NCBI GenBank assembly: GCA_902500785.1 | Contig: CABVRW010000006.1 | Location: 1-35,177, forward strand | Origin: an uncultured Nitrospira sp. | Lineage (GTDB): Bacteria; Nitrospirota; Nitrospiria; Nitrospirales; Nitrospiraceae | Length of the DNA stretch: 35,177 nucleotides | Direction of reading: 5' to 3' | In this document: positions 1 through 35,177 of the stretch, in pieces | Numbering within the stretch: position 1 is the first letter of the stretch | Layout: each line of letters begins with the position of its first letter | Notes under the pieces: model-generated | Databases searched by the model: none | Seen by the model: the letters and a program-made list of their open reading frames with translations, nothing else | What the model was told of the DNA's origin: nothing | Position numbers and translations under genes: made by a program

Positions 1-140
1 TCATCGACCTTTGTCTTCACCAGGGCCTTCGATTGGTCCGATGCCGCGGCGCTGCCGTTGTCGACCGTTTGAGCGCCCGCGTAGGGGGAAAGGCCGAAGG
101 CCAATGCCAACGCTGCTGTCGTAATCATCACTTTCTTCAT
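1..140 (-). CDS. Secreted protein, N-terminal fragment
   Basis: Only the first 46 codons are in the window; the gene continues beyond the left edge. The product starts MKKVMITTAALALAFGLS and continues PYAGAQTVDNG, a standard Sec signal peptide (two lysines, hydrophobic core, likely cleavage after AGA). The following stretch is rich in Ala, Ser, Gln and Lys. A good ribosome binding site (GGAGGG) lies just upstream of the ATG at 138-140. The function cannot be told from this fragment; a small periplasmic protein is all that can be supported. Confidence 0.7.
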   Translation of the reverse strand, partial: MKKVMITTAALALAFGLSPYAGAQTVDNGSAAASDQSKALVKTKVD

Positions 141-745
141 GACACCCTCCTCACAATCAAAAGCGGTTAAAGAGAATCACTGTCGACCCACACGGGGCCA
201 CTTCTCACTGACTGACACTCGGACTGCGATGGCTCGTCACCTCCTTTCCACATGGCTCTTCATACACCGCAGACCTAGAAGATTCGTCACATGCGACAAC
301 TCTTGTGCCATTGAGATTGGGAAGAACCGTGGATTGAGCATTGTGCATTTAATGAAATACTACTGCGAAGGAATACTGCTTTATGCAATCACTGACAATC
401 GTAGAGATACTTATATTCATGTAGCGTTTGTGGCGACATTAAATGGACGGATTTACCTGTTCCCAATATCGGCATCAGAACCACGCCGCCCAGATCCTGC
501 GTATCGACTACCAATGCTGCTGACGAAACTCATGAAATTCCACCATTCCTTCGAGCCACCGCGGGATCTGTTGTCGGAGCGTGTTGCAGGTTCCACAGCG
601 AGATCGTCCGCAGGACAGCACGGCAATCAGAAACGCAGTCCCGGTTTGGTGCTGCTGCTTCGATCGTACCGTTCAATTGGGGCAGGGAGAGTGCATTCAC
701 TATGCCGCGCGTTCATACGGAAGAGGTGATGTTGGAGTACGCATT

Positions 746-774
746 TTTACTCGTTAAAATAATACCAATATTAT
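746..774 (+). promoter_or_regulatory. Candidate sigma-70 promoter
   Basis: TTTACT at 746-751 and TATTAT at 769-774 are separated by 17 nt in a locally AT-rich island. The -10 box is also the right arm of a small perfect inverted repeat (ATAATA, CCAA, TATTAT; 759-774). A transcript would start near 781 and run into the repeats at 811-854 and the tiny ORFs at 929 and 1037. This is sequence resemblance only. Confidence 0.35.
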
Positions 775-810
775 GAGAGTCGAAATAAAGGACGAGATTG
801 CGTAAGCGGT

Positions 811-854
811 TCGATATATCTTTGTATCCGGCTCGATACGTCTTCGTATCCGAT
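811..854. repeat. Tandem 22-bp operator-like repeats
   Basis: Two adjacent 22-bp units (811-832 and 833-854) share TCGATA-NN-TCTT-N-GTATCCG. A partial third begins near 855 (GCGATAC). Each unit is itself an inverted repeat: the second contains GATACG-TCTT-CGTATC with perfect 6-bp arms, the first the same with one mismatch. Units two helical turns apart with internal dyad symmetry are typical of tandem repressor or activator sites. The regulator and target are unknown. Confidence 0.45.
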
Positions 855-1405
855 GCGATACAAAACGAGCCTGAGCACAGAATCTAGATGGGGTGAGTAT
901 TCAGTCTGTATTGTAGGAGAGCCTACTCATGTTTCTCAGCACTCAGCGATCAGCATCCGTCGAGGAGGACGGTTCTCGCTTTTGGATGTCCTGTGACAAA
1001 AATGTCGGACGCCGTCTCACTCATAGGTGAGGCGACATGGCTGATTTTCTGAGGGGAACGGCGTATGTGATGTTGAATGGATCGATCGGCTATACATTAG
1101 GCCATGCAATACACTCGACCGTGCAGAACGTGTGAAGCGCTCGATCGGCCTTGCCTCCGTCAAGCCGGCTGAATGCATCATCCGAATCGGACTATGGGCC
1201 AGGGGCCCTCACGTGACGGACTGAGAGTTGTGCCGACTGACGGGATCAGTACTGAATTCCTGATGCCAAGAGTGTGCATCGCCGGCATCGCGTTGCTTCC
1301 AGCCTTGCAATCACCATGATGGACCACTAGACTTCTCGGCAAGGTATCGCGCACTAGGACCCAGAGTCATTGATCCCTCGCAACCAGGAATAGAAAGGAG
1401 CCGCT

Positions 1406-1798
1406 ATGGGTTTATTCGGCACAATTTTGGAGAAGCTTGGTTTAGGCCAGTCCACTGCGCAGGCTGCGCCACCGCCGGCCCCATCGGCACCCGCTCCTAC
1501 GGCGCCTCAATCCGCAGCCCCGTCCAAGGCGATGGCTGCGGTGGATGTTGTGGCCAAGCTGGAAGGTCTTGCTGCCGCGAACAAAGAAAAACTGAACTGG
1601 AAAACCTCGATTGTGGATCTCCTTAAACTGCTAGGTCTCGACAGCAGTCTGGCGGCACGCAAGGGCCTGGCTATCGAACTCGGTTGTCCGGCGCAAAAGA
1701 TGGAGGATTCCGCGCAGATGAATATGTGGTTGCACAAGACTGTGTTGCAGAAGTTGGCCGAGAACGGAGGCAACATTCCGAAGGACCTGCTGAGTTAG
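1406..1798 (+). CDS. DUF3597 family protein
   Basis: A 130-residue protein. The N-terminus reads MGLFGTILEKLGLG, followed by a flexible Ala/Pro-rich linker (about residues 18-42) and a compact C-terminal domain (about 45-130) with motifs such as KLNWKTSIVDLLKLLGLDSS and LAIELGC. This is the layout of DUF3597, a family often annotated as LysM-like or simply hypothetical. The ATG is preceded by GAAAGGAG at good spacing. No signal peptide or catalytic motif is visible. It appears to be transcribed alone, with a palindrome just downstream at 1823-1848. Family assignment is fairly firm; the biological role is unknown. Confidence 0.8.
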   Translation: MGLFGTILEKLGLGQSTAQAAPPPAPSAPAPTAPQSAAPSKAMAAVDVVAKLEGLAAANKEKLNWKTSIVDLLKLLGLDSSLAARKGLAIELGCPAQKMEDSAQMNMWLHKTVLQKLAENGGNIPKDLLS

Positions 1799-1822
1799 TC
1801 GGAGAGAAACCAGGAAGCGGCT

Positions 1823-1848
1823 GAGCAGAGGCTCATGAGCCTCTGCTC
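1823..1848. terminator. Perfect 26-bp palindrome after DUF3597 gene
   Basis: GAGCAGAGGCTCA is followed directly by its exact complement, giving a 12-bp stem with a minimal loop 25 nt after the stop codon at 1798. There is no T-run after it, so it may act as a Rho-assisted or bidirectional stop, or as an operator for trmL. Confidence 0.45.
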
Positions 1849-1907
1849 GGTGAGACTGAGTTGTGAGGGCAAGCGGCTGTGCGCCTTCCGCACCAGTGAC
1901 CCATTTC

Positions 1908-2372
1908 ATGTTCGACGTCGTCCTCTATCAACCGGAAATTCCCCCGAACACCGGCAACATCATCCGCCTCTGCGCGAATACCGGCGCCAGGCTGCACCTG
2001 GTCAAACCGTTGGGCTTTACGCTGGATGATAAGCAGTTGCTGCGCGCGGGGCTCGACTATCATGAATTTGCCAGCTTGACGGTGCACGAGCGTTGGGAAG
2101 ATTGTGTGGGGCAGTTGAGGGATCGGCGTCTCTTTGCCGTGTCCACCAAGGGCACCCAGCGTTACAATCTCGTGCGCTACCTCGAAAACGATGTGTTCGT
2201 ATTCGGTCCCGAAACACGCGGATTGCCCCCTGAGATTCTGGGAAGTGTGACCACGGACCGGCGGCTTCGCGTGCCGATGGTGCAGGGGAGCCGGAGTCTC
2301 AATCTCTCGAATGCGGTGGCGGTGGTCATTTACGAGGCTTGGCGTCAGCTCGACTTCGGAAGGTCGGTGTGA
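1908..2372 (+). CDS. trmL: tRNA (cytidine(34)-2'-O)-methyltransferase TrmL
   Basis: A 154-residue SPOUT-class methyltransferase that 2'-O-methylates the wobble nucleotide of certain leucine tRNAs using S-adenosylmethionine. The characteristic segments are all present: [21 protein letters not shown] near the start, [22 protein letters not shown], then FGPETRGLP and the knotted C-terminal cofactor site [27 protein letters not shown]. The length matches the E. coli protein. An in-frame GTG at 1863 would add 15 residues, but homologs begin at [13 protein letters not shown], so the ATG at 1908 is preferred although its ribosome binding site is weak. It functions as a dimer in the cytoplasm. Confidence 0.93.
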   Translation: [154 protein letters not shown]

Positions 2373-2379
2373 AGAAACG

Positions 2380-2520
2380 ATGCGCACATTCGATAGTTCT
2401 CTCATTCGCGAAGGACTCGCGCGGGGCTGCGAGATTCACACCCGGTTCTCGCGTTCTTCCGGCCGGACCGTTATACGGAACGTCCCAGTGGATACTCCCG
2501 GACATTTCCCGTTAGAGTGA
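2380..2520 (+). CDS. Possible small ORF, unrecognised
   Basis: A 46-codon frame beginning MRTFDSSLIREGLARG lies 7 nt after trmL. The upstream sequence (GAAGAAACG) is a poor ribosome binding site. The composition is Arg/Ser rich and no family is recognised. It may not be translated; it is listed only because it fills the gap between trmL and the ferritin-like gene. Confidence 0.15.
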   Translation: MRTFDSSLIREGLARGCEIHTRFSRSSGRTVIRNVPVDTPGHFPLE

Positions 2521-2642
2521 GGTGCCATGAGTGACTGGCGCTGCCTCTCCAAGGGAGCGGGGTCGACCGGCTCATGTGAATCGAGCGACAGGCTTTCACA
2601 ATGTTTGGAGTTAGGGTCGTCGGGACTCACTGGAGACATGCA

Positions 2643-3098
2643 ATGAATGATCAAGAGAAGCAAGGGGCTGTGGGAATACTCAACCGCATCATGGAACATG
2701 AGTTGGCCGGTGTGGTGCGTTACACGCATTACGCTCTGATGGTCTATGGCTACAACCGTATTCCGATCGTGTCTTGGCTGAAGGGCAATGCCGATGAGAG
2801 TCTGGCGCATGCGCATAAAGCCGGTGAACTCGTGACGCTGTTGGGCGGCCATCCCTCGCTGAAAATCGGTACGCTATTGGAAACTGAGAAACATGATGTG
2901 GGAGATATTTTGCGGGAGAGTTTGGAGCATGAAAAAGCGGCCGTCGCCTCCTATTATGAACTGCTGAAATTGGCCGAAGGCAAGTCCGTGCTGCTCGAAG
3001 AGTATGCGAGAGAGATGATTGTCGGTGAAGAGCTGCATCTGGACGAGGTCAATAAGATGTTGCGCAAATCAGGAGATGTCCAGGCGTTTCGTTCCTGA
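2643..3098 (+). CDS. Ferritin-like / bacterioferritin-type protein
   Basis: A 151-residue, almost fully helical protein with the four-helix ferritin fold and a carboxylate di-iron site. Helix A contains HELAGVVRYTHY (E20, Y27), helix B NADESLAHAHKAGEL (E52, H56), helix C ESLEHEKAA (E95/E97) and helix D GEELHLDEVNKML (E129, H132). The family stores iron or detoxifies peroxide. An earlier in-frame ATG at 2601 would add 14 unrelated residues; the chosen ATG has a GGAG at proper spacing. It is shorter than heme-containing bacterioferritin, and a heme-binding Met is not obvious, so iron storage versus a Dps-like role cannot be separated. Confidence 0.8.
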   Translation: MNDQEKQGAVGILNRIMEHELAGVVRYTHYALMVYGYNRIPIVSWLKGNADESLAHAHKAGELVTLLGGHPSLKIGTLLETEKHDVGDILRESLEHEKAAVASYYELLKLAEGKSVLLEEYAREMIVGEELHLDEVNKMLRKSGDVQAFRS

Positions 3099-3346
3099 GC
3101 ATGGCGTGAAGCGAATGGGTGTGAGGCGGTTGGCTTCCTCTGAATCGCTTCAGTTTGGTCGCGATCGTGATCATGGCGCGTGACACAGGTCGAGCTTGGA
3201 TCTGCGATACGTGGGCCGTTTTCTTGACGAGCACGCGCGTGAAGCGGTCGGATGCACATCTGCTTATCTTGCTCTGTTCAAGATTAGTCTGATAGGCTCA
3301 ACCTTCTGCTGCAGGCACGTAACCCCCTGAACGGAGGAAGACTACC

Positions 3347-3781
3347 ATGGGAGAGGTTGATACAGCCCCGGAAGTGGCCGCCAAGGTCATTGAAGATCTC
3401 ACGGCGTTGGAAGTGGACCAGGAAAAAGGTGAGCGTCTCTACAAGGCCGCCCTGGTGCAGTCTCAATCAGGTACCACCTATCGGATGTTGGCCAAGGTGG
3501 CGAAGAACGGCAAAGTCGATCTGGTCCACTATGGCTGTGAGCTCGATGCGGACGGAAAACCGACGACCAAGTGGAAGATCAGACGCATCCTCGAGCAGGC
3601 CCCTGAACGGTTCGACAAAGAGCTCGAGACCATCAAGCAGGGGGTCGCGGAGAGTGGGGAAGTGGTGCAGGGCGCGTGGGTACATGATATGACCGGCCTA
3701 CCGGACGTGGCGGCACAGGGCACGAGTTTGGATGAGTGGTCTCGGAATACGATCGCGGAGGTCCGAAAGAAGCCCAATTAG
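3347..3781 (+). CDS. Conserved hypothetical protein, 144 aa
   Basis: A soluble acidic protein starting MGEVDTAPEVAAKVIEDL, with a strong ribosome binding site (GGAGGAAG) before the ATG. Residues 15-40 and 80-105 look helical, and the middle (SGTTYRMLAKVAKNGKVDLVHYGCELD) looks like a beta hairpin. It has a single cysteine and no signal peptide or membrane segment. The gene ends 35 nt before the convergent ATP-grasp gene. I do not recognise the family; coding is supported by the ribosome binding site, codon pattern and length. Confidence 0.65.
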   Translation: MGEVDTAPEVAAKVIEDLTALEVDQEKGERLYKAALVQSQSGTTYRMLAKVAKNGKVDLVHYGCELDADGKPTTKWKIRRILEQAPERFDKELETIKQGVAESGEVVQGAWVHDMTGLPDVAAQGTSLDEWSRNTIAEVRKKPN

Positions 3782-3816
3782 CCGATGCCGGGCGGCCATA
3801 GCGCAGCGACAGGCAG

Positions 3817-5109
3817 TCAAAAACTCATGGCCGGAGCGCTTGGTGGGAAGGGCGGCGAATCGGTTGCGGTTCGTGGTGAGGCGGTGATGACGACCGTCAA
3901 TCGGCGATGTGCGTCCCGTAGCGACCGCTCGACATCCTCCAGGGTCTCTCCTCGTGCCAGGAGAAAGCCCAGGTAGCGCGTCCCTTCCGGCAGGGGGACC
4001 AGTTCATCACCGGACTCTGCCGTGATTGTCAGTTCCTCGATCCCCGACACCGCCTTCGCTTCTGCTTGTCCCCGCACCTCATGCAGCCGTCCGCCGTACG
4101 GAATAGGAAGCATCATGACGCCCGCCGCCCTCTCTTGCCTGGTAAGAGGAGGGAGCGGCATTCGTAGCGCCTGTCGGAGGATCAGCTCTTCAAGCGACAT
4201 TCCGGCGGCGAAGTCCAGCGTCCTGGAGCAGCGTCCCCCGATCGTTCGTGCCGCCATCTCAATGACCCACACCCCGTTCTGATTCACCCGAAACTCTGCA
4301 TGAACCGGTCCCTCCCGGAGATCGAGGGCTTCGGCCGTGCGTCCGGCACAGGCGACAATGTGCTGCTGCACGTCGGAAGCGAGACGGGACGGCGTCACAT
4401 AGATCGTCTCCTCGAAGTAGGGGCCGTCGAGCGGGTCAGGCTTGTCGAACATCGCCAGTGGCTGGAGCACGCCGTTGGTGAGTAATCCCTCCAGCGCAAC
4501 TTCCATCCCCGGCACAAAGTCCTCGGCAAGGATCCACCGGGCCTGCTCATCGATTGCCGTCAGACCCAGGGCAGCGAGGAGTTTGCCCACCCGACGGAAC
4601 GCCTGTGTAAACTCTTCCTCGTCATTCGCGCGAATCACCCCGCAACTCGCAGAGAGGATCAGCGGCTTCACGACGCAGGGATAGCGCACCTGTCGGGCAA
4701 ATGACGTCGGGTCACCGTCGAGAGGGAACACCGAAAACTGTGGGACGGGAAGGCCTTGCGCCGAGAGCCGTTCGCGCATCCGGCGCTTATTGCCCGCCGC
4801 GGTGACAGACGCCACGGAGTTGTGAGGCAATCCGAGCGCCTCTGCCACGACCGCGGCGGTGACGGCGGTGACATCGTTCACGCCAATTACCGCATCGATC
4901 GGGTGATACCGGGCAAATGCCACCGTGGCTCGTGCGGCGGCCTGCGGATCCCGAACATCCATCGCCAGGACAGTGCCGGATACGTCGGGCAGCGCCTCGG
5001 CAGCCCCCTCCGTCCCGATGGTCACGGCGACATCAGTGCGGCGGGCTGCCTCGATGAACGCCTCTGCTCGATAGGTTCGCGCCGGCAGGAGAAGGAGCAG
5101 TCTCGACAT
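3817..5109 (-). CDS. ATP-grasp ligase, L-amino acid ligase-like
   Basis: A 430-residue ATP-grasp enzyme, a fold that activates a carboxylate as acyl phosphate and joins it to an amine or thiol. The N-terminal Rossmann-like domain (about 1-115) is followed by the ATP-binding core: NKRRMRERLSAQGLPVP, the lysine strand YPCVVKPLILSASCGV, the EDFVPGMEVALEG loop, and the Mg-binding segment GPVHAEFRVNQNGVWVIEMAARTIGG. The C-terminal part (about 320-410) resembles the extra domain of BacD-type dipeptide ligases. The open frame extends to 5202, but homologs start at MSRLLLLLPARTYRAEAF, so the ATG at 5109 is chosen despite a weak ribosome binding site. It is the last gene of the radical SAM / DUF169 block. 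The substrate is unknown. Confidence 0.78.
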   Translation of the reverse strand: MSRLLLLLPARTYRAEAFIEAARRTDVAVTIGTEGAAEALPDVSGTVLAMDVRDPQAAARATVAFARYHPIDAVIGVNDVTAVTAAVVAEALGLPHNSVASVTAAGNKRRMRERLSAQGLPVPQFSVFPLDGDPTSFARQVRYPCVVKPLILSASCGVIRANDEEEFTQAFRRVGKLLAALGLTAIDEQARWILAEDFVPGMEVALEGLLTNGVLQPLAMFDKPDPLDGPYFEETIYVTPSRLASDVQQHIVACAGRTAEALDLREGPVHAEFRVNQNGVWVIEMAARTIGGRCSRTLDFAAGMSLEELILRQALRMPLPPLTRQERAAGVMMLPIPYGGRLHEVRGQAEAKAVSGIEELTITAESGDELVPLPEGTRYLGFLLARGETLEDVERSLRDAHRRLTVVITASPRTATDSPPFPPSAPAMSF

Positions 5110-5268
5110 CGTTCGCCACGCTAGTGAATCGTGCAGCGTCTTCGCTGCGGATAAGAGTGCAGGACGAGTGGCTTTGATCTGGTGACAAAGACACCCACTC
5201 ACATTTGGCTACACGCGATGAGCTGTCTGCTCCCTATGTTCTGTTCTGAGAACGAGACGAACGACGTT

Positions 5269-5985
5269 TCACGAACGACGCGCGGTTGCCGCGCGTGCCT
5301 TATGAAAGGCTTCTAACTGACGGTTGGCTTCAATGATGACGCCCAATTTTTGCAACACCGCGCTCACCTTTTCGCCGGGTATGGCGTAATAACCTTCGTC
5401 ATCTCCAAGTCCGGTATAGACGCGGTTGCCGATACAACCAAAACTGGTGGCTGTCTGTCCTGATTGCAATGATTCGGGCAGCACGGCGCAGGTCGGCCGT
5501 CCCATCGTCGCGCCGCCGCCGGCTACGCCCGCAGACTGTGCGGCCTCCGCCAGCAGCATCAGCTGCTTGACGGTCCCGCGGACCAAGACCACGTCGGGCG
5601 CGAAGGTGGCTTTCGTGAGTGGCGCATAGATGGCCACACGAAACGGCTTCTGTCGACGCGGGATCATCGGAATATCCGCCATCGTGAGGTACTGCAGGCC
5701 TACCATGGTCTGTACCAGACCGTTGAGCTCAGTCGCCACCTGCGGCGGCAGTTCCACACCATGAGTATGGGCTCCGACCGGACAGGTATAGTGATCCGAG
5801 GCTTCCGTGTAGAAGACCTGTCCCTCTGCCGCCAATTTCCAATACCCGCATCCTGCCGGCGTCGGCGCGGCCACATGCGGAATGCCGCCCGGAGGGGTAT
5901 CCCGAAACGCGATTGCGACGGCCGGTACCTGTAAACCCAAGAGTTCTTGTATCTGCGTGCCTTGTGTCATCAGTTCAGCTTCCAC
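5269..5985 (-). CDS. DUF169 family protein
   Basis: A 238-residue protein of the DUF169 family, common in methanogens and other anaerobes and without an assigned reaction. Typical segments are VAIAFRDTPPGG near the N-terminus, a CGYWKLAAEGQVFYTEASDHYTC region with conserved cysteines and histidine, CPVGAHTHGVELP, and the C-terminal half with GRPTCAVLPESLQSG and SFGCIGNRVYTGLGDDEGYYAIP. Spread Cys and His residues suggest metal or cofactor binding (inference). The start is GTG at 5985, preceded by AGAGGGG at good spacing; an ATG five codons later is the alternative. It lies between the radical SAM gene (199 nt upstream) and the ATP-grasp gene on the same strand. Confidence 0.82.
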   Translation of the reverse strand: MEAELMTQGTQIQELLGLQVPAVAIAFRDTPPGGIPHVAAPTPAGCGYWKLAAEGQVFYTEASDHYTCPVGAHTHGVELPPQVATELNGLVQTMVGLQYLTMADIPMIPRRQKPFRVAIYAPLTKATFAPDVVLVRGTVKQLMLLAEAAQSAGVAGGGATMGRPTCAVLPESLQSGQTATSFGCIGNRVYTGLGDDEGYYAIPGEKVSAVLQKLGVIIEANRQLEAFHKARAATARRS

Positions 5986-6184
5986 CTATCGTTCCCCTCT
6001 CTACTGTATGTGACTCCATCCGACCGTTGTTTCAGAGTGATCTGCGCGAAGGTCGTTCAAGAGGGCTTGCATGAATCGACGTCGGAGAGACGTGCATGCG
6101 CTCTCCCGGGATGGTTTCCTAAGCACCTCTCGCGCCGCGATGGAGTGGACGCAGGGTCGCCGCCATCCTCTGCTCGGCATCCTA

Positions 6185-7705
6185 TTAGATTTCTCCATGT
6201 CCTTTCGTCACCAGCGATCTAAACTGTCCCGTCGTCGGCTCGGCGCAACAGAACCATGATTCGGTTAACCGAGGCGGCTTCTGACGGTCAGCCCGGCGCG
6301 CAACATTCTGAGTCGATGAGCGCGTGGGACGATCTGCCATCTTCTCAGCAACCGCTCGGATACGATTAAAGATCATAACGGCATCATCTTCCGCCTTGGC
6401 GCCGGCTTCGGCAATGGCGCTCACCGCCTGCTGGAGCCGATCCATCCGCTCATCCGGGTGTGTCCAGAGATACTGAAATCCTGCCTGATCCAATGGACCG
6501 AGAAACCGCTGTACGTCGGATTTTGCGAGCAGCGCCGATCCCGGTGGAATCAACAGGCGAATACTCAATTGGACCGGGTCGGTTGCGTCGATCAGGTCAT
6601 GTGTGTCCACCATATCCAGCATATGAAGATAATCGTCCAAACTGGTCCATGGGGTGAAGGCCACCAGTGAGGGGCGTAACGAGAGGCCGGCCTCGCGCAA
6701 GATGCCGAGCGCCGTGATGATGTCGTCCCCTGTGTGCCCCTTGTGGAGTGCCCCCAACACATGGTCACTGAATGACTCCACGGCGGAGATCACGAACAGG
6801 CATCCTTGCGCGGCGAGTTCCGGTACGAGTGATCGGCGCTTCAGGAGGTGCTCGATCTTGGCGGTGATATCGAAGGTCAGGTTCGGAAACTCTGCATGCA
6901 TTGCGCGAACGATGCTCATGGAGTGCCCGGGACCGTTCAGAAAATCAGGGTCGCCGAAGGTGATGTGCGTGGCACCCGATCGCACTTGGCGTCGAATATC
7001 TTCCAGGACGACGGCCTCCGGGACGAGGACGAAGCGTCCGTCATAGACCGGCACGATTGGGCAGTGGAGACAATGGTGGAGGCATCCGCGACTGGCTTCG
7101 ACATAACCGACCAACCGTTCCATGCCGTTGTGCTCGAGTCGCGCATACTGGCCTAACATCGGCAACCCGCTGCGACTCGGGATCGGCGGTGAGGTACTCG
7201 AGGTCGCTGATGTGTAGGCCCGTTGCAACGAGGGATCGGTCATCCGCCCTTGTGAACTGACTCCTTCGAGAAGGTTGATCGTTTGCCCATGATCCAGTGC
7301 CTCGATCAACGAGACCAACGGCAGGTCGTACTCGCCGCCCACGACAGAATCGGCGAGATTTTGAAGCAGGTATGCTGCATTGATGGAGGCGTACAGCCCG
7401 TAGAAACAGATATGGCAGGACGGATTGATCGTGCGGATCAGCTCAGCAAGCCGCGCCCCAAGCCGGAGCGCCGTGTGCATGGGCACCGAGATGCCCACAA
7501 ACCGCGCCGATCGGAAGCCTGATTCGTCGATGTTGTCCACTGCGATATCGAGGCCGACCGGCGCAAATCCCGCTTGTTCGAGAAATCCGATCGGCTGGGC
7601 GATGCCAAGAGGTTGATGCCCCAGCTCGTAGCAAGAGACGAGCATGATCGCACCCGATTGTCTGAGCCCCCGCCGTTCAGCTGCGCTGTCCGCAATTCGT
7701 TCCAT
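6185..7705 (-). CDS. B12-binding radical SAM protein with CCAEP tail
   Basis: A 506-residue enzyme. Residues 21-140 form a cobalamin-binding-like Rossmann domain (MLVSCYELGHQPLGIAQPIG). The radical SAM core follows, with the [4Fe-4S]-coordinating motif CLHHCLHC (C208, C212, C215) preceded by YVEASRG, and a later DPDFLNG strand. Near the end the sequence WFCCAEP (C486, C487) matches the tail motif of the CUAEP/CCAEP-tail radical SAM family, in which the second position is selenocysteine in some members; here it is Cys. The ATG has a GGGAG nine bases upstream; M21 is a possible alternative start. It heads the block with DUF169 and ATP-grasp genes. The reaction is unknown. Confidence 0.82.
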   Translation of the reverse strand: MERIADSAAERRGLRQSGAIMLVSCYELGHQPLGIAQPIGFLEQAGFAPVGLDIAVDNIDESGFRSARFVGISVPMHTALRLGARLAELIRTINPSCHICFYGLYASINAAYLLQNLADSVVGGEYDLPLVSLIEALDHGQTINLLEGVSSQGRMTDPSLQRAYTSATSSTSPPIPSRSGLPMLGQYARLEHNGMERLVGYVEASRGCLHHCLHCPIVPVYDGRFVLVPEAVVLEDIRRQVRSGATHITFGDPDFLNGPGHSMSIVRAMHAEFPNLTFDITAKIEHLLKRRSLVPELAAQGCLFVISAVESFSDHVLGALHKGHTGDDIITALGILREAGLSLRPSLVAFTPWTSLDDYLHMLDMVDTHDLIDATDPVQLSIRLLIPPGSALLAKSDVQRFLGPLDQAGFQYLWTHPDERMDRLQQAVSAIAEAGAKAEDDAVMIFNRIRAVAEKMADRPTRSSTQNVARRADRQKPPRLTESWFCCAEPTTGQFRSLVTKGHGEI

Positions 7706-7878
7706 CGCACGTTTCTCCCACTCAATCCCCGGTCACTCTAACTCACCCCCGAGAGTAGGCGCAATGTTCCCCAAGCAGGCGCCGGTTGAACCAGGACGCT
7801 CCTGCTTCCATAATAAAGGCACCGACAGAATCACGCTTCCTCGTCCCACGGTCGTTGCGCATCCATTGTGGAGGACAC

Positions 7879-8565
7879 ATGAAGATTTTCTCACTCATCA
7901 CGATTGTCATGGCAGCGGTACTCAGTCTGAGCGTATCCGGTTGTGGAAGCGGACCACGCGAGAAAAAGATCGAATTTGTCTACCTCGCGCTCGGTGCCAG
8001 TGACGCGACGGGGGTAGGGGCTACGCCGCTGACCGAGGGGTATGTGTTCCTGATCAAACAGGATCTGGACCGGCGGATGTCAGGAGTCTTCCTGATCAAT
8101 CTGGGGATACCGGGAGCCCGTATCGATCTGATCAAGGAGCAGGTGCGCCTGGCCAAGCAACTTGGTACCAAGGCTGATCTCGTGACGATTTGGACCGGGG
8201 CGAACGATCTCGTGCGCGGTGACGATCCGAAGACGTTTCGGCAGGATCTTCGATCTATTCTTCAAATGTTGCGAGACAACGTGTCGGACAAGATCGTGAT
8301 CGGCAATCTTCCCGATCTTCCCCGGCTGCCCCGTTTCCAGGCAGCTCCCGATCCTCGGGTGACGTCGGCACGGGTTACGGCGTATAACGACGCCATTGCG
8401 CAGGAGGCCCGCGATGTGGGGGCATCAGTCGTCGATCTCTTTGCGCAGCCGGTTCGCGAAGACCTTATTTTCGATGTGGATGGTTTTCATCCCAATGATG
8501 CCGGCCATCGAGAAATTGCCCGGCTGTTCTTGCAGGCGATCTTCACGAAACTCGGCGTGAGGTAG
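7879..8565 (+). CDS. SGNH/GDSL-type esterase, lipoprotein
   Basis: A 228-residue lipoprotein. The signal peptide MKIFSLITIVMAAVLSLSVSGC ends in a lipobox (VSG-C22), predicting diacylglyceryl attachment to the membrane. The mature domain carries all SGNH hydrolase blocks: nucleophile Ser41 in GASDATG (block I), the LGIPGARI glycine (block II), Asn109 in TGANDL (block III) and the Asp-His pair in DGFHPND (D201, H204; block V). The frame is open to 7786, but the ATG at 7879 has GGAGG upstream and begins the signal peptide. The substrate (lipid, acylated sugar or peptidoglycan ester) cannot be told. It is followed after 7 nt by a small conserved gene. Confidence 0.88.
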   Translation: MKIFSLITIVMAAVLSLSVSGCGSGPREKKIEFVYLALGASDATGVGATPLTEGYVFLIKQDLDRRMSGVFLINLGIPGARIDLIKEQVRLAKQLGTKADLVTIWTGANDLVRGDDPKTFRQDLRSILQMLRDNVSDKIVIGNLPDLPRLPRFQAAPDPRVTSARVTAYNDAIAQEARDVGASVVDLFAQPVREDLIFDVDGFHPNDAGHREIARLFLQAIFTKLGVR

Positions 8566-8572
8566 AGCCATC

Positions 8573-8884
8573 ATGGCACAGCATGCATATAAGACCCTGG
8601 CCGAAGCCGTGGAGGATCTCAAGAAGAGAGGTTTTATTGCAAACTTTGAGTTACTCAACCAGCAATTCAGGGCGGTCGATAGCGGTCGGGCGTTCACGGC
8701 CGATCAGTTGACGATCGTCGAGCACCACCGGTTCGAAGGCGCCAGCGATCCGGACGACATGTCGGTGTTGTATGCGATCGAAACTCAGGACGGCACTCGC
8801 GGGACCATTGCCGATGCGTTCGGTCCTTCAGCCAATCCGGAGCTTGGCCGGTTTCTCACACAGGTGACGATGCACGAAGCCTGA
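8573..8884 (+). CDS. Small conserved protein (phosphoribosylpyrophosphate synthetase-named family)
   Basis: A 103-residue cytosolic protein starting MAQHAYKTLAEAVEDLKKRGF, with a central FRAVDSGRAFTADQLTIVEHHRFEGASDPDDMSVLYAIE. It resembles roughly 100-residue proteins often labelled phosphoribosylpyrophosphate synthetase in databases. That name is almost certainly wrong, because a real PRPP synthetase is about three times longer and its PP-binding motif is absent. The pattern RFEG-SDP-D-YAI is the recognisable core. It starts 7 nt after the GDSL gene and is probably co-transcribed, and it ends convergent to kup. Confidence 0.7.
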   Translation: MAQHAYKTLAEAVEDLKKRGFIANFELLNQQFRAVDSGRAFTADQLTIVEHHRFEGASDPDDMSVLYAIETQDGTRGTIADAFGPSANPELGRFLTQVTMHEA

Positions 8885-8940
8885 TAGCGCGCTCTCCGCA
8901 CCCGACGAGTTCCCTCCGGATCTCCTCGGTTACCGAAGGG

Positions 8941-10824
8941 TCAAATCTCCAGTACTAGTCCGATTTCGACGACCTGGGCCGCCGGCAGATTGAAATACGA
9001 ACTGGCTCGCTGGGTATTCCGTGACATCACCACAAATAATTTTTCTCTCCAGATCGCCATCCCCGGCTTGGGGGTCGCCAAATAGGTAATCCTGCTCAGG
9101 AAAAACGTGGTCTCCTCGACCGGGATCACATGGCCATGGGCCGCGAGTTGACTGAGGACGCGCGGAATATTGGGTCTCTCCATGAATCCGCATCGCGCCA
9201 CCACTTGAAACAGATTCTCCTGGATGGTGTTGATCTCCAACAGGCCACTCGACGACACGAACGGCACATGCTCGGTGTGGACCGTGAGGAAGTAGACTTG
9301 CTCGTGAAGCGCTTTGTTATGTTTGACGGTTTGCAGCAGGGCCGGCGGGGTGATGTCCGGATACTGAGATAAAAAGACGGCACGCCCGGAGGTTCTGCAC
9401 TCGATTTTCGATAAGACCTCGTTGACGAATTGACGCAGGGGGGGGAATCGAACCCGCAGGTGGTCGGCCACAATGGCACGGCCTCGCGCCCAAGTACTCA
9501 TCACGGTGAAGATAGCCGCGCCTAAAAGCAGCGGAAACCAGCCGCCATGCGGAATCTTTTGAGCATTCGCGAGAAAAAAGGCGAGGTCGATGAAAAGGAA
9601 CCCCCCCACCGCTGCGGCTGCCAGCAGAGGATTCCACCCCCAGTGGGTCTGGACCACGCGGAACATGAGCAAGGTGGTGATCACCATGGAGCCTGAGACG
9701 GCGATGCCATAGGCGGCGGCGAGGTTGCTGGACGATTCGAACGAAAGGATCAGACCGACGGTTCCGACGAACATCGCCCAATTCAGCACGCCAAAGTAGA
9801 TTTGACCATGTTGCTCGGCCGAGGTGTGGGTGATCCGCAGCGGCGGAAGGTAGCCCAGTTGTACGGCTTGCAAGGTCAGGGCGAAGGCTCCGGACAGCAT
9901 GGCTTGCGACGCAATCACTGTGGCCAGGGTCGCCAGGGCGATCAGCGGATAGAGCATCCACTCCGGGGCCAAATGGTAAAAGGGGTTGGAGAGCGCAGCC
10001 GGGTTTCGCATCAAGAGCGCGCCCTGACCGAAATATTGAAGTAAGAGGGCGGGCAAGGTGACCGCAAACCAGCCAAGCTGTATTGGTCGGCGGCCAAAAT
10101 GGCCCATGTCGGCATAGAGCGCTTCCGCCCCGGTGAGCACTAGAAAGACACTGCCCAGCACCAGAAAACCGATCCCCGCATGGTGAATGAGAAACTCGAT
10201 CCCATACCACGGATTCGCGGCGATCAACACCTTGGGTGTCTGGATCAGACTATACAGTCCGAGAAGGGCCATCGTGGCAAACCAGACCAACATGATGGGA
10301 CCGAAGATACTCCCGATCGTTCCGGACCCACGGCGTTGGATGACGAACAGCAGCGCGACCAGCGCGACGGTAATGGGAAGGATGTAGGGCGTGAAGACAT
10401 CCGTGGCCAGCGTCAGCCCCTCGACCGCGCTGAGGACGGAAATGGCCGGCGTAATGATGCCATCGCTATAGAGAAAGGCGACGCCGATCAAGCCGAGGCT
10501 GACCACTAGGCTCAGCCCTTTTCGCAGGCTCACCGGGTGCGATCGTTGGCTGAGCGCCATCAGAGCCAGCATGCCCCCCTGGCCTTCATTATCGGCCTTC
10601 ATCACAAACAGCAGATACTTCACCGTCACGACCAGCACAAGCGACCACACGATCATGGACAAAATGCCCAACACGTTGTCCGGAGTGACTGCCAGCCCGT
10701 GCGAGTCATGAAAACATTCGCGCAGCGCATACAGCGGACTTGTCCCGATGTCTCCATAGACTACTCCCATCGCGGCGACGGCTAAGGGTATTGGGGCAGG
10801 TGGATTGTTCGGATGTTTCGGCAT
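8941..10824 (-). CDS. kup: Kup-type potassium uptake protein
   Basis: A 627-residue member of the KUP/HAK/KT family, a proton-coupled K+ importer of the inner membrane. It opens with PLAVAAMGVVYGDIGTSPLYALRECF, the family's hallmark first helix, followed by about twelve hydrophobic segments up to about residue 440 (including YSDGIITPAISVLSAVEGL and GAEALYADMGHFGRRPI). A cytoplasmic tail contains AVFLS and a C-terminal stretch ending with VVEIGLVLEI. The length is normal. There is no clear ribosome binding site before the ATG; a TATAGT box at 10884-10889 (minus strand) could be a -10 element. It is transcribed divergently from tex. Confidence 0.95.
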   Translation of the reverse strand: MPKHPNNPPAPIPLAVAAMGVVYGDIGTSPLYALRECFHDSHGLAVTPDNVLGILSMIVWSLVLVVTVKYLLFVMKADNEGQGGMLALMALSQRSHPVSLRKGLSLVVSLGLIGVAFLYSDGIITPAISVLSAVEGLTLATDVFTPYILPITVALVALLFVIQRRGSGTIGSIFGPIMLVWFATMALLGLYSLIQTPKVLIAANPWYGIEFLIHHAGIGFLVLGSVFLVLTGAEALYADMGHFGRRPIQLGWFAVTLPALLLQYFGQGALLMRNPAALSNPFYHLAPEWMLYPLIALATLATVIASQAMLSGAFALTLQAVQLGYLPPLRITHTSAEQHGQIYFGVLNWAMFVGTVGLILSFESSSNLAAAYGIAVSGSMVITTLLMFRVVQTHWGWNPLLAAAAVGGFLFIDLAFFLANAQKIPHGGWFPLLLGAAIFTVMSTWARGRAIVADHLRVRFPPLRQFVNEVLSKIECRTSGRAVFLSQYPDITPPALLQTVKHNKALHEQVYFLTVHTEHVPFVSSSGLLEINTIQENLFQVVARCGFMERPNIPRVLSQLAAHGHVIPVEETTFFLSRITYLATPKPGMAIWREKLFVVMSRNTQRASSYFNLPAAQVVEIGLVLEI

Positions 10825-11163
10825 GAATGAGCCGTCGGGGGTCGATGGTCGGTTCGCAATGGTGACGCCCTGCGGCGAGTCGCACTATAGCATTTCTGAT
10901 GGGAGGATACGGAAGCGAATCCCGAGGAATCGTCGTCTGTGTGATGTCGTCCCAAATGAAGAGGGATGGTGGCGCGTATTCCGCCTGGAAGTTACACGAC
11001 TCTTCTGCTAGATTCCCGGTCGGCCATTGCACACAATCATCAACGCCGGCGGACGTTTTTTGCATCCTGCTGGACCGCCGAGTTCATTTGTCAAGAAAGC
11101 CCATGACACCGGACGGATGGATGTCGGTCGCGCATTGCTTTCGGAAAGCCTGATACCGGACAC
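10825..11163. other. Divergent kup/tex intergenic region
   Basis: 339 nt between two divergent genes. On the minus strand a TATAGT box (10884-10889) lies about 60 nt before kup but lacks a good -35. I saw no recognisable riboswitch, in particular no ydaO-type structure, and no strong inverted repeat. Short open frames across it have no ribosome binding sites. Confidence 0.5.
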
Positions 11164-13584
11164 ATGACTTCTTCAACGACGCAGACGATTTCAGCCGCGG
11201 CACAGCAGAAGATTGTCGATCTCATCGCCAACGAGCTTGGTGTGACGCCTCCACAGATCGCGGCGGCGGTGACGCTGCTGGACGGGGGAGCGACGGTGCC
11301 CTTCATTGCGCGGTATCGCAAGGAGGCGACCAATAATCTGGACGACACGCACCTGCGCTCTTTGGAAGAGCGGCTCCTCTATTTGCGCGAATTGGAAGAG
11401 CGGCGGCAGACGATCCTGGCGTCCATTGAAGAACAGGGCAAATTAACGGACGCGCTGCGCCGGGCGGTGGAACAGGCTGCGACGAAACAGGCTGTGGAAG
11501 ATATTTATTTGCCGTTCAAGCCCAAACGTCGCACCAAGGCGCAGATTGCGCGAGAGGCTGGGTTGGAGCCGTTGGCGAATGCACTCTTTGCCGATCCGAC
11601 GCTCGATCCGGAGCAGGAGGCCGTCAAGTATGTGAAGGTCGTGCCGGCGGCCGAGGGTGTGGAGGCTATCAATGTCCCCGACGCGAAGGCTGCGCTCGAA
11701 GGGGCGCGCGATATTCTAGTCGAACGGTTTGCCGAAACCGCCGACCTGCTCGCGACCCTGCGCGCAAAATTATGGAATGAGGGCATTGTGACCTCCACGG
11801 TCATGCCCGGCAAAGAAACGGCGGAAGAAGAGAAATTCCGCGACTACTATGCCTATTCGGAGACCATCCGCACGATTCCTTCGCATCGCGCCCTCGCGAT
11901 GTTTCGCGGCCGCACACTCGGTGTGTTGAAGCTCGACCTCGGCCTAGGCGAGCGCCTTGACGCTCAGGTGCCACATCCCTGTGCCGCCTTGATCGCCGCC
12001 CATTTCGGCATCGAACATCGCGGTCGCCGGGCCGATAAATGGCTGACCGATGCCTGCTACTGGGCCTGGCGCGTGAAGATGCATCTGCATCTGAGCACGG
12101 AGTTGCTGTTGCAGGTGCGTGAAGCGGCGGAAGCCGAGGCGATCAAGATTTTCGGACGAAACCTCCATGAACTTCTGCTGGCGGCGCCTGCCGGTCCAAA
12201 AGCCGTGCTCGGACTCGATCCCGGCATCCGAACCGGCTGCAAAGTGGCGGTCGTGGACGCAACCGGAAAATTGCTCGAAACGGCGACGATCTACCCGCAT
12301 CAACCCCGCAATGATTGGCAAGGGTCGTTGGCGACGATCATCAACCTGGTGCTCCGGCACGGTGTCGAATTGATCTCGATCGGCAACGGCACCGCCAGCC
12401 GCGAGACCGATAAGTTGGCCGCGGAAGTGGTGAAACAGGTCGCGGCGAAGAAACTCGACCATACACTGACGAAAATCGTGGTGAGCGAAGCCGGCGCGTC
12501 GGTCTATTCGGCCTCGGCCTTTGCCGCCGCCGAGTTTCCCGCGTTGGACGTGAGTCTGCGCGGCGCCGTGTCCATCGCCAGGCGGTTGCAAGATCCGTTG
12601 GCCGAGTTGGTCAAGATCGATCCCAAGTCGATCGGGGTTGGTCAATACCAGCACGATGTCAATCAGCGGGCCCTGGCGCGTTCGCTCGACGCTACCGTCG
12701 AAGATTGCGTCAATGCGGTGGGCGTGGACGTGAATACCGCCTCGGCTCCGCTATTGGCCCGCGTGTCAGGATTGAATCGCGTGTTGGCTCAGCACATCGT
12801 GGAGTACCGTGACAGTCACGGGCGATTCCGGAATCGGCATGTGATCCTCAAGGTGCCGCGTCTGGGCGAGAAGACCTTCGAGCAGGCGGCCGGCTTCCTG
12901 CGGATCAACGACGGCGACAATCCCTTGGATCGCTCCGCCGTGCACCCGGAAGCCTATCCGGTGGTCGAGCGGATGTTGGCGCGGTTGAATAAAGGAATTG
13001 CGGAGGTTATGGGCAAGCCTGCCGCGCTGAAGGAACTCTCCCCGGCGGAATTCACCGACGAGACGTTCGGTTTGCCGACGGTGCGGGATATCCTCACGGA
13101 GTTGGAGAAACCAGGCCGTGATCCGCGGCCTGAATTCAAGACGGCCACCTTCCGCGACGGAGTCGAGTCCCTCGCCGACTTACAGCCTGGTATGGTCCTG
13201 GAGGGGGTGGTGACCAATGTCGCCGCCTTCGGCGCTTTCGTCGATATCGGGGTCCATCAGGACGGCCTCGTGCACGTCTCGGCGTTGGCGAATAAGTTCG
13301 TCAAAGATCCGCATGAAGTCGTGAAGCCGGGCCAGATCGTCAAGGTAAAGGTGCTGGCCGTCGATGTGCCGCGACAGCGAATTTCACTGACCATGCGTCT
13401 GGAGGATGCGCCGGGTAACACGTCTTCCGTGCGGGGGCCTTCGGCAGAGATGAGTACGGGGGCGCGGGGTGGGCAGGAACGGCGTCCGGCCGCGCCGTCG
13501 CACGAGTTGGATCGGCGCCCCGCACCCGTCGGTACGATGGCGATGGCATTGGCTCTGGCGCGGGCCAAGCAGAAGCCATCGTGA
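11164..13584 (+). CDS. tex: Tex family RNA-binding transcription accessory protein
   Basis: An 806-residue cytoplasmic protein with the full Tex layout: N-terminal helical domain (about 10-190, with [21 protein letters not shown]), YqgF-like RNase H fold (about 345-450, [18 protein letters not shown]), helix-hairpin-helix region (about 495-570, [11 protein letters not shown] and [17 protein letters not shown]) and a C-terminal S1 RNA-binding domain (about 675-745, [21 protein letters not shown]). The tail after S1 is Pro/Arg/Ala rich and probably disordered. Tex binds nucleic acid and influences transcription and translation. The ATG lacks a strong ribosome binding site, but the family start fits. 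A short hairpin follows at 13593-13611. Confidence 0.95.
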
Positions 13585-13897
13585 TGGAGTTCAGCCGGAC
13601 CGAGTCCGGCTATGCATGAACCCTTGCTCCATCGTCCGATCCTCTCGGCCTTGCCAGGCGATGGTCGCTCAACACGAGTCCGATGCGATGACCGAATAGC
13701 TCTCAACCCGTTTTCCCGTCTTTGTTCCGAACCGCGGCTCGTCATTGCTGATACGGACAATCTTCACCCAGAACGGCCTGGACGAACCTCCTGTTCTCGT
13801 ACTGTTTCGTAGAGATCTGTCCTGCCACCTTTCATGTGTCCAGGTAGAAGTTCCACGGCGCACACACTGTGGGATCGACCTGATCCTGAGGGTAGGG
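13585..13897. other. Convergent tex/dnaE2 intergenic region
   Basis: 313 nt between converging genes. Apart from the hairpin at 13593-13611, nothing could be supported: the open frames here are short, lack ribosome binding sites and have unlikely composition. Confidence 0.5.
13593..13611. terminator. Hairpin downstream of tex
   Basis: AGCCGGAC, CGA, GTCCGGCT: 8-bp perfect stem with a 3-nt loop, 9 nt after the tex stop. There is no T-run. It lies between the convergent tex and dnaE2 genes and may slow transcription from either side. Confidence 0.4.
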
Positions 13898-16800
13898 TTA
13901 CTGAATCGCCTTCTCAATAGGCTCACACTGGGACACATCATCCCGAGACGCCAGGAGCCGAAGTTCGTGGACCGTCAGCGTCACGGCCGAGAACTGCATC
14001 TCAACCCGTCCCGTCACCACATAGGCGTGGTTGGTCGCCAACAGATGACAGTATCGGCGGTAGGTGGCCGGAAACAGCGTGGCGTCGTAGAGGCCAGTCT
14101 GGTCTTCCAAGGTGAGAAACTCCATCGGCTCGCCGTTCTTCGTTGAGACGATCTTCTCCGTCACGAGCCAGCCGATTACGGTCACCTGCTTTCCAACGTG
14201 CTGCGGTAAGTCTTTGGCCGCGATATGCGGGGTGCGATCGACGGCTTCCTGAAAGCGATCCAGTGGGTGACAGCTTAGGGGAAAACCGAACATGGCCAGC
14301 TCATGGGCGAGCTTCCGCTCCCACGCATATTCCGGTGGAATGGGCAGATATCCTGACGGCGTCGCCGCCTGTGACGCGAACAGGCGCCAGAGCAACGCAG
14401 GGCGCGTCAGTTCTCCGGCGATTGAATCAAAGCACCCCGCCTTGATGAGCAGGGTTGCCTGGGAGATCTCCGGTTGTACTCGATCGAGCCAGTCCTGCAG
14501 CGACCCGTACGGGCCGTTTGCCTGTCGTTCGGTAACAACCCGCCTGGCGAAATCTTCCTGCAGCGATTTAATTTGCATGAATCCGACTCGAACGAGCGCA
14601 CCCGATCCCGTGTAGGCCCACTGACTCGCGTTGATATCGGGAGGCTGGATCGTTAGCCCCATCCTTCTCCCTTCAGAGAGATAGGCGAATGTGGAATAGT
14701 AGCCTCCTTGGTTGCTGACAACGGCAGCGATGAACTCTGCGGGATAATGAGCTCTCAGGTATGCGGACTTGAAGCTCACCTGCGCGTAGCTCGCGCTGTG
14801 AGGCTTGCAGAAGCTGTAGCCGGCGAAGCTCATGATCATGGCCCAGATCTGATCGATAGTGGCTCGAGGGACGCCCCGTACGGCGGCACCGGCGTAGAAC
14901 TGCCGCTGGTAATCTCGCAGCTGGCGCTCCTTGTGCTTCTTACTCAAGACCTTCCGGAGTTGATCACCGTCGGCTACCGAAAATCCGCCGAGAGCGACGG
15001 CCACCTTCATGACATCTTCTTGGTAGACCATGATCCCGTGAGTCTCCGCGAGTGCCTCGTCCAGCAGGGGATGCAGCGAGGAGTAGCGGCGTCCATGGGC
15101 GCGCCGGATGAATTCGTCGGCCAACACATTCGCCGCAGGTCGGATGATGGAGGAGACCACCACAAGATAGTCGAATACATCGGCCTGTGCGCGTTGGGTT
15201 CGCGGCATTCCACCCCAGAGTTTCGTGAGGAGCAACCGGGTGGCGGGCGACTCGACATAGAAACAGCCCATTGTGTCGCCTCGCCGGATCAACTCATTGG
15301 TGGCGGCATCGCCCATTGGGTCCCAGGTAGCATAGTCGATGGCTCGACCGGTATTCCGTGTGATGGCAGCCAGCGCGTCTCTGATCACTGCCAGAGACCG
15401 ATTGCCCAACAGATCGATTTTGACGAGTCCCGCGTCTTCGGTCTGATCCTTCTCCCACTGAATGACGGGTAAGCCGGAAGCCGAGATCTCGACCGGCACA
15501 TACCAGCGGATGTCGTCCGGAACCAGAACCACACCACCCGGATGCACGCTCAGATTGCGAACATGCCCTTGTAATTGTGCCGACCAGAACAGGATTTCCG
15601 GCCAAGGGGCGCTGAGCCGCAGCGTCCGGCAGACCTGCTCGCTCCAGGTCTTCGCGCTGAGTCCCGGTGTCACCTCAACGAAGTCAGCCCGTCGATGGAA
15701 CAGTGCGAGCGCCTTGCCGATCTCTCCCGCCGGCATCCCATAGACCTTGGCGATCTCGCGCATAGCCGCTCGCGGAGCCAGGGTATTCTGATTCGCCACC
15801 ATGGCGGCACGCCCACGACCATAGCGCATGAAGACCCAGTCCAAAATGTGAGGACGTTCATCCCAGGGAAAGTCGATGTCGATGTCGGGCGGATCATGCC
15901 GGCCGGGATTGAGAAAGCGCTCGAACAGGAGATGGTATCGAATGGGATCGACATGGGTGATCCCGAGACAATAAGACACGATTGAGGCAGCGGCGGAACC
16001 TCGGCCACACGTTCGTGGGGCCTGCCGAACGATTTCCTCCACGATCAGGAAGTAGTGGGCATACCCTTTGTCCCGAATGACCGTTAACTCTTTGTTGAGC
16101 CGCTGGGCCACCTGCTCAGACAACGTGCCATAGCGCCACCTCGCGCCGGTATAGGCCTTGGCTCGTAACATCTCGTACGCATCGCCGGTCGAAAGTTGGC
16201 GGAATGCGGGAAAGATCGTCTCCTTGAAGTCCCAGTCGGTATGACACTGTGCGGCAATCCGACCGGTGTTGGTGAGCGCTTCGGGAAGATGAGGAAAATG
16301 ACGGGCCACGGATGCTTCCGGCATGAGCCAATGCGAAGGCAGACAACAGTCCTCCTCTCGGAGTCGAGACCATGTCGTATTCTTCGCAATGGCTCGCAGC
16401 AGCCGATGCGCCTGATAGTCAGACGGCTGGAGAAATGACGCCCGTGTCGTTGCCACAGGGGGAAGTCCCAGCCGTCGGCTAACCGTCACCGCCTCGCGCA
16501 TCATGGGGCCTGGCGTCAGTTCGACATAGAGATCATCCGGTGTATCCTGGCTCCAGGCTGCAAGTGCAGGGCGGTCGTCGGAGAGAATGATGAGTCCGGT
16601 ACGATGGCGGGCAACCGCTGTGATGAAGTCGAATGACTGGTCACTGTGTCGAGCGGATAGAACGCTACAGAGGTTCGCATACCCCGTCAGCGTCTTGGCC
16701 AGGAGCACCGCACGGTGTTCTCCATGGACCAGGTCAGCCCCCAGGATCGGCTTCAATCCCATCTGCCGTGCGACGTCGAGGAAACGAATGGCGCCATATA

Positions 16801-16939
16801 GTCCATTCGTGTCCGTAAGGGCAACAGCCGCATGCCCTTGTGCGTGGACGGCCCGGCAGAGCGTCTCCAGTGTCGGCACGCCGAACATCGGCGAATAGGA
16901 CGAATGGGTGTGTAAGTGCGTGAATGAGGAGGCGCTCAA
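13898..16939 (-). CDS. dnaE2: Error-prone DNA polymerase DnaE2
   Basis: A 1013-residue C-family polymerase, shorter than replicative DnaE1 as expected for DnaE2. The N-terminal PHP domain begins FTHLHTHSSYSPMFGV. The palm has CGRGSAAASIVSYCLGITHVDPI (about residue 313) and the catalytic aspartate motif PDIDIDF (about 352). Later come the KPHSASYAQVSF segment and a C-terminal OB fold (about 925-995, VTVIGWLVTEKIVSTKNGEP). The enzyme does translesion synthesis during the SOS response together with ImuB. The start codon is TTG (16937-16939), overlapping the imuB stop as TTGA, with GGAG close upstream, which points to translational coupling. Confidence 0.95.
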   Translation of the reverse strand: MSASSFTHLHTHSSYSPMFGVPTLETLCRAVHAQGHAAVALTDTNGLYGAIRFLDVARQMGLKPILGADLVHGEHRAVLLAKTLTGYANLCSVLSARHSDQSFDFITAVARHRTGLIILSDDRPALAAWSQDTPDDLYVELTPGPMMREAVTVSRRLGLPPVATTRASFLQPSDYQAHRLLRAIAKNTTWSRLREEDCCLPSHWLMPEASVARHFPHLPEALTNTGRIAAQCHTDWDFKETIFPAFRQLSTGDAYEMLRAKAYTGARWRYGTLSEQVAQRLNKELTVIRDKGYAHYFLIVEEIVRQAPRTCGRGSAAASIVSYCLGITHVDPIRYHLLFERFLNPGRHDPPDIDIDFPWDERPHILDWVFMRYGRGRAAMVANQNTLAPRAAMREIAKVYGMPAGEIGKALALFHRRADFVEVTPGLSAKTWSEQVCRTLRLSAPWPEILFWSAQLQGHVRNLSVHPGGVVLVPDDIRWYVPVEISASGLPVIQWEKDQTEDAGLVKIDLLGNRSLAVIRDALAAITRNTGRAIDYATWDPMGDAATNELIRRGDTMGCFYVESPATRLLLTKLWGGMPRTQRAQADVFDYLVVVSSIIRPAANVLADEFIRRAHGRRYSSLHPLLDEALAETHGIMVYQEDVMKVAVALGGFSVADGDQLRKVLSKKHKERQLRDYQRQFYAGAAVRGVPRATIDQIWAMIMSFAGYSFCKPHSASYAQVSFKSAYLRAHYPAEFIAAVVSNQGGYYSTFAYLSEGRRMGLTIQPPDINASQWAYTGSGALVRVGFMQIKSLQEDFARRVVTERQANGPYGSLQDWLDRVQPEISQATLLIKAGCFDSIAGELTRPALLWRLFASQAATPSGYLPIPPEYAWERKLAHELAMFGFPLSCHPLDRFQEAVDRTPHIAAKDLPQHVGKQVTVIGWLVTEKIVSTKNGEPMEFLTLEDQTGLYDATLFPATYRRYCHLLATNHAYVVTGRVEMQFSAVTLTVHELRLLASRDDVSQCEPIEKAIQ

Positions 16940-18120
16940 TGACTCCTCCCATAGCGGATCGCCCGCTCGCCGAACCGCGCATGGAGTGTGTCGAGGGCCA
17001 TGGCGAGATTTTTGGCCCGCTCCTGCCGTCGTTGATGCTCAAGTGGCTGGTCATTGAAGAGGGAGCCCTGCTCGGCGTAGGCCGTCAGTCCCGTCAGGCA
17101 CAGTGTCATCCGGCGAAGCCGAATTCGGCGGCGAAAACATCGCTGGAAGAGCGAGGAGAGCAGGGGGGAGAGATCGGTTTCCCAGCAAGTCTCGGGTTGA
17201 ATGCGGTCCTGTTTCACAACTTCGACCTGATCGCTGTAGCAGATCGTGAGTGACAGGCGGCTGCACACTCGTCGCTGGCTGCGCAACGTACGACAGAGCC
17301 GTTGCAAGATATCTTGCAGGCGCCCCCAGAGTGTCGTGTCATCAATCTCATCCGGCTCAATGACGACGGTTTCTTCCAGCCCTGGCTGACCCGTCGGAGG
17401 GAGCACAGGGACATGATCGATCCCCTGAGCCCAGCGAGACAATTGTCGGGCATAGTCACCGAGGACGAGTGCCAAGGCATCGATCGGGCTCCCGGCAATG
17501 TCGCCCAAGGTCAGAAGATTCAGATCGTCAAGCCGATTCAGTATGGGGCGCATGCAGGGCCGATGGAGTCCGAGGAGAACGCGGACAGGCAGCGGCGACA
17601 TGAACATCTGTTCTGACCCTGGCCGGACATCGTAGAGCTCGGAAGGACCCACCAGATTCGCGGCGGTCTGTGCCACGAGTTTGTTGCTTCCGACACCCGC
17701 TGTGCCCTCTAACTGATAGTGGGTCAAGACGTCCCGCTGTATGTTGGCTGCGACGTCATAAGCCGGGCCAAAGATTTTGGCCGTGCCGGTCATATCCATC
17801 AGGAATGAGCCTGGTTGTGATGGTTCCCAGACAGGGGCATAGCGTGTCACGACGGAGCGCAGCGATTGATCTGCGCGCTGCACCCGAGTCTGGTTGGACG
17901 GAAGGACGTGGAGAGGAGGACACCATCGCCTGGCTTGCTCGATCGGCATGCCGACGAACAGGCCATCTTGCTCCGCCTCAAACGAGACTTCTCGGAGCAG
18001 TGCACGAGGGGTGATGAGCGGAGCGATCGCGAGCGGACGAGTCCTGAGCGTCGGATCGTGCAAGCGCGCGACCGCAATCTCAAACGACGGAACAGCAAAG
18101 CAGACGATCTGACGATCCAT
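16936..18120 (-). CDS. imuB: ImuB, catalytically dead Y-family polymerase-like protein
   Basis: A 394-residue Y-family-like protein. Where active Y-family enzymes have the first metal-binding Asp, this one has Ala (IVCFAVPSFEIAV, A9). The later Asp-Glu pair is Asp-Met (LMDMTG, D109-M110). Loss of catalytic residues is characteristic of ImuB, which bridges DnaE2 to the sliding clamp. A clamp-binding-type peptide QGSLF sits at residues 351-355. The helix-hairpin-helix zone is around LDDLNLLTLGDIAGSP. The gene lies 30 nt after the S24 repressor gene and overlaps dnaE2 by 4 nt. No ImuA (RecA-like partner) gene is present next to it. Confidence 0.88.
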   Translation of the reverse strand: MDRQIVCFAVPSFEIAVARLHDPTLRTRPLAIAPLITPRALLREVSFEAEQDGLFVGMPIEQARRWCPPLHVLPSNQTRVQRADQSLRSVVTRYAPVWEPSQPGSFLMDMTGTAKIFGPAYDVAANIQRDVLTHYQLEGTAGVGSNKLVAQTAANLVGPSELYDVRPGSEQMFMSPLPVRVLLGLHRPCMRPILNRLDDLNLLTLGDIAGSPIDALALVLGDYARQLSRWAQGIDHVPVLPPTGQPGLEETVVIEPDEIDDTTLWGRLQDILQRLCRTLRSQRRVCSRLSLTICYSDQVEVVKQDRIQPETCWETDLSPLLSSLFQRCFRRRIRLRRMTLCLTGLTAYAEQGSLFNDQPLEHQRRQERAKNLAMALDTLHARFGERAIRYGRSH

Positions 18121-18150
18121 GAAGGGGGCTCAGCGCGGGGGATGGCCTAC

Positions 18151-18693
18151 CTACTTTCTCAGATGCCGGATGACGCCCACGACGATGCCTTCGATCTGAA
18201 ACGTGTCGGTTTCTTTGACCACAATCGGCTGCATGGTCTCGTTGGCCGGCTGAAGTTCAATCACGCCGCTTTTTCGACGGTAGGTCTTGATTGTGGCCTC
18301 GCCATTCAGCAGGGCGATGACGGTTTGGCCGGTTCGGGCGGTGTCCTGCTTCTGGACCACGACCACGTCACCGGGAAGGATCCCCTCATCACGCATCGAC
18401 TCACCCTTCACACGGAGGGCAAAGGTTTCGCCACGACCGATCATGCTCTTGGGAACCTCTACACGTTCGGTCTGCGGAATGGGTTCGATAGGCTCACCAG
18501 CCGCCACCACCCCAGCCATTTGTACCTGTGATGTGGCGAGAGATTGCAACGCGACGGCGGCCATGCCGGGTATCCGTCGGCTGCCGTCTTCGTAGCGAAT
18601 GATAGACCGCCGCGTAGTTTTGAGGTGCTCGGCGAGCTGGTCTTGCGTAAGACGGAGGAGCTGACGACTGTGCCGAAATTCAGCCGGTTGCAT
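18151..18693 (-). CDS. XRE-type LexA-like self-cleaving repressor (S24)
   Basis: A 180-residue repressor fusing an XRE helix-turn-helix (about 5-55, LRLTQDQLAEHLKTTRRSII) to a LexA-type S24 peptidase domain. The autocleavage site VVAAGEP (A65|G66) matches LexA. The catalytic serine is S99 in KGESM and the lysine K136 in EATIKTY; the C-terminal IEGIVVGVIRHLRK also follows LexA. It differs from canonical LexA, which has a winged helix. It is the first gene of the imuB-dnaE2 operon, so it most likely represses that operon and is inactivated by RecA filaments after DNA damage. No ribosome binding site precedes the ATG, which abuts a palindrome (18695-18711). Confidence 0.88.
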   Translation of the reverse strand: MQPAEFRHSRQLLRLTQDQLAEHLKTTRRSIIRYEDGSRRIPGMAAVALQSLATSQVQMAGVVAAGEPIEPIPQTERVEVPKSMIGRGETFALRVKGESMRDEGILPGDVVVVQKQDTARTGQTVIALLNGEATIKTYRRKSGVIELQPANETMQPIVVKETDTFQIEGIVVGVIRHLRK

Positions 18694-18694
18694 G

Positions 18695-18711
18695 TGTGAC
18701 CAATGGTCACA
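18695..18711. promoter_or_regulatory. Operator palindrome of the SOS mutagenesis cassette
   Basis: TGTGACCA-A-TGGTCACA, perfect 8-bp arms around one central base, one nucleotide upstream of the repressor's start codon. It covers the predicted -10 box and transcription start, the expected place for an autorepressor site. Binding by the S24 repressor is an inference. Confidence 0.6.
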
Positions 18712-18731
18712 TATGCAGGAGAGGCTGTCAA
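18703..18731 (-). promoter_or_regulatory. Candidate promoter of repressor-imuB-dnaE2
   Basis: On the minus strand TTGACA (18726-18731) is followed after 17 nt by GACCAT (18703-18708). The -35 is a perfect consensus; the -10 is weak and lies inside the operator. The predicted start (about 18696) is only a few bases from the ATG at 18693, so the transcript may be leaderless. Confidence 0.5.
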
Positions 18732-19086
18732 GGGCGACGATTGACGGCCTCCTTCCGCTTCATAACACCTGCGTTTCTGAGAGATTTCCGATACCGACGT
18801 CTCGATAGGGATCAGGAGTAGGCGGACAACTCGCGAGTCGGTTCACACCCTTGCCGCGCCGTGTCTCGCCTCGTGCGTCGCCGCCCTTGGACGAGCAGGA
18901 CCGAGAGCAGCCGTCGAGTAATCCTCCCATGAATAGAGAATATCGAGCGGATCGGTACGCGGCCGTACCGGGCGTCGGTCGGAGGCGTGATGCGCCAACA
19001 GAGGAGCTTGACGATGAGCGGCGCCTTTGCTATATATTAAGGAGTCCTTAATATAATCTGTCGTCCATATCACAACGGAGGGGAGC
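18712..19086. other. Divergent region between SOS cassette and DUF2024/globin operon
   Basis: About 390 nt separate the two divergent start codons. It holds the SOS cassette promoter at one end and the palindromic operator at 19033-19055 at the other. In between nothing coding is supported. Confidence 0.5.
19033..19055. promoter_or_regulatory. Perfect 23-bp palindrome, likely MarR operator
   Basis: Arms TATATTAAGGA and TCCTTAATATA flank a single central G. It lies 31 nt before the DUF2024 start. TTGCTA (19027-19032) and TATAAT (19052-19057) at 19-nt spacing would form a promoter whose spacer and -10 are covered by the palindrome, so binding would repress. MarR dimers typically bind such short AT-rich palindromes, and the second gene encodes one. 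Confidence 0.65.
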
Positions 19087-19341
19087 ATGGAGGCATTGAA
19101 GGTGTTCGATACGTGGGTGGAGGTGCCGGGTAAGACATTGCATTTCGACGTGATGACCGCAGATCAGGCGACCGCACTGAGATTGGCGAATGAGCATGTG
19201 GCGGCTCAGGGGTATACCACGATCACCGTGACGTCTGAGGAATGCCGATTCTGCCATCAGGAACCATTGGTCATGTTTACGGAACAGCAGCGCAATGAGT
19301 TCCTGAAGTCGGGTGGATTCATCGTGCCGTTGTCTGCATAG
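19087..19341 (+). CDS. DUF2024 family protein
   Basis: An 84-residue protein with the DUF2024 pattern: KVFDTWVEVPGKTLHFDVMT at the start, then TSEECRFCHQEP with a conserved Cys-x2-Cys, and a C-terminal GGFIVPLSA. The Cys pair followed by His may bind a metal (inference). A strong ribosome binding site (GGAGGGG) precedes the ATG. It is the first gene of a tight operon (12 nt to the MarR gene) behind the palindrome at 19033-19055. Its function is unknown. Confidence 0.82.
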   Translation: MEALKVFDTWVEVPGKTLHFDVMTADQATALRLANEHVAAQGYTTITVTSEECRFCHQEPLVMFTEQQRNEFLKSGGFIVPLSA

Positions 19342-19353
19342 AGGAGCGGTGTC

Positions 19354-20022
19354 ATGGGAAAACAGCTTCCGATGCAAGGGGAGAAAACGGTCGTCGATCA
19401 TATTACGGCCGGGTTGGCCAAAGTCGCAGCGGTGTTGCGCAGCCAAGCCTGGGAGGGTGGGAGTGCCCGCAAACTCACCCCGACGCAAGGTCAAATTCTT
19501 GTGTTGTTGTCCGAGCGGGCGTCGAAACATATGCGCCTGAACGATGTGGCGAGTGAGTTGTGTTTGACCGCGGCGACGGCGAGCGATGCGGTGATCACGC
19601 TCGTCGAAAAGAAGCTGGTCAGGAAGGAACGCTCACCTGAAGACCAGCGGGCGCTTGTCATCACGCTGACGGCGGCCGGACGGCGCGAGGTGCAACAGGC
19701 CGCAGGATGGGCGGCGGTCGTACGGGCCGGCGTGAAGAGTATGACACCGGACGAGCAGGCAGTGTTCCTGCGGGGGTTGAGCAAGGTCATGTATTCGCTG
19801 CAACAGCAGGGTGCGATTTCGGTGGCGCGCATGTGCGTCGGCTGCACCTACTTTCAGCCCTATGTCCATGTGGATGCGGCACGGCCGCACCATTGCGGGT
19901 TTGTGAATAAGCCGATGGGGGAGGGACAGCTACGGCTGGAGTGTCCGGACTTTATCCCGGGCTCACAGCCTGATCAGGCAGGTCGGTGGCAAGACTTTTT
20001 ACGCGGTGAGGTGGGGCGCTGA
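19354..20022 (+). CDS. MarR-family regulator with C-terminal four-cysteine domain
   Basis: A 222-residue regulator. Residues 10-150 are a standard MarR winged helix (LTPTQGQILVLLSERASKHM, recognition region LNDVASELCLTAATASDAV, wing RKERSPEDQRALVITLTAAG). An added C-terminal segment carries Cys161, Cys164, Cys181 and Cys197 in a CX2CX16CX15C arrangement with adjacent His179-His180, which suggests a bound zinc or iron-sulfur cluster. As the gene is upstream of two globins, redox or nitric oxide sensing is a plausible role, but that is inference. GGAG precedes the ATG, and 33 nt follow to the globin gene. It probably autoregulates through 19033-19055. Confidence 0.83.
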   Translation: MGKQLPMQGEKTVVDHITAGLAKVAAVLRSQAWEGGSARKLTPTQGQILVLLSERASKHMRLNDVASELCLTAATASDAVITLVEKKLVRKERSPEDQRALVITLTAAGRREVQQAAGWAAVVRAGVKSMTPDEQAVFLRGLSKVMYSLQQQGAISVARMCVGCTYFQPYVHVDAARPHHCGFVNKPMGEGQLRLECPDFIPGSQPDQAGRWQDFLRGEVGR

Positions 20023-20055
20023 GCCGAGCGTCTTATCAATCAAAGGAGGAATGGG

Positions 20056-20496
20056 ATGAAGTGGTACAGAGTTCTGAGCTTGGTGATCGTGAGTCTGATG
20101 ATGTCTGCAGTGGCCCACGCGGCGGACGGCATGAAGGTCAAGTCGCTGTATGAACGACTGGGCGGCAAGGACTCCATCGCGACGGTGGTGGAGACCTTTG
20201 TGAGCAAGGTCGGAGGAGACAAGCGGATCAACGGGTATTTCGCGAGCACGGATCTCACGAAGCTGAAGATGCATCTTGTGAATCAGATCTGCGAAGCGAG
20301 CGGTGGACCTTGCACATACACGGGCCGCACGATGACGCAGACTCACAAAGGCATGGGGGTGCACGATGCGGCATTCGGTGCGCTGGTCGAGGATCTGGTA
20401 GCGGCCTTGGATCATCACAAGGTCGGTAAGGCGGAGAAAGACGAACTGTTGGGCGTGCTCGGTCCGATGAAGGGCGATATCGTCGAAAAGTCGTGA
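20056..20496 (+). CDS. Secreted group I truncated hemoglobin
   Basis: A 146-residue protein with a signal peptide (MKWYRVLSLVIVSLMMSAVAHA, cleavage near A22) in front of a 2-on-2 globin fold: LYERLGGKDSIATVVETFVSKV, RINGYFASTDLTKLKMHLVNQI, and the proximal histidine region MTQTHKGMGVHDAAF (H97). Truncated hemoglobins of this group bind O2 and NO and can dioxygenate NO to nitrate; a periplasmic version would act on NO before it enters the cell. The ribosome binding site AAGGAGG is strong. It is third in the DUF2024-MarR-globin operon, with a large GC-rich hairpin following at 20505-20540. Confidence 0.88.
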   Translation: MKWYRVLSLVIVSLMMSAVAHAADGMKVKSLYERLGGKDSIATVVETFVSKVGGDKRINGYFASTDLTKLKMHLVNQICEASGGPCTYTGRTMTQTHKGMGVHDAAFGALVEDLVAALDHHKVGKAEKDELLGVLGPMKGDIVEKS

Positions 20497-20504
20497 TCCG
20501 TTTC

Positions 20505-20540
20505 GGGGCGCGGGGTCTCATTGGATGAGCCCCGCGCCCC
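20505..20540 (+). terminator. Large GC-rich hairpin between the two globin genes
   Basis: 11-bp arms GGGGCGCGGGG / CCCCGCGCCCC, continuing after one bulged T into CTCAT / ATGAG around a TGG loop: a 16-bp stem in all. It is not followed by a T-run, so it may be a partial terminator or an mRNA-stability element separating truncated hemoglobin from protoglobin. Confidence 0.55.
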
Positions 20541-20642
20541 GGGGGATACCCAATCCTGTCGAGCGCGAACGAGGCATGACCTGATTGACGCAATGTCCCA
20601 TGCATGACCCAATAATTCCATCGAGAACAAAGGAGAGACACG

Positions 20643-21239
20643 ATGAGTCCTAATCCAACGATTCCCGGTTACACCTCCGGCACCGCGGCGGTCCCGCGCG
20701 CCTCGATTTCACTCGAGGAGTTCGAGTTATTGAAGAAGACGGTGTTGTTTGACGAGGCCGATGTGAAGGCGCTCCGGCAATCTTTGCCGGTGGTCAAGGA
20801 CCAGGTCGAGGCCATTCTCGACGTGTGGTACGGATTTGTGGGCTCGAACCCTCATTTGGTGAGTACGTTTGTGCGTGTGGCGGATGGTCAGCCGGATATG
20901 GAATATTTGGGGGCCGTGCGGAAACGCTTCGGCCAATGGATCCTCGATACGGCCGGCGGTCGGTATGACCAGGCATGGCTGGATTACCAGTTTGAAATCG
21001 GGCGACGGCACCATCGCGTCGGGAAGAATCTGACCGACAAGGTAGCGGCGGCACCGCATATTCCCTTCCGCTATCTGCCCGCCCTGCTCTATCCTGTGAC
21101 CGCAACGCTTCGACCCTTCCTCGAAAAACAGGGCCATACCCAAGCCGAAGTCAGTGCCATGCACCAGGCTTGGATCAAATCTGTGCTGTTGCAGGTAATA
21201 CTCTGGAGTTATCCCTATGTGAAGGAGGGCGACTTCTAG
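20643..21239 (+). CDS. Protoglobin
   Basis: A 198-residue single-domain protoglobin, relative of globin-coupled sensors but without a sensor output domain. Family features include the N-terminal extension, DVWYGFVGSNPHLVSTF (W62, Y63 as in archaeal protoglobin), and the F-helix FEIGRRHHRVGKN with proximal histidine H123. The C-terminal helix ends WSYPYVKEGDF. It binds heme and small gases (O2, CO, NO); its role here may be nitrosative-stress handling alongside the secreted globin. GGAGAG lies before the ATG. A hairpin at 21264-21291 closes the transcription unit. Confidence 0.88.
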   Translation: MSPNPTIPGYTSGTAAVPRASISLEEFELLKKTVLFDEADVKALRQSLPVVKDQVEAILDVWYGFVGSNPHLVSTFVRVADGQPDMEYLGAVRKRFGQWILDTAGGRYDQAWLDYQFEIGRRHHRVGKNLTDKVAAAPHIPFRYLPALLYPVTATLRPFLEKQGHTQAEVSAMHQAWIKSVLLQVILWSYPYVKEGDF

Positions 21240-21263
21240 CTTGTTGCATCCTGCTTCAGCACC

Positions 21264-21291
21264 AGTCTGCCCAGAAAATGCTGGGCAGACT
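21264..21291 (+). terminator. Hairpin after protoglobin gene
   Basis: Perfect 11-bp arms AGTCTGCCCAG and CTGGGCAGACT with loop AAAATG, 25 nt after the stop. There is no T-run, but position and strength fit the end of the globin operon; the next gene is convergent. Confidence 0.6.
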
Positions 21292-21393
21292 CGGACAATC
21301 ATGAATCGCTGCTCCGTCGTCCGATTTCTTCCTTCGGCTGGATTGTTCCCGTTTGGTCTTCCAGGCGGACTGTACGAACACCTATGGTCTGGG

Positions 21394-22011
21394 CTAAGGG
21401 CGTGCGAGAGCCGGGTTCACCTTGAAGAAGTTTCCGCCTTTGAGCCGTTCGTCATAGCTGCCCCAGGCAATCTGTTTCTCCAGCCGCTTGAGGAGCGGCA
21501 CATGTTTTGAGCAGTGGATGTAGGCTTCTTCCACGCCGATGAGCACCCAGGCTTCGGGGTGACGACCGCCTTTGTTATGCGCGGTCTCGGCCATTCCGAC
21601 TGTAAGGTTCGGCAGGACGGCCGCCTCATGCGGACCGAGCACGCGGGCACTTCCATTCACGTGGAGCCCGATCGTCGTCTGATAGTAGTCGAGAAAAATC
21701 AGCCCGATGTGCGGATTCTCAAGCATATTCCCCACACTGGCCAACACGCCGTTGCCGCGATACTCCGGGTAGACCAGTGTCCTGTCGTCGAGTACTTGAA
21801 CGAATCCTGGCTCACCGGCTCGAAACGAGCAATCACACGTGCCCCTGGTATCGGCGGTGGCGAGGTACACCATGTCCATCCGTGCGATGAACTCCTGCAT
21901 CTGCTGATTCAAGTGGGGTAATGTTTGGTGGGCATAAAACGATGCGGCACGAGCTGATGTACCGAAGCGTTCCTGTGCGCGTTGTTCGCCTGATGATTCC
22001 GGCCTGGTCAT
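21394..22011 (-). CDS. Pyridoxamine 5'-phosphate oxidase-like flavin split-barrel protein
   Basis: A 205-residue FMN-binding split-barrel protein. The core reads FIARMDMVYLATADTRGTCDCSFRAGEPGFVQVLDD, LVYPEYRGNGVLASVGNMLENPHIGLIFLDY and LHVNGSARVLG, the usual beta-barrel and FMN-phosphate region of this superfamily; a C-terminal EEAYIHCSKHVPLLKRL matches a common tail. Such proteins are usually small-molecule oxidoreductases rather than true PdxH enzymes. AAGGAG lies eight bases before the ATG. It is on the same strand as the two-component genes but 263 nt away. The substrate is unknown. Confidence 0.83.
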   Translation of the reverse strand: MTRPESSGEQRAQERFGTSARAASFYAHQTLPHLNQQMQEFIARMDMVYLATADTRGTCDCSFRAGEPGFVQVLDDRTLVYPEYRGNGVLASVGNMLENPHIGLIFLDYYQTTIGLHVNGSARVLGPHEAAVLPNLTVGMAETAHNKGGRHPEAWVLIGVEEAYIHCSKHVPLLKRLEKQIAWGSYDERLKGGNFFKVNPALARP

Positions 22012-22274
22012 ATTGAACGCTCCTTGTCGACGGTATCAAAGAAGGTGCTGTCGAGATGATTGTCTCTCATGCATGGTGGCGCTGTCGATGCCTGGGTGAG
22101 GGGAGCGAGGGATTAGCTGATGGATGGCCATGGTCGCTCTGGAGATGTGCCGCGCAACGGGCAGTCGGGGCGGAGAGCATCACTCAGGAGGCGGCTCTCT
22201 GCATGCGGTGAAGACGGTTCCGCTTCCCGGGAGTAGCCTCGCGAGAAGGACGGCGCGCCGGCCTCAGTCGAGGG

Positions 22275-23618
22275 TTATTCAGCCGCCTCGTACTTCTTGA
22301 GTTTGGCCAACAACGTTTTGTAGTCGATCCGGAGCGTCTGGGCGGCTTTGGTCTTATTGCCGCCACTGGATTCGAGCACGCGTTCGATGTGCAGGCGCTC
22401 GATCACGTCGAGCGGCACGTGTGTCTGGTCATCCAGTGACGGCGGGGATGTTGGGCGAGGGAGCACCAGCCGTACCTCCTCGCGGGTAATCGGTCCGGAG
22501 TTCGGACTCATCAGCGTTATGCGTTCGATCACATTGCGCAATTCGCGGATGTTGCCTGGCCAACGATACGCAGCCAGGTCGTCGAGTGCTTCCGGAGTGA
22601 ACATCCTGGTTGGGGTGCCAGGGATACGAAGATGGTGCAGCATATGATCGGCCAGAGCGGGAAGATCTTCCGGTCGTTCGCGCAACGGTGGCACGCGGAG
22701 CGTCACCGTGTTGATGCGATAGAGCAGGTCATCGCGAAATCGACCTTGCAGCACAAGTTCCTGGATGTCTCGATTCGTGGCGCAGATGATACGAACATCG
22801 GCCTGGAGCGTGCGGGTGCTGCCGACAGGTCGGTATTCGTTCCGGTCGAGAAAGCGCAGTAGACCGACCTGCATGGGTCCAGGCATTTCGCCGATTTCAT
22901 CCAAAAACAGCGTACCGCCCTCGGCGGCGGCGATCAGCCCAGGCTTCGCCTGGGTGGCACCGGTAAATGCGCCTTTTTCGTATCCGAATAGCTCACTCTC
23001 CAACAACTCCCGGCTCACGGCTCCGCAATTCACGGCGATACAGGGTCCGTTGGTCCGACGACTCTGTGCGTGCAGCAGGCGCGCGACCACTTCTTTTCCT
23101 GAGCCTGTTTCTCCTTGAATCAGAACTGAGGCTTGTGACGGCGCGACCTGGGCGATTTGGGTTTTGACTGTCTGCCAGGCTCGGCTGAGTCCATCGACGA
23201 TTGCGTCCTGCCGATACCCGCCGTGGCGCGCGGCCAGATTCTCTCGACGAAGCTCCCGCACCGCGCGGAGTTTGGCCAGCGCGGATTTCACTGCGGCACC
23301 GTCGAACGGAATGTCCTTGATGAGGAAATCCCATGCGCCGTCTTTGATGGCCGCCACAGCGGCTTTGACGTCCCCGTGGCCGGTCAAGACAATCACATCG
23401 ACATCCGGTTGATGCTCCTTCACCCATCGCAAGATTGCCCGGCCGTCGAGCCCGGGCATGCGGAGATCGGTGATCACGCAATCGAAGGAGGCCGTACGAA
23501 GGTACTCAAGGCCTTCTTGCCCGCCGCCGGTCGTCTGCGTGTCGCAGCCTTCTTCCCGGAGCGCCTGTTCCACCACGAGTCGGACAAATTCTTCATCGTC
23601 GATAATGAGGGTGCGCAT
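22275..23618 (-). CDS. Sigma-54-dependent response regulator (NtrC family)
   Basis: A 447-residue activator. The receiver domain (1-120) has the acidic pair D7-D8, phospho-acceptor D51 (ITDLRMPG) and K101. The AAA+ domain (about 140-370) has Walker A GETGSGKE (169-176), the sigma-54 contact loop GAFTGA (216-221) and Walker B GGTLFLDEIGEM. The C-terminal Fis-type helix-turn-helix is HIERVLESSGGNKTKAAQTL. On phosphorylation it should activate sigma-54 promoters; no target promoter of the TGGC-N8-TGC kind was found in the window. It follows the histidine kinase gene by 69 nt, a gap filled by heptamer repeats (23628-23662). Confidence 0.94.
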   Translation of the reverse strand: MRTLIIDDEEFVRLVVEQALREEGCDTQTTGGGQEGLEYLRTASFDCVITDLRMPGLDGRAILRWVKEHQPDVDVIVLTGHGDVKAAVAAIKDGAWDFLIKDIPFDGAAVKSALAKLRAVRELRRENLAARHGGYRQDAIVDGLSRAWQTVKTQIAQVAPSQASVLIQGETGSGKEVVARLLHAQSRRTNGPCIAVNCGAVSRELLESELFGYEKGAFTGATQAKPGLIAAAEGGTLFLDEIGEMPGPMQVGLLRFLDRNEYRPVGSTRTLQADVRIICATNRDIQELVLQGRFRDDLLYRINTVTLRVPPLRERPEDLPALADHMLHHLRIPGTPTRMFTPEALDDLAAYRWPGNIRELRNVIERITLMSPNSGPITREEVRLVLPRPTSPPSLDDQTHVPLDVIERLHIERVLESSGGNKTKAAQTLRIDYKTLLAKLKKYEAAE

Positions 23619-23627
23619 CGCCTGGTC

Positions 23628-23662
23628 TCGTAACTCGTCTTTCGTCTCTCGTCTCTCGTCAT
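23628..23662. repeat. Heptanucleotide tandem repeat before the response regulator gene
   Basis: TCGT recurs with exact 7-nt periodicity at 23628, 23635, 23642, 23649 and 23656 (units TCGTAAC, TCGTCTT, TCGTCTC, TCGTCTC, TCGTCAT), with a degenerate sixth. On the coding (minus) strand the units read GACGAGA-like and end about ten bases before the regulator's ATG, in place of a normal ribosome binding site. Confidence 0.75.
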
Positions 23663-23687
23663 TCGGGAGGATCCGGACCCGTCACCA

Positions 23688-25223
23688 TTACAGCATTGGG
23701 AAGGCCAAATAGAAGGTGCTGCCCGCTCCAGGCGTAGATTCCACCCAGACCCGTCCGTCATGTTTGTCCATGACGAGTTTCACGATGGCGAGACCTACAC
23801 CCGTGCCGTCGTATTCCTGCGGACTGTGTAACCGTTCGAAGAGTCCGAAGATTTTGTCGTTCTGAGCGGGATCGAAACCGATGCCGTTATCCTGCACCCA
23901 GAGGATGCGTTCGGTTTCCGTCCGAGTGCCGCTGATGGTGATGGTGGGCGTCGTGGTTCGGCGGGAAAACTTCGCCGCATTGTCGAGCAGGTTTGCGATC
24001 GCCTGACGGATGCTCACCGGTTCACCGTAGAGGTCGGCAAACGGCAGGGCAACCTGGATTTTCGGTCTGGGACCCTGCCACCCGCCAAATTGGTCGACAA
24101 TGAGGGTGGTGATCATCTCCAGAATATTGAAGCGCTGACGGGGCAGGTCCTGTTGCTCCAATCTGGAGTACTTCAGCAGGGCGTCGATCATATGCGTAAG
24201 GCGCAGTGCGGAGCGTCGTATGACATCGATGTGGTGACGGGTCTGCATGTCGCCGCCGTCGACGAATTGTTTTTCCAGCAGGGAGGAGAAGCCCTCGATC
24301 TCCCGCAGCGGACCTTTGAGGTCGTGCGCGACGGAATAGGTGAAGGCTTCAAGCTCTTTCGTCTTCCGGGCGGTCGCGGCCGTCTGCTCGCGCAGGCTTG
24401 TGACCATGGATGAGAGAGAGGCGGCCAATGTGCCCACTTCGTCGCGGCTGGGCCAGGATTCAAATTGCGCGGTCAAGTCGTGATGGGCGACGCGGTCTGC
24501 TGTGACCGAGAGGCGTTGGAGCGGCTTGGCGATCTGTCGGTTGACGGAGAGATAGATCACGGTAATCACCAAGCCGAGGACGGCGACTAAACTCAGCGCA
24601 ATGAGGCGCGCCTGTTGCAGCAGCAGATCTCCTTCCACTTTCATCTCCACGTCGATATCTCGATGGGCGGCGACCAGTTGGTCGAGATTATTCATCAGCT
24701 GCAGAATCAATGCGTCGGCCTTCACGGCGGGCGATGCTGCGGCGCCGGATGTTTGAGGCCAAGTGAGGACAGCCTTCCATAAGAGAGACAAGTCCTGCAG
24801 GAGGTGGTCAATCTGGGCAATAGCGCGATCTTCCTGATCGGCAAGATCCATTCGCTGGTGTTGGGTCAACATGCCGAGGAGAATCGGGTGGGTGCGAGCG
24901 GCATGGGTGGAGCGATAGAGGTCGAGCGAACGGCGGATCCGGTCGGCGTGGCTGTTCAGCTGGGCAAGGGTGTCAGCCTCGTTGGCCCTTGTGATCTGCT
25001 CCAGAAACAGATGCAGCGCGAGGTTCATTTCATAGGTGGAGCGCTGCATGGCGGCCGCCGTCACGATGGCCGGGACGGTGATACGTTTGTGACGGTCGAC
25101 ATAACTGTTGATGCGGCTGAGATAGACGAGGAGGGCGGTGAGGCTCAAGGCCAACAGGCTGAGGAGAACGCCGAAAGAGATGAAAAACTTCTGTCCGATC
25201 GAGCGGTCATGGAGCCAGCGCAT
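23688..25223 (-). CDS. Membrane sensor histidine kinase
   Basis: A 511-residue kinase. A transmembrane segment at 13-34 is followed by a helical periplasmic sensor domain (about 35-205) of four-helix-bundle type and a second transmembrane segment (207-227). Then come HAMP (228-280), the dimerisation/phosphoacceptor domain with H300 (FTYSVAHDLKGPLREIEGFS) and a GHKL ATPase with N-box NLLDNAAKFS, D-box DNGIGFD and GTGVGLAIV. The H-box context resembles phytochrome-type kinases. It is the partner of the sigma-54 regulator downstream. The stimulus is unknown; the sensor domain has no obvious ligand motif. A pair of AGGCCT repeats (25226-25244) sits immediately before the start. Confidence 0.93.
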   Translation of the reverse strand: MRWLHDRSIGQKFFISFGVLLSLLALSLTALLVYLSRINSYVDRHKRITVPAIVTAAAMQRSTYEMNLALHLFLEQITRANEADTLAQLNSHADRIRRSLDLYRSTHAARTHPILLGMLTQHQRMDLADQEDRAIAQIDHLLQDLSLLWKAVLTWPQTSGAAASPAVKADALILQLMNNLDQLVAAHRDIDVEMKVEGDLLLQQARLIALSLVAVLGLVITVIYLSVNRQIAKPLQRLSVTADRVAHHDLTAQFESWPSRDEVGTLAASLSSMVTSLREQTAATARKTKELEAFTYSVAHDLKGPLREIEGFSSLLEKQFVDGGDMQTRHHIDVIRRSALRLTHMIDALLKYSRLEQQDLPRQRFNILEMITTLIVDQFGGWQGPRPKIQVALPFADLYGEPVSIRQAIANLLDNAAKFSRRTTTPTITISGTRTETERILWVQDNGIGFDPAQNDKIFGLFERLHSPQEYDGTGVGLAIVKLVMDKHDGRVWVESTPGAGSTFYLAFPML

Positions 25224-25415
25224 GCAGGCCTCGTGTGAAGGCCTACGGTATCACAGTGACATGCGTGGTGCCAGTCACGTTGTGATCCCACGCGTCCAAT
25301 TCGTGCGTGCGTTCGACGCATTCATGCCACGATCCGTGCGCGCCTGTTGATCGCTTGGGGCGCGTCACCGTCGTCGAGCACGCTCGGTACGAAGCCTTCG
25401 TTCTGTTCGGGCCGA

Positions 25416-26150
25416 TCAGCGCTGCCCCGGCGTTGTTGCGCGATCTCGATCCAATCCAGGCTGCGCAGGCATCGCGGTGAGCGCCGCTCGGTATCGAATC
25501 TGGAGCTCTTCTCGTTGGTCGGGTGCGAAGAGTCGACCGGCGGAACTGACTTGCACGAGATAGTCCTCTGGCTCGAAAGTGGCGTCGAACGCTGCCGAGG
25601 CCTCCGGCACGTTCGGCATCTGGCGATCATACTTGCCGATATCCGGGCCAGGACCATGTCGATCGTGCGCTTCGCTCAACGACAAGTAGAGGATCGGATC
25701 TCGCAGCGACAACCATCCCGTGGTGGTTTCCTCTTCGCCATGCTCCGTGGCATGGCTCACATGAAAATAGGCACGCTCAGACGGGGAGGCTTGCGACAGG
25801 GCGTTGGCCAGCGCCGGTGCCAGAACGGCAATCTCCTCATCCCGAAACCCTCGAGTCTTGTCGGCCTCACCGACGAACAAGCGATGAATCACATTCCGCC
25901 GTTCCCACACTCGGACGCCGCGTAGTAATGTGCCGACTTCGGTCGCGGTCAACGAGGCCGGATGGCTGTTGGCTGTCGAATCAGGATCCTGTTCAAGGCG
26001 GACCATGTTCAAGCCGGATTGATAAATCGTCTTCGTTGGCGAGGGTGGGTGGCCTGCGCAACCGGTGACGACGGTCAATCCTATGAGGATGAACAGGAGT
26101 CGTACGTTCCACCGCTGTATTCGATTCGCTGAATTTCTTGTGTCCGTCAT
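25416..26150 (-). CDS. Lipoprotein of the porin/ModA cassette (left copy)
   Basis: A 244-residue lipoprotein. The signal peptide ends in VTG-C31. The mature part contains TKTIYQSGLNMVRLEQDP, SHPASLTATEVGTLLRGVRV, FRDEEIAVLAPALANALSQASPSERAYF and TTGWLSLRDPILYLSL. These blocks align closely with the lipoprotein at 31116-31817, so the two are paralogs from a cassette duplication. No known family is recognised. Its ATG overlaps the ModA stop (ATGA), indicating translational coupling; the longer open frame to 26291 is therefore not used. It probably sits in the outer membrane near the porin (inference). Confidence 0.8.
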   Translation of the reverse strand: MTDTRNSANRIQRWNVRLLFILIGLTVVTGCAGHPPSPTKTIYQSGLNMVRLEQDPDSTANSHPASLTATEVGTLLRGVRVWERRNVIHRLFVGEADKTRGFRDEEIAVLAPALANALSQASPSERAYFHVSHATEHGEEETTTGWLSLRDPILYLSLSEAHDRHGPGPDIGKYDRQMPNVPEASAAFDATFEPEDYLVQVSSAGRLFAPDQREELQIRYRAALTAMPAQPGLDRDRATTPGQR

Positions 26151-26971
26151 GGTGACACCTCGTATCGTTGAGTGAATCCGGCGTCGGGGGACAGGCGGTC
26201 GAATCCGAATTCTTGCAACAGGGCCTGGATTTGGGGGCTCAGCAGGAACTCGATAAAATCTCCTGCTGCCGACAAGTTCTTGGATGTCCATGCGGCCACG
26301 ACGCCATAACGCACGGGTGTGTGGGATTCGACCGGCGCTGTATCGAGGATGCGGACGCCGGGATTGGAGACGGCATCGGTGCGATAGACCACACCGACTT
26401 CGGCGTCTCCTTTCGTGACCAGCTCCAGCACGGCGCGTGAGTGTTCGCCGAAAACATACTGTGACTTTAGTTTGGGTTCCAGTTTGCTGTATTTCAAAAA
26501 CTGCGCGGCGACTTTTCCCACCGATGAGGTTTTAGGGTCGCCGACCGCGATACGCCGAACGGGAACAGTTTGGAGTTCTTGAATGGATCGAATAGGCGCG
26601 GGGAGCGTCGTTCCCGTAATCAGGACCAGCGAGGTGGCGGCATAGGCGCGCTTGGTGCCGTAGATGATCAGCCCTTTAGTTTCGAGTTGATCGATTTCCT
26701 CAAAGAGGGAAGGAAGAAAGACATCGACCGGCGCACCCTGCTCGATCTGATTGCGGAGCGTTTGGGACGGGCCGTAGATGACCCGCACGTTGATCCCGCG
26801 GTGCTGCGTTTCGAAGAGGGGGAGGATTTTGCGAAGGGCGTCCTTGAGGCTGTTGGCACCCGCGATAGTGAGCGTCTCAGATTGTGCTTGCGCGGCCTGA
26901 GACACCCAAGCAGAACCGAAGAGTGTGCCTAGAAGAAGCGCGAGGCGTATGAAACGGAGTCGTGTCGTCAT
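26147..26971 (-). CDS. modA: ModA-type periplasmic molybdate/oxyanion-binding protein (left copy)
   Basis: A 274-residue periplasmic binding protein. After a Sec signal (to about QAAQAQS) the mature protein runs LTIAGANSLKDALRKILPLFE, VIYGPSQTLRNQIEQGAPVDVFLPS and later FGEHSRAVLELVTKGDAEVGVVYRTDA, the ModA layout. The two ligand-contact loops differ from canonical ModA: AGANSL in place of AASSL, and GPSQ in place of GSSG, so oxyanion specificity may be shifted. AAGGGGAG precedes the ATG. It is the second gene of the porin-ModA-lipoprotein operon, 60 nt after the porin. No permease or ATPase gene follows. Confidence 0.83.
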   Translation of the reverse strand: MTTRLRFIRLALLLGTLFGSAWVSQAAQAQSETLTIAGANSLKDALRKILPLFETQHRGINVRVIYGPSQTLRNQIEQGAPVDVFLPSLFEEIDQLETKGLIIYGTKRAYAATSLVLITGTTLPAPIRSIQELQTVPVRRIAVGDPKTSSVGKVAAQFLKYSKLEPKLKSQYVFGEHSRAVLELVTKGDAEVGVVYRTDAVSNPGVRILDTAPVESHTPVRYGVVAAWTSKNLSAAGDFIEFLLSPQIQALLQEFGFDRLSPDAGFTQRYEVSP

Positions 26972-27031
26972 AGTCTCCCCTTATAAATCACCTTGAACTC
27001 CTCGATGCGCGTGATGGCTGGGCCCAAGATC

Positions 27032-28648
27032 TTAGAAATAGAACTGATACTGCACATTAAGCCGATTTTCCACGAGATCACGACCAAATCCGGGTAGGCT
27101 CTCGAACGGAAATCGATCCGGCGCTCGCCCACCGCTTCCCATGGTGATGTGTGAGTAGTCGATCACGAACCGGTTGTTATAGGTGCCGTCGAAACTATAG
27201 TTGACAGCAGCGCCGAATTCCTTGACCAGGTCATCGACCTGCCGGGTAGAGGGGTCCATGAATCCATATCGCACGGCGAGTTCAAGCTTCCTGGGCACGA
27301 TGTATTTCCCTACCTGAGCGTACCAACCATAGGCCTGGCCGAGGTTGACCGGCGGACCTAAGACGGCGGCGGTGCTGGGGTCGAATGGAATGGTCCCCGA
27401 ATCGGCACTGCGTACCCGCTGGTGCCGGTAATAGCCTTCTGCTTGGAACGACCAGCCATGATACTTTGCGATGAAATCAGCCTCATAGGTCTGGAAATCG
27501 TAGACGCCCCCTCCCAGCAGGCGCCCGTTATAGGCTTTGGTCACACGCTGGCGATACGCTCGATCGACAATGTCTGAGCGAATCGAGCTGAGATAGTTTT
27601 GGGCGGGGTTGTAGGCGTATCCAAATGCGATGGCCATTTGCGGAGTGCGCGAGTTCAGGATGTCTCCTTGCCCATAGCCGGGATTACCCGAGATCTTGTA
27701 CAGCAGCCTGGCGGTGTACATCATTTCGCCGCTTAATATGCGGGTGTCGTAGTTAAACGTTCGACGCTGAGAGGCCGGGATGCTCGCATTGTCAGGCAGC
27801 GCCTGGCTGACGGCAGTGCCTTCTCTCGCGAGATTCGCACCGACTCCTCCCCAGATTCCGAATGCATAGTTGAAGGCGTATTGGTCCTCATCGCTCGAAA
27901 TGCTGATGCCGATGTCGCGGCTGCTCTGTTGGTTGGCTGCAAACGCATTCTGGACGATGAGGTTATCCGCAAACGTCGATGTGGCCATTGAACTGATGGT
28001 GGCGCGATTGAACCAGACGCGCTGTTGACCTGCCTGGATCGTAAACCAGGGAATGTGCCAGGACGAGATGTAGGCATCGAGGAGGCTGGCTCTTCCGCTG
28101 CCCCCTTCCTGGTCCCATGTCGTTTGATCGAACGCCCAGGCAATGTTGTAGCGGAAGTCCGGGTCGAAGGCATAACCCATGAATTGAAGGCGCGCACGAG
28201 GCACGCTGAACTGGTTGGAATCACTCTGCTTACTGACGGCTCGATATTCGACTTGTCCGCCGAGGATTTCAGGATTTCTCGAGTCCCCGATCGTGCCCCA
28301 TGCCCTGTTGTATGCGCTATGTGAATAGCGAACCTGCGTGAGGAGGCGCAGCTTTAGAAAGAACTTATCGCCCACGCGAACGTTCAATCCATTGTTGATG
28401 TCGATGGTGAAGTTCGGCTTGGAGAGCTGTTCTCGTTTTTCAAGGATCTGTAGACCCTTGTCGTATTCCTCTTGGGTGATGATGCCCTTGAGATAGAGAT
28501 ATTTCAGTCCCGGATCCTCGCCAGAATAGTATTCCCACTTTCCGTCCCGCTTGACGAATTGCCCCTCTTCAACGGCCTGCGCAGACCGTGTGGTTCCACC
28601 CACGAAGACCGTCAGCAGGGCAAAAGTGAGAACTGCAATGGCTTTCAT
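27032..28648 (-). CDS. OprO/OprP-type outer membrane porin (left copy)
   Basis: A 538-residue outer membrane beta-barrel. The signal peptide is MKAIAVLTFALLTVFVGG to about SAQA. A short N-terminal helical part (KGIITQEEYDKGLQILEKREQ) is followed by many alternating beta strands and the segment VPRARLQFMGYAFDPDFRYNIAWAF, as in phosphate/pyrophosphate-selective porins. The C-terminus ends in LNVQYQFYF, with a terminal aromatic residue recognised by the BAM machinery. It is the first gene of the minus-strand operon and paralogous to the porin at 31867-33600. A strong promoter lies at 28725-28752. Anion specificity is assumed from the family and the ModA neighbour. Confidence 0.85.
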   Translation of the reverse strand: MKAIAVLTFALLTVFVGGTTRSAQAVEEGQFVKRDGKWEYYSGEDPGLKYLYLKGIITQEEYDKGLQILEKREQLSKPNFTIDINNGLNVRVGDKFFLKLRLLTQVRYSHSAYNRAWGTIGDSRNPEILGGQVEYRAVSKQSDSNQFSVPRARLQFMGYAFDPDFRYNIAWAFDQTTWDQEGGSGRASLLDAYISSWHIPWFTIQAGQQRVWFNRATISSMATSTFADNLIVQNAFAANQQSSRDIGISISSDEDQYAFNYAFGIWGGVGANLAREGTAVSQALPDNASIPASQRRTFNYDTRILSGEMMYTARLLYKISGNPGYGQGDILNSRTPQMAIAFGYAYNPAQNYLSSIRSDIVDRAYRQRVTKAYNGRLLGGGVYDFQTYEADFIAKYHGWSFQAEGYYRHQRVRSADSGTIPFDPSTAAVLGPPVNLGQAYGWYAQVGKYIVPRKLELAVRYGFMDPSTRQVDDLVKEFGAAVNYSFDGTYNNRFVIDYSHITMGSGGRAPDRFPFESLPGFGRDLVENRLNVQYQFYF

Positions 28649-28724
28649 TTTCTCGGCCCCTGTGAGTGTGGATGCAAGTTATCGCTCAAGAAGTATTTTA
28701 TTATCTTAATTCCGATGAGGATTA

Positions 28725-28752
28725 AATATACTAAGTTTAATAATATTGTCAA
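28725..28752 (-). promoter_or_regulatory. Promoter of the porin-ModA-lipoprotein operon
   Basis: On the minus strand TTGACA (28747-28752) and TATATT (28725-28730) are separated by 16 nt inside a strikingly AT-rich block. A predicted start near 28717 leaves about 70 nt of leader before the porin ATG. An inverted repeat TCAACA-N5-TGTTGA (28749-28765) overlaps the -35 box and may be a regulator site. Confidence 0.65.
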
Positions 28753-28881
28753 CAATTAATGTTGAGGAAGCCTATTGATAGTTCACAGACCGCTCGGTTT
28801 TCCGTTTCTAGCCAGGCCAGCATTGAGTGCTGATCAACTGCTTCGGCGAAAACCAGAGGGCAGGCATGGACACGGAGGCCC

Positions 28882-28926
28882 CATGATAGGAATCATGATA
28901 GTTGACACATATTAAACTATCGTGAT
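28882..28926. promoter_or_regulatory. CATGATAG repeats upstream of the XRE-PBP regulator gene
   Basis: CATGATAG occurs at 28882-28889 and 28894-28901, and as CTATCGTG (one mismatch, opposite strand) at 28917-28924. The arms ATCATGATAGTT (28892-28903) and AACTATCGTGAT (28915-28926) form a 12-bp inverted repeat with one mismatch and an 11-nt spacer. A TTGACA (28902-28907) sits between the arms. This looks like an autoregulatory operator. Confidence 0.55.
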
Positions 28927-28939
28927 ACACGCTGGCACC

Positions 28940-30133
28940 ATGAGTCAGAAAAGCAAAGCTGAACCGGCCTCCAATGTCGTCAATTCTCTTCGCGCGTTGC
29001 GCATGGCGAAAGGCCTCTCTCAAGGCCAACTCGCAGATGGGGCCTTGATTACCCGCCAGGCCGTATGCGCCATCGAAGCCGATCAGTATTTGCCGACCAC
29101 GGCGGTCGCCCTGCGGCTCGCCAGTGTGTTGGGATGCCATGTGGAAGACATCTTCAGTCTCAAGACGACCGGCGAATTGATCGAGGGCGAGTGGGTCTGG
29201 CCTGGGATGGTCGTCTCGGCTGTTCAGCCTCGCACGCGGGTCAAGGTGGCCAAGATCGAAGATCGGTTCGTCGTCCGGCCCGTTGCGGCCTTGGGTGAAA
29301 TCTTGAATTACACCGTCCCCGCAGACGGCCTCATTATCGGACCAGCCGGAGCCGGCGGACGTTCAGCCAAGTCCGATCGCCGAGTGCTGGTACGGTTGCT
29401 GCGTGAGCGGCAGATCGTCGAGCGTGAAATTGCGGTCGCAGGGTGTGATCCTGCCATCAATCTCGCGAGCGAGTATCTCCATAGGCATAAGGACACATCG
29501 ACGGTCGTGGGCTGGTCGATGGGAAGCGCGGCGGCGCTGGATGCGCTCAAGCGCAAGGAAGTGCATATGGCGGGGTTGCATATCCTGGATGCGAAGACCG
29601 GGGAATCGAATTTGCCCTATCTCCGACGTCACCTTCAGGGGGATGACTATATTGTCGTGACCTTCGCCGCATGGGAAGAGGGGTTCATCGTACGGGCGGG
29701 TAATCCCAAGTGGATCCGCGGTGTGGATGACCTGGTTCGGCCCAACGTGGTGTTGGTGAACCGTGAAGAGGGTGCCGCCGCCAGAATGTTGCTGGATCAA
29801 CGCCTCCTTGCATTGGGCATCGATGGTTCTGGATTGAAGGGGTACCGTGTGAACGTCAGCTCGCACTTTGAGGTCGCGCGGCATATCGCGGAAGGCCAAG
29901 CCGATGTCGGGATCGGCGTGCGATCGGCTGCGCAGATTTTCGGCCTTGATTTTATCCCTTTGCAACAGGCCCGGTACGACCTGGTACTTCCCAAGCGTTA
30001 TTTGACGACCCACCCGGGTTTGTCCCATCTTCTCGACGCGATCGCCAGCCGACAATTTCGGACCGAGGTCGAGGCCTTGGGAGGCTATGACATGACCGAG
30101 ACGGGGAAAGTGCGAACCCTTCGCGCCGGGTAA
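28940..30133 (+). CDS. XRE regulator fused to a periplasmic-binding-protein-like sensor domain
   Basis: A 397-residue one-component regulator. The N-terminal XRE helix-turn-helix (15-74, LRMAKGLSQGQLADGALITRQAVCAIE) is followed by a linker and a PBP-like domain (about 165-375) with AVAGCDPAINLASEYLHRH, VVGWSMGSAAALDALKRKEVHMAGLHI, NREEGAAARMLLDQ and ADVGIGVRSAAQIFGLDFIPL. This architecture (HTH plus PBP-like domain) resembles regulators found with molybdate or tungstate genes, where the cytoplasmic binding domain senses the oxyanion. It lies between the two cassettes and probably controls both (inference). No ribosome binding site precedes the ATG; a GTG at 28922 is an alternative start. It has no signal peptide. 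Confidence 0.85.
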   Translation: MSQKSKAEPASNVVNSLRALRMAKGLSQGQLADGALITRQAVCAIEADQYLPTTAVALRLASVLGCHVEDIFSLKTTGELIEGEWVWPGMVVSAVQPRTRVKVAKIEDRFVVRPVAALGEILNYTVPADGLIIGPAGAGGRSAKSDRRVLVRLLRERQIVEREIAVAGCDPAINLASEYLHRHKDTSTVVGWSMGSAAALDALKRKEVHMAGLHILDAKTGESNLPYLRRHLQGDDYIVVTFAAWEEGFIVRAGNPKWIRGVDDLVRPNVVLVNREEGAAARMLLDQRLLALGIDGSGLKGYRVNVSSHFEVARHIAEGQADVGIGVRSAAQIFGLDFIPLQQARYDLVLPKRYLTTHPGLSHLLDAIASRQFRTEVEALGGYDMTETGKVRTLRAG

Positions 30134-30194
30134 TCAGGTCGTGACCTGAGATGTTCTGCTGAGGAAAGGATCCCTTGTCGCGATGGAGGACTCG

Positions 30195-31037
30195 ATGAAC
30201 GTGTCGGATTCGGATTGGAGCGTCACTCGCGCCGTCTTGTGTTGCGCAATCGTGTCCCTGGTTGCCTTCAGCATGGGGAGTATACAAGCGGATGCGAGCG
30301 AGCCGTTCGTCATTGCGGCATCGCCGACGCTCAGGGGGCTCTTGGAGCGATTAGGGAGCGGCTTCGAGCAAACGCATCCCGACGTGCGGGTCAAGCTGTA
30401 TTTTGGCTCAGGCTTGGATGTACGGCAAACCATTGCCGCCATGGAAAACAGCATGGTCGGCCAGTATTTCATCGGTAGCGGTCCTCTTCATCTTGTCGCT
30501 CCGGGAGGCGACGAGGTGCTCTCCAGGCTGGAAATGAAGTACTACGTGCTGCCCGGCACCCAGCGACCCTACGCCATGGATCAGCTCGTCGTTGTCGTCC
30601 CGGAATCCTTGGTCGAAGCGCCGGAGTCGCTTGAAGCGATCCGCCGAGGGACGACCAGACTGGCCGTGGCGGATGCGTCGCGAACCCTGCTGGGGACACA
30701 GACGGGTCACATGCTTCGAACGTCCGGTTTAGATGAAGCTCTCACGGGACGATTGGATGTGGCGATCGACTCACATGGAGTGATCGACCATGTCCTGAGC
30801 GGCCAGGCAGATGCCGGAATCATTTACGGCGATCAGGCGGTGACTCTGCAGGAGCGGCTGCGAACCGTGGTGGTCATCGACAAGGGGTACACTCCGACGA
30901 TGCATTCCATGGCGATGGAGCGCTACTGTCCCAACCGGCGGTTGTGCGAAGAGTTCTTGGGCTATATCCAGAGCGCAGAGGGGCAGGCGATCGTGCGGCA
31001 AGCGGGGTATGCGATTCCGGCCGGGAATGTGCGGTAA
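30195..31037 (+). CDS. Divergent ModA-like periplasmic binding protein
   Basis: A 280-residue secreted binding protein. The signal peptide begins MNVSDSDWSVTRAVLCC and is cleaved near QADASE. The mature protein FVIAASPTLRGLLERLGSGFEQTHPDVRVKLYFGSGLDVRQTI has the ModA-like fold, but the ligand loop is AASPT and the expected QGAPFD segment is replaced by MENSMVGQYFIGSGP. The C-terminal half (HGVIDHVLSGQADAGIIYGDQAV, GYTPTMHSMAME) is typical of the class. It is less like ModA than the other two and may bind another anion. GGAGG lies five bases before the ATG at 30195; an upstream ATG (30183) is less likely. It is 61 nt after the regulator gene. Confidence 0.78.
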   Translation: MNVSDSDWSVTRAVLCCAIVSLVAFSMGSIQADASEPFVIAASPTLRGLLERLGSGFEQTHPDVRVKLYFGSGLDVRQTIAAMENSMVGQYFIGSGPLHLVAPGGDEVLSRLEMKYYVLPGTQRPYAMDQLVVVVPESLVEAPESLEAIRRGTTRLAVADASRTLLGTQTGHMLRTSGLDEALTGRLDVAIDSHGVIDHVLSGQADAGIIYGDQAVTLQERLRTVVVIDKGYTPTMHSMAMERYCPNRRLCEEFLGYIQSAEGQAIVRQAGYAIPAGNVR

Positions 31038-31115
31038 AAATTTTGCTTCTTGAGCAAGTATAGACATCTTTATTTTAAGTACTAATGAGTGGTGTGAGGC
31101 GGTGAAGGAGGAGTC

Positions 31116-31817
31116 ATGGGGGAGAGATCAATCGGGAACAGCGGACGTTATGCGGTGACGCTCGCGCTCGTACTGATTTGGAGCATGGGTTCCTTTGCGA
31201 CGGGTTGCGCCAGGCTGCCCTATACGACCAAGACGATACATGCGGACGAGCGGGTGGTCGTGACCGTACAGCGGGAGGTTGAGGCGCGAGCCTATAGCCA
31301 TCCGGTGGAGCTGAGTGCCGCCGACATCGCCGACATCTTGCGGGGTTTTTCCGTGCGTGAACAACAGCGGTTGCCTTTACGCTGGTTCGCCGAGGACGCG
31401 CCTCCGAAGCCGGTGTTTCGTGAGGACGAACTTCAGGTCTTGGCACCGGGCCTCGCGGAAGCGCTGCAACAGCTTGGATCGAACGAACGCGCCCATTTTG
31501 AGGTACGGGCACCGGGTTTTAACCCGCGCGAATCCAGAGACACCACTGCGGGATGGGTGGCGGTTCAGGGTCCCTATTTCTACGTCACTCTCGAACAGTT
31601 TCATCGCCAGGTGCCGATTCACAACAACGACCTCTATGACATCAACTACCCGGCCGTTCCGCCCCCGCCGCGTGACTACATCCTTTATTTCGAGCCGGGG
31701 CGGTTTTGGGTCGAGGATCAGACGGGCACTCGGGCGGTGCAGTATCGCCGGTTGCTCAATCTAGCCGACGTGGGAGGAGCCGGTCCGAGATCCGTTCCGC
31801 CCGTGGGCGCCCCGTAA
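31116..31817 (+). CDS. Lipoprotein of the porin/ModA cassette (right copy)
   Basis: A 233-residue lipoprotein with lipobox ATG-C31, cysteine at the same position as in the left copy. It shares with that copy TKTI, a SHP-LSA-DI--ILRGF block, FREDELQVLAPGLAEALQQLGSNERAHF and TAGWVAVQGPYFYVTL. The C-terminal part diverges (PPPPRDYILYFEPGRFWVED). A strong AAGGAGGAG precedes the ATG. It lies 78 nt after the divergent ModA-like gene and 49 nt before the porin start. The family is unnamed as far as I can tell; consistent pairing with porin and ModA suggests a shared task in the envelope. Confidence 0.8.
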   Translation: MGERSIGNSGRYAVTLALVLIWSMGSFATGCARLPYTTKTIHADERVVVTVQREVEARAYSHPVELSAADIADILRGFSVREQQRLPLRWFAEDAPPKPVFREDELQVLAPGLAEALQQLGSNERAHFEVRAPGFNPRESRDTTAGWVAVQGPYFYVTLEQFHRQVPIHNNDLYDINYPAVPPPPRDYILYFEPGRFWVEDQTGTRAVQYRRLLNLADVGGAGPRSVPPVGAP

Positions 31818-31866
31818 CAATTGTCGTTCATACGCACGCATGGTCTTGCTGAACAATGAGGAGCTC

Positions 31867-33600
31867 ATGGATCTGGTAGGTCGAGGCGCCAGAGCGCGCT
31901 CGTTTGCATCTTGGATTCGCAGAGCCGGCTTGTGGATGCTCTGTTGTTCTATCGTGCTGCACGCCGTGCTCTCCATTCCTGTGTGGGCCGCAGACACCGG
32001 CGCGCTGGTCTTGAAAAATGGACAGTATGAATTTGTAGAGAGTATGGACCCCGCTACCAAGTTGCTGCTCGAACGTGCCGCGAAGCAGGGTGTCATCACG
32101 CCCGAAGAATACGCGCAGGTCGTCAAGGAGTCGCAGGAGCGAAGTTATCTGCTCCAGCCCAGCTTCAAAGCCTGGTACGATCGTGGATTCAATCTGTCGA
32201 TGAACGATAATGCCTTTGCGCTCAAAATACGGTTCCGGACCCAATTGCGATACACCCAACGCTTCCGCAACGATGCCTGGCGCAATCCGGGCGATGCGAA
32301 AAACTTTCCCGAGCTGCTCGGCGTGTTTGGAGACTATCGGGCGAACCGATCGGACGAAACATCGTCCTCCTTCAACGTGCGGCGCGCCCGCCTGTATTTC
32401 ATGGGGCATCTGTTCAATCCAGATTTTAAGTATTACATTCAGTTGGCGGGAGAGACGGCGGAGAATTCTCAGACGCCGGGATCGCTTCGACTCCTGGACA
32501 TGCAGTTCATGAGCACGCATTTCCCGCTCTTTAACGTCCAGATCGGTCAATATAAAGTCTTTTTCAATCGGGCGCAGATCAATTCGACGGCCTCCATGCA
32601 GTTTGCGGAGCGTTCATTGGTCATGGATGCCTTCACGGCGAGCGGGCTTGACCGCCGAGACATCGGCATCACGTTCATGAACGATGAGGAACTCTACCCC
32701 GTCAATTACTATGTGGGAGTGTTCAATGGCGCTGGGCCAAGCTTCAACCGCCTGGGCGGGTTTTATAGCGAGCAGCCGACCCAAGATTGCGGAGGAGGGA
32801 CGACCGGCCAAGCTCCGTTTCCTTCGCCGACGAATTGTCCCACTCCACAGCGGAATATCAACGCAAACTTGAGGAACGACGTCAATCAGCTCATGTACAG
32901 CGCTCGTCTGAACTGGAACATCATGGGTCGGCCCGGCTATGGAGAGGGTGATCTGGCCTATTCAGAAACCCCTCAAATGGCGGTCGGTGGGGGCATCGCC
33001 TACAACCCGTCCGTGAATACCAGCTCTAACAGTTCCTACATCGGAACCGATTTGGCCAACCTCAATTTCAGACGACAGATCTCCGCGTTCGGCAACGGCA
33101 GACAACTCGGTTGGGGGATCGTGGACTATCTGACTTGGGCGGTAGATGGAGTGTTCAAGTACCGAGGGTTTTCGTTACAAGGAGAGTTCTATTACAAGAA
33201 CGTCGACCGTCACGAGAAGGGATTGCCTTGCATGAATCTCGCGTGCTCCGAGACGGCGCCGACCTATCTCGGTAACGCGACCGGGTGGTATGTGCAATCC
33301 GGTTACTATGTGGTTCCGCGCTACCTGGAACTCGCCGGAAGGTTTTCGTACTGGGATCCGGACACCAATGCCGGCGGTGATTTGGTGTACCAGACCGATG
33401 CTTCGATCAACTGGTTTCTCAATGGCACGTATGACCATCAGATCATGATGACATACAGCAACACTCAGATGGGAACGGGTGGGTATGCGATCGGGAGAAG
33501 TAATCCTCTGCCTCCACTTTCAGGATCGGTTCCACTCGATGCTAAAGGTGGCACGCTCATTGAGAACATGATCCGAGTACAGTATCAAATGTTCTTTTAA
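31867..33600 (+). CDS. OprO/OprP-type outer membrane porin (right copy)
   Basis: A 577-residue outer membrane beta-barrel with a signal peptide ending near IPVWAADT. The N-terminal part has the same helix-plus-linker (AAKQGVITPEEYAQVVKESQER) and strand pattern as the left copy, including VRRARLYFMGHLFNPDFKYYIQLA, and the C-terminus IRVQYQMFF ends in an aromatic residue. An insertion with two cysteines (TQDCGGGTTG, PTNCPT) may be an external loop held by a disulfide. The frame is open from 31840, but the ATG at 31867 has GAGGAG just upstream, though with short spacing. It is followed 160 nt later by the canonical ModA gene. Confidence 0.85.
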   Translation: MDLVGRGARARSFASWIRRAGLWMLCCSIVLHAVLSIPVWAADTGALVLKNGQYEFVESMDPATKLLLERAAKQGVITPEEYAQVVKESQERSYLLQPSFKAWYDRGFNLSMNDNAFALKIRFRTQLRYTQRFRNDAWRNPGDAKNFPELLGVFGDYRANRSDETSSSFNVRRARLYFMGHLFNPDFKYYIQLAGETAENSQTPGSLRLLDMQFMSTHFPLFNVQIGQYKVFFNRAQINSTASMQFAERSLVMDAFTASGLDRRDIGITFMNDEELYPVNYYVGVFNGAGPSFNRLGGFYSEQPTQDCGGGTTGQAPFPSPTNCPTPQRNINANLRNDVNQLMYSARLNWNIMGRPGYGEGDLAYSETPQMAVGGGIAYNPSVNTSSNSSYIGTDLANLNFRRQISAFGNGRQLGWGIVDYLTWAVDGVFKYRGFSLQGEFYYKNVDRHEKGLPCMNLACSETAPTYLGNATGWYVQSGYYVVPRYLELAGRFSYWDPDTNAGGDLVYQTDASINWFLNGTYDHQIMMTYSNTQMGTGGYAIGRSNPLPPLSGSVPLDAKGGTLIENMIRVQYQMFF

Positions 33601-33760
33601 CGGAGAGGAACTGCGAGGGCCTTGGGTCACCGGTTTGTGCGATGGCTCTTGGAGCCATCATCTTGACTCGTCGTTCGATGCAATCAACCGAATTCGTGCC
33701 CGCACATATCCGGAAATGAGGTGGCGTCCTCGCCGCCTCGGGAGGAAAGGAGTATCGCCA

Positions 33761-34561
33761 GTGCTTCTGATACAACATGGACGGATGCTGTGGATGGCGG
33801 GCTGGATGTTGGCGCTTGCCATGACGGTGGTGTGCGGCGGACGGTTCTCTGCTGCTCAGGCTGAGGAGGTGCTCGTTGCGGCCGCGTCCGATCTCAACTT
33901 CGCCATGAAGGAGTTGAGTGCCGAATATGAACAACAAAGCGGTCATCATGTGAAACTCTCATTGGGTTCATCCGGAAATTTTTATGCACAACTCCAGCAA
34001 GGCGCGCCGTTTGATCTGTATTTTTCGGCAGACATCGGCTATCCAAGAAAGCTGGAGGAAGCCGGTCTTACGGTGCCGGGAACGCTCTATCGGTATGCGG
34101 TCGGCCGAATCGTGCTCTGGGCTCCGAAGGCCTCGTCCCTTGATGTGTCCAAAGGCCTGATGGTGTTGCGTGAAGCGACAATACGAAAAATTTCCATTGC
34201 CAATCCGAAACATGCGCCCTATGGCCGTGCGGCGGTAGCGGCGATGGAGCATGCACAGGTCTATGCGGAGGTCAAACAGCGGCTGGTGCTGGGGGAGAAC
34301 GTCTCACAGGCGGCGCAGTTCATCGAATCCGGGGCCTGCGATGTCGGGATTATCGCGCTGTCTCTGGCGATGGCTCCAGCGATGAAGACCGCCGGGATCT
34401 ACTGGGAAATTCCCGCGGATTATCATCCGCCATTGGAGCAGGGCGCGATCATTATGAAACAGTCCAAGAATCAGGAGGTCGCCCGCCAATTTCTGGAATT
34501 CATGAAAAGCCCTCGAGGACAGGAGATCATGACGAGGTATGGATTCACGTTGCCGAACTAG
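33761..34561 (+). CDS. modA: Molybdate-binding protein ModA (canonical copy)
   Basis: A 266-residue periplasmic binding protein with all ModA signatures: EVLVAAASDLNFAMKELSAEYE, LSLGSSGNFYAQLQQGAPFDLYFSAD, the APYGRAA segment, QRLVLGENVSQAAQFIESGACDVGIIALS and the C-terminal FLEFMKSPRGQEIMTRYGF. It binds molybdate and tungstate for an ABC importer. The start is best set at GTG 33761, with AAAGGAG eight bases upstream, rather than at the earlier ATG at 33635, which would add a long unlikely extension; the signal peptide then reads through SAAQAEE. Its 3' end overlaps the next lipoprotein gene. No ModB or ModC gene follows in the window. Confidence 0.9.
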   Translation: MLLIQHGRMLWMAGWMLALAMTVVCGGRFSAAQAEEVLVAAASDLNFAMKELSAEYEQQSGHHVKLSLGSSGNFYAQLQQGAPFDLYFSADIGYPRKLEEAGLTVPGTLYRYAVGRIVLWAPKASSLDVSKGLMVLREATIRKISIANPKHAPYGRAAVAAMEHAQVYAEVKQRLVLGENVSQAAQFIESGACDVGIIALSLAMAPAMKTAGIYWEIPADYHPPLEQGAIIMKQSKNQEVARQFLEFMKSPRGQEIMTRYGFTLPN

Positions 34562-34916
34562 TCGCTGGGCATTGGCCCTATGTTCCGCTGTCGTGATGGT
34601 GACATCCGGTTGTTCCCAGGCGGTCTTGATGAGCCAGGAATCGGACCATGGTGGCGTGGTGACCTACGTCTTTAAGCAGGACCGCGGCGGTCCGATGGGA
34701 TCGCCATATCGAAAACCTGCGCTGGATATGATCCACGCGAAATGCACCGCGGGGTCGCGGCTCATCCGAGAGGGGGAGGTCAAGGGGTATACCAGTGTCG
34801 GCATGGGGATCATAGAAGGAACGGAAGATGAGGAACGGGGGCGACGGTGGGGGATTAAGTTTGAATGCAGGGGTGGTGGAAGGGGCGGCGAACAGGCTGA
34901 AACTCTTCAACCGTAG
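34539..34916 (+). CDS. Small lipoprotein, unknown function
   Basis: A 125-residue lipoprotein that starts inside the 3' end of modA (23-nt overlap, different frame). The signal peptide ends VTSG-C25. The mature domain has MIHAKCTAGSRLIREGEVKGYTSVGMGIIEG and a closing WGIKFECRGGG, with two cysteines that could pair. This Cys / EGEV / W-I-F-C pattern is seen in other small envelope proteins without known function. Overlap with modA suggests co-expression. The last 15 residues are low-complexity. Confidence 0.65.
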   Translation: MDSRCRTSRWALALCSAVVMVTSGCSQAVLMSQESDHGGVVTYVFKQDRGGPMGSPYRKPALDMIHAKCTAGSRLIREGEVKGYTSVGMGIIEGTEDEERGRRWGIKFECRGGGRGGEQAETLQP

Positions 34917-34932
34917 CAGAAGGGGACAGAGG

Positions 34933-35132
34933 CTGTAGCTCAATCCAGGAAATTAGTTCCAAGGCACGGTGAGGAAAAGCACCGAGGGGCAAGCCATGGC
35001 CGAGGCCGTCGTGAAGGTCGGAATCTGGAATTTGTGGCCACCACCGAAGAGTCCGTCAAAAGCATGGGGCTCAAGATGAACGGCACGGTCACTGTCGTTA
35101 TGAAGGCCACGGAATTCATGATCGGGCAATAA
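34933..35132 (+). pseudogene. Decayed Mop (molbindin, TOBE-domain) gene
   Basis: Reading from 34933 gives L-stop-L-N-P-G-N-stop, then FQGTVRKSTEGQAMAEAVVK (34957 on), then V-G. After a one-base frameshift near 35026 it continues NLEFVATTEESVKSMGLKMN and GTVTVVMKATEFMIGQ to a TAA at 35130-35132. Together these match a complete Mop/TOBE oxyanion-binding domain of about 68 residues. The expected opening MKLSARNQFQG has become CTG, TAG, ..., TAG by changes explainable as single substitutions. Two stops, a lost start and a frameshift point to inactivation rather than one sequencing error. Mop proteins bind molybdate or tungstate. Confidence 0.7.
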
Positions 35133-35177
35133 TGCACGCGGAGTTGACCTTCGCGGGCGGTGTTCTTGACAATACGC

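Follow-up and report, generated by a model that had tools for sequence, protein, structure and literature searches.

A candidate Nitrospira oxyanion-uptake locus with a ModABC-type molybdate/tungstate operon and a parallel, probably sulfur-side module

The DNA studied here, a window of 35,177 nucleotides whose nearest named relatives place it in Nitrospira, as an earlier note on the sequence had supposed, appears to hold an oxyanion-uptake locus in which a ModABC-type molybdate/tungstate operon (cassette 2) is accompanied by a parallel module for the sulfur side (cassette 1). We consider this overall reading likely. Nitrite oxidoreductase requires molybdenum, and the route by which molybdate passes the outer membrane of Nitrospira seems to have been undescribed before.

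Gene content and conservation of the locus

The earlier note had described two sets of porin, ModA-type protein, and lipoprotein, together with a third binding protein, around a regulator with XRE and PBP-like domains, and all of these components are present:

22275..23618, minus strand: sigma54-activating response regulator (PF00158, PF00072, PF02954)
23688..25223, minus strand: histidine kinase with HAMP, HisKA, and HATPase domains (PF00672, PF00512, PF02518)
25416..26150, minus strand: lipo1, the cassette 1 lipoprotein (lipobox TGC-A)
26147..26971, minus strand: ModA1, ModA-fold binding protein (TIGR01256, 152.9 bits; cut-off, 62.5)
27032..28648, minus strand: porin1, outer-membrane barrel (37% identity to porin2, E 8e-112)
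28892..28926, no strand: palindrome ATCATGATAGTT-N11-AACTATCGTGAT, each arm 12 bases long, at the start of the regulator, a weak operator candidate
28922..30133, plus strand: one-component regulator with XRE helix-turn-helix (PF01381) and PBP_like domain (PF12727, 201.9 bits)
30183..31037, plus strand: PBP3, divergent SBP_bac_11 protein (PF13531, 100.7 bits; under the ModA cut-off)
31116..31817, plus strand: lipo2, the cassette 2 lipoprotein (33% identity to lipo1, E 6e-29)
31840..33600, plus strand: porin2, OprP/OprO-like porin (PF07396, 53 bits; cut-off, 20.9)
33635..34561, plus strand: ModA2, putative periplasmic molybdate-binding protein (TIGR01256, 211.5 bits; cut-off, 62.5)
34539..34916, plus strand: lipo3, small lipoprotein encoded after ModA2 and before Mop/modB, in the same place in many congeners
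34937..35132, plus strand: frameshifted Mop (TOBE) gene adjoining the assembly gap, aligned to Mop of Nitrospira RBC_NOB1
35133..35177, plus strand: leader to modB; the window stops here at a scaffold gap, beyond which the remainder of modB and the modC gene occupy C6:35278-36590 of the same contig

Within each arm the genes overlap or are separated by at most 78 bases, an operon-like spacing. The open reading frame of lipo1 as mechanically listed begins too early, the probable start being a later ATG at 26150; likewise, a later ATG at 28940 is the likely start of the regulator. ModA1 and ModA2 are paralogues with 27% identity (E 2e-28). No family assignment was found for lipo3.

Cassette 2, with porin2 and ModA2, is most likely a molybdate/tungstate operon, its ligands being assigned from homology and gene neighborhood. 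The closest solved relative of ModA2 is ModA of P. aeruginosa (7t4z, E 6e-52), whose ligand residues are N33, T60, Y141, and I168 (PMC9171197). The pocket of ModA2 (D/S/Y/I-V) aligns with these N/T/Y/I positions, a likeness that is suggestive only of molybdate/tungstate binding. In PBP3 the ligand-site positions are not kept, and the protein shows neither the ModA1 nor the ModA2 pocket pattern. AlphaFold predicts 16 barrel strands for porin2, though with modest confidence (pLDDT 63.7), and the best matches of the model in the PDB are OprP (2o4v, E 9e-15) and OprO (4rjw, E about 1e-14). Porin2 is thus modelled as an OprP-like 16-strand barrel and a candidate anion porin. It shares PF07396 and its best fold match with OprP and OprO of P. 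aeruginosa, which are phosphate and polyphosphate porins, but differs from them by low identity, by an N-terminal helical segment, and by neighbors for molybdate and sulfur anions rather than phosphate.

The regulator lacks the TOBE/molbindin sensor domain of the ModE type and has PF12727 and the XRE helix-turn-helix instead. Its best NCBIfam match is the MoeA-PBP fusion model PRK14498, with a score below that model's cut-off. Some MoeA proteins carry PF12727 as well (PMC10102598), for example at the C terminus of D. vulgaris DVU0951; the same sensor-like domain is joined there to MoeA, whereas in the Nitrospira locus it is joined to a DNA-binding domain and forms a regulator. These fusions are consistent with molybdenum or tungsten as the ligand of the regulator. 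In most congeners cassette 1 and the regulator have a common control region, which hints that one regulator may balance molybdate against a sulfur anion. The palindrome at 28892-28926 was dropped as a candidate site of the regulator; it is present in the genome of the window and, in weaker form, in one congener only.

The layout lipo1-ModA1-porin1 on one side and regulator-PBP3-lipo2-porin2-ModA2-(lipo3)-(Mop)-modB-modC on the other is kept in most of the 29 congener regions, with cassette 1 sometimes displaced. Among 33 evaluable regulator loci of the family, the regulator is followed by an outer-membrane barrel in 32, by a substrate-binding protein (SBP) in 32, and by modB/modC in 31. Genomes without lipo1 and lipo2 have the same regulator followed by an AlgE-type barrel (PF13372), modA, modB, and modC, and genes for a porin and Sbp or SsuA often flank the regulator on its opposite side. 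The lipoprotein accompanies the OprP-like barrel in 21 of 24 cases and the AlgE-type barrel in none of 8. Since the type of barrel varies and the lipoprotein occurs only with the OprP-like version, the dedicated barrel is the constant feature of the locus. The AlgE-type replacement, lying directly between regulator and modA, was seen in many family members (L153:11789-13366 and L269-L286).

The lipoprotein family and its genomic neighbors

The lipoprotein family has no match in Pfam or NCBIfam and no relative by sequence among solved structures in the PDB. The AlphaFold model of lipo1 is of moderate confidence (pLDDT 78); a Foldseek search with it found nothing better than E 0.2, and the best hit of VIA-align (Z 4.1) was a designed protein. 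Of the 147 genomes sampled within the order, 145 encode the family, as do 7 genomes from further orders of its class; it was detected in none of the sampled members of the phylum outside this class, to which Nitrospira belongs. The locus offers a clear guilt-by-association clue to this family, which was found in one bacterial class only.

In an alignment of 40 sequences the lipobox cysteine of lipo1 (C31) is invariant and the following alanine (A32) nearly so. According to the E. coli +2 rule, an alanine at position +2 after the lipobox cysteine points to the outer membrane; on the assumption that this rule is valid in Nitrospira, the nearly invariant alanine predicts an outer-membrane location. 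The lipoproteins are therefore probably anchored in the outer membrane, where they would assist the porin, either while it is being assembled or by keeping the binding protein close at hand.

The earlier note had expected the lipoprotein to recur together with porin and ModA, and this linkage was indeed seen in the loci of relatives. Its test by searching for homologues outside such loci gave a divided answer. In the lipo1, lipo2, and PstS-linked clades, all 97 copies have an SBP gene no more than three genes away, and 88 of the 97 have a porin gene nearby as well. In the most widespread clade, of the C57 type, neither an SBP nor a porin occurs within three genes in any of 31 copies. As the sample was drawn mostly from high-scoring matches, these fractions describe the clades named and not the whole family. 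A role of the lipoprotein as a family-wide partner specific for ModA was rejected, as the protein is present in multiple copies, many of them alone, and is absent from the mod operons with an AlgE-type barrel.

The solitary copies, together with the lack of the lipoprotein in the AlgE-type mod operons and its spread into other families of the class, would also fit a general function in the cell envelope outside transport, with the gene merely riding in these operons. The constant company of an SBP in the three linked clades, mostly with a porin, argues against such a function, which we regard as a serious alternative, if clearly the less probable one. We prefer a transport-associated, outer-membrane lipoprotein and hypothesize that it docks between porin and binding protein. 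Extending this idea is more speculative: the Nitrospiria-specific lipoprotein might be a shared adaptor that pairs a dedicated porin with its binding protein in three parallel versions, one each for the oxyanions of molybdenum, sulfur, and phosphorus, providing a channelled route from the outer membrane to the ABC transporter, with one XRE-PBP regulator tying the molybdate and sulfur branches together. We put this forward tentatively and think it rather unlikely in its full form.

Further members of the family were noted in the genome of the window. The C57-type copy (L026:7588-8316, contig C57) and its relatives lie near a beta-propeller protein (BNR/YCF48-like) and an unidentified open reading frame of 169 amino acids, and these neighbors are conserved and unrelated to transport. 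Two longer paralogues with an apparent coiled-coil C terminus are found near pilus/aroB-type genes (L027:7029-7991, contig C24) and mutY/miaB-type genes (L028:7464-8510, contig C12). A third trio on contig C74 (L029:7140-10595) consists of a PstS-like protein (PF12849), a lipoprotein of the same family, and a Porin_O_P protein, and lies beside another gap of 100 N; the same trio also occurs at L201, L206, and L210.

Cassette 1 and the sulfur-compound genes

Downstream of cassette 1 and on the same strand, the window carries the histidine kinase and then the sigma54-type response regulator, a pair that is also found there in many relatives; the kinase gene follows lipo1 in 30 of 52 evaluable loci. 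Of 52 evaluable copies of lipo1, 36 have Sbp/Cys genes (23 copies) or Ssu genes (13 copies) downstream on the same strand; 47 of the 52 have either of these or a histidine kinase gene. The identity of Sbp, CysT, CysA, and SsuA was checked with NCBIfam on representative proteins. In N. defluvii (FP929003) porin1, ModA1, and lipo1 are followed first by a short gene, then by Sbp and by the two genes of the kinase pair; in the genome of the window neither the short gene nor Sbp stands between lipo1 and the histidine kinase. The known systems for sulfate (Sbp-CysTWA) and aliphatic sulfonates (SsuABC) thus directly follow cassette 1 in relatives but are not adjacent to it in this genome, where Sbp-CysT-like and CysW-CysA-like genes are located on contigs C42 and C83.

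The pocket of ModA1 reads S/S/V/S/Y and is conserved in 53 orthologues, the V and S residues being invariant. Its difference from the ModA2 pocket is evidence, though not proof, that the two proteins bind different ligands. In addition, cassette 1 is located apart from the mod operon in some genomes, for example beside Sbp-CysT-CysA in congener G016. From these data we conclude that the two cassettes are unlikely to be copies serving one and the same anion and that cassette 1 probably serves a sulfur oxyanion, its ligand being deduced from homology and gene neighborhood. No Pfam family scored above its cut-off for porin1 alone.

The earlier note had assigned both cassettes to molybdate, as part of a route for oxyanions from the outer membrane to the periplasm. 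The route is supported, but the assignment of cassette 1 to molybdate is not and was demoted, in view of the sulfate and sulfonate ABC genes (Sbp-CysTWA or SsuABC) that follow it in relatives and of the differing ModA1 pocket. Corrected for the presence of the pump, this assignment would make cassette 1 an additional high-affinity set that captures the anion for the same ModBC pump and is kept because of the large molybdenum need of nitrite oxidoreductase. Several observations agree with it: ModA1 scores far above the ModA cut-off and may bind molybdate too, cassette 1 lies on the control region of the regulator in most congeners, and neither the genome of the window nor RBC_NOB1 has sulfur genes directly after cassette 1. 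Against the sulfur genes after most evaluable copies, the fixed pocket, and the displaced cassettes, however, we judge a joint molybdate function to be unlikely, and we retain a sulfur-side function for cassette 1.

Two additional ModA1-like proteins were found without a cassette, at L030:7153-7980 (contig C65) and L031:2886-3725 (contig C93), with 42% and 38% identity to ModA1, respectively; the latter gene is followed by a Tll0287-like gene.

The scaffold gap, the pump genes, and the proposed uptake route

The earlier note had seen neither modB nor modC, an absence that proved to be an artefact of the window's edge. The last base of the window is C6:35177, and a run of 100 N, a scaffold gap, occupies C6:35178-35277. 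Beyond it come the C-terminal end of ModB (~77 residues), which is in frame and almost the same in sequence as the RBC_NOB1 copy, and an intact gene (C6:35496-36590) for a ModC/WtpC-type ATPase of 364 amino acids with ABC_tran and TOBE domains. A window edge on an assembly gap can therefore produce a false absence of genes. The ATPase scored best with the model of the tungstate ATPase WtpC (277.4 bits; cut-off, 440) and reached 249.5 bits with the ModC equivalog TIGR02142 (cut-off, 285); both scores are below the respective cut-offs, and the protein may serve molybdate or tungstate.

The closest relative among the genomes compared, Nitrospira RBC_NOB1, shows the uninterrupted order regulator-PBP3-lipoprotein-porin-ModA-small lipoprotein-Mop-modB-modC, with a full-length modB (TIGR02141, 230.7 bits; cut-off, 182.6) and an intact Mop of 67 amino acids (TIGR00638, 62 bits; cut-off, 55). 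Alignment with this protein revealed that the Mop gene of the window is frameshifted within the final 240 bases; the sequence covered by the earlier note reached 35132 because of this gene. The frameshifts are most simply explained by an assembly error at the contig end. TIGR02141 was found above its cut-off in 25 of 29 congeners, the exceptions being the genome of the window (G000) and three assemblies of lower completeness or heavier contamination, and in all 40 other family members tested. A true decay of modB and Mop that left the binding proteins as orphans would fit the frameshifts, the cut modB, and the failure to find a full-length modB elsewhere in this assembly, but it is very improbable. 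The break falls exactly on the gap, and no frameshift is more than about 310 bases away from it; what is left of modB keeps its reading frame, modC is undamaged, and modB is otherwise missing only from congeners whose assemblies are incomplete or contaminated.

In the route that we propose, molybdate or tungstate would cross the outer membrane through porin2 and be captured by ModA2 in the periplasm; ModB together with the ModC/WtpC-type ATPase would then pump the anion into the cell, where Mop would bind it. The XRE-PBP regulator probably senses cytoplasmic molybdate or tungstate and would control the molybdate operon and possibly both sides. Cassette 1 would most likely act on a sulfur oxyanion or in the interplay between molybdate and sulfate, with its transporter genes having been lost in the genome of the window. 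Like modABC of E. coli with Mop/molbindin, the locus has homologues of ModA, the ATPase, and Mop in one operon, together with ModB, of which the C-terminal part is present in this assembly. The E. coli operon, in contrast, has no gene for an outer-membrane porin or a lipoprotein, of which the Nitrospira locus has both, and is controlled by ModE rather than by an XRE-PBP_like protein; the Nitrospira ATPase is as close to WtpC as to ModC.

A literature search, in which most subscription journals were not covered, revealed no link between Nitrospira, molybdate, and a porin, and no description of an outer-membrane barrel in a mod operon combined with an XRE-PBP regulator, a linked sulfur module, and a class-specific lipoprotein; papers dealing with metal regulons of delta-proteobacteria or with Geobacter had no relevant connection of porin and molybdate. 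With the exception of the lipoprotein the component families are all known, and it is their combination that is apparently undescribed. A dedicated porin in a modABC operon, conserved throughout the family, and a matching, probably sulfur-side module beside the same regulator make competition between molybdate and sulfate in nitrifiers directly testable.

Variations of the pump region were also noted among congeners. Several of them (L105, L111, L113, and L115) have the modB-modC unit twice after ModA2, and in one congener a fusion protein of HTH_17 and TOBE (L120:2122-2553), possibly a second molybdate-responsive regulator, adjoins modB.
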